Assembly: GCA_027023265.1 (NCBI GenBank)
Contig: JALVVV010000009.1
Location: 1 to 54,039, forward strand
DNA length: 54,039 bases
Direction of reading: 5' to 3'
From: DHVE2 group archaeon
GTDB taxonomy: Archaea; Thermoplasmatota; Thermoplasmata; Thermoplasmatales; Aciduliprofundaceae
In this document: in pieces, positions 1-54,039 of the stretch
How positions within the stretch are numbered: the stretch's first letter is position 1
How the letters are laid out: each line of letters begins with the position of its first letter
Notes under the pieces: generated by a model
The model's input: only the letters and a program-made list of their open reading frames with translations
The model's database searches: none
Told to the model about the DNA's origin: nothing
Program-made: the position numbers and the translations under genes

Positions 1-76
1 AAAGCGGAATTCTCGTTCTCTTTAGCACTTTCAACCCTATCTTCACAATCTTTATCAAATCAAATTTCCTGCTCAT
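1..76 (-). CDS. 5' end of a minus-strand gene running off the window (unknown product)
   Basis: An ATG on the minus strand at 76 opens a frame with no stop to the window edge. The 25 visible residues are strongly basic (MSRKFDLIKIVKIGLKVLKR and on). An A/T-rich TATA-like stretch around 97-107 lies about 25 nt before the ATG, as for other leaderless starts in this window. It is divergent from the gene at 172. Too little is visible to name a product, and the frame could be chance. Confidence 0.4.
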   Translation of the reverse strand, partial: MSRKFDLIKIVKIGLKVLKRTRIPL

Positions 77-140
77 CCTTTATTAATCTCTCCTATTTTA
101 TTTTTGTGCAGGGTTTCAACCTGCCCCTAAAATAGAGAAG

Positions 141-149
141 TATTTATAT
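141..149 (+). promoter_or_regulatory. TATA box for the small alpha/beta-barrel protein gene
   Basis: TATTTATAT lies with its centre 27 nt before the ATG at 172, and there is no Shine-Dalgarno sequence between them. This spacing predicts a leaderless transcript. A short imperfect inverted repeat (GCAGG...CCTGC, about 109-125) sits between this promoter and the divergent gene at 76 and could be an operator. That last point is inference. Confidence 0.5.
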
Positions 150-171
150 CTTCTACAATTTATCCCAAACT

Positions 172-405
172 ATGTGGTTTGTGATGTTTGCCACGGCCAA
201 TCCCGATGAGTACGGCGACCTGCTCCACCTCATAGAGAACATGAAAACTCCAAAAGGCATCAAAATTCACCAAAAATTTAAGATTTTTGGGAAGCCAGAT
301 GTTGTTATTACTTTTGAGGCAGAAGATGAGATGGTCGCCTCAGAATTTATAAAGCAATTTGGAAGAGTTAGCGATGTAAGAACACACTTGGCCATAAAAG
401 TCTGA
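172..405 (+). CDS. Stand-alone ligand-binding-type alpha/beta domain protein (GYD/AsnC-like), 77 aa
   Basis: A 77-residue protein consisting of one compact alpha/beta domain with no DNA-binding region. The pattern of hydrophobic strands and the segment GKPDVVITFEAEDE (about 41-54), followed by a helix and a closing VRTHLAIKV strand, resembles dimeric ferredoxin-like barrels of the GYD or Lrp/AsnC RAM type. Such proteins can act as small-molecule sensors or as partners of full-length regulators; no ligand can be read from the sequence. The start follows a TATA box by about 27 nt. The yjbQ-like gene begins 9 nt downstream, so the two are probably co-transcribed. Family placement is moderate; function is unknown. 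Confidence 0.7.
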   Translation: MWFVMFATANPDEYGDLLHLIENMKTPKGIKIHQKFKIFGKPDVVITFEAEDEMVASEFIKQFGRVSDVRTHLAIKV

Positions 406-414
406 GGTGTAAGC

Positions 415-834
415 ATGAAGATTTATCAGGAGGAAATAACTCTCAAAACTAAGGGAGAGGTGGACATTATAGACATAACTTCAAAAGTTCAAGAAATTGT
501 TGATAAATCTCTGGTGAAACATGGCACGGTTCTTGTTTTTTGCGTGGGTTCCACATGCGCCATAAGCACCGTTGAATACGAGCCGGGATTGAAAAGGGAT
601 ATCCCAGAAGCACTTGACAGGATATTCCCCAAAGATATCAGATACCACCATGAAGACACCTGGCACGATGGAAACGGGCACTCCCACGTAAGGGCAACAT
701 TTTTAAAACCAGACTTGAACGTACCTATAAAAGATGGAAAACTCGTCCTCGGAACGTGGCAACAAATAATATTTATCGAGCTGGATGTGAGAAAAAGAGA
801 CAGAAAAGTTATGGTCACCGTTCAAGGCCTTTGA
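415..834 (+). CDS. yjbQ: YjbQ/UPF0047 family protein
   Basis: A 139-residue protein matching the usual length of the UPF0047/YjbQ family. Visible signatures are GSTCAISTVEYE (45-56), the His/Asp-rich YHHEDTWHDGNGHSH (77-91) and GTWQQI (113-118), which together form the family's putative metal/active-site pocket. Members have been reported to have weak thiamine-phosphate synthase activity, but the true substrate is not settled. A dedicated thiE lies elsewhere in this window (51025-51660). The gene is 9 nt behind the small alpha/beta protein gene and its 3' end overlaps the convergent regulator gene by 13 nt. The family call is firm; the reaction is uncertain. Confidence 0.85.
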   Translation: MKIYQEEITLKTKGEVDIIDITSKVQEIVDKSLVKHGTVLVFCVGSTCAISTVEYEPGLKRDIPEALDRIFPKDIRYHHEDTWHDGNGHSHVRATFLKPDLNVPIKDGKLVLGTWQQIIFIELDVRKRDRKVMVTVQGL

Positions 835-1364
835 ATCTTTTCCCTTGCTTCCTTTATCATGTCAGGGTCTATGTTCAGGACGATTAACAATTCCTTTAAT
901 TTTCTAAGGTTGTTCCAGTCCATATCTCTTTTCAGCCTGTTGATATCCTCTACGGTTATTTCATCTAAATAAGAGATCAGCTCCTTGAAAAACTCATAGT
1001 CGGTTATCTTATAACCCATTTCTGAAAGTGCCTCTTCAACCTCGTGAGCCTCCCTCTCCTTGAAACGCCTAACAAAAGAATTGTTCTCATAAGCTTCCGG
1101 AGCCAAGAATATGGTTTTTATTGTCCTTCCATACACCTTTTCAGGAATATTGTGAACTTTTCTCTCACCGGTAACCTGAACCAGCCCCGCTTTTTCAAGC
1201 TTTTTTATGTGTCTAAAAACAGTGGACACATCTTTGTTAAGAATAGATGCAAGCTCGGATATGGTCATATCCCTGAATCTCAGCAAACGCAATATTTTGG
1301 ATCTTGTATCTTCAACAATTATCTTAATAATTTCAGGGTCATCAACGATTTCGATTTCTCTCAT
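822..1364 (-). CDS. ArsR-like winged-helix transcriptional regulator
   Basis: A 180-residue protein. Residues about 10-75 form a winged helix-turn-helix: SKILRLLRFRDMTISELASI, then a recognition helix with STVFRHIKKLEKAGLV and a wing ending near residue 80. The rest is mostly helical and charged, probably for dimerisation or sensing. There is no cysteine metal site. The start fits a leaderless transcript, since an ACTATAAATG-like TATA box lies near 1385-1395. It is divergent from Sec61 beta and convergent with yjbQ (13 nt overlap). The regulon is unknown. It resembles the ArsR-like HTH proteins common in archaea that often control neighbouring genes. Confidence 0.8.
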   Translation of the reverse strand: MREIEIVDDPEIIKIIVEDTRSKILRLLRFRDMTISELASILNKDVSTVFRHIKKLEKAGLVQVTGERKVHNIPEKVYGRTIKTIFLAPEAYENNSFVRRFKEREAHEVEEALSEMGYKITDYEFFKELISYLDEITVEDINRLKRDMDWNNLRKLKELLIVLNIDPDMIKEAREKIQRP

Positions 1365-1510
1365 CGTACACTTAATAAACTTATATCATTTATAGTTTGC
1401 CATAAAACAACAGATCACAACGACGTTCATCAGAATATCATACAACAATTGAAAAAGTTGTGATTATAAAAAGCATTATAAATTTAACATCGCTTTGAAA
1501 AAGCTTCAGC

Positions 1511-1521
1511 AAAATATTTAT
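1511..1521 (+). promoter_or_regulatory. TATA box for the Sec61 beta - AAG operon
   Basis: AAAATATTTAT is centred about 30 nt before the Sec61 beta ATG at 1546, without a Shine-Dalgarno sequence. A short inverted repeat (ACAAC...GTTGT, about 1442-1461) lies farther upstream between this promoter and that of the divergent ArsR-like regulator, and could serve as an operator. Confidence 0.45.
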
Positions 1522-1545
1522 CTTCGAGTACAATATACGTGATGT

Positions 1546-1719
1546 ATGGCAAAGAGGAATAAGGGAACTGGATTTCAATCTGCAGCAGGTCTCATTCGTT
1601 ATTTCGAAGAGGAGAGAAGCAAGGGCCCTAAAATAGATCCGAAACTTGTAATATACATGTCCATAGCATTTGCGGTAATAGTTGAACTTGCAAAAGTGTT
1701 CTGGCCAGTAGGCACATGA
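1546..1719 (+). CDS. secG: Preprotein translocase subunit Sec61 beta
   Basis: A short gene of 57 codons. It encodes the archaeal Sec61-beta pattern: a polar N-terminus (MAKRNKGTGFQSAAG), the conserved GLIRYFEEE segment, the KIDPK motif before the membrane, and one C-terminal TM helix (about 34-54: LVIYMSIAFAVIVELAKVFW). The protein is a tail-anchored accessory subunit of the SecYE translocon in the cytoplasmic membrane. The start was placed at the ATG at 1546 because family homology begins there and a TATA box lies about 30 nt upstream. Its TGA stop overlaps the ATG of the DNA glycosylase gene (ATGA), indicating translational coupling. It is small enough to be missed by annotation with a length cut-off. 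Confidence 0.93.
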   Translation: MAKRNKGTGFQSAAGLIRYFEEERSKGPKIDPKLVIYMSIAFAVIVELAKVFWPVGT

Positions 1720-2594
1720 TTTATCTCATCTCTCCACCCCGGGAAAAGCCAGAAATGGTTTTAAACGTAATAAAGGATTATGCCATTGACACTGTTTTAG
1801 ATTTAGAAGGAAAAAACACAGGTGATTGGAAAAAAATAGAAAAAAAAGTGATATATAAAGAATTAGATTCAGAATCCACAGCCACGAAATTTATCAAAGA
1901 GAAATACGGCAATTCCCGGATTCTTGTAATATCTAAAAAATATGATTTTTTGGAGGGACTGGTACACAGGGGATACCCCCTCGCTATTATAAATGAAAGC
2001 GGAGATTATTTAATGGAAAACTATGCATTCGACAAAATCCCTGTATCTTTTTTCAGAAGAGATGCTAAGGATGTGGCAATAGAGCTGCTGGGCAAGTTAA
2101 TGGTAAGAAAGATAGATGATACCTACCTTGCTGGGAAAATTGTAGAAACGGAGGCATATTACGGCGAGAACGACCCTGCTTCGAGAGCGAAGAAAGGAAA
2201 AAAAAGCTACAACGCGGCAATGTGGTTGCCCGGCGGTCACGTATTCGTGTACATGGTTCATGCAAACTGGATGTTTAACATAACAACTGACGGCGAAAAT
2301 GCTGAGGCGATACTAATTAGAGCAGTAGAACCGGTAGCAGGAATTCACATTATGAAAAAGAACAGAAACAAAGAAATAAAAAACCTCTGCAATGGCCCGG
2401 GCAAGTGGACGAGGGCATTTGGAATCCAGAAGAAAGATAACGGCATACTGTTAGGGGATCGCATATTCGTTGCAAACCTTCCGAAGTTCAACTTTGAAAT
2501 TAAAACATCCGGAAGAATTGGCGTGAGAGAAGATATGAACGAAGACCTGAGATTTTACATCAGAGGCTCTAAATTTGTATCGAGATATATATGA
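1716..2594 (+). CDS. Alkyladenine (3-methyladenine) DNA glycosylase, AAG/MPG family, with extra N-terminal domain
   Basis: The C-terminal part (about 110-292) is an AAG/MPG-type glycosylase, which excises alkylated purines by nucleotide flipping. It carries ELLGKLMVRK, the active-site strand KIVETEAYYGENDPASR (141-157; candidate catalytic Glu146, Tyr148), PGGHVFVYMVHANWMFNI and NGPGKWTRAFGI. The family is normally about 190-220 aa. Here about 105 extra residues precede it, forming an alpha/beta domain not recognised (it starts IYLISPPREKPEMVLNVIKD). Where AAG enzymes usually have a His (human His136), this protein has Arg157. The start overlaps the Sec61 beta stop (ATGA). The glycosylase call is firm; activity with the substituted residue is not certain. 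Confidence 0.85.
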   Translation: MIYLISPPREKPEMVLNVIKDYAIDTVLDLEGKNTGDWKKIEKKVIYKELDSESTATKFIKEKYGNSRILVISKKYDFLEGLVHRGYPLAIINESGDYLMENYAFDKIPVSFFRRDAKDVAIELLGKLMVRKIDDTYLAGKIVETEAYYGENDPASRAKKGKKSYNAAMWLPGGHVFVYMVHANWMFNITTDGENAEAILIRAVEPVAGIHIMKKNRNKEIKNLCNGPGKWTRAFGIQKKDNGILLGDRIFVANLPKFNFEIKTSGRIGVREDMNEDLRFYIRGSKFVSRYI

Positions 2595-2636
2595 AACGAA
2601 GCAAGGTTTTATATTAAAATCTCAATTACCGTAAGA

Positions 2637-4193
2637 ATGAAATGGAAAGTTCCGTTTCTAATGATGTTGTACGCTCTTTCGGTTGCCATTCGTATATATC
2701 CTGCATTCGTAAGTCCCATTCCCTACAACTACGATGCACTTCTTGAAGCGAGATTCGCACAGTTCATAGCCAACCACGGAAATATGCATATTCCACCCAA
2801 CGTCGCTTACAATAACCATCACACACCCATAACCCCATTTCTTAATGCGTTACTTGGGGCAATTTCCCAAATGACGGGCGTTAATGTGCTGACATTTCTG
2901 CCGTTCATATTTCCGTTTATTGTTTCTTTAGGAGTATTTGGATGGTATCTTCTTGCTAAAAAAGTTACAAGTAAAGATGAAATTGCCGCGTTCACCGCCC
3001 TGATGTTTGTAATAAGCGGAACATATGTTCTTCATACAACATTAATATGGAAACAGGCACTGGGCATGGCTCTGATGCCGTACGCTATTTACACATACAA
3101 AAAAAGAAATGCCGTATCCATTTTTCTTCTGGTACTGCTGCCACTGGTTCATCACTACGTTGCCCTGATAACATATTTAGTCATTAGTTACGAGACCATA
3201 TATTCCCTATATTTAAAGTACAAAAATCATGAACCGTACAATAATTTAGACTATTTTTGGACAATCTCAGCAGTTTTGCTGTGGGGATACCTCGCAGCTT
3301 ACTACATTTCAAGACATTTTGACAGGATTAACGAACTATCCCCAAATGGAAATCTCTGGCTGTTCATATCCATTTTCGTGCTCTTAGGATTAGTGACCCT
3401 TCGTGTTTTTTCAATGAGATATAAACGCATAAAGATTGTTCATCACGTTGCAATTTCAGCCATACCACTGCTCATATACATCTTGTATTTTCTTATTCCG
3501 GTTTTCCCAGATACACCTAAATTCAATGAATACACATTAATATTTACATTTGGATACCTCCTGCTGTTACCCTTTATAACAATCGGGTACTACATACTCA
3601 TGCTCACAGAGCACCGCGAAAAGAAGATTTTTCTGGCAACATTAAGCGCACCACTCCACATGATTTTATTTTTCTTCCTGCGGGGATTTGATCTGGTATC
3701 TTACGTTTCAATAAGCAGGACATTTGACTTTACAGACTTCTCATGGTTTTCAGCAGTCTCTACTGCCGCATACACACGCAAGCACAGGATTGCAGCTTTT
3801 GCAGTCATAGCAATTATTCTAACAACTACAACTCCCCTTACTTATTTTTCAATGGAAGCTTTTGGAGTGAATTCCTTCGTATATGCTGATGAATACCACA
3901 CAGCAGAATGGATTAAAGAGTACATGGGTAACATATCCGTGGACTCTGACGAGAGAATAGGGCACGTGCTTTACAACTCATTTGACATTCACTCAGGATA
4001 CATGCTCCCCTATGAACTGAAAAACGACATCAGCCCTGCAAGCAGGTACTGGGTTGTCTCGGAAACATGGAAAAACGGGGCACAGCTCAGACCAATGCCT
4101 CCGGTGGCGATAAATGTAACCGCATTAAAGGAACAAAACTCGGTTATATTTTCCACAGGTCGTACGTATCTTATATATAATAATACCGCGTGA
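2637..4193 (+). CDS. Polytopic membrane glycosyltransferase-like protein (GT-C type)
   Basis: A 518-residue protein with about 11-12 predicted TM helices, starting with an N-terminal signal-anchor, then a first outer loop with YNYDALLEARFAQFIANHG (about 30-48). That loop topology, with acidic residues just after TM1, resembles GT-C glycosyltransferases using lipid-linked sugars. After the last TM a soluble tail of about 100 residues (from about 415) faces outside and carries N-glycosylation-like sequons. No exact family could be assigned. A TATA-like GTTTTATATTA about 25 nt before the ATG suggests a leaderless transcript. It precedes a secreted surface protein gene on the same strand, so a role in surface glycan assembly is plausible but inferred. 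Confidence 0.6.
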   Translation: MKWKVPFLMMLYALSVAIRIYPAFVSPIPYNYDALLEARFAQFIANHGNMHIPPNVAYNNHHTPITPFLNALLGAISQMTGVNVLTFLPFIFPFIVSLGVFGWYLLAKKVTSKDEIAAFTALMFVISGTYVLHTTLIWKQALGMALMPYAIYTYKKRNAVSIFLLVLLPLVHHYVALITYLVISYETIYSLYLKYKNHEPYNNLDYFWTISAVLLWGYLAAYYISRHFDRINELSPNGNLWLFISIFVLLGLVTLRVFSMRYKRIKIVHHVAISAIPLLIYILYFLIPVFPDTPKFNEYTLIFTFGYLLLLPFITIGYYILMLTEHREKKIFLATLSAPLHMILFFFLRGFDLVSYVSISRTFDFTDFSWFSAVSTAAYTRKHRIAAFAVIAIILTTTTPLTYFSMEAFGVNSFVYADEYHTAEWIKEYMGNISVDSDERIGHVLYNSFDIHSGYMLPYELKNDISPASRYWVVSETWKNGAQLRPMPPVAINVTALKEQNSVIFSTGRTYLIYNNTA

Positions 4194-4245
4194 AAAACAA
4201 AAATTATAGCGATAACCTTTTATTTTGATTTTCATATCACACATA

Positions 4246-4251
4246 GGAGGT
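4246..4251 (+). promoter_or_regulatory. Strong Shine-Dalgarno site that fixes the start of the surface protein
   Basis: GGAGGT, fully complementary to the 3' end of the 16S rRNA in this window (CACCTCCT), lies 7 nt before the ATG at 4259. It favours that ATG over an in-frame TTG at 4253. Confidence 0.7.
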
Positions 4252-4258
4252 ATTGAAA

Positions 4259-5506
4259 ATGAAAACAGGAAAGATTGTTGCAGGATTGGCAATTGTAGTG
4301 CTATCTCTGGTAGTGATGGGATCTATGGCATCCGCAATGAGCCAAAACCACGTGGATGTTAACGTAGGAACCGGAGCAAAGTACACAGCAGTAGCATATG
4401 GAAATGGCACGTTTATGGTTGTATGGTACAACGCAACTGGTGCTTACTTAAATGCAACGGTTATAAACTCAACAACAGGAAATGTTATAAAAACAGGTAC
4501 AATTGCCACGGATATCTACACATACAACGGAAAGCCATCAATAGCCCCAAAAGTTGCATATATCGGGGGAAACAATACATACTTAATTTCTTGGGTTACC
4601 AGCAACAAGTATCTGAAAGCAATCGGTGTAAATACTGAGCTACAGGTCACCATTCCAGAGACCATAATAAACGACACAAGTGGAGTAAGTTACAAAGGAT
4701 TTGCTATGGCTGTTGGAGATAATAAAGCATTCTTTGTATGGAGCAATTCCACTTATCAGCTAAGGGGAAGATTCATAAATGACACATTCACGGGAAATTC
4801 ATTCAATATAACTAACACTAAAGCTGTGTATCAGCAAAATCCATGGATATCCTATGACCCCACTACTAATAACTTTATGGTCACTTGGATTAATGTTACA
4901 GAAAATTCCACAGGATCGAAGTTTTATAACATTACGGGAAAAATATATAACGGAGATACCATGGATAACGTATCTGAAACTATAATAATTGCAAACGCAT
5001 TTGCTACTGACTCAAGCTATACTTCACCCACAGTATGCGGTGGGGATGGATATTTCTTCGAGACTTTCGTAAATTATAGCACACCCTATAACATTACTGG
5101 TCGTATATACTATGCATCAAATGGAACTCCAAAATCACCTGCATTTTTAATTGGAAATAGTTACTACTATGGTAGATCACCCATGCCAGCAATTTACAAC
5201 GGTAGTGCCTTCATCGTAGTATGGTCAAATTCTACAGAGAGCATTCTAGCAAGAGGATATGACAATAATGGTTCTCCACAAGCCACGTACACTATTTACA
5301 ACGGTACTAATGGCGGTAACCCAAATATAGCATACGATCAAGAGGATGATTCATATTACGTAGTATGGACAGAGTACACTGGGGGTTCATACACGATAGA
5401 TTCAGCTGTATACTCATCGGACATTACTGTACCAGAACTCAACCTCTTCATACCCGTGCTGGCCGTTGTGGCTGTGGGACTGTATGCAATGAATAGAAAA
5501 CATTAA
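4259..5506 (+). CDS. Secreted beta-propeller-like surface protein with C-terminal membrane/sorting tail
   Basis: A protein of 415 aa. It begins with a Sec signal peptide (MKTGKIVAGLAIVVLSLVVM, cleavage probably after ...MASA). The body is built of repeats about 50-60 residues long with a recurring (F/Y)xVxW core (FMVVWYN, YLISWVT, AFFVWSN, FMVTWIN, FIVVWSN, YYVVWTE), as in beta-propeller proteins. It is rich in N-x-S/T sequons. The C-terminus reads VPELNLFIPVLAVVAVGLYA followed by a short basic tail. This three-part tail (PEF-like motif, TM helix, basic end) resembles archaeosortase-processed signals; that is inference. A strong GGAGGT fixes the start. The 3' end overlaps the convergent creatininase gene by 4 nt. 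Confidence 0.75.
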   Translation: MKTGKIVAGLAIVVLSLVVMGSMASAMSQNHVDVNVGTGAKYTAVAYGNGTFMVVWYNATGAYLNATVINSTTGNVIKTGTIATDIYTYNGKPSIAPKVAYIGGNNTYLISWVTSNKYLKAIGVNTELQVTIPETIINDTSGVSYKGFAMAVGDNKAFFVWSNSTYQLRGRFINDTFTGNSFNITNTKAVYQQNPWISYDPTTNNFMVTWINVTENSTGSKFYNITGKIYNGDTMDNVSETIIIANAFATDSSYTSPTVCGGDGYFFETFVNYSTPYNITGRIYYASNGTPKSPAFLIGNSYYYGRSPMPAIYNGSAFIVVWSNSTESILARGYDNNGSPQATYTIYNGTNGGNPNIAYDQEDDSYYVVWTEYTGGSYTIDSAVYSSDITVPELNLFIPVLAVVAVGLYAMNRKH

Positions 5507-6222
5507 ATTTTAAAATTTTCTTTTATTATTTTTATGAGCTCTTCTAAAATCATCTCATTTAATTTCTTCCCGAGTTCCGCGCTTGCACCGCTTGGATCGC
5601 TGAATGTGGCATAGGGCACAATTTTTGAGTAATCAACCACAATCATGTACTTGCCAGATTGATTCTTTTTGAATTTGTAATCCTGTTTAACAAGCTCAGG
5701 ACGTATCGCCATAATTCTTGAGGTTTCTATTACCCCTGCGTGGCCATCATCACCGGGCACTAATTTTCCACGATACTGATATGCAATGTAATAATCTGAC
5801 AAAAGCATGAGCTTAGCATCATCATATTCTTTATTCACTTCCTCACATGCCAATCTAAGTGCGGCCATGTGGTTCCCGCTGGCGTGCCCAGACAAAACCA
5901 AAATTTTTCTAACTCCGTGCCTCAACACCTCCGATAAAATGTCCCTCACCAGAAGATACAAAGTATCAAAACCAATGGATATGGTTCCGGGAAAAGAAGA
6001 TAGTGATTCGGTCCACCCATAATGAACGGGAGGAAGGATGAGGGCATTCATCGTCATTGCTATCTTCTCTGCCAGCCATAGTGGCTGAAGCATATCCGTG
6101 TTAAGGGGTAAGTGGTTACCGTGCGCTTCCACGCTACCCACTGGCAAAATCACTAAAGGGTCATCATTGATTATTTCCTGTATTTCAGTGTACGTGTACT
6201 CCTCCCAGTGCAACTTCTTCAT
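5503..6222 (-). CDS. Creatininase-family amidohydrolase
   Basis: A 239-residue metal-dependent amidohydrolase of the creatininase superfamily. Diagnostic segments are LPVGSVEAHGNHLPLNTDM (about 25-43, with the metal-ligand Glu/His/Asp), the SGHASGNHMAAL segment near 115 and the DGHAGVIETSR segment near 158. In archaea the family includes ArfB, a formamide hydrolase in riboflavin/F420 precursor synthesis, as well as enzymes of unknown substrate. Nothing here selects among them. The start at 6222 follows a GGAGGT by about 11 nt. The 5' end overlaps the small zinc-finger gene by 38 nt, so the two are probably translated together. Confidence 0.8.
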   Translation of the reverse strand: MKKLHWEEYTYTEIQEIINDDPLVILPVGSVEAHGNHLPLNTDMLQPLWLAEKIAMTMNALILPPVHYGWTESLSSFPGTISIGFDTLYLLVRDILSEVLRHGVRKILVLSGHASGNHMAALRLACEEVNKEYDDAKLMLLSDYYIAYQYRGKLVPGDDGHAGVIETSRIMAIRPELVKQDYKFKKNQSGKYMIVVDYSKIVPYATFSDPSGASAELGKKLNEMILEELIKIIKENFKI

Positions 6223-6361
6223 TTACCTTCATACCTCCTATTTCGTGTACATCTTCTTCTTCCTGCAGCCAGGTTGTAAACCCGTGCTCCTTGCAGTAAT
6301 ACACGTTTAGCTTTTCGTTATACTCGGCAACCCTACCACATACAGTACATACCATTCCCAT
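6185..6361 (-). CDS. Small zinc-finger protein, 58 aa
   Basis: This short frame has an ideal ribosome-binding site (GGAGGTAATAGAA before the ATG at 6361) and encodes a compact metal-binding motif: Cys5-x2-Cys8-x14-Cys23-x2-His26, inside MVCTVCGRVAEYNEK and YYCKEHGF. The rest is acidic (LQEEEDVHE) with a His-containing C-terminus. It lies between the ribbon-helix-helix gene and the creatininase-family gene on the same strand and overlaps the latter by 38 nt. It could be a small regulator or a metal chaperone for the downstream metal-dependent hydrolase; both are guesses. An alternative start is the ATG two codons later. Confidence 0.65.
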   Translation of the reverse strand: MGMVCTVCGRVAEYNEKLNVYYCKEHGFTTWLQEEEDVHEIGGMKVNEEVALGGVHVH

Positions 6362-6382
6362 TTCTATTACCTCCTTAAATAT

Positions 6383-6763
6383 TTATTTTGGCCGGGAGCC
6401 CCCGGCCGTAGACATCCCATCCCTTATATGTTTAGCTTCAAGGGCACTTATCAATTTTTCATCCCAGTCCTCACCATACTCTTTCTTTTGGATTCTAAGC
6501 CACTCTCTAATAGCATCGTTTATTGCTTCCTGAACATTGTTAAAGAATCCTCTATCTACGAACAGACTCACCTGCCCGTATATTACACTGGGCACCTTTA
6601 TGCAGAGCTTTACCTTTTGCCACTCTTCCTCTTTTAAATTCACGTATTCTTCAATTAGCTCCCTAACTACCTCAGAAACTGTTTTACCCTCTCTTTCGCA
6701 TATTTCCTCCAATCTGACTTTCAACTCGTCGGGAACTCTTGCACCTACCAACATTGCAATCAC
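6383..6763 (-). CDS. Tandem ribbon-helix-helix (CopG-like) protein
   Basis: A 126-residue protein. The N-terminal part (LVGARVPDELKVRLEEICER, then GKTVSEVVRELIEEYV) is a clear ribbon-helix-helix fold of the CopG/MetJ type. A second similar unit follows at about 53-90 (CIKVPSVIYGQVSLFVDRGF, then NNVQEAINDAIREWL), so one chain may form its own pseudo-dimer. The start is a GTG at 6763, or the ATG three codons later, with no Shine-Dalgarno sequence. It shares a 131-nt divergent region with the MarR-like regulator gene. The C-terminal codons contain a GC-rich perfect hairpin (6390-6407). DNA binding is a family inference; targets are unknown. Confidence 0.75.
   Translation of the reverse strand: MIAMLVGARVPDELKVRLEEICEREGKTVSEVVRELIEEYVNLKEEEWQKVKLCIKVPSVIYGQVSLFVDRGFFNNVQEAINDAIREWLRIQKKEYGEDWDEKLISALEAKHIRDGMSTAGGSRPK
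6390..6407 (-). other. Perfect 7-bp GC hairpin at the end of the CopG-like gene
   Basis: GGCCGGG and CCCGGCC are separated by a 4-nt loop, covering the last codons of the ribbon-helix-helix gene. It is followed on the minus strand by an A-rich stretch, not a U-run, so it is not a classical terminator. It may stabilise or process the mRNA between this gene and the zinc-finger gene. Confidence 0.45.
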
Positions 6764-6894
6764 TGTTAAACGATTGTTTTACAAAATATGTAATATGATA
6801 ATGGTATATTTCCCTTTTGGTAACATATTTGATACGCAAAAAACCCTTGTTAAACACAGATAAAATTTAAATATTTTCGAACATTCACAATTTT
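6764..6894. promoter_or_regulatory. Divergent regulatory region between CopG-like and MarR-like genes
   Basis: This 131-nt A/T-rich region holds promoters for both flanking regulators. A TATA-like AAATTTAAATATTT (6863-6876) is centred about 26 nt before the GTG at 6895. The octamer TGTTAAAC occurs twice, at 6764-6771 and 6848-6855, one copy close to each start, and could be a shared operator. The repeats are seen; operator function is inferred. Confidence 0.45.
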
Positions 6895-7368
6895 GTGAAA
6901 GATGTGAAAAAAGTGGAAGAAATAAGACGGGCTCTTGCAGATGTATTCAAAAGATTTGGGCTTAGATACGTGGACGCCAGTGTGCTAGCTGAGCTATTCA
7001 TAGTTAATAAAAGCTTATCAGTTGGAGAGTTATCCTCCAGAATTGGACAGAGCATATCGGGAATAACATCGGCGCTACATAGATTGATGAAAATGCATCT
7101 TGTAGTAAGAGATAAAGATGGAAAAATGTATATTTACAGAACTGAGAGTAATCTTCTATCCGCTTTGCTGCATCTCATAGACGATGTCAGGAGGCATGAA
7201 CTAAGAGTGCTACTAAATAAATTGCATTCTGTGGAAAATGACAAAGACGAAACTCTCATGAATCTTTTGGAAAAGGTTGAAAATGCAGACAGGTACCTGA
7301 CCATGTTGGTAAGTATTTTAAACGAGCATGGAGGTGAAATGAATGAGAATAGTACTAACTGCAGATGA
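6895..7368 (+). CDS. MarR/TrmB-like winged-helix regulator
   Basis: A 157-residue protein with a winged helix at about 20-85 (YVDASVLAELFIVNKSLSVG, SSRIGQSISGITSALHRLMK, a wing with VVRDKDGKMYIYR) followed by long helices (about 90-150) suited to dimerisation. The start is a GTG, chosen because a TATA box lies about 26 nt upstream and homology begins there. Its end overlaps the radical SAM gene by 26 nt, so the two are co-transcribed and the regulator may control that enzyme. Two TGTTAAAC repeats in the upstream region are candidate operators. Ligand unknown. Confidence 0.75.
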   Translation: MKDVKKVEEIRRALADVFKRFGLRYVDASVLAELFIVNKSLSVGELSSRIGQSISGITSALHRLMKMHLVVRDKDGKMYIYRTESNLLSALLHLIDDVRRHELRVLLNKLHSVENDKDETLMNLLEKVENADRYLTMLVSILNEHGGEMNENSTNCR

Positions 7369-8914
7369 AACTTTAACAAGCACATACAGGCATATACCCT
7401 TACTGGATTTTTTAGGGTGTGCACCGGTGGAGCGAGTTCCCAAGCCAGTTTACAGAATTTTAGACACTCAAGTACCCGACGATAACGGTCGTTTAACCTT
7501 TGCGCCCTACGGCCTGAGGAAGGTGGAAGCTGCTCTTTTACTTCAAGGATATAAAAGAGAAGAGGTTGTGGTAGCGCACCCCAGACACGTGGAAAAATTC
7601 ATAGATGAAAACACCCGAATAGTCGGGGTAAACACCATGGACCCTTATGGTCTTGGCCCCGTCACGATGATGTTCACGGAGGGCGGACGTTTAACATCAT
7701 ACACCAAGCTCAAATTTACCTCCTTAATGCGCAGGATAAGAGATTACCGGGAAAAGAAAGGGTACAGGTTCAAGATAGAAGTGGGAGGCCCAGGGGCTTG
7801 GCAATTGGAGGCAAGAGAGAGATTGACAGAAGAGCTCAAAGTAGACCACGTGGTTATCGGGGAAACAGAGCACATAATTGGTGAGATATTCAAGAACATT
7901 GAATCTGGAAGCGCAGAGAAGTACATTCGAGTGAAGACCTGGCCAAAACTGGAACAGATCCCAAATATAGTTAACCCAACGTTCAAGGGAATGGTTGAAG
8001 TAATGCGCGGATGCGGGCGGGGTTGCACGTTTTGCGCCCCAAATCTGAGAACCGCCAGGTTTTACCCAATTGATAAGATTTTAGCAGAAATAGACGTGAA
8101 TGTTCGAGCCGGACAAAAAACCGCATGGCTTCATAGCGAGGACATTTTCAATTACATGGTAGAGGACAGAAAGAACTTTTATCCCAACGAAGATGCGGTA
8201 ATAGCTCTATTTGAAGCAGTTCTCGATAAAGTGGAATTCGCCAATCCCACCCACGGAACCGCAGCAGGAGCACTTGCAGCACCCCGCATTCTCAAACGAG
8301 TTGCAGAACTAAATCATGCAAACATGAACAAGTGGGTTGGAATCCAGGTGGGATTTGAAACGGCTTCTCCTGAACTGATAAGAAAAATTGCTAACAACAA
8401 AATGAAACCATTTAGCCCTGATGAGTGGCCATGGGTGCTCCTAAACGGAACATACGCGTTTAACAAATTTTTCTGGTTCCCAGCATATACCAGCATAGTG
8501 GGCATACCTGGCGAGACTGACGAGGACGAATTGGATACTGCAAGATTAATCGTCACAATGGAAAGAAAACTCAGAGACAAGCTGGGAGAACAGGCGCATT
8601 TTTCCGTGACACCACTTGCATTCGTGCCGATGGCCGCCCTCAAAAACGAGGAGGGTTTCAACATAGAAGAGAATCTGACCCCGGGTAGAGTGTTCCACAT
8701 ATACCACGCCTGGAAGCATTTGGCGTGGGAAGTGGACCACGGGCTAAGCAGGGTCACCAAAGGAAATCCAGCATACCTGCTTTTCGCACCTCTGGCAAAG
8801 ATGGGGTCCAAGCTTCTGGTTCGCAGCATAAGAAAGTGGGCAATACACCATGGCATTGACGTGGATAAACCCTTGGAACCTATGGACCTGAAAATAGAGG
8901 AAATAGACCTGTGA
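7343..8914 (+). CDS. Radical SAM enzyme with N-terminal B12-binding-like domain
   Basis: A 523-residue protein. The radical SAM cluster motif C-x3-C-x2-C is at Cys224, Cys228 and Cys231 (EVMRGCGRGCTFCAPN), and binds a 4Fe-4S cluster for SAM cleavage. The N-terminal 200 residues form an alpha/beta domain with GVNTMDPYGLGP and KIEVGGPGAWQLE (about 145-157), like the degenerate cobalamin-binding domains of B12-type radical SAM proteins. Cobalamin binding is not certain, because the usual DxHxxG is not evident. The C-terminal part includes the SAM barrel and IVGIPGETDEDE. The start overlaps the MarR-like gene by 26 nt. Substrate unknown. Confidence 0.8.
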   Translation: MRIVLTADETLTSTYRHIPLLDFLGCAPVERVPKPVYRILDTQVPDDNGRLTFAPYGLRKVEAALLLQGYKREEVVVAHPRHVEKFIDENTRIVGVNTMDPYGLGPVTMMFTEGGRLTSYTKLKFTSLMRRIRDYREKKGYRFKIEVGGPGAWQLEARERLTEELKVDHVVIGETEHIIGEIFKNIESGSAEKYIRVKTWPKLEQIPNIVNPTFKGMVEVMRGCGRGCTFCAPNLRTARFYPIDKILAEIDVNVRAGQKTAWLHSEDIFNYMVEDRKNFYPNEDAVIALFEAVLDKVEFANPTHGTAAGALAAPRILKRVAELNHANMNKWVGIQVGFETASPELIRKIANNKMKPFSPDEWPWVLLNGTYAFNKFFWFPAYTSIVGIPGETDEDELDTARLIVTMERKLRDKLGEQAHFSVTPLAFVPMAALKNEEGFNIEENLTPGRVFHIYHAWKHLAWEVDHGLSRVTKGNPAYLLFAPLAKMGSKLLVRSIRKWAIHHGIDVDKPLEPMDLKIEEIDL

Positions 8915-8915
8915 A

Positions 8916-8930
8916 AATTTTTTTATTCAT
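8916..8930 (+). promoter_or_regulatory. T-run/TATA element between the radical SAM gene and tmk
   Basis: AATTTTTTTATTCAT starts just after the stop codon at 8914. The seven-T run could end the upstream transcript, and the TTTTATTCAT part, centred about 26 nt before the ATG at 8951, could be the TATA box for a leaderless tmk mRNA. Both readings are inferred from position. Confidence 0.45.
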
Positions 8931-8950
8931 ATTACTCCTTTCCCCAACCA

Positions 8951-9544
8951 ATGTTTGTTGTGTTAGAGGGAATAGACGGCACTGGTAAAACAACCATAAT
9001 AAAGATGCTTGCAGAATCATTATCTAAAGAGGGGCACAAAGTATTTATCACCCAGGAACCAACAAGAACATGGTTAGGAAGGGACGTGAGAAGAGCCATA
9101 GAGGAGGAAAAAAATGGATATACACAGGCACTTCTTTTCTTTGCGGACAGAGCAGAGCACGTTAGAGAAATATCTGAACATTTGCAAGATATTATCCTAT
9201 GTGATCGTTACGTATACTCCACCTTTGCATACCAGGGGGCTCAGCTTGAAAAGCACATGGGACTTCAAAATGCATTAAAGTGGTTGGAAAGTGTGTATGA
9301 ACCCATGCGTCTCGACCCGGATTTGGTTTTTTTGATTAAAGTCGATCCCGAAGAGGGAATGAGGAGAATATACGGAAGGGAAAAAAAGGAGAAATTTGAA
9401 AAGGTGGAGTTTTTGAGGAGAGTGCAGGAAATCTACGATTATCTTGCAGACACATACGGATTCGTGGTGATTGACGGCAACAGAACACTATTGAAGATTC
9501 ACGAAGAGATTTTTCAAGTAATAAAAAGCAATATTTACAAATAG
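8951..9544 (+). CDS. tmk: Thymidylate kinase
   Basis: A 197-residue dTMP kinase, forming dTDP for DNA synthesis in the cytoplasm. Visible features are the Walker A loop GIDGTGKTT (7-15), the QEPTRTWLGR segment, the DRYVYSTFAYQGAQ segment with the DRY/H motif (about 85-98), and a lid region with charged YGREKKEKFEKVE (about 136-148). Length is typical. The upstream TATA-like element and lack of a Shine-Dalgarno site suggest its own leaderless transcript. A broken reading frame follows immediately downstream. Confidence 0.93.
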   Translation: MFVVLEGIDGTGKTTIIKMLAESLSKEGHKVFITQEPTRTWLGRDVRRAIEEEKNGYTQALLFFADRAEHVREISEHLQDIILCDRYVYSTFAYQGAQLEKHMGLQNALKWLESVYEPMRLDPDLVFLIKVDPEEGMRRIYGREKKEKFEKVEFLRRVQEIYDYLADTYGFVVIDGNRTLLKIHEEIFQVIKSNIYK

Positions 9545-9551
9545 CAAATAA

Positions 9552-9851
9552 AAACATAGATGGGCTAAACCTGCGGACTGTGGATATGCGAAGGTGAAGG
9601 ACAGATATAATCAGGCAGATGCACAGGATATAGACATGAAGAAGGTAGAGGCGAATAGATTAGTGGGTCAGGACATACCGTACTATTGGTTTTATAAGGG
9701 CAAGGTGAAGATGCCGGACGAGTTCGGCAGGGGGAAGTAAATATACCTGAATCTGGGAAGGTACCACGAACCGTGGGTATACGAGGTTGTAAGAAGGAAG
9801 GGAAAATACATAAGGGTAAGAGGAGGAGGGTGTATTCCAATAGAACGATAG
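9552..9851 (+). pseudogene. Reading frame broken by one in-frame stop; unrecognised protein
   Basis: The frame runs 62 codons from after a stop at 9549, meets a TAA at 9738-9740, then continues in the same frame for 36 codons to a TAG at 9849. The two halves read as plausible protein: GQDIPYYWFYKGKVKMPDEF before the stop and IYLNLGRYHEPWVYEVVRRK after it, both basic and rich in aromatic residues. There is no clear start codon (a GTG at 9594 is possible). The simplest reading is the remnant of a larger or transferred gene inactivated by a stop codon. A stop-codon readthrough product or a sequencing error cannot be excluded. I do not recognise a family. Confidence 0.5.
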
Positions 9852-9959
9852 ATGAGCCCTGTCGGGAAATAAAAGGAGATATAAAAAAAGGAGCTGTTTT
9901 TGATAGAGCGGACATTCGAATTCATAGAGGATATGAAATACTATTTTAGTCTGGCAAGT

Positions 9960-9970
9960 TTTAAATATTT
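9960..9970 (+). promoter_or_regulatory. TATA box that decides the start of the PfpI-family gene
   Basis: TTTTAAATATT lies about 25 nt before the ATG at 9990. This supports a leaderless start at 9990 rather than the in-frame ATG at 9900, whose 30 extra codons do not resemble the family. Confidence 0.6.
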
Positions 9971-9989
9971 CATACCATATTTAAGAAAC

Positions 9990-10490
9990 ATGAAAGCGTT
10001 AATTTTAGCCGAAAACGATTTTGAAGACTTGGAACTGTTTTACCCATATCATCGCTTAAAGGAGGAACACATAGATGTGATTATTGTATCCTCAAAAAAG
10101 GAGATTAAAGGAAAGCACGGTTATGTCATCTCAGCAGACTGCTCGTATGAAGAAATCACACCGGAAGAGTACGACATCCTTGTTATACCGGGAGGCCGCT
10201 CACCAGAGAGAGTCAGGTTAAACAACATGGCCATATCAATAACCAAGCATTTCTTAGAAAACAACAAGCCGATTGCCACTATATGCCATGGGGTACAGGT
10301 GCTCATATCCTCAAATGGAGTAAAAGACAGAAAAATTGCCTGTTGGTATGGAGTAAAGGACGATCTGATAGCTGCAGGCGGTGAGTTTGTAGATGGAGTG
10401 TTCAGGGACGGTAACATAGTATCCGCAAGGCATCCAGGCGATTTGGCAGAGTGGATGAGAGAGCTCGTATCCTATGTGAAAGGTAATTGA
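9990..10490 (+). CDS. DJ-1/PfpI family protein (intracellular protease/deglycase-like)
   Basis: From the ATG at 9990 the protein is 166 residues, the standard PfpI length. It shows the family nucleophile elbow with Cys99-His100 (ATICHGVQVL), a conserved acidic residue near the N-terminus (Glu12 in ENDFEDLEL), IPGGRSPERVR (67-76) and KIACWYGVKDDLIAAGGEFV. PfpI proteins form hexamers and have been described as proteases or protein/nucleotide deglycases active under stress; the precise activity is debated. The start was moved from the longer frame because of the TATA box 25 nt upstream and family alignment. The next gene begins 15 nt downstream. Confidence 0.88.
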   Translation: MKALILAENDFEDLELFYPYHRLKEEHIDVIIVSSKKEIKGKHGYVISADCSYEEITPEEYDILVIPGGRSPERVRLNNMAISITKHFLENNKPIATICHGVQVLISSNGVKDRKIACWYGVKDDLIAAGGEFVDGVFRDGNIVSARHPGDLAEWMRELVSYVKGN

Positions 10491-10505
10491 AGACGTGGTG
10501 ATTAT

Positions 10506-10919
10506 ATGGATTATGATTTGATTTTAGATATAGAAAATGAAGAAAATAACTATGAACAAAGTGATGATTCCGAGAAAAATCAAAAAAAGGTAGATTCTGA
10601 AAAAATAAAACCGGAAATTGAGAAACATCCGGTGCTGGCAATAACATTAATCTCGTCCATTGCTCTTATTTGGGCAGGAGTATTTATACAGGGTATGATA
10701 AACGGCTCCTTTGATAATCCCAGTAACCTCACTATTGCTCGCACCGGTCTGCTAATTTATGTATCTGGCTCAATTGCTGCTTCACTATCACTGCTATTGC
10801 TATCAATAAGGTCAAGAGCATCAGGGTGGATTCGCAGCGGTGGGATTGCTACTGCATTACTTCTTCTCACTTGGACATTTTTGGTGATATATTATCTCGC
10901 ACCTGCAGTTTTCTTTTAA
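10506..10919 (+). CDS. Small membrane protein, three TM helices, unknown
   Basis: A 137-residue protein with an acidic and Asn-rich cytoplasmic N-terminus (about 1-42) and three predicted TM helices (about 44-64, 77-98 and 108-134). No motif or family recognised. It follows the PfpI gene by 15 nt with a GGTGATTAT-like ribosome-binding site, so it is likely in the same transcript. Its own function is unknown; the context gives only a weak hint of stress response. Confidence 0.65.
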   Translation: MDYDLILDIENEENNYEQSDDSEKNQKKVDSEKIKPEIEKHPVLAITLISSIALIWAGVFIQGMINGSFDNPSNLTIARTGLLIYVSGSIAASLSLLLLSIRSRASGWIRSGGIATALLLLTWTFLVIYYLAPAVFF

Positions 10920-10971
10920 TAAACCATAACAGAGCAAAAAGATATATTAATAGGAAACATGCACAAAACAT

Positions 10972-12021
10972 ATGTATATAGAGAAAATGGACTGGAAAGT
11001 CATTAAAATCGCACTAAAAAAACCTTTTAGAATCGCGTTAGGCACAATAAGAGATTATGAAGGAGTGTTTATTCGCATATGCACTTCTTCCACCTGTGGA
11101 TACGGAGAAGCTTCTCCATCCCCTAAAATCACCGGGGATACCACGGGCTCCACTCTGGCAGCCCTTTCCACACTAAAACCCCTGCTCATAGGAGAAGACC
11201 CAAGAAACATCGGAAAAATCATGAGAAAAATAAATTCTCAGCTTATTGGAAATTCAACGGCCAAGGCTGCAATAGACATGGCTCTTTACGACCTCTTCGG
11301 AAAGCTTGCCAAAACACCGGTTAATAAGATGTTTGGAGGAATATCTGACAAAATTGAAACTTCACTAACCGTGGACATAGGTTCCATTGAAGATTCCCTG
11401 AAAAGCGCCACAACCCTTTTAGATGCAGGTGCAAAAGTACTGAAAGTTAAAATTGGATTAAATCCAGATAGAGACGTGGAGCTCATCAGAAAAATAAGGG
11501 AAATTAGCGATGTGAATCTAAGGGTTGATGCTAACCAGGGATACAACCTAAAAATGGCAGTAAAGGTACTAAATAAGATATCACGGTACGAAATACAGTT
11601 TGCCGAGCAACCCATTCCCGTGTCAAGCGACAGAGATTTTGAAATTTTAAGACAAATGGTAGAGATTCCAATCATGGCCGACGAATCAGTGCACAATAGC
11701 AGGGACGTTTTGAGGCTTGTGGACAAGGTTGACGCCATAAATATAAAGCTCATGAAAAGTGGGGGCATGCATGAAGCGTTGAAAATGGCAGCCATCGCCA
11801 GAGCAGCAGGGATGAAAATCATGGTTGGTTGTATGATAGAAACAAAATTAGGCATAGCTGCAGGAACGCACTTTGCCACAGGCATTGGTGCAGAGTATGC
11901 AGACTTGGACGGATACTGGGATTTAAATACAAATCCAGTAACGGGAATTATTTTTGAAGATGGATTCAACATGGTTCCAGAAAAAGATGGGCTGGGAGTG
12001 AAAGTTGACATAAACTTTTAA
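10972..12021 (+). CDS. Enolase-superfamily dipeptide epimerase-like enzyme (mandelate racemase/muconate lactonizing family)
   Basis: A 349-residue protein with an N-terminal capping domain and a modified TIM barrel. Catalytic and metal residues are visible: Lys158-x-Lys160 (KVKIGL), Asp186 (RVDANQG), Glu212 (FAEQPI), Asp237 (MADESVH) and Lys259 (INIKLMKSGG). The C-terminal DLDGYWDL matches the DLDG seen in L-Ala-D/L-Glu type dipeptide epimerases, so that subgroup is favoured; o-succinylbenzoate synthase is the main alternative. A TATA-like GATATATTAAT (about 10942) precedes the ATG by about 25 nt. The gene ends in a 4-nt convergent overlap with the next minus-strand gene. Confidence 0.82.
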   Translation: MYIEKMDWKVIKIALKKPFRIALGTIRDYEGVFIRICTSSTCGYGEASPSPKITGDTTGSTLAALSTLKPLLIGEDPRNIGKIMRKINSQLIGNSTAKAAIDMALYDLFGKLAKTPVNKMFGGISDKIETSLTVDIGSIEDSLKSATTLLDAGAKVLKVKIGLNPDRDVELIRKIREISDVNLRVDANQGYNLKMAVKVLNKISRYEIQFAEQPIPVSSDRDFEILRQMVEIPIMADESVHNSRDVLRLVDKVDAINIKLMKSGGMHEALKMAAIARAAGMKIMVGCMIETKLGIAAGTHFATGIGAEYADLDGYWDLNTNPVTGIIFEDGFNMVPEKDGLGVKVDINF

Positions 12022-12755
12022 CCTTTCTTTTTAACATGGTAAGAGTGGGGAATAAAAGGCGCAGTTCTTGCCTCGTACTGAAATATGTGAGGATATGCAT
12101 CATGCAAGTACCTAACGTACTTCACCCACTCGTAAGATAGAAGAAAATACAGTTTCTCAATGTCCCCCTTTATATCCTCGTAATCTTCTTCGGAAATGTT
12201 ATCAAAATTAATTATTCTTCTCAACTCCTCGGTAACATGAAGAACATTCCAGAGCAGGTCAGTAAATGTTTCATGCTCAAGAATCACGGGGTTATCCAGT
12301 ATGTTTATTATGAATTCCTTGTTTTCAATTAAGAATTTTCTCAATTCATACAGGTTCATATTCCTTACTTTAAGTTCGAATTTCCGGATTTTCATCTCAT
12401 CTTCCAGATTTTTAATATCATCCACGCTCATACTACCAAGATTCATAACCTCCCGAGCAAGCTCTTCTGGCTTGACATCGTATTTAGATAAGTACCTCAG
12501 AAGGTCTTTACCAACCTCTCCAAAAAAAGAGCCGATAACTATGTTTAATTTCTCCTGTCTTTCCTTCTTGGTTCTTCTGACCATAAGGCTGTTCAGTACT
12601 ATACTAACAAGGAGTACTGATATTGGCAAGAAACCAAGCTGAGCCAAAATGTATTTTTCAATAAAGCCAGTATCATGAAAAGTGAGATAGTTAACGGCAT
12701 AAAAGAAAATTGAAGATAACAGCAAAACTATGCTTATTTTCAATTCCCATTTCAT
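12018..12755 (-). CDS. Membrane protein with two N-terminal TM helices and a helical cytoplasmic domain, unknown
   Basis: A 245-residue protein. Two TM helices (about 6-24 and 36-56) are followed by RRTKKERQEK and a long alpha-helical domain rich in Leu, Glu and Lys, ending in a basic tail. Segments DVKPEELAREVMNLGSMS and NPVILEHETFTDLLWNVLHV look like folded helical bundles. No family was recognised. It starts only 3 nt after the HD phosphohydrolase stop, so the two are co-transcribed. A functional link to that enzyme is plausible but not shown by motif. Confidence 0.7.
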   Translation of the reverse strand: MKWELKISIVLLLSSIFFYAVNYLTFHDTGFIEKYILAQLGFLPISVLLVSIVLNSLMVRRTKKERQEKLNIVIGSFFGEVGKDLLRYLSKYDVKPEELAREVMNLGSMSVDDIKNLEDEMKIRKFELKVRNMNLYELRKFLIENKEFIINILDNPVILEHETFTDLLWNVLHVTEELRRIINFDNISEEDYEDIKGDIEKLYFLLSYEWVKYVRYLHDAYPHIFQYEARTAPFIPHSYHVKKKG

Positions 12756-12758
12756 TAA

Positions 12759-14069
12759 CTACACCTTGAGAGAGAGTATCCTATTCGCCTCCTTTCTAAC
12801 TTTATCCACGTATTCTTTCTTAGTTATGAGCATCATTGCCCAGTTTTGCACCCTTCTTAGCTGCAGCGCACGTGCCAGCGGGGAGTACTTGGAAAGCTCG
12901 TGAATCTCTTTCCCATCAATGATCTTAACATTGGTTTTATTAAGGCGCGGTTCAGAGAGGTGAGCTATGTTATCAGGTATATCAATAAGAACGTATCTTG
13001 AATCAACCCCTGCACCATCGGCTATTTCCTTCTCAACCCTTCTGCGCATCTTAAGGTCATTCATCTTCTTTAACTCATTTATGGTTTCCTCGTCATCTTT
13101 TACCTCATCAACACGAAGCACCATGGCTTTTTTGAATAGACGACGATACTTAAGCCTTAATGCAATCTCCCTCGGGTATCCCCCTTGATTCAACAGCACA
13201 GATAAAAGCTCGGAATCGTTATATTTGTATATTTCAAGCCAGTTATCCAACTCTACCTCCTCCACTGCCCTTGAAAGCATCAGTTCGCCAATCCTGTTAG
13301 TTTTGTGAAAATAAACCGATGAGTACATAAGCGCCCTTGCAACAAGCATACCTTCGAGGGCAGGTACTCCCTTTCTATCAATCATCAACTCCCCATTCTT
13401 TATTTTAAGAGTATTCAAAATTCTGTACACGTCAATCATGCCATGAGCAACACCTGTGTAGTGAGCATCACGTAGGAGATAATCTATCTGATCGGCATCG
13501 AGAGGCCCACTTATTATATTCACCATATAATTTTTATCTTCACCGAAGTACTGCTGCCCTTCATCTACATTCATTATATCCAGCCTTCTGAACTCCTTCC
13601 CGAGTATCATTCTGCAAACCAGGTCTATGTCTATACCATAATCATTTATTATTTCGTGAATCCTTTCACGGCCATCTATCTCCAGACCCTCCAGAATATC
13701 TAACTTACCCCTTATTATATTGGTTGTGATTTCCATATGGTCCATTCCTGTTTTCTCGTGAAGCAGATACTCAAGAGTGTGTGAAAAAGGGGAATGCCCC
13801 AAATCATGAAGCATACCTGCAACCTTCAATGTCTCAATTTCGAGACCGTCTAAATTCAAAGCCTCACCCATTTTACCAGCCATGTGACCCACGCCCAGAG
13901 AGTGCTCCAGCCGGCTATGGTTTGCACCTGGAAAAACAAGATATCCCAACCCCAACTGCTTGATACCGTTAAGTCTCTGCATTTCCGGTGTCTCCAGAAT
14001 ACGCAGAGTTGCACCCTCAAACTTGAAACTGCCATGAATGGCATCGTGGATTATTTTGTAGTTAGACAT
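12759..14069 (-). CDS. HD-superfamily phosphohydrolase (dNTPase-like, COG1078 type)
   Basis: A 436-residue protein of the HD phosphohydrolase family related to SAMHD1/dGTPases. The metal site is clear: His51 and His56 in NHSRLEHSLGVGHMAGKM, the His-Asp pair His88-Asp89 in LHDLGHSPFSH, and a later Asp in GPLDADQIDYLLRDAHYTG (about 194-212). Members hydrolyse deoxynucleoside triphosphates or related phosphates; the substrate here is not determined. An A/T-rich TATA (TTAAATAAAATTT, 14091-14103) centred about 27 nt upstream gives it its own leaderless promoter, separate from the OB-fold operon. The helical membrane protein gene follows by 3 nt. Confidence 0.88.
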   Translation of the reverse strand: MSNYKIIHDAIHGSFKFEGATLRILETPEMQRLNGIKQLGLGYLVFPGANHSRLEHSLGVGHMAGKMGEALNLDGLEIETLKVAGMLHDLGHSPFSHTLEYLLHEKTGMDHMEITTNIIRGKLDILEGLEIDGRERIHEIINDYGIDIDLVCRMILGKEFRRLDIMNVDEGQQYFGEDKNYMVNIISGPLDADQIDYLLRDAHYTGVAHGMIDVYRILNTLKIKNGELMIDRKGVPALEGMLVARALMYSSVYFHKTNRIGELMLSRAVEEVELDNWLEIYKYNDSELLSVLLNQGGYPREIALRLKYRRLFKKAMVLRVDEVKDDEETINELKKMNDLKMRRRVEKEIADGAGVDSRYVLIDIPDNIAHLSEPRLNKTNVKIIDGKEIHELSKYSPLARALQLRRVQNWAMMLITKKEYVDKVRKEANRILSLKV

Positions 14070-14108
14070 GAGTGGGGAAATAAAAAGAAGTTAAATAAAA
14101 TTTGCCTT

Positions 14109-15236
14109 TTAAACATTCACCCCTCCAAGTTCTTCTAACTGCTCCTTTGTCATGGCTTCTTTATCTGTAAGCTCCCTGTATCCCTTCTTTTTCTCGTAAT
14201 ATGCCACCGCAAAATACGCCACCAGAATAGGGGGCAATATATAGTAGATTATGTAATTTAAGAGCGATACGACGTACCATTCTGCATAATTGACCTTTGA
14301 GGACAGCCCGAGCATTGTTGCCCAAGGCATCTCAAAATAATGCACCTTGCTCCACGCGTTCATGTTAAATATTATAAGAAGGATGTTAGAGTAATTTGTG
14401 AATATATTTGCAAGGGGACTCATGCTTCTTGTAACCTTGAACCCTGGCACGCGGCGAGTGGTAAATGGAGGAAACATGTTGCTGCCCATCAGGCCAAAAT
14501 GGTCAGTGAGAATATGTGACCAGTATCCGAGCATTATTATCCAGAAGGCAGTCCATCCAAGAGGCGTGAACCCATAAAGCATGAACCCAATGGGCGCAAG
14601 GAGTATACCCATAGTAATGCTATGTCCCCAGCGTCTGTGCCAAGGGATAAAGTCTGCCCTAACACTACCATCTTTTTCCGGGAAAAACGAAAAATCAGGA
14701 CCTGAAAGGATATCAACATGAGTTACCGCATCGTATCCGTAATTCAGCTTTGGCTTAAATGAAGCTTCGGCATGGGCCTTTTCTTTTGGCAGGTAGGTAG
14801 TTATATATGGCCTTTTCTCGAATCCGGAGATTATTGGACCGATATCACAAATTACCTTGTTATTCTCCGTGTCAAAATGCACGTTGTACTGCCTCCATTG
14901 ATCCGATGAAATCTTCACCGTGTGCAGCATCACATTCACCTCGCGATTCTCTTCACTGGCTTGATTTATCGCTCTTGCAAGAGTATTTGCAACTTTTTTA
15001 GGGTCAAGATTCCACTCGTCCATATCCACTTCGTAGTCATGCCTCTGGAGATACTTGGCAAACCTAAAATCGATGGTATCGGGGAGTATACCAAATATAC
15101 CGCCCAGAATCAGAATCAACGCTTTATTCTGAACAATGGCATCCGCTATTAAATTATGCCCATAGTACGCATTTGCAATCACCACCACGAACGTTGCAGT
15201 GGTTAAACCAGCCAGGAAATGTGCAAATCCCTTCAT
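14109..15236 (-). CDS. YdjM/PF04307-like membrane-bound metal-dependent hydrolase
   Basis: From the ATG at 15236 (preceded by GGTGAT, and 4 nt after the permease stop) the protein has 375 residues. It resembles the LexA-regulated YdjM-type membrane hydrolases: an N-terminal MKGFAHFLAGL with His, ILPDTIDFR after TM2, and WHRRWGHSITMG (about 222-233), equivalent to the family HR-x-x-THS motif, followed by YWSHILTDHFGLMG. A large soluble insert of about 150 residues sits between TM2 and the HRRWGHS motif, which is unusual. About five to six TM helices are predicted. It is the last gene of the OB-fold operon. Substrate and true activity are unknown. Confidence 0.75.
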   Translation of the reverse strand: MKGFAHFLAGLTTATFVVVIANAYYGHNLIADAIVQNKALILILGGIFGILPDTIDFRFAKYLQRHDYEVDMDEWNLDPKKVANTLARAINQASEENREVNVMLHTVKISSDQWRQYNVHFDTENNKVICDIGPIISGFEKRPYITTYLPKEKAHAEASFKPKLNYGYDAVTHVDILSGPDFSFFPEKDGSVRADFIPWHRRWGHSITMGILLAPIGFMLYGFTPLGWTAFWIIMLGYWSHILTDHFGLMGSNMFPPFTTRRVPGFKVTRSMSPLANIFTNYSNILLIIFNMNAWSKVHYFEMPWATMLGLSSKVNYAEWYVVSLLNYIIYYILPPILVAYFAVAYYEKKKGYRELTDKEAMTKEQLEELGGVNV

Positions 15237-15240
15237 TTTA

Positions 15241-16566
15241 TCACCACAGACCCAGTAATGGTGCAAGGGTTATTCCAGACATGTTCAACCATATTGGAAC
15301 CAGTATGACTGCTAAGCAATGTGACCTGCGGGAGTTGAACAGCACGGGCACGAGGCCAATTGCTGTGGCCACAGACATGATCAGTAGTCCAACCCACGAA
15401 GTCATTATGTAAACCAGCACTATCAACACACCAAGTACAACTATGTTTAGTGTTTTTGGATTTACCTTGGGAATGGTTTTCGCCAGGAATTTAGACGCGT
15501 ATATAACTATAAAGAAGGAAATTATGCCTGCAAGGGCAATCCCCGCATCAACCAGATAAAACTGCTGCACGGTCTCAGGAGTGAAAAACAGATTTATACC
15601 CATTGCAAGAGCGCCCCTACGAAGATGCAGGGTAGGAAGGAAGAACAATGCTATGGCACCAACGTAGTATACCACGCGAGAAGCACCCATGGATACAAGA
15701 AAACTTTTATCGCCCTGCTGCGCGAAGGCATGAGATGACATATAACCCCCTACACCAGCCGTAACTGCAGGAATGAACGCTGCAAAAAGACCACCTATGG
15801 AGCCAGCTACCGAACCATGGACAATATCTTTGGGTTTTGCATCTATGGACTTGGGTATATTCTGTTCAGGAATCTCATACTTGGAGATGAGATTAAGGAT
15901 TATGGAAGAGGTTGCAAACAGGCCAATGAGTGGAGCCATAAGACTCTGAAACGCGTGCCCTGCGGGTATTAGCGTCTTACTGAAAGTTATAACTCCAAGA
16001 AGACCCGCAAGGAAAAACGTCAGGTAACCAGCCAAGATTGTTTTCCATCCCTCTTTCAATCCGTGCAATGGGTTCTTGTGCCTTCCAAAATCCTTAGGAA
16101 ACTCTGAAAGAAGCATGAAAGCTATCACTGCACCAATTATCCAGTGCATATTTGCAAGGGCTATATTCCATATAACTCCCAAAACATTCATGAATATGGG
16201 AACGAATATTGTTATAGCCATAACACCAATAAGCGCGCCTGTCGCTATTAGAACCACTGCCTCGTGCCCTTTTCTCTCTTTGAGATACCTCTGGGAAGGC
16301 ATCAAAACGAACATAGTTGAATCATCAGGAGCACTGAAATATATTGAAGGAATTGTAAAAACAAATGCATAGCTGACCAGCATTCCTATTAACATCAGCA
16401 CCATCAACATCGGGTCCATGCCCAGGCCACCCATGGTGAAGTAAAAGAGAAGAAAGAAACCGATTACATTATAAACATGAAGGCCGGGAAGCATGGAAAG
16501 CAATGACCCGATAGCCGTTCCAAGAAGAACGAACAGTATGCACATTAGTAGGTAAGAAAGAATCAA
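15241..16566 (-). CDS. TctA-family (COG1784-like) integral membrane permease
   Basis: A 441-residue hydrophobic protein with about 11-12 predicted TM helices. It matches the archaeal branch of the tripartite tricarboxylate transporter large subunit: GTAIGSLLSMLPGLHVYNV near the N-terminus carries the family G-x4-PG(L/I) pattern. A second inverted-repeat-like Gly/Pro stretch lies at about 250-262 (HGSVAGSIGGLFAAFIPAV). No TctB or TctC partner is nearby, unlike bacterial systems. Instead it is embedded by 4-nt overlaps between OB-fold protein genes and the YdjM-type gene, which argues against simple citrate uptake. Transported substrate is unknown. Confidence 0.8.
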   Translation of the reverse strand: MILSYLLMCILFVLLGTAIGSLLSMLPGLHVYNVIGFFLLFYFTMGGLGMDPMLMVLMLIGMLVSYAFVFTIPSIYFSAPDDSTMFVLMPSQRYLKERKGHEAVVLIATGALIGVMAITIFVPIFMNVLGVIWNIALANMHWIIGAVIAFMLLSEFPKDFGRHKNPLHGLKEGWKTILAGYLTFFLAGLLGVITFSKTLIPAGHAFQSLMAPLIGLFATSSIILNLISKYEIPEQNIPKSIDAKPKDIVHGSVAGSIGGLFAAFIPAVTAGVGGYMSSHAFAQQGDKSFLVSMGASRVVYYVGAIALFFLPTLHLRRGALAMGINLFFTPETVQQFYLVDAGIALAGIISFFIVIYASKFLAKTIPKVNPKTLNIVVLGVLIVLVYIMTSWVGLLIMSVATAIGLVPVLFNSRRSHCLAVILVPIWLNMSGITLAPLLGLW

Positions 16567-17900
16567 GATACCACCTCCAAAGAGTCCTCGGTAAAAGCTC
16601 TAACCTTTATTTCCTCTCCACTTTTGTACTTAGTAACCATACCCATAACAACCACACTCTTTCCGTAATCAACATGCCCGTGCACATTTTCCTGGCTCTC
16701 AACATATACCGAATATGTCCTATTATCATTCCAAAGAGTTATCAGATATCCGGAATTCATAACACGGTAATCTGCCACGATTCCCCTTAATTTTACCAGA
16801 GAATATAAACTCATGTTTTCCCCTTCCCTGTAATCCTTTTTATGGATAATGCTGAACTGTGGATGCATAATTATCTCCCATTTTGGCTCTGCGATGAAAT
16901 CATTTTTTCTAGTTACTTTTATTTCCCAGGTGCCATTGTATCGCACAAATTTACCCTGAATTTCCACATTGTCTCCTACATTATAGTAGCTAACCCCGTA
17001 TTTTGAATAAACAGTGATATTTGTACTGTTCTCACACACCTTTATTACTCTGGATATTTCGTTTTTTGATATAATCCTTGCCCATAATACATGAACATTT
17101 GTTCCGTTATAACGTTCCGGATTATTAATTAAATCTTTAAGGTTAACAGTCAAGTATCCCGATGTGGGTTGCTTTGGTCGATACAGCTTAAGTGACCCAT
17201 ATATCTCTGCCACACCGGATCCGAGTGTTTTGATATTCACCACGTTAAGTGCAGTATATGCATGGGGAATCACCAGGTCAACGGAATCGTCAAGGGTAGA
17301 TATCATACCAAAACTGTACTCTCTAACACCAGTTATATTTCCATCTGTCGTTACAAGGGTACCATCCTTGAACGCCCATGGCGGTGCATCATTTAGCATC
17401 TTCACACTGATGTGTTTAAAACTGCCTTTTATCACGTGTAAAAATTCCACATTGTTAACAATTACAGACTTTCTGGAACCGTAAGAAAAAGTGCCTTCCA
17501 CATCCACAACATCACCAATACCCGGTATCTTGTGCTCCTTTACCACCCTATCAATCTGGTCACGGTATATCTTAACGCTAATCTCGCCTGTTCCGTCGCT
17601 TATCACAAAGCCTAACTGGGTTACTCCGTAATTGCTATCGTATACCGAGGGGTATTTTATAACGGTACCCCGCACATGTATGAAATTGTAATTATCATCT
17701 ATCGTCAAATCTTTTATTGGAGTTATTTGCACATCGCTTGATGTATACGCTAAAATAGCATAGGTAGGGAATACCATAATTAAAATCAAAGCCACAACAT
17801 AAATACTTTTAATCCTCACACGCTTTTTGACATTTGCCGTACAGTACGGACAAATCTCGGAATCATCGGGAATTTCCAAACCACAGCTTGGACATTTCAT
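16563..17900 (-). CDS. Zinc-ribbon, single-TM protein with about four extracytoplasmic OB-fold modules
   Basis: A 445-residue protein. The N-terminus is a zinc ribbon (CPSC...CPYC, residues 3-19), then one TM helix (about 34-52), then an extracytoplasmic region. That region holds about four OB-fold-like modules, at about 65-158, 165-252, 256-338 and 350-445. The diagnostic strand pattern is (V/I)xGxxxxYNGxWEIKV, as in VEIQGKFVRYNGTWEIKV (about 310-327). Many N-x-S/T sites support an outside location. It overlaps both neighbours by 4 nt (ATGA), so expression is tightly coupled. OB folds bind nucleic acids or oligosaccharides; the ligand here is not known. Confidence 0.75.
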   Translation of the reverse strand: MKCPSCGLEIPDDSEICPYCTANVKKRVRIKSIYVVALILIMVFPTYAILAYTSSDVQITPIKDLTIDDNYNFIHVRGTVIKYPSVYDSNYGVTQLGFVISDGTGEISVKIYRDQIDRVVKEHKIPGIGDVVDVEGTFSYGSRKSVIVNNVEFLHVIKGSFKHISVKMLNDAPPWAFKDGTLVTTDGNITGVREYSFGMISTLDDSVDLVIPHAYTALNVVNIKTLGSGVAEIYGSLKLYRPKQPTSGYLTVNLKDLINNPERYNGTNVHVLWARIISKNEISRVIKVCENSTNITVYSKYGVSYYNVGDNVEIQGKFVRYNGTWEIKVTRKNDFIAEPKWEIIMHPQFSIIHKKDYREGENMSLYSLVKLRGIVADYRVMNSGYLITLWNDNRTYSVYVESQENVHGHVDYGKSVVVMGMVTKYKSGEEIKVRAFTEDSLEVVS

Positions 17901-18706
17901 TTTACCACCTTGAAATCATCAATAGACGAGGGAACAATCTCCCACTCTCCAGACATACTACTTCCGTACCACTGCAAAGCGCCGAAGAGCTCCACCGTTT
18001 TACCCGAGTAATTCTCGGGGTCAAAACCGTAAAAATGCACGATGTAAGTGGGCACAAAAACGGGAATGGTGCCCGAACCGTCCGAAAACTTTAACAAGTA
18101 TGCTCCCGAAAATGTCTTCTTGGAGCCTATAATATGCCCCAATATCTCAACCCTCATATAATTTCCAGCAGGGTACTGAATGCGCTCAATAGATGTGATG
18201 TTCGTCTTTACGGCATCGGCTTTCTTTATAGTTATCTGAGCAGGGTCATTTATGATCATGTACCTGTTAGAGCCCCTAAAATACACTTCCCCTGTTATCA
18301 CCACAAACTCACCATACCCGGGTATCTTGTCCTTGTGCGCTAACCTTCCAGTTACAGGATTATAAGCATGAACTGCCATGGTCCCCGTGCCATCATCTAC
18401 GTTTATGTACAATGCCTGCGAGCCATCACTTTTAAGTACGAGAGAAGGCGCGGTAGTCACAACTCCCTTAATCATTATCGTTGCATAGTTGTATGTAGGA
18501 CCTATATCACCAATATGCACGTATTGGACAGGCGTGCTCTGTGCAAAAAGGAGAAGGAATATTATTCCAAACACCGCAAATGTTAAAGAACCGTACTTCG
18601 CGTAATAGTACGAAGTATGCTTGGGAATTTTTGTACCGCAATAGGGGCACACTTCTAATGAACCCACGTACCTTCCGCAATTAGGACAATACTTCTCCTC
18701 TTCCAT
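17897..18706 (-). CDS. Zinc-ribbon, single-TM protein with two extracytoplasmic OB-fold modules
   Basis: A 269-residue smaller relative of the downstream protein. A zinc ribbon (CPNC...CPYC, residues 7-22) is followed by a TM helix (about 37-55) and two OB-fold-like modules (about 68-158 and 168-268). The first contains YINVDDGTGTMAVHAY, and the last strands read LFGALQWYG and GEWEIVP. The start at 18706 has a GAGGTGGT ribosome-binding site, and its first 52 nt overlap the end of the large OB-repeat gene. The stop overlaps the next ATG by 4 nt. The ribbon is predicted to lie in the cytoplasm and the OB folds outside. Confidence 0.75.
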   Translation of the reverse strand: MEEEKYCPNCGRYVGSLEVCPYCGTKIPKHTSYYYAKYGSLTFAVFGIIFLLLFAQSTPVQYVHIGDIGPTYNYATIMIKGVVTTAPSLVLKSDGSQALYINVDDGTGTMAVHAYNPVTGRLAHKDKIPGYGEFVVITGEVYFRGSNRYMIINDPAQITIKKADAVKTNITSIERIQYPAGNYMRVEILGHIIGSKKTFSGAYLLKFSDGSGTIPVFVPTYIVHFYGFDPENYSGKTVELFGALQWYGSSMSGEWEIVPSSIDDFKVVK

Positions 18707-21700
18707 ATAGCAACCACCTCATTAAAGGCATCAAAATTATTCTTGTTGACAGAATCATCATCCTTTTTCACATTTGAGGACTTGGATTTTGTATCATTCC
18801 AGTCAATTATATCTTTCTGGTACCTTGGAAACACTTCGTATCCAGAAGTGTATGGAGACGTTGAATCGTACTGGCCAACAATACCCACAACTGAGATATT
18901 ATCCCCTTTGGAAATATTTGTGGTATTTATACCCCACGAATTCCTCACAAACACCACCATTGATGTGTTATCGTTATCCACGGTTATTTTCACAAAAGAT
19001 GTTCCGGTGTACACATTGCTAACAGTACCATTTATCCTGACCAGCGTTCCCTCTATCTTCTCCATGTATGTCCAATTGCTGAAATCTGCTCCTGTGACAT
19101 TTTTGGGAGATATGTTCTCACCATGCCCTATCACAGTTATGTACTCCAAACTGCTCACTTTTAGCTCTGTTTCTCCATTGTACTGGTCAATAGTACCCCT
19201 AACTTTAACCACATCCCCCTCCGAAAGATTTAATAGGGTGTAATTCAGATAACCGAAAACCTGTACTCCCCCTGTGGTGTTTTCTATGTAAAATTTCAGT
19301 ATATTTGTCCCGGAAGATGTAGTGTATGAATAGATATTTGAAGGTACAATAACCGTTCCGTTAACTATAACCTGCTCTCCAAGATGAACAAGAGTTCCGT
19401 TTTCGTCAACCTCATGAATATAGGTGAAATTCACATATTTCGCAGAGGAACTCAGCACGTTAATCCGATCGGGTGTGCCTGTCCGTAAAGTTATCTCGTA
19501 GCTACCATTGTGATATGTAACATTACCATATATTTCTATAACATCCCCCACACCAACAGTAGGAACAGATACGCCACTTTGAACATACACCGCAATATCA
19601 TTGGAGTTATCGGTACTGTTGGAAACCCAGAAAAGGTACGCCGCATGGACATTCACCACAGTTGCATTTGGAATGTGTACATTTGTATTGTTGTACATGG
19701 ACCCGTTGGTTAGCAACTCTTCAATTGAGACGTTCACATAACTCACAGACTCTACGTTTTCCACCTTATCATCAGTGTTGTTTCTCACCTCTAATTCCCA
19801 CTTCCCGTTATATTGAGTAACCATTGCCCAGATTTCAACCTTTGCGCCCGTGTAAACCGTTGCATTCAGATTACCACCCTTTTCTATGTAAACGGAAATG
19901 TCATTTGTGTTATTGGTACTGTTTGACACATAAAACAGCCACGATGAGTTATAAACATAAGTTACCACGGCAAGGGGTACGTGCACAAGGGTGTTGTTAT
20001 ATTCGCTGGTATTCTGCAAAAGGGTTTCAATTTGTACCGTTGTATAATTTACCGCTCCTGTAACATTGACCCGGTCATCAGTGGAGTTTCTTACCTTTAA
20101 TTCCCACGTACCGTTGTACTCGGTCACCATCGCCCATATCTCCGCGTCAAATCCCACCGTGGGTATTCCATTTACCTCGCCACCTTTCTCCACATAAACC
20201 ACTATGTCTTTATTCCCAGAGGAATTGCTAACCCAGAACTTCCATGTCCTGTAAACCTTAACAATTTTTGAGTACGAGATATGAACAAGGGTATTATTGT
20301 ATCTCTGTGGAGAATTCAATATGTCTGTTATATTCACATTCGTGTAATTCTGAGGCTTTGTTTTTACAAAATCATATGAGTTTGGTCTTATTTTGATTTC
20401 CCAATTACCACGATAATACGTGAAAATACCGTAAACGTCCGCGTGGTACCCAGAAATAATGTTGCTTATATTGGAGCCCGCAAAACCCACAACCGTTACC
20501 TCCGAGCCATTGAAGAACAGGCCGATTAACCAGAGCCCTGATGATGAATTGTGATAACTCCACGATATGATTCCCCACGAATGCACATTTGTTCCATTAT
20601 AATGGTTGGGATTTCCATCGAGTTCATTAACAGCAACATCCACATAAACAGGCTTGGTAAGAACAACAACTATGTCTGGAGTGCCACTTCGTATCTTTAG
20701 CTCCCAATTCCCCCTGTACTCAACAACCACACCCCTGAGTGATACTTTTGCACCCCTGAATACCATACCCTTCACATTTGCGCCTTTTTCAACATAAACC
20801 TTAATTGAATCCGTAGAGTTTTGCCCGTAACTAACGGTAAAGCTCCAAGATGATGACACAGAAGTAATCCAGGCTTCGGTAATGTTCACGGCGGTATTGT
20901 TAAAATCACCAGGTGAATCCAATACCGACTTGATAGTTGTCGCCTCATAATTTGAAGACACATATCGAGAATAATCAGCAGTGTTGTTCCTCACATAGAG
21001 TTCCATATACCCGTAGTTGTACTTTGAAGAATGATAGTACGTGAGAAATCCCCTCACAGTAAATATATCACCAACAGCAGGAGTGCCAGTATGGTTTGCA
21101 CCGTAGGAGACGTACACCGTGAAGTTCAGCATGGTGTAGCGGTAAGATGCAATTACATCCCTAACCTTGGAAGTTACCTCAATCAATGAATTGTTGTAAC
21201 TCATCCAGTTAGATTCATTTACACACGCATATGTGATTTTAGCTTTGTGAGATAAGACAATAACGTAATTATGGGTGCTGTTCTCAACCTTTATTTCAAG
21301 CTCGTTATTATACGCCGTAAAACGCCCGGCAACCTCAACCAAATCCCCGTAATCCATTTTACTGGGCTTCTTTCCACCAGGCTCAACATAAACTCGCAAC
21401 CCCCGGTACCCGGACTCGTTCACCATGTAAAAGCTGTAATTGTGGCCGTAAACGAAAACACCTCTCACAACAACTTCTCTCCCGATATACCTTGCAGGAT
21501 TCTTTATAAGTTCGTTAACGCTTGTCTTTTCGGATTTTTCCTCGTAGTAAGATATCTCTATCTTCTTCGTTGCTGAACTCTTGTCACCTGCATTATCGTA
21601 AACGGTTAGCTTTACAGTGTAGTTACCAACCTTCATATACGTGTGATTCACATATTTCCCCGCAGAAGTTGTACCATCTCCAAAGTCCCAGATATACATG

Positions 21701-21906
21701 GTTATATGACCATCTGCATCCGATGAATTTATGGCAGAGAATAAAATTGGCATATTTACAAATCCGTATGCCGGTGCGGATATCCTTGCAACGGGTTTTT
21801 CATTTGTATTTATATGTTCAATTGATGCGTAAACTATCACGGGAACCCCTATTGCGAGCACAAGAAGGCTCACAAGCAGCATGGCCTTGTATTTAGGAGC
21901 AAGCAT
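18655..21906 (-). CDS. Giant secreted PKD protein with nine tandem OB-fold-like modules
   Basis: The ATG at 21906 gives 1083 residues; the open frame extends upstream to a TTG at 21924, but a TATA box about 27 nt upstream favours 21906. An N-terminal signal/anchor (about 9-28) is followed by a PKD domain (about 37-120, with MYIWDFGDGT). Nine OB-fold-like modules of about 95-105 residues follow (about 127-218, 219-316, 319-417, 420-516, 520-616, 619-718, 720-818, 820-927, 939-1036). Each module starts with a helix and (Y/F)NNTxVH and ends with a Y(N/R)GxWELKVR strand. Modules 5 and 6 are most alike. The last ends VFPRYQKDI, as in OB domains of extracellular nucleases, but no nuclease domain is present. 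Sequons are abundant. Confidence 0.78.
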   Translation of the reverse strand: MLAPKYKAMLLVSLLVLAIGVPVIVYASIEHINTNEKPVARISAPAYGFVNMPILFSAINSSDADGHITMYIWDFGDGTTSAGKYVNHTYMKVGNYTVKLTVYDNAGDKSSATKKIEISYYEEKSEKTSVNELIKNPARYIGREVVVRGVFVYGHNYSFYMVNESGYRGLRVYVEPGGKKPSKMDYGDLVEVAGRFTAYNNELEIKVENSTHNYVIVLSHKAKITYACVNESNWMSYNNSLIEVTSKVRDVIASYRYTMLNFTVYVSYGANHTGTPAVGDIFTVRGFLTYYHSSKYNYGYMELYVRNNTADYSRYVSSNYEATTIKSVLDSPGDFNNTAVNITEAWITSVSSSWSFTVSYGQNSTDSIKVYVEKGANVKGMVFRGAKVSLRGVVVEYRGNWELKIRSGTPDIVVVLTKPVYVDVAVNELDGNPNHYNGTNVHSWGIISWSYHNSSSGLWLIGLFFNGSEVTVVGFAGSNISNIISGYHADVYGIFTYYRGNWEIKIRPNSYDFVKTKPQNYTNVNITDILNSPQRYNNTLVHISYSKIVKVYRTWKFWVSNSSGNKDIVVYVEKGGEVNGIPTVGFDAEIWAMVTEYNGTWELKVRNSTDDRVNVTGAVNYTTVQIETLLQNTSEYNNTLVHVPLAVVTYVYNSSWLFYVSNSTNNTNDISVYIEKGGNLNATVYTGAKVEIWAMVTQYNGKWELEVRNNTDDKVENVESVSYVNVSIEELLTNGSMYNNTNVHIPNATVVNVHAAYLFWVSNSTDNSNDIAVYVQSGVSVPTVGVGDVIEIYGNVTYHNGSYEITLRTGTPDRINVLSSSAKYVNFTYIHEVDENGTLVHLGEQVIVNGTVIVPSNIYSYTTSSGTNILKFYIENTTGGVQVFGYLNYTLLNLSEGDVVKVRGTIDQYNGETELKVSSLEYITVIGHGENISPKNVTGADFSNWTYMEKIEGTLVRINGTVSNVYTGTSFVKITVDNDNTSMVVFVRNSWGINTTNISKGDNISVVGIVGQYDSTSPYTSGYEVFPRYQKDIIDWNDTKSKSSNVKKDDDSVNKNNFDAFNEVVAIWKRRSIVLIAEGTWVH

Positions 21907-21927
21907 ACCGCTGGCACATGACAATTA

Positions 21928-21939
21928 GTATATTAAAAC
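21928..21939 (-). promoter_or_regulatory. TATA box of the OB-fold operon
   Basis: On the minus strand this reads GTTTTAATATAC, centred about 27 nt before the ATG at 21906. It lies in the 33-nt gap after the endA stop, implying that the OB-fold operon has its own promoter and that its mRNA is leaderless. Confidence 0.5.
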
Positions 21940-22785
21940 CTATGGCCTAATCCATGAAATGCTAAGATATTTTATTTTCCCATCTATTTTCTTTGATAGA
22001 AGCAATTCCTTGCGCACACCATGGGCAACGCGCACTGCCCTGCTTATCTTCTGCATCTCTTCACTATCCGATAGCACATGCACCAGGAACCTGGAATGCT
22101 CCTTCATGTTTTCGGTGTAAGTTCTGAAATGCGTGCCGTATTTGAATCCAGATTTGACAACAAGCCCCCTGTTTCTCAGGTCTTCATAAACAGAGTATAT
22201 TTCCTCATTATCAACAACCTTTGCGCCGGTCAAATACCTTGCTTCCATATTTGACAGATAGGAGAATTTACCCTCAGTTTTACCGTAAGTCCCAAGACTT
22301 TTGGCATTTAAAATGAATACCCGTCTCCCTGCCACAACAAACCCATCCACCACCGGCTTTTCACGGCAATTCCCTTCCGGGTTTGCCTCATCTATCATAT
22401 AGTATGTAACATCCCCATCCCCGTCAACAACAGAGAGAATATGGGGCAGCTCCCTTTTTATTTCCTTTTCGAAATAGAACCTATCCATATCGCTCATGGG
22501 ATAAAACCGCATATGTACACTTTTTTTCGCGTCATAATACTCCCCCCGAATATTCACAACATAGCCCCTCGCACGAAGGTCCCGGTAAACGAAAAAACGA
22601 ACATCAAAATTATCTAATCGGGATGCTTTGGCAAATACATCCCTGAAATCCAGTCCGAACTTTTCATTTTCTGCGAGGTAAAGAGCCTCCTCCCACGCGA
22701 GAATTACACACCTGCCCTGCCTCACCCCGTAACCCCTGGACGTTATCCTATCCGCGTTGCGACCGCAAATTCTAAAGCCGTTCAT
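21940..22785 (-). CDS. endA: tRNA-splicing endonuclease, duplicated alpha2 type
   Basis: A 281-residue enzyme that cuts tRNA and rRNA precursors at bulge-helix-bulge sites. The C-terminal unit has the catalytic region GLVVKSGFKYGTHFRTY (about 208-223; candidate Tyr216 or Tyr223), His230 in EHSRFLVHV and Lys259 in RVAHGVRKELLLS. The N-terminal half (about 1-115) is a degenerate copy of the same fold, giving the fused alpha2 form known from Archaeoglobus. Substrates are visible in this window: the tRNA-Met intron at 45767-45803 and the 16S processing stem. It is located just upstream of the OB-fold operon on the same strand. Confidence 0.92.
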   Translation of the reverse strand: MNGFRICGRNADRITSRGYGVRQGRCVILAWEEALYLAENEKFGLDFRDVFAKASRLDNFDVRFFVYRDLRARGYVVNIRGEYYDAKKSVHMRFYPMSDMDRFYFEKEIKRELPHILSVVDGDGDVTYYMIDEANPEGNCREKPVVDGFVVAGRRVFILNAKSLGTYGKTEGKFSYLSNMEARYLTGAKVVDNEEIYSVYEDLRNRGLVVKSGFKYGTHFRTYTENMKEHSRFLVHVLSDSEEMQKISRAVRVAHGVRKELLLSKKIDGKIKYLSISWIRP

Positions 22786-22904
22786 ATAAACCGGACTGTG
22801 TCAAAAGTTTAAATTTTTGCCTTCAAATGCCGTGATTAGAAAAAATACACAGGTAATACGTCCAAAGAACGCAATATTAAAATAAATCACCAAGATTACG
22901 CAGT

Positions 22905-24164
22905 ATGAAAATCGCCATCGCGGGAGGCGGCCTGGCTGGCCTTGCCCTCGGACACCATCTCAAAGGAAGCAATATTGATTTCAAGATTCTTGAGCGTGAT
23001 TACAGGGTTGGTGGCCTTTTAAAGAGCGAAACTCATCAAGGGTACACATTCGACACCGGTGGCTCGCACATTATATTTTCCAGAGACAGCTCAACACTCA
23101 AGGAAATGGTGAATCTCGTGGGGAATGTGGTCATGCATCGCCGCAGAACCGTTATCCATTACCGCGGGAATTTCATAAAGTATCCATTTGAGAACGGCAT
23201 ATTCATGCTCTCCCCGCAGGAGAGATTTGAAATTCTTCTGGATTTTGTGAATAATATTGGAAAGGAAAAGAAGAAGCCAGAAAACCTGAAAGATTTTTTC
23301 GTGCAGCTGTTTGGAGAGAAGATTGTCGAGAAATATCTGGGACCGTACAACGAGAAAATATGGAAAAGAAGAATAGATGAAATTGCCATGGCATGGTCAG
23401 AAGACCGCCTCCCTAAGCCGCCGGTGGAAGACGTTCTTCGAGCGGCGGTGGGCATTGAGACCGAGGGCTATTTGCATCAGCTCCGGTTCTTTTACCCTCT
23501 CCATGGTGGGATAGAGAGCATCGCCAGAAGTCTCGGCGAAGAATTGAGAGAGAATGTAAAGGTAGGAAACGAGGTAAAGGGAATAAAGCCGGAAGATGAT
23601 GGAATCGTGGTAAACGGCGAATTTTACGATTATCTAATTTCTGCGATTCCCCTCCCCTCTCTATTGAAAATACTGGGTGGAGATCTGGAAAAATTATCAA
23701 AGGAATTGGATTACAACTCGGTGACCGTCGTGGGTCTTGGAGTTCGAGGCAATTTACCGGATTATCACTGGGCGTACATACCAGACAAGGATATCATTTT
23801 CCATCGTATCGCGTTTCTGAGCAATTACAGTCCCAACATGGCTCCAGAGAATAGAGGAAACATAATAGCAGAAATTTCCCACAAACCATGCGAAGAGCCA
23901 CGAGAAGTAATAGACAAAACAATTGAAGGCCTGGAAAAGATTGGAATTGGCGTAGAAGTGGAAACTGCCAAGAAATGGGTAAACCACTATGCTTACGTGG
24001 TGACCGATAAGAATTATTTCAAAATACTGCCCGAGATTCGCAAAATATTGAAGGAAATGAGAATCCTCACACTTGGCAGACACGGCAACTGGGAATACCT
24101 GAACATGGACGCTGTGTGGAAGAGAGCTAAAGAGATGAGCGAGGTCTTGAGGTCGATGCAATGA
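22905..24164 (+). CDS. FAD-dependent amine-oxidase-type oxidoreductase (UDP-galactopyranose mutase/protoporphyrinogen-oxidase-like)
   Basis: A 419-residue flavoprotein with the N-terminal dinucleotide-binding motif GGGLAGLALG (7-16) and ERDYRVGGLLKSE (about 35-47), then YTFDTGGSHIIF. These are typical of the amine oxidase/UDP-galactopyranose mutase group. The segment FVQLFGEKIVEKYLGPYNEK with KIWKRR is like sugar-nucleotide mutase relatives. The stop overlaps the start of a family-2 glycosyltransferase gene by 4 nt, which favours a role in surface glycan or lipid sugar chemistry over porphyrin synthesis. A TATA-like element near 22875 precedes the ATG. The exact reaction is not determined. 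Confidence 0.75.
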   Translation: MKIAIAGGGLAGLALGHHLKGSNIDFKILERDYRVGGLLKSETHQGYTFDTGGSHIIFSRDSSTLKEMVNLVGNVVMHRRRTVIHYRGNFIKYPFENGIFMLSPQERFEILLDFVNNIGKEKKKPENLKDFFVQLFGEKIVEKYLGPYNEKIWKRRIDEIAMAWSEDRLPKPPVEDVLRAAVGIETEGYLHQLRFFYPLHGGIESIARSLGEELRENVKVGNEVKGIKPEDDGIVVNGEFYDYLISAIPLPSLLKILGGDLEKLSKELDYNSVTVVGLGVRGNLPDYHWAYIPDKDIIFHRIAFLSNYSPNMAPENRGNIIAEISHKPCEEPREVIDKTIEGLEKIGIGVEVETAKKWVNHYAYVVTDKNYFKILPEIRKILKEMRILTLGRHGNWEYLNMDAVWKRAKEMSEVLRSMQ

Positions 24165-25120
24165 AAGCGCTCCTGGTAATACTTAACAAGGACAATGCAA
24201 AACCATTGGCTGAATGCCTTGAATCCATTTCAAAAATGGATGGCCTATGCGAAGAATTTGACGTTCTAATATTGGACGGGGCATCAAAGGATAATTCAAG
24301 GGAAATAGCTGAAAAATATGAGAAAGAATATCCGTGTATTAAATTCAAAGTGCAGGAGAGGCTGGGAGGCACGGGATTCGCAAGAAGGGAAGCTACCGAG
24401 TACGCATTGGAGCAGGGATACTGGGCCATAATTTGGGGCGACTCTGAAAACGTGTATCACAGGGAATATGCAACCAGAATTTTGAAGAAATTGGAGAAGA
24501 ACGACGCGGTTGGAGGCGTGCCCCTTGTCAGAGGAAATTTTTACGCGCATGCATTTGCGTGGTACCATGCACTGCACCTTGTTTTCCCAGGATTGTACAA
24601 AGTGCACATACCCGGAAACAACAAGGCGGAAAAAGTTGAGATATACGAGAAAGTGCAGTACCCAGAAACCCTTCGCTCTGAAGACTACGGATTTTCACTC
24701 CTGGCAAAGAAGAAGGGTGTAAAGTTCAAGCAGGATGTGGCAAAAGATGCTATTGTGGAAGTTTCACTTCCTGAAAATTTCAGGGAAGTGAAAGCATGGC
24801 AGAGAGCAAGAGCCAAAGGTGTAGCACAGGTTCTTAGGGACATAGGCGTGAAGCCCTGGGACAACCTGGCGTGGGGATTTGCATCTCTTTTTTTCCTGAT
24901 TTTTGCCCTTCTGATTCCTTTTTCGTACATTCCCTTGGCAATTTACACTGCTCTTTTCATATTGGCCGGATTTGGAATCTTTATAGTTTCAAAAAGATAT
25001 TTAAAAAACCCAAAAAACGCATACTTCTTTGCTCCGGTATTTGGGTTGCTTCTGTACTCCCTATACTCCCTCACAGCAGTTTTCATGTACTTAAAAACGA
25101 GCAAAAAACAAAGGAAATAG
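24161..25120 (+). CDS. Family-2 glycosyltransferase with C-terminal membrane anchors
   Basis: A 319-residue GT-A enzyme. The N-terminal catalytic part has LVILNKDNAKPLAECLESI (about 4-22), LDGASKDNSREIAEKY (about 45-60), the metal-binding WGDSENVY (about 90-97) and an EDYGFSLLAKKKG segment (about 173-185). Two or three TM helices lie at about 240-312. It probably transfers a nucleotide sugar to a membrane lipid or protein-bound glycan at the cytoplasmic face. The ATG overlaps the oxidoreductase stop (ATGA), so both work in one operon. Donor and acceptor are unknown. Confidence 0.85.
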   Translation: MKALLVILNKDNAKPLAECLESISKMDGLCEEFDVLILDGASKDNSREIAEKYEKEYPCIKFKVQERLGGTGFARREATEYALEQGYWAIIWGDSENVYHREYATRILKKLEKNDAVGGVPLVRGNFYAHAFAWYHALHLVFPGLYKVHIPGNNKAEKVEIYEKVQYPETLRSEDYGFSLLAKKKGVKFKQDVAKDAIVEVSLPENFREVKAWQRARAKGVAQVLRDIGVKPWDNLAWGFASLFFLIFALLIPFSYIPLAIYTALFILAGFGIFIVSKRYLKNPKNAYFFAPVFGLLLYSLYSLTAVFMYLKTSKKQRK

Positions 25121-25214
25121 ACAGTATAAAGAGCGATTGTATCCCGTTATGAGCGAGCGTATTGGCAACATGTGTTCAGCAATTTTTATATAGAAGAACT
25201 ATTTTGCATTACTT

Positions 25215-25703
25215 GTGACAGATGAAAAGAAGATTGAAAATGAGGAAAAAAGCGAGAGCAGGGAAATTGAAGATGTGAGGCGGGAGAGAGACGAGTACAA
25301 AGAAAAGTACCTGAGAAAGCTCGCCGAAATGGACAACTACAGAAAGATGCTGGAAAAGGAGAAGAATATGGAGTTGGAGAGGTGCAAGGCAGATATAATA
25401 AAAGAATTTTTGGAGCCCTACGAGAATCTCCAGAGGGCACTTAACAGCATTAAAGAGGGAAGAGAAGGTATAGAGTTGGTGCTTAAACAAATGGATAAGG
25501 CCCTAAAAAATTTAGGTCTCAAAGAGATAGATGCGAATGGCAAGAAATTCGACCCCATGCTTCACGAAGCGATTGGGATAGTGAATGGAGATGAAGATGA
25601 TATGGTTGTAAAAGTGTATCAGAAAGGATACACGCTAAACGGCATGGTACTGCGCCATGCTAAGGTATTGGTTTCTAAAAAGGAGGTGAAAGAAAATGAG
25701 TGA
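25215..25703 (+). CDS. grpE: Nucleotide exchange factor GrpE
   Basis: A 162-residue GrpE, the exchange factor that releases ADP from DnaK. A charged N-terminal coiled coil (about 1-70, with [19 protein letters not shown]) leads to the four-helix part and the C-terminal beta-wing ([12 protein letters not shown] and [20 protein letters not shown]). The start is a GTG. A TTTTTATATAG TATA box about 25-30 nt upstream supports a leaderless heat-shock transcript. It overlaps dnaK by 8 nt. As in other archaea with the Hsp70 system, this set is thought to have come from bacteria. Confidence 0.93.
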
Positions 25704-27540
25704 GAAAATAATAGGCATTGATCTGGGAACAAGCAACTCTGCGGCTGCGGTCTACATAAACGGCACCGTAAAGATAATACCCAGCGCAGAAGGTAACACG
25801 ATGTACGGCAAGGCTTTTCCGTCCTACGTGGCAATCACGAAAGACGGTCAGCTTTTAGTTGGCGAGCCGGCAAGGCGCCAGGCTTTGACCAATCCAGAAG
25901 GTACGGTTTACGCATTCAAAAGAAAGATGGGTACTGATTACAAATACAAAATAAGAGGTAAAGAATTCACACCACAGCAGCTTTCGGCATTCCTATTGCA
26001 GAAGATTAAGAGAGACGCCGAGGCGTACTTGGGGGAGGAAATCAAGAAGGCTGTGATAACGGTTCCTGCGTATTTCAACGACAATCAGAGACAGGCCACG
26101 AAGGACGCGGGAGAAATCGCAGGGCTTGAAGTGGTACGAATTATCAATGAGCCAACTGCTGCCGCACTCGCATACGGAATTGATAAAAGCGACGAAGAGC
26201 TCAAAATCATGGTTTACGACTTTGGAGGTGGCACTTTAGACGTTACAATTATGGAATACGGCAGCGGCGTGTTCGAAGTGATTTCCACCGCGGGAGACAC
26301 GCAATTAGGCGGTACGGACATGGACAACGCAATAATAGATTACATAGCCGAGGAGTTCAAGAAAGAAAACGGAGTGGATTTGAGAAACGATAAAAACGCG
26401 TTCATCAGGTTGAAGGAAGCCGCAGAGAAAGCGAAAATTGAACTTTCGACGGTGCTCCAGACAGATATAAATCTCCCGTACATAACCGTGGTAAACGGTG
26501 AACCAAAGCACCTAAACATGACGCTCACAAGGGCAAAATTGGAAGAGCTGGTGAGACCGATAGTGGAGCGCTCTGGAAAGAGTATAGATACCGCTTTGAA
26601 AAATGCAAATCTAACAAAGGGAGATATAGACAAGATAATCCTTGTGGGAGGACCCACGCGCATGCCCATCGTGCAAAAATTTGTGGAAGAGTACATGGGC
26701 AAGAAGATTGAACGTGGTATAGACCCTATGGAATGCGTGGCAACAGGTGCCGCGATTCAGGGAGCGGTTCTGGCAGGAGAAGTTAAAGACATCGTGCTCT
26801 TAGATGTTACACCACTAACCCTTGGCGTGGAAGTCCTTGGTGGTCTTGTTGAGCCACTTATTCCTGCAAACACCACAATACCCGTTCGCAAGTCCAAGGT
26901 ATTCACCACCGCGGCAGACAACCAAACAACCGTAACCATTCACGTGGTACAGGGTGAGAGGCCAATGGCGAAGGACAATGTCTCTCTGGGCATGTTCAAC
27001 CTCACGGGCATACCGCCAGCACCCCGCGGGGTACCCCAGATAGAAGTTACCTTTGATATAGATGCAAACGGCATTCTCCACGTAAGCGCAAAGGACCTTG
27101 GGACAGGTAAAGAAACAGGAATAACCATTTCAGCAAGCACAAAGCTTTCCAAAGAGGAAATTGAGAAAATGAAAAAAGAAGCCGAAAAATACGCTGAGGA
27201 AGACAGGAAGAGAAGGGAAGAAATTGAGAACAGGAACAAACTGGAGCAGTTAATATATGCTGCAAAGAAATCCGTGGAAGAGTACGGAGATAAGCTTCCA
27301 GCAAACGAGAAGCAGGATATAGAAGATGAAATCAAAAAGGCAGAACAGGTGCTAAACGAGGGAAACGGAGACAAGATAAAAGAAGAGCTGGAGACGCTAT
27401 CCAAAAAAGTGGAAAAAATAGGCACCATAATATACCAGCAAGCCGCTCAGCAGGCCAACACCAGCCAGGCCAATACAGGGAACGGAGAACAGAGCGCACA
27501 GGGCGGAAAGGTGCACGACGCCAGCTACGATGAGAAGTGA
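25696..27540 (+). CDS. dnaK: Chaperone DnaK (Hsp70)
   Basis: A 614-residue Hsp70. The ATPase domain (about 1-370) shows [33 protein letters not shown], the phosphate loop [12 protein letters not shown] and [13 protein letters not shown]. The linker is [15 protein letters not shown]. The substrate-binding domain and helical lid follow, ending in a flexible Gln/Asn-rich tail without a clear EEVD. It folds or holds unfolded proteins in the cytoplasm with GrpE and DnaJ. It overlaps grpE by 8 nt and has a GGAGGTGA ribosome-binding site. A ChrB-type gene intervenes before dnaJ. Confidence 0.97.
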
Positions 27541-27564
27541 AACTATATATGGTATGCAAGCCTA

Positions 27565-28011
27565 ATGGACATGGCGATAAGAATGAAATGGGTAACAAGG
27601 GAACATGTGCACGTGGACCGCGTGGCATGTCCGTGGCTAATAAAAAGGTTCATTGACCCCGAAGCCGAGTTTATATTCGTGCCAAGGGACACCGACCCAA
27701 AGAGCATCGAAGAGGGCATACCTTTTGATATGGAAGGCGTCGAGCTGGGGCATCACAACGGAAACTGCTCTTTCGACGCCTTTGTTGAAAAATACGGCAT
27801 TGATGACCCGGCAATCAGGGAAATACAGAAGATAGTGCACGAGGCGGATACACATGTGGAAGAGCCTTCACCCCTCGCAATCTCACTGAAAATTCTCGCA
27901 AAAGGCTATCGCTTGGCGGCAAAGGACGATTACGAAACGCTGGAGAGAGAGTTCCCCCTCTACGATGCACTATATGCGTATTTCAAAAACGAGCTGGAAA
28001 AAGTGAAGTAA
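27565..28011 (+). CDS. ChrB C-terminal-domain protein (chromate-resistance-type), inside the Hsp70 operon
   Basis: A 148-residue protein matching the C-terminal domain of ChrB. It has [20 protein letters not shown] (about 12-31), then [28 protein letters not shown] (about 57-76) and a helix with IVHEADTH (about 92-99), which together supply conserved His, Cys and Asp residues. In bacteria this domain occurs in a chromate-responsive regulator; its biochemical role alone is unclear. It starts 25 nt after dnaK and ends 1 nt before the dnaJ ATG, so it is transcribed with the chaperones. A TATATATGG element near 27543 could add an internal promoter. An alternative start is the second ATG at 27571. 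Confidence 0.78.
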
Positions 28012-28012
28012 T

Positions 28013-29125
28013 ATGGGCAAGGATTACTACGAGATATTGGGAGTTCCACGGAACGCCACCAAGGAAGAAATAAAGAGGGCATACAGGAAACTGGCTAAAA
28101 AATATCATCCCGACCTTAACCCGGATAATAGAGAGGAAGCTGAGGAGAAGTTCAAAGAAATCAGCGAGGCATACGAGGTTTTGATGGACGATAAGAAGAG
28201 GGAAATCTACGACAAGTACGGTGAAGAGGGACTCAAGGGAAGAGTGTTCAGCGACGAGGGATTCACCTGGAACGATTTCACCCATTTTTCGGACATATGG
28301 GACATTTTTGGAGGAATGGGTGGATTTTTCAGGGACTTCTTTGGATTTTCTCCACCGAGGGAAGAAAGAAGAGGTAGAGACATAGCTGTGAGGGTAAACA
28401 TAGAGCTAAAAGACGTGATTAACGGCGTTGATAAAGAAATAAAAGTTAAAACATACGACACATGCCCTGTTTGTCACGGAACAGGTGCTGCACCGGGTAG
28501 CGAGGTGAAGACGTGCCCCGCTTGTGGCGGAACTGGCAAGAAAAAAGTTGTTGTACGGAAGGGACCATTTCAGTTTGTATCAGTAACCACATGCGATGTG
28601 TGCCACGGCACAGGTAAGGTAATAGAGAAAAAATGTCCTAAATGCGGGGGAACGGGACGCGTGCTTCATGAAAAAACTATAGTTGTGCACATACCACCTG
28701 GAATAGAGAACGAAGATGCTTTGAGAATTCGTGGCAAGGGAGAAATTCCAGAAGGAGGAGGTATACCCGGGGACTTATATGTTTACGTGTACATAAACAT
28801 GCCAAAAGGATACATAAGAAACGGCAGAGACCTGTTGAAGGTGGAGCGCATACCCTTCCCAATCGCAGCTCTCGGCGGGGAAATAGAAGTGGAAACACTG
28901 GACGGCGCTCAAAAAGTAAAAATAGCACCGGGTACAGAAAGTGGAAGTGAAATTGTTTTAAGAGGAAAAGGGCTCCCTCCATTCGGTGGGGGAAGACGCG
29001 GAGATCTGGTTCTGAGGATAGAAATAGACGTGCCCAAGAAGCTCAGCAAGAGAGCGAAGGAGCTAATTAAAGAGTTGGCAAAGGAGTTAGGCGTGGAGAA
29101 AAAGAAATCCTGGTTTGGGAGATGA
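28013..29125 (+). CDS. dnaJ: Co-chaperone DnaJ (Hsp40)
   Basis: A 370-residue type I Hsp40. The J domain (about 1-70) has the HPD tripeptide in [10 protein letters not shown]. The short G/F region includes [16 protein letters not shown]. Four CxxCxGxG zinc repeats are complete ([32 protein letters not shown], about 150-222). The C-terminal substrate domains follow. It stimulates the DnaK ATPase and delivers substrates. It starts 1 nt after the ChrB-type gene stop. Confidence 0.96.
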
Positions 29126-29197
29126 GCGCAGAGATATTTGTCTTTTAAAGCCACTCCTATACCAATTTTCTGTTTTAATTTTATATAGTGGGTGACC

Positions 29198-29458
29198 ATG
29201 CCCGTAGCTATGAGCGAAAAAATAGAGGCATACGTACTGCTGACTGCGGAAATAGACAAAGTGGAAAACGCACTTGAAGAAATAAAGAAGAAAGTCAAAA
29301 ACGTTAAGGAAGCAAACGCCGTCACCGGCCCTTACGATGCCATACTCCGCGTGGAGGCAGCTAGCCTGTGGGAACTTACCCGTGTGATACTTCCAAAGAT
29401 ATTCACCATTGATGGAGTTATAGACACAACAACTGCCATAGTCATTCCAAAAAAATGA
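29198..29458 (+). CDS. Stand-alone Lrp/AsnC ligand-binding (RAM) domain protein
   Basis: An 86-residue protein (ATG at 29198, with GGTGA just upstream; a GTG at 29192 and an ATG at 29210 are alternatives). The fold pattern IEAYVLLTAEIDKVENALEE, VTGPYDAILRVEA and VIDTTTAIVIP matches the RAM effector domain of Lrp/AsnC regulators, including the G-x-YD turn (about 42-45). No helix-turn-helix is present. Such proteins may bind amino acids or modulate full Lrp proteins. It precedes an amino-acid permease gene by 12 nt, which fits an amino-acid-sensing role, but that is inference. Confidence 0.8.
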   Translation: MPVAMSEKIEAYVLLTAEIDKVENALEEIKKKVKNVKEANAVTGPYDAILRVEAASLWELTRVILPKIFTIDGVIDTTTAIVIPKK

Positions 29459-29470
29459 AGTGAGAGGCAG

Positions 29471-30637
29471 ATGACAGGCTCAAAAATAACCGCCGAGAGA
29501 TACGCACATATCAGGAAAATGAGGAAGAGGCGAAGAAGACGCCAGCTTCTTCATATCTATTTAAAGCGAAGGAAAAGAAGGGTCGTCCTAAGGAGAAACT
29601 ACATTCACGTAGACAAGGAGAAAATAACTCCGAAGGAAGGCCTCGCTATTTTAGTGGGAACTCAGATTGGAGCAGGTGTGCTAGGGTTGCCATACGCGGC
29701 TGCAAAAGTAGGGTTGCTTTTTGGCTCGCTCATACTTTTTGGAGTGATGCTCCTGCTTCTTTTCACGGCACTCATCGTTTTGAAGCTATCCGTGGAGATG
29801 GGCGGCGCACAGATGAGCACAATAACCCAGAAAATCCTTGGAAAAGCCGGCGGATGGACTATGTATTTAAGCATAAGCATAATGAGCTTCGGAGCTTTAC
29901 TTGCTTACATTGCGGGAATGGGCAATGTCTTCTCTCAACTCTTTGGTATTGATGAGAACTTAGGAGCTTTGATATTCTGGCTATTCGCTTCTTTTCTGAT
30001 TTACAGGGGCTTGCAGGCAAGCGGGAAGGTTGAGCTATTCATGTACTACTTCATGCTGGCACTTTTCATAGGAGTTATGGGGATGCTCGCTCCTTATGCC
30101 AACCTGTCCAATGCCACATACATATCCCTCTCAGGAACAATGGCCATGGTGGGCATAGCCATATTTGCACTGGGATGCCATACTGTAATACCCGATGTTT
30201 ACAAAGCAATTGGCGATTACAATAAAACAAAGCGCGTGGTAGTGCTTGCATTTTTAATACCCACAATAATATACGCTCTGTTCATGACCTCGTTCATACT
30301 TGCTTTCGGAGACAAAACACCCCAAATCGCAACACAGGGATTAAGCCAAATGTACGGATATCCAGGATACCTAATTGGCAACATAATCCCCTTTATTGCC
30401 ATTACCACAAGCTATATCGGGATAGGTCTGGCACAGCAAAGCAATACTGTGGAGTTTCTAAAAATGAGGAAAATAATAGCATGGAGCCTGACAACAATAC
30501 CCCCTCTTGCAGTTTACTTAGGGGGCATTAAAAACTTTGCGGATGTACTTGCATTCGCAGGGGATACAGGAGACATGATGTCATTCATCATTCTTCCGCT
30601 AATTATATGGGTCATATGGCTTCTCCGCAAAAGGTAA
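29471..30637 (+). CDS. Amino-acid permease (aromatic/SdaC-like) with a basic N-terminal extension
   Basis: A 388-residue transporter with 11 predicted TM helices. The first TM carries VGTQIGAGVLGLPYAAAKVG (about 62-81), the unwound-helix motif of the amino-acid/auxin permease and SdaC/TyrP group. Before it lies an unusual run of about 45 residues with a very high Arg/Lys content (KMRKRRRRRQLLHIYLKRRK, about 16-35), absent from typical relatives. It follows the RAM-domain gene by 12 nt. A six-T run (30648-30653) downstream may terminate transcription. Substrate not determined. Confidence 0.82.
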   Translation: MTGSKITAERYAHIRKMRKRRRRRQLLHIYLKRRKRRVVLRRNYIHVDKEKITPKEGLAILVGTQIGAGVLGLPYAAAKVGLLFGSLILFGVMLLLLFTALIVLKLSVEMGGAQMSTITQKILGKAGGWTMYLSISIMSFGALLAYIAGMGNVFSQLFGIDENLGALIFWLFASFLIYRGLQASGKVELFMYYFMLALFIGVMGMLAPYANLSNATYISLSGTMAMVGIAIFALGCHTVIPDVYKAIGDYNKTKRVVVLAFLIPTIIYALFMTSFILAFGDKTPQIATQGLSQMYGYPGYLIGNIIPFIAITTSYIGIGLAQQSNTVEFLKMRKIIAWSLTTIPPLAVYLGGIKNFADVLAFAGDTGDMMSFIILPLIIWVIWLLRKR

Positions 30638-30647
30638 TATCCCATTA

Positions 30648-30653
30648 TTTTTT
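30648..30653 (+). terminator. T-run downstream of the permease gene
   Basis: TTTTTT begins 11 nt after the permease stop. Archaeal transcription commonly ends at such U-runs without a hairpin. Position fits, but no direct proof is possible here. Confidence 0.35.
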
Positions 30654-30695
30654 ATCAAACAAACGTTTTAAGATAATTTGAAATACTTGTTAGGC

Positions 30696-32516
30696 ATGCC
30701 GAAAACTATGTATGATGAGCTATTCACACCCATAAAAATAGGAAAAATCACCGTGGAGAATAGAACGATATTCCCCCCCATTTCAACAAATTTTGGCAAA
30801 GAAGATGGACACTTAACAAAACTTTTCATGCGCCATTACGAAACGCGCGCCAAGGGAGGAGTTGGTCTTCTGATAATTGAAAACTCATGCGTGTCGTTTC
30901 CAGAAGGAAAACACGGAGCATATGAACCGCGCATTGATTCCTGGGAATTTTACGAGGACTGGAAGAAACTGGCAGAAAGATTAAAAAGATACGACTCAAA
31001 GATATCCGTTGAATTGACCCACGAAGGCTGGAAAAAGAAAGGGGTGGGATTTCTCAGTGAAGAGAAGATAGAAGAAATAATTGAAAAATACGGAACCGCG
31101 GCGGAAATCGCCTGTAAAGCAGGTTTTGACATGGTAGAAGTGCAAGGCGCTCATGGATTGATAGTTAACCAGTTCTTATCTCCTTTAACAAATAACAGAA
31201 AAGATAAATGGGGAAATCCCCTGGAGTTCGCAATAGCAATCAGAAAAGAGATAGAGAAGAGATGCGGTCGAGATTTCCCTGTAACCATTCGCCTTGCGGT
31301 GGATGATTTCAAAGATGGAGGCATAACCTTAGATGTTGGAAAAAAGCTTGCTCAAGTACTGCAAGAGCATTACGACATGATTCAGGCTGATATCGGTCTT
31401 GGACCAAAAGAATATAGATTAGAACCTATTTCTTTTGAGCAGGGCTGGAGGTCATACCTGGCTGAAAGAATAAGACCACTTAAAGTGCCAGTAGCAGCCG
31501 TAGGCATGATTAGAGAACCAGATGTAGCACTGGATATTGTAAAGCACAAAGCTGACATGGTCGTTTTAGGCCGTACATTAATCGCTGACCCGTACTGGCC
31601 AGTCAAGGTTAAAGAAGGTAGGATAAAAGATATAAGGAGATGCATAGGCTGCAGCGAGTGCATAAAAGCAAGGCATGACGAAGATACCCAAATAAGATGC
31701 GGTGCAAATCCCCAAGTTGGCTTAGAAACCGACATAGAGCCTGCATTAGAGAAAAGAACGGTGGTCATAGTGGGTGGAGGTCCCGCTGGACTTGAGGCGG
31801 CTCGGGTTTCTTCCATGAGGGGGCATAATGTTCATCTCTTTTATGATGAGTTTGGAGGGACTTTGAATATTGCGAAAATACCTCCAGGCAAGGAAAAGCT
31901 TGGATGGCTAATAGAATACTACAAAAACGAGCTCCCCAAGTATGAAAATTTAGAGTTACATCACAAGCGCGCATTAAAACATGACGTACTGGACCTTGAC
32001 CCAGATGTGATTATATTGGCCACAGGCTCCAGGCCATTCATCCCGTGCCCCCCCATGCGCAATTTTGTGTATTTATATGGAGACATTTTGAGAGGAGAGG
32101 TTAAGTTCAAAGGAAAGAAAATAGCCGTTGGAGGTGGGGGATTGGTGGGCTGCGAAACTGCGAATTTCTTGGCAGAGGACAACGAAGTCATATTGATAGG
32201 TAGAGCACCAGAAGTGGCATTTAAAGTGGAGACACTTACAAGAAAACACCTAATTAGAGAACTGGAAGAAAAAGGTGTTAAAATAATGACTTCCACGGAG
32301 ATTGTTGATATATCCCGTAGCGGGGAGATAGTGGTGGAGCAAAACGGGAATCAAATGATTGTTGAAGCTGACGCGTTAATAGCTGCATTTGGATCAAGGC
32401 CATTCGTTCCATTTACAGTAGAAGACGTACCAACACACATCATAGGGGATGCAAAGAGCGTTAGGAGCATATATGCCGCCACAAGCGAGGGATTCCGAGT
32501 GGCAGTATCCATATGA
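30696..32516 (+). CDS. Old Yellow Enzyme-type NADH:flavin oxidoreductase / 2,4-dienoyl-CoA reductase-like
   Basis: A protein of about 606 residues in three parts. Numbers refer to the longer frame from a TTG at 30678. The FMN TIM barrel (about 10-330) has ENRTIFPPISTNF, ELTHEGWKKKG, VEVQGAHGLIVNQFLSPLTN and MVVLGRTLIADP. A 4Fe-4S cluster site has cysteines in RRCIGCSECIK and IRCGANP (about 320-345). A C-terminal FAD/NAD domain has VVIVGGGPAGLEAARVSS and KKIAVGGGGLVGCETANFL. The ATG at 30696 is preferred because a TATA-like TTTTAAGAT lies about 27 nt upstream. Substrate is unknown. The ArsR gene follows by 22 nt. Confidence 0.85.
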   Translation: MPKTMYDELFTPIKIGKITVENRTIFPPISTNFGKEDGHLTKLFMRHYETRAKGGVGLLIIENSCVSFPEGKHGAYEPRIDSWEFYEDWKKLAERLKRYDSKISVELTHEGWKKKGVGFLSEEKIEEIIEKYGTAAEIACKAGFDMVEVQGAHGLIVNQFLSPLTNNRKDKWGNPLEFAIAIRKEIEKRCGRDFPVTIRLAVDDFKDGGITLDVGKKLAQVLQEHYDMIQADIGLGPKEYRLEPISFEQGWRSYLAERIRPLKVPVAAVGMIREPDVALDIVKHKADMVVLGRTLIADPYWPVKVKEGRIKDIRRCIGCSECIKARHDEDTQIRCGANPQVGLETDIEPALEKRTVVIVGGGPAGLEAARVSSMRGHNVHLFYDEFGGTLNIAKIPPGKEKLGWLIEYYKNELPKYENLELHHKRALKHDVLDLDPDVIILATGSRPFIPCPPMRNFVYLYGDILRGEVKFKGKKIAVGGGGLVGCETANFLAEDNEVILIGRAPEVAFKVETLTRKHLIRELEEKGVKIMTSTEIVDISRSGEIVVEQNGNQMIVEADALIAAFGSRPFVPFTVEDVPTHIIGDAKSVRSIYAATSEGFRVAVSI

Positions 32517-32538
32517 TAAAAAAAATTGAAATAGCATC

Positions 32539-32925
32539 ATGAGATATACATATATGCCTCTTCCAGATAACATCCCCGCAGATATGGAGAGAGAAATAAA
32601 CGAGAAGGGAGGTATAGAAAGCATAATTTCAAATATACCTGACGAAAAATCCCTGGAGAAAATGGCAGGAATACACCAGGCGCTCTCTGACAGCATAAGG
32701 TTGAAAATTATGTTTTTCCTTCACGAGCAGCGAGCATGCGTCTGTTTGTTGCGGCAAATAACATCTCTGGCATATTCAAAGCTATCGTACCACCTGAAGA
32801 TATTAAGAGCTGCAGATTTGATTACCTACGAGAAAAATGGCAATTACGCAATATATTCACTAACAGATTTCGGCAGGTTTTGCGTTGAAAAATGCGTGAC
32901 TGCAAGTGGAAATTACAAAAGATAA
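32539..32925 (+). CDS. ArsR/SmtB-family metal-responsive repressor
   Basis: A 128-residue winged helix protein (about 45-120). The metal-binding signature Cys-Val-Cys is in RACVCLLRQI (about 65-74), at the alpha3 site used by ArsR/CadC/SmtB sensors. It is followed by the recognition helix SLAYSKLSYHLKILRAADLI and the wing YEKNGNYAIYSL. Two more Cys residues near the C-terminus (FCVEKCV) could add to the site. It lies 22 nt after the Old-Yellow-Enzyme-type gene, probably co-transcribed, and may repress that operon in response to a soft metal or metalloid. The inducer is not known. Confidence 0.85.
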   Translation: MRYTYMPLPDNIPADMEREINEKGGIESIISNIPDEKSLEKMAGIHQALSDSIRLKIMFFLHEQRACVCLLRQITSLAYSKLSYHLKILRAADLITYEKNGNYAIYSLTDFGRFCVEKCVTASGNYKR

Positions 32926-33040
32926 AGAGTAAACGACCATAAATTTTTAAAAGATCCAATAATAAATTCCAGAATCTATACTGTAAATTAGGTGAAAGAA
33001 TGTGCGCGTGAGTGGGATGAGCATAAATTCTGAAAGAATT

Positions 33041-33135
33041 TTGGGAGTAAATCCCCAAGCAAGCACAGGGGTGGGATTTGGCGCCCTCCACGGAGGGCTT
33101 GCTCGCATCTGCCGATGCTCGTGAACCCACGCTCC
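33041..33135. ncRNA. GC-rich structured element: split copy of the tRNA-Ser T-arm with a 43-nt insert
   Basis: On the plus strand 33068-33079 and 33123-33135 are identical to the contiguous T-arm of the neighbouring tRNA-Ser (33162-33186 region), but are separated here by a 43-nt insert (33080-33122). The insert forms two perfect hairpins: GCCCTC/GAGGGC and GCATC/GATGC, each with a 4-nt loop. The outer GTGGG/CCCAC pair closes a three-way junction. A further pair (AATCCCC-type, near 33049-33055) lies at the left edge. It is far richer in G+C than the coding DNA, as is usual for stable RNA in thermophiles. It could be a small RNA, or a scar of an insertion at a duplicated tRNA end. Transcription strand is unknown. 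Confidence 0.45.
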
Positions 33136-33156
33136 ATATTTAACAAAAACATAAAG

Positions 33157-33240
33157 CGCCGGGGGTGGGATTTGAACCCACGCTCCCAATTAAGGGAACC
33201 AGCTCTCCAGGCTGGCGCCTTACCTCTCGGCAACCCCGGC
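33157..33240 (-). tRNA. tRNA-Ser (GGA anticodon)
   Basis: An 84-nt class II tRNA. The acceptor stem is GCCGGGG/CCCCGGC with discriminator G, as for serine tRNAs. The anticodon arm is CCAGC-CTGGAGA-GCTGG, giving anticodon GGA. A long variable arm follows (TTCCCTTAATTGGGAGC), then the T-arm with GGTTCAAATCC. The 3' CCA is not encoded. No intron is seen. It lies 36 nt downstream of leuS on the same strand, so it may be processed from a joint transcript. Confidence 0.93.
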
Positions 33241-33276
33241 CCGAGTGGAGAAATGAAAAGAGGTATTTTAGGTTTG

Positions 33277-36108
33277 TTATTCCACGTATATGGCAGGCTT
33301 TAGTGGCATGGCCAGCTTTCTCTTACCCTTGGGATCGTAATCACTATTAATAACCACCTCAGCACCGATTTCTCTGAGCAGGTAATCCCTTTCACGCTCA
33401 AGAACCTTCGCTTCGTTCACTTGGAAATATTTTATTTTATCTTTGAGAAGTCTCTTCACAAACTTTGCAATCTCACCTTTATTTACTTTAACATCCGCAT
33501 TCATGGCAATGCGCATGGCATCTTTCGGATTTGCATCTTTGATTTTGTCAAATACCTCCCATTTCCATGGCTCTGCTGTATAAATATACACCCGCTCTGG
33601 CTTTATCTTTGCAACTCGGAGAATCTCATTTATATCTGAGATTACAGAATCTACAAACTCCATTTCACCTTCTATCTCATCATCTATGAACTCCTCCTTA
33701 GGCGCCCTTAGAGTCTCAATGGAAACGAATGTGTCATTACCAAGAAGGTGCCATATTTCCTCGGCCAAATGTGGTGTCACAGGGCTTATCATCTTCACCC
33801 AATCCTCGATAACTGTTCTTACCATCCTGTTTCTGCGCCCATTTCCCACGTGCTTTTCATAGTATTTCAGGTCATTGGGTATATGAAAGAACATGTTAAG
33901 CATGGCATCTCTGATTCTGAGATTTCCCATTAGCTCAATGGCATCGCGGTACTGTCTGTAAAATTTAGACAGGAACCAGCGGTCGTAGTGATTAAACTCA
34001 TCTAACGGCTCCACATTAATGCTTTCCTCAAAAAGAGATGCAAGCTTTTCAAATCTCCTGCGGAGAGATGATACTTCACTTTCCTTCCAGTCCATTAACG
34101 TATCCATATCCGCAGCCACGGCACAGTACAAGCGGAATAAATCCACACCGTATCTTTCGGATATGTGTGCAAGAGGAATCACGTTGCCTTTACTTTTTGA
34201 AATTTTTGCACCTTCACGAATCATCAGGCCATTTAGAGATATACCTTTTGGCCAGTGTTCCTCCGGAAATATGGCAACATGGTGCATTATGAAAAATGCA
34301 AGATGATTGCTCATGTGGGCCGGAGCGGTGTGCCTCAAATCATTAGGATACCAGTATAGAAATTCCGAGCGCATTCTCTCAATGACACTCTCCGATATAC
34401 CTGTCTTCTTCTGCACTTCCTCGGGATTACCAGCGCCCAAAAACACGTAATTGAACAAATCTACGGTTAGCTTTTCTGGAGGTATATTCTCTTCTCTTAT
34501 TACATTGGCTATTGTGTAAAAAGCCATGTAAATTGTTGAATCACTTAAACTTTCTATAATCCACTCATTATCCCATGGAAAGCGCGTGCCCAGACCACGT
34601 TTTCTGGCACATGGCCTCTTATCCAGCCAGTCTATTATGCCATGCATCATATCCCTGTACTTCTCCGGATGAAACAGCATTTTGTTCACGGCATCGTGTC
34701 CAAGCTCCTTCCACCATTTTTGAGAGTAATCTATAAACCACTGCTCCTGGAGGACCGCCACTATTACCTTGTGCCCGTTTCTCGTCACAGCTTTTCTTGA
34801 TGTCTCGTAGAACACATCTGCCTTACCCATATTCCTGAGCCATTCTTTAACCTCATCTTTGATATCCTTTATCTTTATACCTGCAAAATCCCCGCATTTA
34901 TCATTAAGGATTCCTGAATAAAACTCGTCCCTGTATATTACTTGAGTTGCCTCTTCCAACCGCGGGTCATTCTGGTTATTTATATTCATTCTCTCGCATA
35001 TATCCCGGGCGGGCATATCATAGCCCTTTATGTCTATTATTTTTATGGGAGAGATGCTCTTAACCATTTCAACATTTAGATTATACTTATTAATAACATT
35101 CTCATTTTTTTGTAGGTCTACCAGAGCCTGATAATCATACGGAGCATGGGCAGGCACAGAGTACACAACCCCCGTGGCATTATCCACGTCCACAAATTCA
35201 GCGGGCAGTACGGGAACTTCTCTTCCCTGAACGGGCTCCTTTGCAAATTTACCCACAAAGTAAGTACCCGGGTAACACTTTCCAAGATTCACTCCCTCTT
35301 TCTGATACTTTAACTTCTCCGCTGCATCACGAGATACAAACCATTTTTCACCTTCAACAAATATCTCGCAGTACTCACCTCCGGGATTTAGCCAGAGATT
35401 CGTTACGCCAAATATGGTCTCCGGGCGTAGAGTGGCAGCAACCAGGTAACCATCTTCAAAGGCAAACTTGATTGCGGTAAATTCCATTATGGTGACTTTA
35501 TTTACATCACCATCATCAATATCGTCCTCCCCAACGGGATTTCCATCAACGGGACTGTAAGTTATGGGATACTTCCCTTTTTTAATAACTCCCTTATCAT
35601 AAAGTCTCTTGAATTGCCACTCCACAAACTTATTGTAAATCGGCTCTGCGGTGTGGAACCTTCTACGCCAGTCTATAGAATACCCCATGCTCTTGAAATC
35701 TTTTATCACCTTATCTGCAAAATATTTGGCAATATTTTCAGGGTCAACAAAAGATTGTAAAATTTTTTCAACCTCTACCTCATCATCTTCGTATATCCGA
35801 ATGTAGTCTCTATAAAGGGACATTACCCGCTCATCCCCATTTTTTATGGCATCGGCTATTGCCAGCACGGGGGTGCCTGTAACGTGAAATGCCATTGGAA
35901 AAAGAACATTGTATCCTTGGAGCCTCTTAAACCTCGCAATTATATCCCCCATGGTGAATGTCCTTCCATGCCCTATATGTAGAGAACCGGACATGTAAGG
36001 ATACGGAACGGTAACGAAAAACTTTCTTTTATCGCCAATTTCTGGTTCAAATACCCTGTTTTCTTCCCATGCTTTCTGCCACTTCTCTTCTATCTTCTTG
36101 AAATCCAT
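33277..36108 (-). CDS. leuS: Leucyl-tRNA synthetase
   Basis: A 943-residue class I synthetase of the archaeal/eukaryotic type, which charges tRNA-Leu. It carries the HIGH motif (His44-Ile-Gly-His47, in YPYMSGSLHIGHGRTF), an editing domain (about 150-450; TLRPETIFGVTNLWLNP is typical) and the KMSKS motif as KISKSKGN (about 635-642). A C-terminal helical domain for tRNA contact follows. Length is as expected. tRNA-Ser follows by 36 nt on the same strand. The start was taken at the ATG at 36108, where family homology begins. Confidence 0.97.
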   Translation of the reverse strand: MDFKKIEEKWQKAWEENRVFEPEIGDKRKFFVTVPYPYMSGSLHIGHGRTFTMGDIIARFKRLQGYNVLFPMAFHVTGTPVLAIADAIKNGDERVMSLYRDYIRIYEDDEVEVEKILQSFVDPENIAKYFADKVIKDFKSMGYSIDWRRRFHTAEPIYNKFVEWQFKRLYDKGVIKKGKYPITYSPVDGNPVGEDDIDDGDVNKVTIMEFTAIKFAFEDGYLVAATLRPETIFGVTNLWLNPGGEYCEIFVEGEKWFVSRDAAEKLKYQKEGVNLGKCYPGTYFVGKFAKEPVQGREVPVLPAEFVDVDNATGVVYSVPAHAPYDYQALVDLQKNENVINKYNLNVEMVKSISPIKIIDIKGYDMPARDICERMNINNQNDPRLEEATQVIYRDEFYSGILNDKCGDFAGIKIKDIKDEVKEWLRNMGKADVFYETSRKAVTRNGHKVIVAVLQEQWFIDYSQKWWKELGHDAVNKMLFHPEKYRDMMHGIIDWLDKRPCARKRGLGTRFPWDNEWIIESLSDSTIYMAFYTIANVIREENIPPEKLTVDLFNYVFLGAGNPEEVQKKTGISESVIERMRSEFLYWYPNDLRHTAPAHMSNHLAFFIMHHVAIFPEEHWPKGISLNGLMIREGAKISKSKGNVIPLAHISERYGVDLFRLYCAVAADMDTLMDWKESEVSSLRRRFEKLASLFEESINVEPLDEFNHYDRWFLSKFYRQYRDAIELMGNLRIRDAMLNMFFHIPNDLKYYEKHVGNGRRNRMVRTVIEDWVKMISPVTPHLAEEIWHLLGNDTFVSIETLRAPKEEFIDDEIEGEMEFVDSVISDINEILRVAKIKPERVYIYTAEPWKWEVFDKIKDANPKDAMRIAMNADVKVNKGEIAKFVKRLLKDKIKYFQVNEAKVLERERDYLLREIGAEVVINSDYDPKGKRKLAMPLKPAIYVE

Positions 36109-36162
36109 GCGGGAGTATGTACGGGAAAGTAAAAAATTTTATCCCAGACACTATACCGGCAT

Positions 36163-36795
36163 ATGCTCGGAATAATCGGACTTGTTATAGCATACCTGGG
36201 TGCCGCGTGGGTAACAGTTACGGCACTAAAATATGCGAATGGAGATGGCAGGATAAAAATCATATCAATAATGGGATTCTCATCGGCTATATATGCAACT
36301 CTGGCTTATTTGATGGGATACAATGTTATGCCTGACAAATACCTCAACATATCTGTACTTATGATTTCAATAGCATCAATTGGAGCCAACATAGGAAGGG
36401 TGCTTGCCGACCCTCCTTTAATCAAAGAAGTAATGAAAGATAAAAACAACAACGGAATAGCCACTGTTATGAACGCAGTAATGGAAAACGGAGCAATATT
36501 CTCCCTGCTTGTATTTTTGCTCGGATACCTTGCATTTAAAAACAACGACTGGACATCTCTAATAACTTCACCGGAAGCATTCCTTATGGGTATGGAGATA
36601 ATGGGATTAGCATCTCTCCTCGGAGGCATGGCCGTTGGATGGGTAATAAAAGCCACGCTGCAGAGACTGGAAGAAGAGGGAATTGACCTCCAGCAAAAAG
36701 GGTTCCAGAAATTGATGATATACTCTGCATTTCCTCAGACGATTATAGTATTTGGCCTCCTGTTAACCCTGCTGGTGTTCATGGGAGCCATCTGA
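36163..36795 (+). CDS. A/V-type ATP synthase subunit K-like proteolipid with three hairpins
   Basis: A 210-residue hydrophobic protein with six TM helices (about 1-21, 33-52, 62-82, 100-124, 142-163, 184-208) that read as three helical hairpins. The third hairpin (LASLLGGMAVGWVIKATLQR, a loop, then IYSAFPQTIIVFGLLLTLLV) aligns with proteolipid c/K subunits, whose second helix normally carries PET-x-AIYGLL. The ion-binding Glu is present only in the second hairpin (Glu108 in VMENGAIFSLLVFLL); the third has Gln192 and the first has no acid. Triplicated K subunits are known in Methanocaldococcus. No other ATP synthase gene is in the window. A TATA-like element about 25 nt upstream suggests a leaderless mRNA. 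Confidence 0.55.
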   Translation: MLGIIGLVIAYLGAAWVTVTALKYANGDGRIKIISIMGFSSAIYATLAYLMGYNVMPDKYLNISVLMISIASIGANIGRVLADPPLIKEVMKDKNNNGIATVMNAVMENGAIFSLLVFLLGYLAFKNNDWTSLITSPEAFLMGMEIMGLASLLGGMAVGWVIKATLQRLEEEGIDLQQKGFQKLMIYSAFPQTIIVFGLLLTLLVFMGAI

Positions 36796-36834
36796 ACCAA
36801 AAAACTATATCTCTATACCCCTTTATCTCCGGGG

Positions 36835-37887
36835 ATGAAGATTGCCTTTGGTGTGTGCTCTCTTGGACTCGGGCACGCAACGAGGAGTGCGCCTATCATA
36901 AGGAGACTTTTGAAAGAAGGGCACGATGTAGTGCTCATTTCGCACGGGCGCGCACTGTCCCTATTAAGCAGGGAATTTCCTTCAATCAGGTATTATGATT
37001 TAGAAGACTACCCCATAAGATACACCGAAAAAGCGCATCAATTTCTCCCGTTATTCATAAGAGATTCACGGCGAATTATGAAAACAATGATAGAAAACCA
37101 CAGAATTTTTTTGGATATTGACAAAAAGGAAAATTTTGATGTTATAATATCCGATAGTCGCTATGACGTTTTTAATAGATTCAAACCATCGTACCTGCTA
37201 ATACACCAGCTGCGCATAATGTTAAAATCGGCAGTTCTCCGGGGTGGGACAATGCTCTACAACGGGTACATGACAAAATTCTACCGCAAGATACTGGTAC
37301 CTGATTTTGAAGACGGGCGGCTATCCGGAGAAATGGCAAAAAATCTGAGATTTATTCCTGAGGACAAGATAGAATATGTCGGGCCGCTATCATCATTCAG
37401 AAATCTTAATTGCGAGCGCAATATTGACATCCTTATTTCAATTTCCGGACCCGAGCCTCAAAGAAGCATGTTTGAAAAAATAGCTTTAAAGCAAATAGAT
37501 AATTTAAATGGAAAAGTCGTCGTGACTCTGGGAAGACCTGAGAAGGGAAAGCACGTGGATAGCCACGCGGAAATACATTACTACCTCTCCGCTGAGGAGA
37601 GAGAGAGAATAATGAACCGTTCTAAGATAATAATCTCTCGTTCAGGATACTCAACCATAATGGACATGTACATAATAGGGGGAAAAGCGGGGTTCATACC
37701 AACTCCGGGACAACCGGAACAGAGGTACCTTGCAAAGTATTTAGAAAGTAGAGGAGTTTCCGCATGGATGCCCCAGGAATCCCTTGACATTCCCCGGTTG
37801 GTAAGAGAAACAGCAAGGTACAGTGGATTCAAGGGAGATTACGATGGAGAGAGTTCAGTAAATAGGGTATTAGAGGTGATACTGTGA
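36835..37887 (+). CDS. MJ1255/TIGR00661-like glycosyltransferase (MurG/GT-B type)
   Basis: A 350-residue GT-B enzyme. The N-terminal motif FGVCSLGLGHATRSAPIIR (about 5-23) is diagnostic of the MJ1255-like group. The C-terminal donor-binding part has IISRSGYSTIMDMYIIGGKA (about 265-284), then FIPTPGQPEQRYLAKYLE, as in MurG. It probably transfers a nucleotide-activated sugar onto a lipid carrier. The stop overlaps the flippase-like gene by 4 nt. A TATA-like ACTATATCTCTATA ahead of the ATG suggests that this is the first gene of the operon. Confidence 0.82.
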   Translation: MKIAFGVCSLGLGHATRSAPIIRRLLKEGHDVVLISHGRALSLLSREFPSIRYYDLEDYPIRYTEKAHQFLPLFIRDSRRIMKTMIENHRIFLDIDKKENFDVIISDSRYDVFNRFKPSYLLIHQLRIMLKSAVLRGGTMLYNGYMTKFYRKILVPDFEDGRLSGEMAKNLRFIPEDKIEYVGPLSSFRNLNCERNIDILISISGPEPQRSMFEKIALKQIDNLNGKVVVTLGRPEKGKHVDSHAEIHYYLSAEERERIMNRSKIIISRSGYSTIMDMYIIGGKAGFIPTPGQPEQRYLAKYLESRGVSAWMPQESLDIPRLVRETARYSGFKGDYDGESSVNRVLEVIL

Positions 37888-38897
37888 GCTTTGAAATGAT
37901 GAAACGCTGGAAACTCTGGCTCGTGTTAGCAATTGCGATAAGCGGAGTCTCCATGGCGTTAATATACTATTTCACAATCAAACCCGGGGGCATAGAAAAA
38001 TTATTTAAAATTCCAATATACATCATCCTTCTCGCAGTAACCGCTCATGTGCTCAATCTCATTTTCTGGTCACTTCGCATAAAGATTCTCGCATATTCAG
38101 TAGGAGAGCATGTTAGTTTTTATAGATGCTTCAAGATAGTCATGGTAAACCTGTTTGTTGCTGCAATAACTCCCTCGGGAATGGGTGGCGAACCTGCAAG
38201 GATATACATGCTTTCTGAAGGCAACATGTCCGGAGGAGATGCCACTGCGGTTACCATCGGAGAGAGAATAATCGATTTCATATTCATGGGTTTAGCCATA
38301 CCTCTGTTTTTTTTCATGACCGGCATGGCAATGAACATAGGGGAAGTTAAAATTTACCTGTACTTAGCCTCCGGATTTTTGGGAATCCTTGGACTTCTTT
38401 TAGTGTATATGCTGATACACGCGGAAAAAATAAAGAAAAAAATAGGAAGATTGGAGTTTTGGGTTAAATTTTTCGTAAGAGACGATGAAAAGCGCGAGAA
38501 AATGATGAAGAAACTCGAAGATGAGTTCATGCAATTCGCAACAAGTACCAAGAATCTATTCTCACTGCGCAAGAAGTATCTCATTTTGACGTTTATAGTA
38601 ACAGCTGCAATGTGGTTGGTGGATTTCACCATAATACCCCTGATACTTATAGGACTGGGATACGAGCCTCACTGGTTATTCATGTTCACAGCCCAATTAA
38701 TAATCATCCTTATAACCATAATACCCATATCCCCGGGTGGCACCGGCCTTGCAGAATTCACAGGTTATGCTCTTTTCTCACAAAAGGTTCCACCAGAGAT
38801 TGCAGGGATAACTGTCATACTTTGGAGAGCACTAACATTCTACATGAATTTAGTTCTCGGGCTAATATACACTCTGAGTTACATCGCAAAAAAATAA
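37884..38897 (+). CDS. UPF0104 / lysylphosphatidylglycerol-synthase-like integral membrane protein (flippase-like)
   Basis: A 337-residue protein with eight predicted TM helices, of the UPF0104 family related to the membrane part of MprF. The diagnostic segment is FVAAITPSGMGGEPARIYML (about 89-108), followed by GERIIDFIF, and near the C-terminus IPISPGGTGLAEFTGYALF (about 279-297). Family members are thought to move lipids or lipid-linked sugars across the membrane. The start overlaps the glycosyltransferase stop (4 nt), which supports cooperation on a glycolipid. The start codon is GTG at 37884. Confidence 0.85.
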   Translation: MSFEMMKRWKLWLVLAIAISGVSMALIYYFTIKPGGIEKLFKIPIYIILLAVTAHVLNLIFWSLRIKILAYSVGEHVSFYRCFKIVMVNLFVAAITPSGMGGEPARIYMLSEGNMSGGDATAVTIGERIIDFIFMGLAIPLFFFMTGMAMNIGEVKIYLYLASGFLGILGLLLVYMLIHAEKIKKKIGRLEFWVKFFVRDDEKREKMMKKLEDEFMQFATSTKNLFSLRKKYLILTFIVTAAMWLVDFTIIPLILIGLGYEPHWLFMFTAQLIIILITIIPISPGGTGLAEFTGYALFSQKVPPEIAGITVILWRALTFYMNLVLGLIYTLSYIAKK

Positions 38898-38923
38898 ATA
38901 TAAACAGTGGTCATTAGGAGGCG

Positions 38924-40615
38924 ATGGCCTCTGAAGAGAAGTATATTGCATCTCTACGAAAGCATTTGTTTAAAACACCAAATCCCGGCGTGGGCGTAGG
39001 GATATTTTTAGTTGTCTTAACACTTGCCATCATATCCCTTCACATATCCTACAGGGATTCTGAATTTCTGTTCGCGATACCGTTTTTTGCAGCAATATGT
39101 GCCGATTACCTAACCATAAAATTCCTTGAAATTTACTTTCCACCTAGCCGGATAGTATCACTAAACGTTCTTGCATTTATAATCGCAATGATAATGTTCC
39201 TGATTTCACTAATATTTTTTCCGTTTTACATGGCATTTTATCTGGGATTTTCAACGATGATTGACATAAGATACGTTGTTTACCGTGCATTTTTCGGGGA
39301 AAAAAAGAGATATTCAATACTAACAAGCACTTATTACAACGTGGCAGTTTTTGCAGTATCACTGCTATATCCCGGATTTCCCCCAATCCCATACATCTTG
39401 GCGTCAATTGCATTTTTAATTGCGGGTTACGCGTACATATCCACTACAACGGCACCATTTGTAGAGCAGTACAACACCGACCCGCTCATGTTCATCTCAT
39501 CATTTGTGAATTACCTTGGAGAATTCAAAAAAGAAGATGAGCACAGGATTAACAACTTCTTTTTTGAAATGTACGAATACAGAGAAGTCCCGGTTACAAC
39601 TCTCGTGTTCAGAAATGAGAAAGGTGTGAAAGCCGCGTTCGTTGCACCATACATGCATCCAGGTCCATTTGGAACAATCGGAGGCAGCGACATACCCAAC
39701 AAGCTGGAAAAAATGACTGGAGAAGGTAGCCTTATGGTGTTTCACACTACCACCACACACGACAATAACATAGCAAACGATGAAGATGTGAAAAGGATTG
39801 CTGAAGTAGTAAAGAAGGCACTAAATGAAAAATGCAAGTACGACACGATGAGCGACCTGCACAGGTTCAAAATTGGAGAGGTAAGTGCGGCAATGCAGGT
39901 ATTCGGTAACTACGCTTTCGTTGCATTAATTCCGGAAAAAGCGGATTTTGATGATGTTGAGCTTGAGACAGGTTTGGCTATAATAGAAAAGCTAAATAAT
40001 GTTTATGAAGAAGTTATGCCAATAGACGCACACAACTGCTTTGACGAAGGAGCCACACCTCTTCAAATACCAAAGGAAAATATTTATTTTGAAAAAGTAT
40101 TAAAAGAGATGCAGGCGAACAAAAAAATCAGAATGGGTTTCTACCGCGTGGATTTCAGCGGGAAAAGCATTGGGCCAGGGGGGATAAGAGCCGCGGTGTT
40201 TGAATACGGCTCAAAGAAAATTGCTTACATATTAATTGACGGAAACAACATAAAAAAAGGATTACGGGATAGAATAAGAAGCGAGGTGGAAGCTGACGAG
40301 GTAGAAATATTTTCCACCGATAATCACGTGGTAAACATATCCATGGTTGATTTGAATCCAGTGGGCCAAAGAGATTCATGGGATGACATAGTAAATGCCT
40401 GCAAAGAAGCCGTCAAAAATGCAGTAGATAACATGGAAGATGTTTGCGTCTATGCCAGTACGGAGAAAGTAAAATTGAGAATGGCTTCGCGCGGGAACAT
40501 GAAAAAGATAGCCACTATAACGAAAGAGGGCGTTAAAAGAGCAACAATAATGGCACCTGTGCTTCTTGCATCAGGCTACATTATCTCTGCAATTTTGTTC
40601 TACCTGCTTCAATGA
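38924..40615 (+). CDS. DUF2070 family membrane protein
   Basis: A 563-residue archaeal protein of the DUF2070 family. The N-terminal 180 residues contain about six TM helices. The large soluble part has the conserved APYMHPGPFGTIGGSDIPNK (about 243-262), THDNNIANDEDVKR and IDAHNCFDEGATPL (about 366-379), with His/Asp residues that could bind metal. A final TM helix is at about 540-561. The function is unknown. A TAGGAGG ribosome-binding site lies 6-8 nt before the ATG, and the gene follows the UPF0104 gene by 26 nt, suggesting one operon. Confidence 0.85.
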   Translation: MASEEKYIASLRKHLFKTPNPGVGVGIFLVVLTLAIISLHISYRDSEFLFAIPFFAAICADYLTIKFLEIYFPPSRIVSLNVLAFIIAMIMFLISLIFFPFYMAFYLGFSTMIDIRYVVYRAFFGEKKRYSILTSTYYNVAVFAVSLLYPGFPPIPYILASIAFLIAGYAYISTTTAPFVEQYNTDPLMFISSFVNYLGEFKKEDEHRINNFFFEMYEYREVPVTTLVFRNEKGVKAAFVAPYMHPGPFGTIGGSDIPNKLEKMTGEGSLMVFHTTTTHDNNIANDEDVKRIAEVVKKALNEKCKYDTMSDLHRFKIGEVSAAMQVFGNYAFVALIPEKADFDDVELETGLAIIEKLNNVYEEVMPIDAHNCFDEGATPLQIPKENIYFEKVLKEMQANKKIRMGFYRVDFSGKSIGPGGIRAAVFEYGSKKIAYILIDGNNIKKGLRDRIRSEVEADEVEIFSTDNHVVNISMVDLNPVGQRDSWDDIVNACKEAVKNAVDNMEDVCVYASTEKVKLRMASRGNMKKIATITKEGVKRATIMAPVLLASGYIISAILFYLLQ

Positions 40616-40645
40616 TTTTTTATCCCGTCTATCAATTTCCTCACC

Positions 40646-41377
40646 ATGATTAAGGTGGGCACGTGCGGGTTCCCCGTGTCAAGAGAGAAATACTGGAAAG
40701 TATTCAAAGTTGTAGAAGTACAGAAAACATTTTACACGGAGATGAGTGAGAAGCTTGCAAAAAAATGGCGTGATATCGCACCGGAAACATTTGAATTCGC
40801 ACTCAAAGCACCTCAAACAATAACCCACGAGATGAAAAGTCCCACATATAGAAGATATCGAGGATTTCCCGGTAAATTTGGAAGATTTAGAGTTAACGAG
40901 GATACCATGCGCTCATGGGCCAGGTTCATAAAAATTGCTAAAATACTCCGCTCAAAAATCATAATATTACAAAGTCCTCCAAGCTTCTCGGAAAACGGTG
41001 AAAATGTGAAAAACATCTACGACTTTTTCTCAGTTGTTGAAAAAGGATTCATCTACGGCTGGGAACCCCGCGGGAAATGGAGCATAGACTCAGTAAGAAA
41101 AATCTGCAATGACCTGCACCTAATACATGTAGTGGACCCTTTTAAGGGGAAAAGCACCGCAGGAGATTTTCGCTACTACAGGCTTCATGGCATTGGAGGA
41201 TACCGCTACAAGTACAGCAACGAGGAACTATCCCAGTTAACTAAAATCGTGAAAGATGGAGATTACGTAATGTTCAACAACACGGCCATGTGGAACAACG
41301 CTAAAACATTCATCGCCCTGATAAACGGCCATTATAAGAAGGAAGAGTATGGAGAAACATTAAATAAAACCGTGTAA
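40646..41377 (+). CDS. DUF72 family protein
   Basis: A 243-residue protein of the DUF72 (YecE-like) TIM-barrel family. It opens with [20 protein letters not shown] (4-23) and contains [13 protein letters not shown] and [14 protein letters not shown] (about 50-63), then [19 protein letters not shown] (about 176-194). Function is uncharacterised across the family. A T-rich stretch (40616-40624) about 25 nt before the ATG can act both as terminator for the DUF2070 gene and as the TATA box here. It is followed by topoisomerase VI genes 11 nt downstream. Confidence 0.87.
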
Positions 41378-41388
41378 TTCAAAGCGGG

Positions 41389-43344
41389 ATGGGAATTGCT
41401 CACGAGATGGCAAAGAAACAGAGGGAGATAAGCGTAGCCGAGTTTTTCCAGAAAAACAAGCACATACTTGGCTTTGATTCAATGACAAAATCGCTAATAG
41501 TCAGCGTTAAAGAAGCGGTAGATAACTCGTTGGATGCATGTGAAGAAGCGCGTATCCTTCCTGATATTTACGTGGAAATAAAAAATGTTGGAAAGGATGA
41601 ATATCAAATGATTGTCGAGGACAACGGTCCGGGCATCGTCAGAAAAAACATACCTCTAGTTTTTGGAAAGCTGCTTTACGGTTCAAGATTTCACGCGCTA
41701 AGACAGTCAAGGGGTCAGCAAGGTATAGGAATAAGCGCGGTGGTTCTTTACGGCCAGCTCAGTTCAGGCAAGCCAGCAAGAGTCATATCAAAGATTAAAG
41801 ACGAAGAAGTGGCTTACGAAGTTCTTCTGACCATCAATACCAAGAAAAACGAACCGAGAATAATCAAAGAGGAGCCAGTGCTGTGGGACAGGGAACAGGG
41901 CACCAGGATAGAAGTCACAATGAAGGCAAGGTACACCAAGAGCAAGCAAAGCGTTTACGAGTACCTGCAGCAAACGGCCATAGTTAATCCCCACGCGCAA
42001 ATCACGCTGGTGGAGCCAGATGGAAAGAAAACGGTGTTCAGGAGAGTTACAAGCGAACTGCCCCCTCCTGTAAAAGAAATTAAGCCCCATCCACACGGAA
42101 TTGAACTTGGTGAGCTAATAAACATGGCAAGAACAACAAAAGCGTACCGAATAACGTCATTTTTAACCTCTGAATTTTCAAGAGTGAGTCCAAAAATCGC
42201 AAGCAAGATATGCAAAATAGCGTACCTGTACGAAGAAATGAGACCGCAAGAGCTGTCTCTGAGCGAGGCAAGGAGAATATTAGATTCATTTTCAAAGGTA
42301 AAGCTCATGGCACCGCCCACAGATTGCCTGTCCCCAATAGGCGAAACGCTTATCAAAAAAGGATTGAAGAACGTTCTGGGCTCGCTTCGCCCGGGGTTCT
42401 ACGCACAGCCAATCACCCGCGACCCGAAAGTTTACAGCGGAAATCCATTCATAGTGGAAGTGGGCATGGTTTACGGCGGTGAGTTGCCCAAAGACCAGCC
42501 CGTTCGCATACTTCGCTTTGCCAACCGCGTTCCCCTGCTTTACCAGCAAGGCGCAGATGTAATAACGAAAGCAATAAGCTCCGTGGACTGGCGTCGGTAC
42601 GGGCTTGAACAGCGCGGGGGACAGGGCATACCAGTAGGACCTGCAATTATACTTGTGCACGTTGCATCAACGAGGGTCCCGTTCACCTCCGAGGCAAAGG
42701 AAGCCATAGCAGATGTACCGGAAATAAGAGATGAAATCATGCTTGCGCTCAAATCCATAGGTAGACAGCTAAAAATGTACCGGGTGAAAAAGGAGAAAAA
42801 GAAAAAACTCAGCGAGAAATTTTTCATTGTAAACCAGCTTCTACCGGAAATTGCAAGAAAAAGCGCAGAAATCGTTGAAAAGCCAGTACCCAGATTAGAG
42901 CCAGTAATAACCAAAATAATGAACGTGATTTGGATAGACGAGAGCATCGAGAAGAAAAATGGAAAGCTCATTATTAAAGTACGCATAGCCAATTTCACGG
43001 ATAAAAAGCAGAGCTTCAAGCTCTACGCTGATTATCCAGTTGGTGAAGCCGAAGATAGCGATGGAAACATAGAGGACGATTACATACACTGGGATATAAC
43101 CGTAGAACCAGTGAGTTACCAGTACCATAAATTCGTGCTAAGAGATGCCTCAGGATACTCGGAAACCACTTATTACGTTGATGGCATAAATCCCAACAAA
43201 GTAATAGGTGCAGAGCCTCTGCCTGGCGACTGGAACCTGAAGCTGGATTTTGTCGAGGAGATTGAGGATATAGAAGAGGAAGATGACGAAGAAAAGAGCG
43301 ATGGGGGAGAGGATATCGAGGAGGTGAGTGATTATGAGCAGTGA
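41389..43344 (+). CDS. top6B: DNA topoisomerase VI subunit B
   Basis: A 651-residue GHKL ATPase subunit of topoisomerase VI, which relaxes and decatenates DNA. ATP-binding motifs are [14 protein letters not shown] (41-54), EDNGPGIV (77-84) and [14 protein letters not shown] (107-120). The H2TH and transducer domains follow, with [20 protein letters not shown]. The C-terminal region (about 515-620) looks like an immunoglobulin-like domain ([20 protein letters not shown]), known from the Methanosarcina enzyme. The last 30 residues are almost purely acidic. It is longer than the common form of about 530 aa. It overlaps top6A by 11 nt. Confidence 0.95.
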
Positions 43345-44422
43345 AGATGCTCTAAAAAAACTTTACGAAATTGCAGAACAGGTTTACGATGAGCTGAATA
43401 GAGGAGAGATTCCAAAGATGCAGCTTGCTGCCAGGCACAAAGGCAACATTGTTTTTGACCCCCGTACCGGAGTTTGGAAATACGGGGAGAACAAAATCAC
43501 AAGAAGTGCAAAAAAATTAGACGGGGGATACATGATTCTGAGAACTCTGTACATTATGGAATTCATAAAAGAGATGATTCGCACCAAGAAATCTTCCACG
43601 CTAAGAGAAATGTACTACATATCAGAAGGATGGAACCTGGCAAAGTTTCACTCTCAGGACGAGAGCAACAAGCTTGCTGAGGATTTGGAGATAATCACTG
43701 GATTCTTGAGGGAAGACTTCAAGCTGCGGCCAGAGGAGGACGGAGCAAGCGTAATTGGAAATATTACTGTAGAGGAAATTAACCGTAAAGGCAAACCAAT
43801 GCGCATAAATTGCAGGGATGATGTTGGAGATAGCGGATACCTGATACCGTACAACGTGGAGAGTGACAAGCTTAAATTTGTGGACGTGGACGCAGATTTT
43901 GTCATAGGAATTGAAACGGGAGGTATGTTTGACCGCCTGGTGGAAAACGGATTCGACGAGAAATCAAGGGCTATTCTCGTGCATATTAAGGGACAGCCGG
44001 CAAGAAGTACGAGGAGATTGCTCAAAAGAATGAACGAGGAGTTAGGATTGCCCGTGGTAATATTCACCGATGGTGACCCATGGTCATTCAGAATTTTTGC
44101 GTCAATTGCCTATGGGGCTATAAAGACGGCACACATAAGCGAGTACTTAGCCACACCCACCGCCGAGTTCGTTGGTGTCACTGCCAGCGACATTGTCAAT
44201 TATGATTTGCCAACGGATAAACTGAACGACAGAGATATAGCAGCACTGCAGGCCGAGCTTAAAGATCCGAGATTTAACACCCCATTCTGGAAAGGAGAGA
44301 TTGAACTCATGCTCCAGCTCAAAAAGAAAGCTGAGCAGCAAGCACTTGCAAAGTACGGACTTGATTACGTCACGGATACCTACTTACCGGAGAAACTGAC
44401 AGAGATAGGTGTGCTCAAATGA
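43334..44422 (+). CDS. top6A: DNA topoisomerase VI subunit A (Spo11-like)
   Basis: A 362-residue catalytic subunit, homologous to Spo11. The winged-helix domain contains the active-site tyrosine in [11 protein letters not shown] (about 89-99). The Toprim domain has the metal-binding Glu in [13 protein letters not shown] and the Asp-x-Asp in [13 protein letters not shown] (about 245-257). The ATG at 43334 is preferred over the GTG at 43328 because GAGGTGA lies 6 nt upstream. It overlaps top6B by 11 nt, giving the usual B-A order. The HU gene is convergent 12 nt downstream. Confidence 0.95.
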
Positions 44423-44434
44423 AAAATAGAGAAT

Positions 44435-44704
44435 TTACAGATACTTTATCTTTGCACTCGGCTTGAACACAAACTTTTTCTTCTCTTTTACCGTCATCAT
44501 CTTGCCGGTTCTTGGATTTCTAACTTTTCTTGCCTTCTGCACTCTCCTTTCAAATATACCCAACCCCGCTATGCGCACGCTTTCTCCATTGTTCACCTGC
44601 GTCACTATTTCCTCCAAAAAAGCGGTTATGACCTCCCTTGTTTTTTTCTGAGAAAGACCGGTCTTGCTTGCCACGGGTTTTGCCAACTCAGTTATACCTG
44701 CCAT
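44435..44704 (-). CDS. HU-family DNA-binding protein (bacterial type, HTa-like)
   Basis: From the ATG at 44704 the protein has 89 residues, the usual HU length; the open frame extends upstream but the extra residues are unlike HU. It has the helical dimer part (MAGITELAKPVASKTGLSQK), the strand GESVRIAGLGIFERRVQKAR (about 40-59), then KVRNPRTGK with the DNA-intercalating Arg-Asn-Pro arm tip, and FKPSAKIKYL at the end. HU bends and compacts DNA and replaces histones in Thermoplasmatales (HTa). No histone fold gene is seen in the window. Convergent to top6A. Confidence 0.92.
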   Translation of the reverse strand: MAGITELAKPVASKTGLSQKKTREVITAFLEEIVTQVNNGESVRIAGLGIFERRVQKARKVRNPRTGKMMTVKEKKKFVFKPSAKIKYL

Positions 44705-44978
44705 TTTCAAACACCCAATATAACTTAATAAAAGAGATATATTTATATTTTTCGCCCATTTATGCATATTTCACCTATTCTTTTTCAAAAATCTTTTTAG
44801 GAAACGGCAAATATTCGAATTAATGAAAGATTTTTGTCGCACCCACACTGTTTAAAAGAAAAATTTAAATAGTACATTTTCAAAAACAGCAAGCTTAAGA
44901 GAATTTGCACATCTTCAACAAAAAGATATGGAGAAGAAAATTTATTGAATGGATACATTATGTAATCGGTGCGTTTAA
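44705..44978. promoter_or_regulatory. Divergent intergenic region between HU and upp
   Basis: This 274-nt A/T-rich stretch holds promoters for both genes. A/T-rich TATA-like elements occur near 44858-44868 (AAATTTAAAT) and 44938-44946 (AAATTTATT) on the plus strand. No gene with coding support was found inside; one in-frame micro-frame of nine codons ends just before the upp ATG (MDTLCNRCV). Confidence 0.4.
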
Positions 44979-45629
44979 ATGATAGAGAAAAATGGTGCAA
45001 TAACCTTTGAAGATTCACCATATATACAGCAGCTACTGAGCATATTGAGAGATAAGAATACAAGCAGTATATCATTTCGCAGAAATTTAGTCTCTCTGGG
45101 AAGATACATGGCCTACGAACTAACAAGAACATTCCCTGTGGAAAGATTTCCAGTACAAACGCCAGTTGCTCCTGCAGAAGGATTGAGAATCAACATGGAC
45201 AAAATAACCATAGTTGTTGTACTAAGAGCAGCCATACCGTTCATGGAAGGCGTAATTAAAGTTTTTGATAAAGCCAAGGTGGGCGTTATTTCCGCATCTC
45301 GAGGCGCACCTCCAAATTTTGAAATAGAGGTTAAATATGAGAGAGTACCCCGGATAGATAATGACACGCTAATCATACTTGACCCAATGATAGCCACCGG
45401 CTCAACACTGATAAAAGTAATTGAAGAATGCGATAAATACGGCACCCCAGACAGAAAGATCATAATGGGAATACTATCCGCTCCCGAAGGTGTTGAAAGG
45501 ATACGCAGAGCGTACAGCGATGTAGAAATATACGTGGCAGCAATGGACAAACAACTGAACGAGAAAGGATATATTGTTCCCGGATTGGGCGATGCGGGAG
45601 ACAGGGCATTCAATACCGAGTTTGAGTAA
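44979..45629 (+). CDS. upp: Uracil phosphoribosyltransferase
   Basis: A 216-residue enzyme that makes UMP from uracil and PRPP (pyrimidine salvage). The PRPP-binding loop is LDPMIATGSTL (134-144), the flexible-loop/PPi site VLRAAIPFMEGV (81-92) and the uracil-binding end NEKGYIVPGLGDAGDRAFNT (about 194-213). Length is typical. The ATG at 44979 is taken because an in-frame stop (TAA) directly precedes it. It stands alone on the plus strand, with HU divergent and a tRNA gene convergent. Confidence 0.95.
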   Translation: MIEKNGAITFEDSPYIQQLLSILRDKNTSSISFRRNLVSLGRYMAYELTRTFPVERFPVQTPVAPAEGLRINMDKITIVVVLRAAIPFMEGVIKVFDKAKVGVISASRGAPPNFEIEVKYERVPRIDNDTLIILDPMIATGSTLIKVIEECDKYGTPDRKIIMGILSAPEGVERIRRAYSDVEIYVAAMDKQLNEKGYIVPGLGDAGDRAFNTEFE

Positions 45630-45730
45630 AAAGAAAATACGCGTAACTGTGCGGAGATATTTTTAGATTGCCCCCCATAATGATATAAAGTGCAGGAATA
45701 CCTCAAAAAGCAATCCCCATAAAAACAAAG

Positions 45731-45841
45731 TGCCGGGGCCGGGGTTTGAACCCGGGACCTTCGGATTTCTCAGGCCATATGGCGGTGGAGATTCATATTA
45801 CCCTATGAGTCCGACGCTCCACCAGGCTGAGCCACCCCGGC
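45731..45841 (-). tRNA. tRNA-Met (CAT), elongator type, with a 37-nt intron
   Basis: The exons give a 74-nt cloverleaf: acceptor GCCGGGG/CCCCGGC with discriminator A, D-arm GCTC...GAGC, anticodon stem TCGGA/TCCGA with loop CTCATAA (anticodon CAT), and T-arm CCGGG-TTCAAAC-CCCGG. The intron at 45767-45803 interrupts the loop after position 37, the canonical archaeal site, and would be removed by EndA at a bulge-helix-bulge. CCA is not encoded. Initiator identity is unlikely, because the acceptor and D-arm do not show initiator features; an isoleucine tRNA with a modified CAT cannot be fully excluded. The 5' end lies 1 nt after the rps3ae stop codon. Confidence 0.9.
45767..45803 (-). other. tRNA-Met intron, 37 nt, anticodon loop
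   Basis: The minus strand reads GGGTAATATGAATC at the 5' intron end and GGCCTGAGAA at the 3' end. Removing it leaves a standard seven-base anticodon loop (CTCATAA), placing the intron between positions 37 and 38. GCCATATGGC inside it is self-complementary. Confidence 0.85.
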
Positions 45842-45842
45842 A

Positions 45843-46505
45843 TCATGATGGCTGGGCAGCGGGTTCAGGGGAAGGTTCTTCCTCTTTTTTAAGTTCCACT
45901 ATTTTCTCCTCAGGGAAATGAAGCACTTCAGACTTTCTTATTTCTATTCTGCGCACAGGATATATAGGCTTCAGCACTTTCACCAGCTCTCTGGGTGCCT
46001 CATCGGATATTATGAATTTAGCATACTCCGAGAACGTCATTTCCCTTGCTTTTTGAGTTAAATGTTCTGTAATTTTCTTTCTTATCTCACTCTTAATGGA
46101 ACTCTTGATTCTACGATCTGGAACACAGAGAACCTTCACCCTCATACGGTAGCCATCAGAGGTTTCCACGTTGAATATGGCATCTATCCTGCTTCTCCTC
46201 CTCCTAATCATTCTCCGAATATAGTCTGTAGTCATATCATGGCCAATAAATCTCGTATGTGCATTTGTACCCTGCACCTTATTTATCTTAAAGTAGAGCT
46301 TAACATGCATCTTCTTAAAATTGCCCGTCAGGTCGTAAAGCGTGGTCTCAGCAACTCTTCCAATAACCTTTTCGGGCTCATCTGCAGGAGTCATACCCAA
46401 CTCCTTTGAACTAAACGTTTCAGGAGCTATTATGGTATACCACACCTTTGAGCGCCATTTATCTCGAACCTTCCTCGCCGCTGTTCTATCTCTCTTTCCA
46501 GCCAT
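45843..46505 (-). CDS. rps3ae: 30S ribosomal protein S3Ae (eS1)
   Basis: A 220-residue archaeal/eukaryotic ribosomal protein of the small subunit. It begins with a basic tail (MAGKRDRTAARKVRDKWRSK) and WYTIIAPETF, then GRVAETTLYDLTGNFKKMHV, THSTRFIGHD-like HTRFIGHDMTTDYIRRMIRR, and a C-terminal EVLHFPEEKIVELKKEEEPS acidic end, typical of archaeal eS1. AAGGTGA precedes the ATG. It is downstream of an aminotransferase gene (34 nt) and its stop is followed after 1 nt by the tRNA-Met 5' end. Confidence 0.95.
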   Translation of the reverse strand: MAGKRDRTAARKVRDKWRSKVWYTIIAPETFSSKELGMTPADEPEKVIGRVAETTLYDLTGNFKKMHVKLYFKINKVQGTNAHTRFIGHDMTTDYIRRMIRRRRSRIDAIFNVETSDGYRMRVKVLCVPDRRIKSSIKSEIRKKITEHLTQKAREMTFSEYAKFIISDEAPRELVKVLKPIYPVRRIEIRKSEVLHFPEEKIVELKKEEEPSPEPAAQPS

Positions 46506-46539
46506 GAGTATTCACCTTGCACGGGTAATAGTCATTTGT

Positions 46540-47733
46540 TTAAATATTTTTTCTCTCCTCCCTCATGTAATCCTCGATTCTATCAAATGCTTCTTCAAGA
46601 TATTCAACTGGCGGCAAGTTCACTATCCTGAAATGCCCCTTGCCATAAACAGGGCAGAATCCAGAGCCATGAACTGTGAGAACATGTTTCTTCATCAGCA
46701 AGTCGAGAACGAACTTCTTGTCATCTTTGCACCCTTCTACCTTAATGAACATGTAAAATGCACCCTTCGGAGGGACCACACTCAAACCATCAATTTCTCC
46801 CACTCTTTTAGTAACATAATCCCTCCTCTTTCTGAGCCTTTCCATTGTTTCTTTTATGTGGTCCTCTGGACCACGAAGAGCTGCAAGATATCCCAGCTGC
46901 AATGGTGTGTTCGCACAAAGCCTAGCACGGGCCTGTCTCATTATGCCATCTCTAATATCCTCAAGCTGGCCACCAGCATCACGAATTGCGAGATATCCTA
47001 TTCTCCACCCTGGAGCCAGATACACCTTTGATATTCCGTTTAGTATAATCATGGGCACGTCCTTGGCAAGCCTGGCCGGAGAAACAAATTCATCATCGTA
47101 AAGCATTTTATCGTATATCTCATCGCTTATGAGAAAAAGGCCATGTTCCCCTGCAAGATCCGCTATTTCCCTGAGAACTTTCTCACTGTAGTATGCACCT
47201 GTTGGATTGTTCGGGTTTATCACAGCTATGCCTTTGGTTTTCGGAGTTATTTTCTTTCTAATATCATCAATGTCCGGATGCCATCCCTCCTCTTCCACAG
47301 TGCGATATGTCTTGGGCACTCCATCATAGAAAGTTGGGTAGGTTATGTACGGGGGATATGTTGGATCAGGAACAAGTATTTCTTCACCTGGATCAAGTGC
47401 TGCAGCAAATATCAGCATCAATGCCTCGGTAACGCCCGTAGTAACAACAATGTCATCAATGGATACATCAACACCGTATTTTTTTTCTTTTTCCACTATT
47501 GCCTCTCTCAATTCAGGTAAACCCTCCGAGGGAGAATACTCGCTCCTAGAATTCATTACTGCTTCTGCGGCGGCTTTTCGTATATGTTCGGGAGTTTTAA
47601 AATCGTACTTTATAGGATCACCTATGTTGAGTTTCAATACTTCAATACCCTTCTTTTCCAGCTGAGCAGCTGGTACGGTCACATCTCTAATCGCGTACTC
47701 TATCCGCTTTGATCTTACCGATGCACGTATCAT
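46540..47733 (-). CDS. PLP-dependent aminotransferase, class I/II (alanine/aspartate type)
   Basis: From the ATG at 47733 the protein has 397 residues, the typical length; the frame extends farther upstream, into the 16S leader, without homology. The PLP lysine is Lys236 in NGISKVYLAPGWRIGY. Other fold-type-I signatures are NPNNPTGAYYS (174-183), SDEIYDKMLYDD (203-214) and YSPSEGLPELREAIV. It likely transfers amino groups among alanine, aspartate or similar amino acids and 2-oxoglutarate; the exact pair is not evident. A TTTAAATTT TATA box about 25 nt upstream supports the start. Confidence 0.9.
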   Translation of the reverse strand: MIRASVRSKRIEYAIRDVTVPAAQLEKKGIEVLKLNIGDPIKYDFKTPEHIRKAAAEAVMNSRSEYSPSEGLPELREAIVEKEKKYGVDVSIDDIVVTTGVTEALMLIFAAALDPGEEILVPDPTYPPYITYPTFYDGVPKTYRTVEEEGWHPDIDDIRKKITPKTKGIAVINPNNPTGAYYSEKVLREIADLAGEHGLFLISDEIYDKMLYDDEFVSPARLAKDVPMIILNGISKVYLAPGWRIGYLAIRDAGGQLEDIRDGIMRQARARLCANTPLQLGYLAALRGPEDHIKETMERLRKRRDYVTKRVGEIDGLSVVPPKGAFYMFIKVEGCKDDKKFVLDLLMKKHVLTVHGSGFCPVYGKGHFRIVNLPPVEYLEEAFDRIEDYMREERKNI

Positions 47734-47792
47734 AATGGGGCATGTGTTAGTAAATTTAAAATATTGGCTTTCTTTACAAGTTTGAGTAAAAG

Positions 47793-47807
47793 CGAAAGGA
47801 ATATATA
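47793..47807 (+). promoter_or_regulatory. 16S rRNA promoter (BRE + TATA)
   Basis: CGAAAGGAATATATA combines a purine-rich BRE-like element with a strong TATA box, about 200 nt before the 16S 5' end. Transcription would start near 47826-47832 and give a structured leader containing the processing stem. It is divergent from the aminotransferase promoter. Confidence 0.65.
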
Positions 47808-47948
47808 CCTCATCCCTATTAGGCGGACATGCGACCAAAAGGCGCCAGGTGTGAAAGAATGAACATCTGGGTTCCAAGGTTGCAGATATCACGTTCAATG
47901 GAGATCTGAGAAAAACTTCCCGAAAGGGATGGACCTCTCGGATCTGAC

Positions 47949-47979
47949 GCTCGATAGGTGTGCAGACTGCGGTCTGCCG
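47949..47979 (+). other. 16S processing stem, left arm
   Basis: This 31-nt segment (starting GCTCGATAGGT, ending TGCGGTCTGCCG) pairs with 49494-49524, bringing the two ends of the 16S precursor together. A mismatched centre in the stem suits a bulge-helix-bulge cut by EndA, as in other archaea. Confidence 0.85.
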
Positions 47980-48007
47980 TCGTACTTTACCAAGCGAGGC
48001 TCGATCA

Positions 48008-49486
<1,479 letters not shown>

Positions 49487-49493
49487 AGATCCG

Positions 49494-49524
49494 CGGCAGA
49501 CCGCAGGCACATAACCTATCGAGC
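49494..49524 (+). other. 16S processing stem, right arm
   Basis: It is complementary to 47949-47979 (CGGCAGACCGCA ... ACCTATCGAGC), with a mismatched centre. It lies just after the mature 3' end, so the 16S precursor can be excised without a linked 23S. Confidence 0.85.
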
Positions 49525-49566
49525 ACCCTCAAAACTTATTTATGCAATGGGATAATAGTAGATGCA

Positions 49567-50652
49567 ATGAAATGGAAACAGATATACAAGGCATATAGCC
49601 ATTTTTCGTTTTTGTTTCATATTATAGTGCTGGTGATAATATTAGCAGCCATCATCCCTGTGGCCATGAAAAATGTAACCGTAGAGAATGTCGGAGAAGC
49701 GACATGGAGCTTTGACGGAGAGAACATCACCATATCAGTACCGGTGACCATAAAAAACGGGGGATTTTACGACATAAGCAACTTGTCCATCATCTTCTTT
49801 GTTTACAATAGAAGCGCAACATTTGTACATACAACTCAAAAAATAGGAACCATTCCTGCCGGCTCAGTAAAGACCGTTAACGTTACCATCCCCATAGATA
49901 TGAAGCGTTTTTACGAAATTGAATACCCGAATTTCTATCACTTTTTTCACTACGACATATTCAACCTGAAGCTATCGGTCTCCCTTGGATACATGCTCAA
50001 TTTAGTAAACATGAACACGCTCTATTCCTCAGATTTTCACTGGCAACCCGTAATAAAAGGATTGAAACTTCATGAGCCAACAAGCATAGAGAAGAGTGGA
50101 AACAACATACTAATAAATCTCCCGTATACGGTAGACACCGCATCGTATCTTAACGGCACCGCTTATTTTTCAGGCACCATAACAGGAGAGAATAGCACTG
50201 GAAATTTCAAAACAAGATTCAACCTGGGAAAGAAGTACAATGGAACGATCAAGATGCTATTTAATAATAACATAACTAAATCCCTGATGACAAAATCGCA
50301 ATCTTTCAGGTTAAATGGAAACATAACATTGGGCGCTGTAAACGTGCCCATGAGTTCAGACTACATGTGGGGTGCACCCCTAAACGGCTTGAAATTTGAG
50401 GTTTTGAACAACGCAACATTACACTATTCTTTTGAAAATGATGCCTCTTTCCCACTATATTTAAACATAACTAAAAATTACTACTATAACGGCTCTTTAG
50501 TGTATTCCAACTCCGAAAAACTCCATGTCGGTGAAGGACAAAAAGTAAACAGGTACGAACCAATTGGTGTGGAACAACCGGTGGATAAAGTAGTAATTAC
50601 AATAACCGATAATGAACATGGCATACATTACACAGAGGTGGTGCAACTGTGA
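49567..50652 (+). CDS. Membrane-anchored extracytoplasmic protein with LEA14-like beta domains
   Basis: A 361-residue protein with one N-terminal TM helix (about 17-36) and the rest outside. Two repeated beta-sandwich units follow. The first has ITISVPVTIKNGGFYDISNL (about 56-75), then SVKTVNVTIPID. The second has NNILINLPYTVDTASYLNGT, then FKTRFNLGKKYNGTI. These resemble the LEA14/WHy fold, which is a common extracellular beta domain in archaea. Many N-x-S/T sites are present. The stop overlaps the next gene by 4 nt. A TATA-like CTTATTTA (about 49535) precedes it. The exact function is unknown. Confidence 0.7.
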   Translation: MKWKQIYKAYSHFSFLFHIIVLVIILAAIIPVAMKNVTVENVGEATWSFDGENITISVPVTIKNGGFYDISNLSIIFFVYNRSATFVHTTQKIGTIPAGSVKTVNVTIPIDMKRFYEIEYPNFYHFFHYDIFNLKLSVSLGYMLNLVNMNTLYSSDFHWQPVIKGLKLHEPTSIEKSGNNILINLPYTVDTASYLNGTAYFSGTITGENSTGNFKTRFNLGKKYNGTIKMLFNNNITKSLMTKSQSFRLNGNITLGAVNVPMSSDYMWGAPLNGLKFEVLNNATLHYSFENDASFPLYLNITKNYYYNGSLVYSNSEKLHVGEGQKVNRYEPIGVEQPVDKVVITITDNEHGIHYTEVVQL

Positions 50653-51065
50653 AATTATTCAAAGCGATAGCGGTGTTAATTGGCAGAAGCATCTTTTTCA
50701 TAGGTATTCCCATTGGTTTGATTTACTTGATCAACACTAACTATCCAGGATTACTCGGTGAAAGATATATCCAAACACTTCACCTGGCAATGTATCTCGG
50801 GATACCAATAGTAATATTCTACTTCTTAGCAGACATAACTACCGAATGGAAAAGCATGGTCTCGGAAATAGGAGCCCTTATTTTCGTGCTGCTGTACACA
50901 TTTCTTATAATGGGTTACGGAACCACTGTGATTGAATACGCGGGAGTAACCATCACCATGTACTACCCGTATTTACTATATCTGATAATTGCAGGAGTGC
51001 TCGTTCGCATTCCATTACCCGTGCTCAAGTACCTATCCCATGTGGAAGAAAGTGAGAATCAATAA
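50649..51065 (+). CDS. Four-TM membrane protein, unknown
   Basis: A 138-residue protein with four predicted TM helices (about 10-28, 43-62, 72-92, 99-121) and short loops. No family recognised. The start codon is GTG at 50649, overlapping the upstream gene by 4 nt, so the two are probably a functional pair in the membrane. The 3' end overlaps the convergent thiE gene by 41 nt. Confidence 0.65.
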   Translation: MKLFKAIAVLIGRSIFFIGIPIGLIYLINTNYPGLLGERYIQTLHLAMYLGIPIVIFYFLADITTEWKSMVSEIGALIFVLLYTFLIMGYGTTVIEYAGVTITMYYPYLLYLIIAGVLVRIPLPVLKYLSHVEESENQ

Positions 51066-51660
51066 TTTTTCTGAATTTTTTGGTTTCTTCAAATATATTA
51101 GGGTGATACATTATTGCACTCAGCACCGCAACACCGGCCACACCGGTACTCAGTACATCAATAACATTTATGCTTGTTATACCCCCTATCGCCACCACGG
51201 GAACATTCGCAGCGCTGACTATTGCCTTAAGGGTTTCAAGTCCTATTACTTTTGAATTCTTGCTTGATGATTTAAACACGCTTCCCGCACCCAAGTAATC
51301 AGCACCATCTTTCACTGCATTTACTGCATCAGCAACGCTCCTTACCGTTCTTCCAATTATAAGGTCACCTACCATTTCCCTTGCCACAGCCAAAGCCATA
51401 TCATCTGCACCAAGATGCACACCATCCGCATTGGCTTCAATCGCAACATCAACATAATCATTCACAATGAAAAGAGCACCATAATCCTCACACATTTTTT
51501 TTAGCCGTTTAGCACTTTCCAAAATTTCAGTTTTTGGGGCGTTTTTAAGGCGGAGTTGCACCGCAGTGGCACCCCCATTTAACGCGTCCTTAACTCTCCA
51601 CAATTCCTTTACTTTCGGAGGAGAAATCACGTACAACCGCAAACGTGAGCTGAGATCCAT
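51025..51660 (-). CDS. thiE: Thiamine-phosphate synthase
   Basis: A 211-residue TIM-barrel enzyme that joins the thiazole and pyrimidine phosphates into thiamine phosphate. Motifs visible: VQLRLKNAPKTEILESAKRL (about 34-53), FIVNDYVDVAIEANADGVHL (about 63-82), HLGADDM, GRTVRSVADA, DYLGAGSVFKSSSK and VVAIGGITSINV. The start is an ATG at 51660, with a TATA box 25 nt away that is shared with the divergent uracil-DNA glycosylase gene. The 3' end overlaps the plus-strand membrane protein gene by 41 nt. Length is typical. Confidence 0.93.
   Translation of the reverse strand: MDLSSRLRLYVISPPKVKELWRVKDALNGGATAVQLRLKNAPKTEILESAKRLKKMCEDYGALFIVNDYVDVAIEANADGVHLGADDMALAVAREMVGDLIIGRTVRSVADAVNAVKDGADYLGAGSVFKSSSKNSKVIGLETLKAIVSAANVPVVAIGGITSINVIDVLSTGVAGVAVLSAIMYHPNIFEETKKFRKIIDSHFLPHGIGT
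51066..51081 (+). terminator. T-runs after the four-TM protein gene
   Basis: TTTTT (51066-51070) and TTTTTT (51076-51081) follow the plus-strand stop at 51065 directly. They would end the plus-strand transcript inside the 3' end of thiE. Assigned by position only. Confidence 0.35.
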
Positions 51661-51678
51661 ACCCGGTTATGAGGAAAA

Positions 51679-51690
51679 CATTTTATATTC
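51679..51690. promoter_or_regulatory. Symmetric bidirectional TATA element for thiE and the uracil-DNA glycosylase
   Basis: CATTTTATATTC reads as a TATA box on both strands (GAATATAAAATG on the other). Its centre is 25 nt from the glycosylase ATG at 51710 and 25 nt from the thiE ATG at 51660, with no Shine-Dalgarno site on either side. Both mRNAs are therefore predicted to be leaderless and to compete for one promoter. Confidence 0.6.
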
Positions 51691-51709
51691 TTTACGCAAA
51701 TTTCCCGCC

Positions 51710-52294
51710 ATGCAAACAAGCCTATTTACATTCACAGATTCCCGTGAAAAAATTGAAGAAGACATCAAAGTATGCAAAAAATGCACCCTATCTGAAACTA
51801 AGACAAACACTGTTCCCGGCGAAGGCGGGTTCAGGAAAAAAGTCATGTTCGTAGGCGAAGCACCCGGAAAGTGGGAAGACCTAAAAGGCCGTCCCTTTGT
51901 GGGCGCCGCGGGGAAATATCTGGATGAGCTGCTTCAATCAATCGGATTGAGCAGAGAGGATGTTTATATCACCAATATTGTGAAGTGCAGACCCCCGGGG
52001 AATAGAGACCCTACCGACGAGGAAATCGCCGCCTGCTCTCCTTATTTAGATAGGCAGATAGCGGTAATGAAGCCGAAGATAATCGTACCGTTGGGCAGAT
52101 TTTCCTCTGGATACATCCTTAACAAATTCGGGTTCAAAATGAAAAGCATTTCATCTGTTCAAGGCAAGGTGTTCCGCGGGGATGTGATAATCATCCCCAT
52201 GTATCATCCAGCGGCAGCGCTGTATCACGGGAAATGGAAGCCCGAGCTGGAAAGAGCTTTCGAGGTGCTCAAAGAGGTGCTGGAAGAGGTGTGA
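51710..52294 (+). CDS. udg: Family-4 uracil-DNA glycosylase (Fe-S)
   Basis: From the ATG at 51710 the protein has 194 residues, the usual length; an upstream extension of the frame is antisense to thiE and unlike the family. It removes uracil from DNA, important at high temperature. The 4Fe-4S cysteines are Cys22, Cys25, Cys93 and Cys109. Motif 1 is GEAPGKWEDLKGRPFVGAAG (49-68), and the second active-site motif is HPAAALYH (166-173). It shares a symmetric promoter with thiE. The first of the tandem membrane genes starts 2 nt after its stop, with GAGGTG as ribosome-binding site. Confidence 0.93.
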   Translation: MQTSLFTFTDSREKIEEDIKVCKKCTLSETKTNTVPGEGGFRKKVMFVGEAPGKWEDLKGRPFVGAAGKYLDELLQSIGLSREDVYITNIVKCRPPGNRDPTDEEIAACSPYLDRQIAVMKPKIIVPLGRFSSGYILNKFGFKMKSISSVQGKVFRGDVIIIPMYHPAAALYHGKWKPELERAFEVLKEVLEEV

Positions 52295-52296
52295 GA

Positions 52297-52821
52297 ATGA
52301 GTTTTCTGGACAATACATGGAGGGGTTTTGCAGAAGAAATAGGCATATCCATAATTTTGACAGGTGTGTTTTATTTAGTGATGTCCCTCTCCGGAGCTGC
52401 TGAAGACCATGGTATCTGGGATTTAATTGCCCTTGCGATTTTAGCTTATGTGATAATTGGCGGCTCAATGAGATTTATAAGATGGGCCATTGCGTACAAA
52501 GCCCCGGTCTTTCTTTATTTCCTGCATTTCCCCGCATTTATAGGTATTTTTATTGGAATTATGATGCTTCAGAATCCGGGAATGTGGAATTTAATAGGTT
52601 CTCTTTCCATATTCTCTTTGGTAGGTATTTATTTCTTAATTCTCTTCATTTTACGCAGGAAAGGAATTATGAAAAAATCCCCGCCCGGGTATAGATTTGC
52701 GGTTTTAAGGGCAAAAATGAGTATCTGGGAGAGGATAACTCTGGTGTTTCCAGATAGTTATTTAAAGTTCCTGGAGACAGGAGATAAAAAATACTTGGAG
52801 GTGGAGAAGAATGCTGGATAA
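52297..52821 (+). CDS. Four-TM membrane protein, tandem paralogue 1
   Basis: A 174-residue protein with four predicted TM helices (about 14-33, 43-64, 71-90, 100-120) and a cytoplasmic tail. It starts SFLDNTWRGFAEEIG and ends with the shared FPDSYLKFLETGDKKYLE. ATG at 52297 has GAGGTG upstream. It begins 2 nt after the glycosylase gene and overlaps the next paralogue by 11 nt. The family is not recognised; a small family specific to this lineage is likely. Function unknown. Confidence 0.75.
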   Translation: MSFLDNTWRGFAEEIGISIILTGVFYLVMSLSGAAEDHGIWDLIALAILAYVIIGGSMRFIRWAIAYKAPVFLYFLHFPAFIGIFIGIMMLQNPGMWNLIGSLSIFSLVGIYFLILFILRRKGIMKKSPPGYRFAVLRAKMSIWERITLVFPDSYLKFLETGDKKYLEVEKNAG

Positions 52822-53338
52822 CACCCGAAAAGGTTTTGCAGAGGAACTAACACTTGGAGTTACTTTGGCGATATTACTATCTCTTGTGGCGACATATACA
52901 TCTCATACCAATTACTCTAAAATAGAATTTTTTGCAATGATTTTCATTGCTGGATATATCTTAGTCGGTGGTACTTTGAGAATTATAAGATGGGCAATAG
53001 TGTTTAAATCTCCCGCGTATCTACTTCTTTTAAACTTAACAGCATTTGCCCTAATTGGAATATCTTACGATGCTTTATCTCGTGGTCTCTCTTTTTACAA
53101 TGTGTTAACAGCAGTGGTTTTGTTATCCATAGTTGGATTTTATTACGGATATTTGCTATATCTGAGGAAGCAACGGAAACTTTTGAGTGGAACAGATCCT
53201 ATTTACATAAAAATTCTTGTCAAAACCAAGCTTACCAAACTTCAGAGACTCACTTTGATTTTCCCAGACGAATATATCAAGTTCCTTGAAACTGGTGATA
53301 AAAAGTATCTGGAGGGTGATAAAAATGCTGGGAAATAA
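52811..53338 (+). CDS. Four-TM membrane protein, tandem paralogue 2
   Basis: A 175-residue paralogue of the preceding protein: MLDNTRKGFAEELTLGVTLA at the start, the shared RIIRWAIVFKSPAYLLLL segment after TM2, and FPDEYIKFLETGDKKYLEGD at the end. Four TM helices are predicted. It overlaps both neighbours (11 and 14 nt), and the conserved C-terminal codons of one copy contain the ribosome-binding site of the next. Function unknown. Confidence 0.75.
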   Translation: MLDNTRKGFAEELTLGVTLAILLSLVATYTSHTNYSKIEFFAMIFIAGYILVGGTLRIIRWAIVFKSPAYLLLLNLTAFALIGISYDALSRGLSFYNVLTAVVLLSIVGFYYGYLLYLRKQRKLLSGTDPIYIKILVKTKLTKLQRLTLIFPDEYIKFLETGDKKYLEGDKNAGK

Positions 53339-53888
53339 GAGAAAGGATTTTGTCCATGAGATCTCGGTAGTTATAATCTCAATGGTTACATTTACTATTC
53401 TCACTGTTTATTTCGCAGATATATACCCACATAACACACAATATTCCGTGGTAAATGATTTTATTGTAATTTTCTTTGCATCTTTTTTCATATTTTTTCC
53501 AATTATTAGAGTTATAAGGTATGCATATGTATATCGGGCGTATATATTACTTTACTTTCCATATCTTTATTTCATTCCAACTATTTTATTTATCGGATTA
53601 GACTCTTTCCAGAATTTGCAAAGGAATTTTATTGAAAACGTTGGCCACATAATATCATTTGTAATAATTTTAACCTCAATGTTCGTGTATACGGAGTTTA
53701 TATATGTTGAGAAGAAAAGAGGACTGTTTAGAGAATCTGCACCACCAGAAAGAATTGCTATGGTTAGATCAATTTTAACATCTAAAGAGAAACTGACGTT
53801 GGTTTTCCCAGATCAATATATAAAATATTTAGAGACAGGAAATGAGCGATTCCTGCGAGATGGGGGAAATGGAGAAAGAAAAGAATAA
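53325..53888 (+). CDS. Four-TM membrane protein, tandem paralogue 3
   Basis: A 187-residue third copy, more diverged: MLGNKRKDFVHEIS at the start, RVIRYAYVYRAYILLYF in the middle and FPDQYIKYLETGNERFLRDG at the end. ATG at 53325 follows GGAGGGTGATAAAA; the frame is open farther upstream but that part overlaps paralogue 2. Base composition is more A/T-rich than in the first copies. It overlaps the next gene. Function unknown. Confidence 0.73.
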   Translation: MLGNKRKDFVHEISVVIISMVTFTILTVYFADIYPHNTQYSVVNDFIVIFFASFFIFFPIIRVIRYAYVYRAYILLYFPYLYFIPTILFIGLDSFQNLQRNFIENVGHIISFVIILTSMFVYTEFIYVEKKRGLFRESAPPERIAMVRSILTSKEKLTLVFPDQYIKYLETGNERFLRDGGNGERKE

Positions 53889-54039
53889 AAAAGTGTACTT
53901 TAAGCGAAAGACGCATCTGGCAATAGGGGAAATTATGATACTGGAAATGCTCTTTGGTATTGCAATCTCCGCAAATTTAATTTATGTGCCTATTCTCTAT
54001 TTAACAGGCCTGTCCGTGATTTTCATCATATCATACGTG
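53869..54039 (+). CDS. 5' end of a membrane protein gene running off the window
   Basis: The frame opens with ATG at 53869 (GGGGGA upstream; earlier in-frame ATGs at 53842 and 53860 are possible) and is open to the edge, 57 codons. A basic start (MEKEKNKKVYFKRKTHLAIG) is followed by two hydrophobic helices (from about residue 22). It overlaps paralogue 3 by 20 nt and so continues the chain of overlapping membrane genes, but the visible part lacks their shared N-terminal motif. Confidence 0.6.
   Translation, partial: MEKEKNKKVYFKRKTHLAIGEIMILEMLFGIAISANLIYVPILYLTGLSVIFIISYV

Follow-up and report, generated by a model that had tools for sequence, protein, structure and literature searches.

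An archaeal five-gene operon of predicted OB-fold arrays, an array-type TctA permease and a PF04307 membrane protein: a candidate module for nucleic-acid uptake

Introduction

The closest described systems are known from methanogenic archaea. In M. maripaludis, in-frame deletion of the gene for either the OB-fold protein MMJJ_13020 or the TctA-like protein MMJJ_13030 abolishes transformation, and both deletions were complemented (PMC10133366). Deleting the TctA homologue of Methanoculleus thermophilus also abolishes natural transformation, and this 2023 genetic study thus found the TctA-like family to be essential for DNA uptake in two archaea (PMC10133366). DNA transport through TctA in methanogens is, at this stage, a hypothesis. 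The passage of DNA across the membrane of competent archaea is an open question, because ComEC is absent from these organisms. A search for ComEC (PF03772) in 21 relatives retrieved no match, and the 10 controls from bacteria were positive. An in silico study models the own domains of ComEC as DNA-binding and nuclease domains (PMC5031224).

Here we describe a five-gene operon of a DHVE2 group archaeon (Thermoplasmatota; assembly GCA_027023265.1, contig JALVVV010000009.1), outline its conservation among archaea and discuss its possible functions. The stretch of DNA analysed, termed “the window”, comprises 54,039 nucleotides.

Organization of the operon

Five open reading frames, designated A to E, form a contiguous set on the minus strand at positions 14109-21906 and start at 21906, 18706, 17900, 16566 and 15236, respectively. 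Genes A and B overlap by 52 nt, B and C as well as C and D by 4 nt each, and D and E are separated by a gap of 4 nt; the start of gene E is backed by orthologue comparison. The original prediction of five minus-strand genes in this interval, joined by 4- to 52-nt overlaps or a 4-nt gap, is confirmed by these starts, and the five-gene operon is a real observation, near base-exact. Gene C is located directly upstream of the permease gene D and overlaps it, which is the arrangement of an OB-fold/TctA pair.

A tRNA endonuclease gene lies 33 nt upstream of gene A and was seen to adjoin it only in the family to which the window belongs. An HD-domain gene (12759-14069) and its neighbour were considered as further members of the unit and ruled out, since within the genus not every genome has them behind the operon. 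Beside the cluster, the other strand encodes a glycosyltransferase and a mutase-like oxidoreductase (22905-25120).

The OB-fold modules

Gene A (18655-21906, minus strand) encodes an extracytoplasmic array protein of 1083 aa, which comprises an N-terminal membrane anchor or signal (its one hydrophobic segment), one PKD domain identified with Pfam, 55 N-glycosylation sequons and nine tandem OB-fold modules (18832-21519; residues 136-1031 of the 1089-aa open frame). The products of gene B (17897-18706, minus strand; 269 aa) and gene C (16563-17900, minus strand; 445 aa) each start with a zinc-ribbon-like N-terminus, followed by a single membrane helix (Pfam, hydropathy) and by two or four modules, respectively. 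A profile built from the modules themselves thus counts 9 + 2 + 4 = 15 copies, which bears out the predicted nine, two and about four; the second module of gene C matches this profile weakly (i-Evalue 4.8, below significance). The Pfam OB-fold family PF01336 scores above its cut-off in all three proteins.

One module was modelled with AlphaFold2 on the basis of window sequences only, and the model reached a pLDDT of 93.4 and a pTM of 0.85. Comparison of this model with the PDB (Foldseek) yielded matches to OB proteins, with a best E-value of 0.0019 and none below 0.001, and we take the named proteins among the 50 best fold matches to be OB-fold or OB-containing proteins. According to the model and its matches, the modules of A, B and C are OB folds, i.e., small beta barrels of OB topology, as had been proposed, rather than some other fold.

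The top match of the module profile is Pyrococcus RPA32 (E 0.003), and most of the matches ranking next are likewise OB domains that act on nucleic acids; the approximately fifteen modules are probable nucleic-acid-binding domains outside the cell. Taken as a whole, the extracytoplasmic part of the gene A product is acidic, with a pI of about 5.5, although some of its modules are basic; an overall acidic surface is atypical for DNA binding.

The TctA permease

Gene D (15241-16566, minus strand; 441 aa) codes for a TctA-family permease (PF01970, E 4.5e-47, 161.1 bits vs a cut-off of 28.9, residues 10-418). Simple hydropathy analysis gives 11 membrane segments and not the 12 initially suggested. 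The permease lacks its usual Tct partners, as originally noticed, and Pfam detects no TctB or TctC domain in the operon or the adjoining genes.

In a TctA tree constructed without MMJJ_13030, gene D belongs to a separate, array-type clade (support 100/100) outside the core archaeal clade. Array-type proteins retain H30, P90, R317 and R414, but are changed at near-invariant core sites (N32 to Y/F, H66 to Y, H92 to Q, N297 to R and T298 to V). These changes are the main doubt about a role in DNA uptake, since the substrate or direction of the array clade could differ from that of core TctA. The source genome harbours a second TctA, which is of the core type, on contig C53; this protein could serve transformation alone.

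The family assignment of gene D is also an argument for a rather improbable alternative, namely a secondary transporter of carboxylates or similar small solutes, the OB proteins of which bind solutes or metals. Such a role was proposed for arCOG04469 in 2015 (PMC5898192), and some fold matches of the module are the metal-binding protein CusF. Yet, TctB and TctC are missing, core archaeal TctA differs from a bacterial-type TctA at many invariant sites, and fifteen OB modules far exceed the needs of a solute receptor. Moreover, deletion of a homologue results in the loss of transformation (PMC10133366).

The PF04307 protein

Gene E (14109-15236, minus strand) encodes a membrane protein of 375 aa, which, in agreement with the original prediction, belongs to PF04307 (YdjM; E 3.9e-10, 39.9 bits vs a Pfam cut-off of 29). 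To our knowledge, this is a family of unproven activity. Seven residues are invariant across two phyla: H16, D63, D66, H210, H215, H251 and D255 (385-aa numbering). A relationship to S1/P1 nucleases, considered in view of an HxxxD motif, was rejected: hhalign returned an E-value of 0.7 and a probability of 0.1%, although the shallow alignments make this comparison a weak one, and there was no PDB match. A single-sequence AlphaFold model of the protein reached a pLDDT of 42, too low to be of use.

Among 245 Thermoplasmatota genomes, only 8 contain the PF04307 subfamily. All 7 genomes for which an array-type TctA is known are among them, and in two of these 7 the genes lie on separate contigs. 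The association with array-type TctA provides PF04307 with a candidate functional partner. A role of the operon in anti-phage defence was also considered and dismissed, as none of the five proteins has a PADLOC match.

Conservation across genomes

An OB-fold gene adjoining an archaeal TctA gene recurs in Thermoplasmatota, Thermococci, Hydrothermarchaeota and on two cyanobacterial plasmids, and the OB gene overlaps or abuts TctA across Thermoplasmatota, Thermococci and other lineages. The pairing is widespread and probably ancient. On one of the cyanobacterial plasmids the pair is followed by a gene with a NERD nuclease domain. A plasmid-borne origin was discarded, because the plasmid search yielded these two cyanobacterial matches only and no archaeal plasmid.

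The order array-OB, TctA and PF04307 is found in all 24 Thermococcus loci sampled (20/20 and 4/4; L266, L267, L279, L302 and L359-L378). The layout is not due to chance, since it is conserved over deep divergence. The families cluster together in archaea as distant as Thermoplasmatota and Thermococci, and the neighbours are indeed conserved outside the source genome.

The same neighbourhoods bear on an envelope polysaccharide or glycoprotein system, where the OB modules bind oligosaccharides, TctA moves a glycan or a precursor and the PF04307 protein trims it. OB folds are able to bind oligosaccharides, and two glycan genes are found beside the cluster in the window. However, these genes are absent from the neighbourhood in the relatives examined (L033, L039, L040 and L041), and the Thermococcus loci yielded no relative of either gene. 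The homologous pair, furthermore, is a transformation determinant (PMC10133366). This earlier alternative gains no support from conserved neighbours, and we consider it very unlikely.

Another reading, unlikely but weightier, is a nucleic-acid module that does not serve transformation, but either exports DNA or scavenges extracellular DNA or RNA as a source of phosphate and carbon. In that case, transformation would proceed through the core TctA on C53, and the array type would be a paralogue with a different function. In line with this, genomes contain two TctA genes with distinct residue signatures, in Thermococci the array and core types each have their own OB partner, and the array clade is accompanied by a dedicated hydrolase-like protein. 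On the other hand, none of the known families of secreted nucleases is represented in the operon, and the conserved Thermococcus neighbourhood has no obvious nutrient-uptake genes, judged from sequence only.

A putative module for DNA uptake

On balance, the five genes probably constitute a module for the uptake of nucleic acids, most likely DNA, and a specialised relative of the methanogen OB-fold/TctA transformation pair. DNA uptake, at first a guess, is now the best reading, because such a pair is essential for the transformation of M. maripaludis (PMC10133366). Besides the altered residues of the array clade, the core TctA on C53, the acidic character of the gene A product and the lack of an SNase homologue count against this reading. 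The products of gene A, and likewise of B and C, would capture incoming DNA on the cell surface, where type IV-like pili may deliver it, and the long extracellular binding array would represent a specialisation of the uptake module. Gene D would form the channel for DNA across the membrane in the place of ComEC, while gene E would act as a hydrolase at the membrane, possibly on the strand that is not transported. On the cytoplasmic side, where the zinc ribbons of B and C are predicted to lie, these domains may receive DNA or link to cytoplasmic partners.

A further-reaching, doubtful possibility is a complete, ComEC-independent archaeal DNA translocator, in which the giant extracellular OB array captures DNA, TctA serves as the channel and strand processing falls to the PF04307 protein as a hydrolase; the small OB/TctA pair of euryarchaea and cyanobacterial plasmids would then be its minimal form.

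The survey reveals a second, far more elaborate form of the OB/TctA system, which is present in Thermococcus. T. kodakarensis KOD1 is naturally competent and genetically tractable. The array form in Thermococcus renders the missing archaeal DNA gate testable by clean deletions there.

Comparison with known systems

The kind of system is partly known, since a homologous pair has been shown to be essential for transformation (PMC10133366). MMJJ_13020/MMJJ_13030 and the window share a single-helix OB protein, a TctA-like permease of about 11 helices, the lack of TctB and TctC and a euryarchaeal origin. Unlike the pair, the window encodes three OB proteins with 15 modules, a PKD domain, zinc ribbons and a PF04307 partner, and its TctA, in which signature residues are altered, falls into a clade of its own. 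M. maripaludis also requires a thermonuclease, of which no SNase homologue was found in the source genome.

With ComEC the window has in common only a proposed role, the membrane passage of DNA, and no sequence relation was found. Bacterial TctABC systems share the TctA family PF01970 with the operon, which is devoid of TctB and TctC, and the signature H30, N32, H66, P90 and R317 is missing from L268, the surveyed TctA of bacterial type. The ExeM/NucH nucleases are secreted like the operon proteins, and a gene C module weakly matches the profile NF033681 (17.5 bits vs a cut-off of 300); the operon proteins, in contrast, contain no nuclease domain.

The Thermococcus locus resembles the window in gene order, TctA clade (443 aa TctA) and PF04307 subfamily and has about ten OB modules. 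It mostly encodes one long OB protein (two in L362, L364 and L373) rather than three, and its PF04307 protein, unlike that of the window, contains an extra inserted OB module. The original designation as an undescribed system does not hold in that form: the two-gene OB/TctA core was described genetically in 2023. What is new is the array form, in which a separate TctA clade is combined with giant OB arrays and with a partner from PF04307.

Architecture of the operon

Sequence checking placed five minus-strand ORFs of the window (14109-21906) at the predicted positions: three OB-fold proteins (A, B and C), a TctA permease (D) and a PF04307 protein (E). Gene A starts with an ATG at 21906, the start of gene E was placed at 15236 by its orthologues, and neighbouring genes overlap by 52 nt (A-B), 4 nt (B-C) and 4 nt (C-D), with a gap of 4 nt before E. 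Pfam searches yielded PKD and OB-fold domains in A, OB-fold domains and zinc-ribbon-like N-termini in B and C (the Zn_Ribbon_1 matches lying slightly below the cut-off); D matched TctA and E matched YdjM. An iterated profile of the tandem OB repeats, or modules, found nine copies in A, two in B and four in C, one of the latter lacking significance by itself. Hydropathy analysis indicates eleven membrane segments in D and one helix close to the N-terminus in each of A, B and C; given this single N-terminal helix, the modules are most likely extracellular and the zinc ribbons intracellular, judging by their positions relative to it. The arrays are mildly acidic overall.

From 14 aligned modules, each taken from the window, AlphaFold2 built a model with a mean pLDDT of 93.4 and a pTM of 0.85. 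Foldseek returned no PDB match under E 0.001 for this model; its top matches (E from 0.0019, probability ~1) were OB proteins, including YgiW, the Methanosarcina MM0293 OB domain, AsnRS, RPA, ExoVII, CusF, and HIN and CST domains. Pyrococcus RPA32 was the first match (E 0.003) of the module profile against PDB sequences. Since OB proteins lead both searches, the original OB-fold call is correct. This assignment covers the fold, not the ligand; the OB protein CusF binds metal.

Conservation among near relatives

The A-B-C-D-E order is retained in the genus and family of the window wherever an array-type locus, with a TctA of the D clade, was found on a long enough contig, including two single-contig genomes (G011, G013). 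It also occurs at ~30-50% identity in another family of the same order (G018, locus L042). Conservation is highest for D, at 79-100% within the family, and lowest for the OB proteins.

After the operon, an HD-domain dGTPase-like gene (PF19276/PF01966) and a small membrane protein gene (window 12018-14069) are found in part of the genus and missing from other genomes. In G239, the array-type TctA gene is overlapped at its end by the gene of a zinc-ribbon and repeat-rich putative surface protein (1376 aa; L088:4790-8920), encoded on the opposite strand. Elsewhere in the window, a ChrB C-terminal-domain gene (27565-28011) lies between dnaK and dnaJ in a grpE-dnaK-dnaJ cluster, and a copy with 88% identity has other surroundings in L044.

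The array-type clade and its PF04307 partner

E is the sole PF04307 protein in its genome, and a profile search found its subfamily in 8 of 245 Thermoplasmatota genomes. Seven of these (G000, which is the window's genome, G002, G005, G011, G013, G237 and G239) are the genomes with an observed array-type TctA, in a tally covering part of the TctA proteins of the 245. Because the two genes lie on separate contigs in G237 (C66 versus C1) and G239 (C12 versus C9), their tie goes beyond neighbourhood. The eighth genome, G072 (family f32), is a distant one with two TctA genes and its E protein at C136:22745-23812. G009, from the window's family, has only core TctA, and the profile search found no E-subfamily protein there.

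A second locus of Thermococcus encodes an array protein of ~990 aa (about ten OB modules), followed by a TctA of 443 aa and by a PF04307 protein bearing an additional OB module. The order matches that of the window in all four loci (L266, L267, L279, L302) and in 20 of 20 further Thermococcus loci; in L362, L364 and L373 the array is divided over two genes. Seven His/Asp residues of E are invariant in both phyla. Array-type TctA proteins form one clade in two trees: one of 91 rows (SH-aLRT 100) and a mixture-model tree of 52 rows (support 100/100), whose bootstrap trees all contain the clade.

These proteins lack several near-invariant residues of core archaeal TctA (N32, H66, H92, N297, T298) and retain others (H30, P90, R317, R414); in L268, a bacterial-type TctA that the survey also covered, almost none of these residues is present. 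By this signature D is an archaeal-type TctA, though one from a diverged branch, and may differ from core TctA in substrate or direction. Besides D, the window's genome encodes a core TctA that stands alone (G000:C53:3501-4736; loci L002, L054). Core TctA likewise stands alone in relatives (L043-L050); in the window's genome it lies near a ThiI-like gene, as read from the sequence, and several small genes nearby appear conserved in relatives.

OB-TctA pairs in distant lineages

Among Thermoplasmatota, 171 of 245 genomes encode PF01970 proteins, as do 79 of 85 genomes of the Thermococcus phylum group; D as query matched 286 of 296 genomes of the Archaeoglobus phylum group. An OB gene stands immediately upstream of TctA in many Thermoplasmatota families and in almost all sampled Thermococci pairs, frequently overlapping it by a few to ~20 nt. 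In Hydrothermarchaeota and some other lineages the upstream partner is a small single-OB protein, and in 20 sampled loci of the Archaeoglobus group no OB gene directly adjoins TctA. Over 121 loci (1.86 Mb), 89 of 90 significant OB matches lie <=2.6 kb from a TctA gene, a descriptive count, since TctA served to choose the loci and these in turn trained the profile, in which unlinked OB genes had the same chance to score. The neighbouring families cluster in distant archaea, with the same gene order in Thermococcus and OB-TctA pairs in further lineages. As OB linkage is patchy in the TctA tree outside the array-type clade, the association is either old or repeatedly gained and lost.

Five loci (L103-L106, L120; families f25 and f31) carry pairs of four to six OB modules with a longer TctA (~500-580 aa). 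Their genomes may belong to marine group II, and the pairs hint at DNA uptake in ocean archaea.

Two cyanobacterial plasmids carry an OB-fold gene directly ahead of TctA, in Cylindrospermopsis (NZ_CP060823.1; L383:3225-7403) and Pseudanabaena (NZ_CP112877.1; L384:2886-5380). Both TctA proteins show the larger part of the archaeal core signature; in Cylindrospermopsis, a gene with a NERD nuclease domain lies 226 nt beyond the pair. This suggests that the pair moved between domains.

A possible role in DNA uptake

The Methanococcus maripaludis OB-fold and TctA-like pair MMJJ_13020/MMJJ_13030 is required for natural transformation, and the TctA homologue of Methanoculleus thermophilus is indispensable as well; as archaea lack ComEC, the TctA-like protein was proposed to be the DNA transporter (PMC10133366). 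The ComEC domain PF03772 was not found in any of 21 genomes, the window's and those of 20 relatives, in a search whose bacterial controls were positive. PF00482 proteins are present in the window's genome and would fit a pilus or archaellum system. A search of this genome found no SNase, the family to which a further protein needed in M. maripaludis belongs (PMC10133366). Given the transformation role of the homologues and the missing PF03772, DNA uptake, one of several functions originally guessed, is the best-supported reading, and we lean towards regarding the operon as a DNA-uptake system.

The original observation is confirmed; the suggestion of an undescribed system does not hold in that form. 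Open-licence papers yielded no description of the form combining array, TctA and PF04307, or of its clade, spread and PF04307 partner; its two-gene core of OB-fold protein and TctA, however, has been known since 2023.

Follow-up and report, generated by a model that had tools for sequence, protein, structure and literature searches.

Tandem hairpin-bearing units behind tRNA genes of DHVE2 archaea, and a split T-arm as the probable far end of one of them

The window, a 54,039-nt stretch of DNA from a DHVE2 group archaeon (genome G000), carries a tRNA-Ser(GGA) gene between a leucyl-tRNA synthetase (LeuRS) gene and an ArsR-family gene, and pieces of the tRNA's own 3′ end recur in the interval that separates it from the latter (Table 1). 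Read on the minus strand, the tRNA is followed by a 20-nt spacer, GGAGCGTGGGTTCA, a 43-nt insert that runs from CGAG to GCCA, and AATCCCACCCC, of which 11 nt are identical to the tRNA, with decay beyond. The T-arm is thus repeated with 25 identical nt (14 + 11), the break falling between T-loop positions 57 and 58, and the description in the initial annotation, of a T-arm copy some 20 nt from the tRNA that is divided by a 43-nt double-hairpin insert, is confirmed. The range given there (33041-33240) takes in the tRNA itself, and a decayed unit directly downstream (33003-33061) was missed, as were the relatives described below. The tRNA 3′-end copy that closes this second unit is decayed more than the first. 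The array in the window comprises two units, with no gene between them, and is decaying; its split T-arm looks like the worn far end of a mobile piece. On its own, the 43-nt insert folds better than most of its shuffles (z = -2.3 on either strand). A second tRNA, 111 nt long and perhaps with an intron, lies at 45731-45841 of the window, where Rfam finds it and ARAGORN does not.

Table 1. Features around tRNA-Ser(GGA) in the window.
Feature	Coordinates	Strand	Evidence
tRNA-Ser(GGA), platform with the units behind it	33156..33240	-	ARAGORN; RF00005, 60.9 bits
20-nt spacer from tRNA to split T-arm, the body of unit 1	33136..33155	-	Sequence
Split T-arm, left half, GGAGCGTGGGTTCA	33122..33135	-	14/14 identical to tRNA
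43-nt double-hairpin insert, CGAG-P2-CGAGCAAG-P3-GCCA	33079..33121	-	R1 match at 33083-33127, 65 bits, the window sequence being one of the 11 in the model; covarying helices
Split T-arm, right half, a tRNA 3′-end copy with decayed outer end	33062..33078	-	12/17 identical to tRNA
Decayed unit 2, of a short type with one hairpin (GGGGATTTA-hairpin)	33018..33061	-	BLAST match to G003 and G006; intact 69-nt unit in G003
Second tRNA 3′-end copy, TCCCACTCACGCGCA, decayed	33003..33017	-	Sequence; position corresponds to TCCCACCCCCGGCGC of G003
ArsR-family gene, right flank	32539..32925	+	HTH_5, E 1.7e-10; neighbour also in G002 and G006
Leucyl-tRNA synthetase gene, left flank of the tRNA	33277..36108	-	Pfam tRNA-synt_1 and leucyl editing domain; neighbour also in G002-G007

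The two hairpins of the insert belong to a dispersed family. In the covariance search that had been proposed for the insert, a model of the two hairpins (R1), built from 11 sequences including that of the window, has matches at E ≤ 0.1 in 18 of 61 genomes, and the helices covary. Among these are 16 of the 18 genomes in the window's family, those without a match being G001 (79% complete) and G007 (71% complete); outside the family there are the one genome of the sister family and a weak match in G044 (E 0.052). The named records with matches are DHVE2 group archaea and one Aciduliprofundum MAG. The count is highest in G009, with 48 matches at E ≤ 0.1, and in the window's genome there are 11 at E ≤ 10, five of which also pass E ≤ 1e-5. 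Two-sided changes affect 10 of the 12 core pairs, in both helices; 147 cells show such changes, against 43 when shuffled and at most 21 with the partners slid, as counted over 123 distinct rows that include some weak or partial matches, in an alignment fitted to the model. Repetition and conservation of the insert in relatives, whose absence, together with that of a transcript, the initial annotation had named as fatal to its reading, were thus found, and the relatives in other genomes rule out a single scar or isolated oddity. We note that G009, G012, G016 and others (L133-L166) contain scattered repeats of a related kind, three-way junctions whose outer stems are G-rich; these are often found beside tRNA 3′ ends and often near contig ends, and lie within mosaics of other palindromes.

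The split T-arm form is more narrowly placed. The pattern GGTTCRCGAGC-N(6-30)-GCGAGC has 10 matches in eight of the order's 117 genomes; nine are hairpins behind a tRNA gene and the tenth, in G018, has no hairpin, whereas the reversed control pattern has no match in the same 117 genomes. Chance is excluded for the layout by these tRNA-linked hairpins and the empty control. We tabulated it at 11 sites in DHVE2 and Aciduliprofundum archaea, all behind tRNA-Ser or tRNA-Gly genes: seven at tRNA-Ser(GGA) and an additional, strongly decayed one there in G009, two at tRNA-Ser(TGA), and one at tRNA-Gly(GCC), with spacers of 6 to 707 nt between tRNA and site. The insert occupies the same T-loop position (57/58) in several genera. 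The left half matches its own tRNA at 13 or 14 of 14 positions at seven of the 11 sites; the right half is identical to its own tRNA over its full length at six (17/17 in G003, G008 and G021) and decayed at five, that of G006 included. At some sites the arm follows the host tRNA, with GTGGG in G000, G003 and G008, GAGGG in G021 and CCGGG at tRNA-Gly; at the tRNA-Ser(TGA) sites the left arm reads GGGGG against GGGAG in the tRNA. The suggestion of a tiny mobile palindrome is partly right: as a family, the double-hairpin core is scattered over the genomes, but its split T-arm version was found only behind the tRNA whose arm it carries. A wider scan of genome contigs returned 24 stretches, seven of them from DHVE2 or Aciduliprofundum; none of 10 inspected by eye among the other 17 resembles the hairpin site, and a broad spread was rejected.

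Copies of tRNA 3′ ends were then counted more generally, using the last 14 nt of each tRNA with up to two mismatches, within 1200 nt downstream (less at the ends of contigs and stretches). All 40 tRNA genes found in G004 were checked, and 33 in G000 (32 of a list of 45, plus one found by Rfam). In G004, 11 of 40 are followed by copies of their own end, compared with 11 of 2056 when the same flanks are probed with the ends of other tRNAs; those that score are Gly(GCC), Gly(TCC), Ala(CGC), Ser(GGA), Ser(TGA), Ser(GCT), Leu(TAA), Leu(CAA), Leu(CAG), Leu(GAG) and one without an ARAGORN name. The window's genome yields two of 33, one of them due to a neighbouring complete tRNA gene; the window's own copy is decayed and fails this test. 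Hairpins stand beside most copies. After removal of two complete tRNA genes and one weak coding match from 36 rows, 33 units remain, from several genomes and with some near-identical pairs, not all of them independent; a hairpin of at least 6 bp ends within 8 nt of the tRNA copy in 23 of the 33, compared with 21.5% of shuffles, and a hairpin of at least 5 bp lies beside it in 30, compared with 48.9%. A loose motif is present in 12 of 33 units against 9.9%, a loose criterion to which we give no weight. Complementarity of the 5′ arm of a unit to its own tRNA was apparent by eye in some, and the counts gave no support for it: the own tRNA end ranks in the best 5% for one of 33 units (median rank 0.53), and perfect 5′ arms number 9 of 36 for own against 163 of 1088 for other tRNA ends. 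Behind several of the tRNA 3′-end copies stands CCCTTCGGGTTT, which resembles a small terminator hairpin (L227, L241, L250, L235).

Empty and filled states can be compared between G005 and G003. The tRNA-Ser(GGA) site of G005 is empty, with TTACTCTTTTC directly behind the tRNA and then a Mur-ligase-family gene (folC-like), whereas in G003 three units of 643, 69 and 72 nt precede a flank that matches that of G005, each unit closing with TCCCACCCCCGGCGC, 15 nt that repeat the tRNA 3′ end exactly. The left flanks of the two are identical at 484 of 517 positions; the right flanks, whose alignment contains two gaps of some 20 and 30 nt, are identical at 393 of the 420 positions aligned. At tRNA-Ser(TGA), G005 is again empty and G003 holds one unit of 196 nt; the right flank agrees in 370 of 401 columns, and on the left, where the comparison extends over 73 nt, an ungapped alignment has 50 identities, the 38 nt adjoining the tRNA being almost all identical and the mismatches lying nearly all in the outer half. 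The direction of change is not proven, because precise loss between direct repeats would look alike, and the empty site of G005 could have arisen by such a loss. In G013, tRNA-Ser is followed directly by a replication factor C gene, with neither site nor the CPBP gene described below. The order LeuRS, tRNA-Ser, site, ArsR is common to G000, G002 and G006, and the site may therefore be old there.

Some units carry genes, and two recur in different surroundings. The 643-nt unit of G003 contains a 160-aa ORF, and this locus, taken from the first base of the tRNA through the split T-arm, is 97% identical over 737 bp to one in G008, which belongs to a different genus. Past the split T-arm the similarity breaks off; the sole other match between the 6-kb stretches is 24 bp long and falls on another tRNA-end copy. 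The left neighbours differ, LeuRS in G003 and a 212-aa ORF without Pfam match in G008, and compared with the LeuRS of the window, the protein of G003 is 72% identical and that of G008 69%. The tRNA-Ser(TGA) unit of G003 is also present in G006, at 85% identity over 311 bp, a stretch that opens immediately ahead of the tRNA and closes with the unit, and the two contigs have no similarity beyond it. Nearly all of these genomes are MAGs, and contigs may therefore be misbinned. In G002 a CPBP-type protease gene (PF02517) spans the gap from tRNA-Ser to the site; G009 has a CPBP-type gene 83% identical to that of G002 with a decayed site behind it, and G007, of the window's genus, has one behind tRNA-Ser at 44% identity. 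These CPBP/Rce1-type genes start right after tRNA-Ser in all three (L002, L016, L009).

The 160-aa protein has no match in Pfam or PADLOC, one marginal match in PHROGs (E 0.047) and three marginal matches in the PDB (best E 0.039), and a known cargo function was rejected on these grounds. For four of six homologues of this cassette gene no tRNA was found within 1.5 kb. Neither the gene nor the split T-arm pattern has a match in the viral contigs searched, and a viral carrier was discarded as well.

We consider it likely that a small mobile cassette was inserted at the 3′ end of tRNA-Ser and that the split T-arm is its distal attachment site. Tandem units, some of which carry a gene, sit between the tRNA and the downstream flank, the tRNA copy extends from about position 58/60 to 73, and a hairpin or double hairpin usually directly precedes it; this repeated order of tRNA, body, hairpin and tRNA copy is the one expected of insertion at a tRNA 3′ end where the unit restores the tRNA. 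A recombinase provided in trans would join the unit, as a circle or a single strand, to the 3′ end of the tRNA, with the hairpins presumably forming part of the unit's recombination site. The tRNA copy of the incoming unit would then restore the tRNA, and the old 3′ end would shift to the far side. Units whose copies spoil the tRNA would be lost, which would explain why the copies match their own tRNA. The first interpretation of the locus is thus partly supported, an att-site scar being the closest of the three options it offered, in that the split T-arm marks the far end of tRNA 3′-end insertions.

Several observations count against such a cassette. No recombinase is linked to the units and none of the tyrosine type is present on the window's contig, while tyrosine recombinases (PF00589) occur in 19 of 19 genomes and several adjoin tRNA genes. 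The decayed right halves, the low count in the window's genome, the homologues of the cassette gene for which no nearby tRNA was found, the lack of own-tRNA complementarity in the 5′ arms, a possible misbinning of MAG contigs and a possible loss in G005 weigh in the same direction. A broader proposal is that DHVE2 archaea possess an integron-like system in which tRNA genes act as attI, and in which a host recombinase stacks cassettes and mini-units through a folded single-stranded T-arm/hairpin site and leaves the tRNA unharmed; this we put forward tentatively and regard as unlikely. We regard the arrangement as a novel form of insertion at tRNA genes. Judged by title and opening lines, none of the papers listed on Aciduliprofundum and DHVE2, archaeal integrons, double-hairpin elements, casposons, and tRNA-linked repeats or cassettes describes such arrays, with subscription journals and preprints lying outside this survey. 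Elements that integrate into tRNA genes are normally large and bring their own integrase; tiny, hairpin-ended tandem units behind several tRNAs, some with a gene, would be a separate route to gene collection, and the layout of the tRNA arrays is comparable to that of integrons and CRISPR arrays. The arrays are directly testable, because empty and filled sites exist in congeners.

Related arrangements are known elsewhere. Behind E. coli tyrT, tandem repeats each carry a copy of the tRNA 3′ end (RtT RNA); these form one locus, which is not known to have a hairpin split of the T-arm or gene cassettes. The Allomyces elements are mitochondrial double-hairpin elements. The R1 family has two tight hairpins, compensating stems and many copies. 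Double-hairpin and repetitive hairpin-forming elements of mitochondrial DNA, as described in PMC2800124, are likewise small and dispersed with variable stems, a likeness of layout only; unlike them, the units here are tied to tRNA 3′-end copies and to gene-bearing units, in archaea. Integron cassettes, including those of archaeal integrons (PMC9668308), share the fixed platform and the tandem units, one with a gene, and tandem units behind one platform are seen in G003, with three, where G005 has none. In both systems the site that closes each unit combines inverted arms with a structured middle. Here the platform is a tRNA gene and most units seen are without a gene. The attC boxes RYYYAAC and GTTRRRY occur as a pair at none of the 11 sites on either strand, a single GTTRRRY being present in one, and the main text of PMC9668308 contains neither tRNA nor Thermoplasmat-. 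tRNA genes are described as the commonest integration targets of archaeal mobile elements (PMC4158269), and ArcVen-P3, at tRNA-Ser, resembles our units in its insertion in the 3′ part, the intact tRNA and the tRNA part copied at the far end. ArcVen-P3 is 9.5 kb long with 55-nt repeats and an integrase (PMC4158269), whereas the units here are tandem, 69-643 nt long and without integrase, with hairpins in or beside the copy; an integrase gene would not fit into those of 69, 72 and 196 nt, and the 160-aa ORF of the 643-nt unit has no Pfam match. In Caldiarchaeum, a mobile element is proposed to have disrupted a tRNA gene (PMC3293823), in a layout that differs from the present one.

The strongest competitor, albeit one we judge rather improbable, is that short attR scars remain from conventional integrative elements, which have a tyrosine integrase and use an attB within the 3′ part of the tRNA, and that a dispersed repeat later decorated these scars with hairpins; its insertion step overlaps with that of a cassette, and the two probabilities are not exclusive. 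Integration of this kind is well known to leave tRNA fragments (PMC9897764; PMC4158269), and in these genomes tyrosine integrases do adjoin several tRNA genes. G008 has one beside tRNA-Lys, some 1.1 kb past the split T-arm, and G012 has one close to a repeat of the related kind that stands behind tRNA-Ser and lacks tRNA arms. However, none of seven integrase-side tRNA flanks inspected by eye contains a split T-arm, the insert occupies T-loop position 57/58 in several genera, and scars alone would not produce tandem arrays that repeat every 50-70 nt with a hairpin ahead of most copies. Local template switching during replication, repeatedly copying the 3′ end of tRNA genes, would account for copies that match their own tRNA and for units that are mostly short and tandem, but one gene-bearing unit is found in two contexts (G003 and G008) and the hairpin core is common to different genera, and we give this mechanism little credence. 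The last of the initial annotation's options was a structured RNA, here a unit transcribed behind the tRNA as a T-arm mimic or three-way-junction RNA. The hairpins do covary (two-sided changes in 10 of 12 core pairs; 147 cells against 43 shuffled), yet selection on them may act at the DNA level, Rfam has no match up to E = 1 in 32940-33160, and the folding of the 91-nt element does not surpass that of its shuffles, with z = -0.47 and 0.22 on the two strands. Since neither the empty and filled sites nor the gene cargo is explained by an RNA, we think it very unlikely.

Casposase-like integration by Cas1, in which the tRNA would serve as leader, its 3′ end would be duplicated like a CRISPR repeat and short DNA would be captured as spacers, has equally poor prospects. 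The arrays do resemble repeat-spacer-repeat, and the casposons of A. boonei, from the same archaeal family, target a tRNA 3′ region, the enzyme recognising TCAAATC, a tRNA T-loop sequence, and duplicating 14-15 bp (PMC6614799). That duplication begins 8 bp downstream of TCAAATC and in A. boonei (CCCCACTACGAGGAG) extends beyond the tRNA end, whereas the copies here cover positions 58/60-73, and the A. boonei register was rejected for them; the A. boonei casposon also differs in its terminal inverted repeats and its size of about 9 kb with Cas1. Cas1 occurs in seven of 19 genomes and none was found in the array-rich G004 (93% complete), and hairpins of at least 5 bp beside the copy in 30 of 33 units (48.9% of shuffles) are unlike captured DNA. 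In G011, which we take to be A. boonei T469, a casposon at tRNA-Pro (G011:C1:380295-389420; L275) holds a 404-aa Cas1 and lies between the tRNA and a related hairpin repeat, whose end the 15-bp duplication overlaps; casposon and hairpin-repeat DNA therefore meet at one spot in an organism whose casposon is a much-used in-vitro model. Transposition of the Y1/REP (IS200-IS605) kind was rejected, Y1 transposase (PF01797) being found in none of eight genomes of the genus and two of 18 of the family. Separately, inverted T-loop-like motifs were seen by eye between a tRNA and a tyrosine-integrase gene right behind it (L254, L205, L206, L278, L277).
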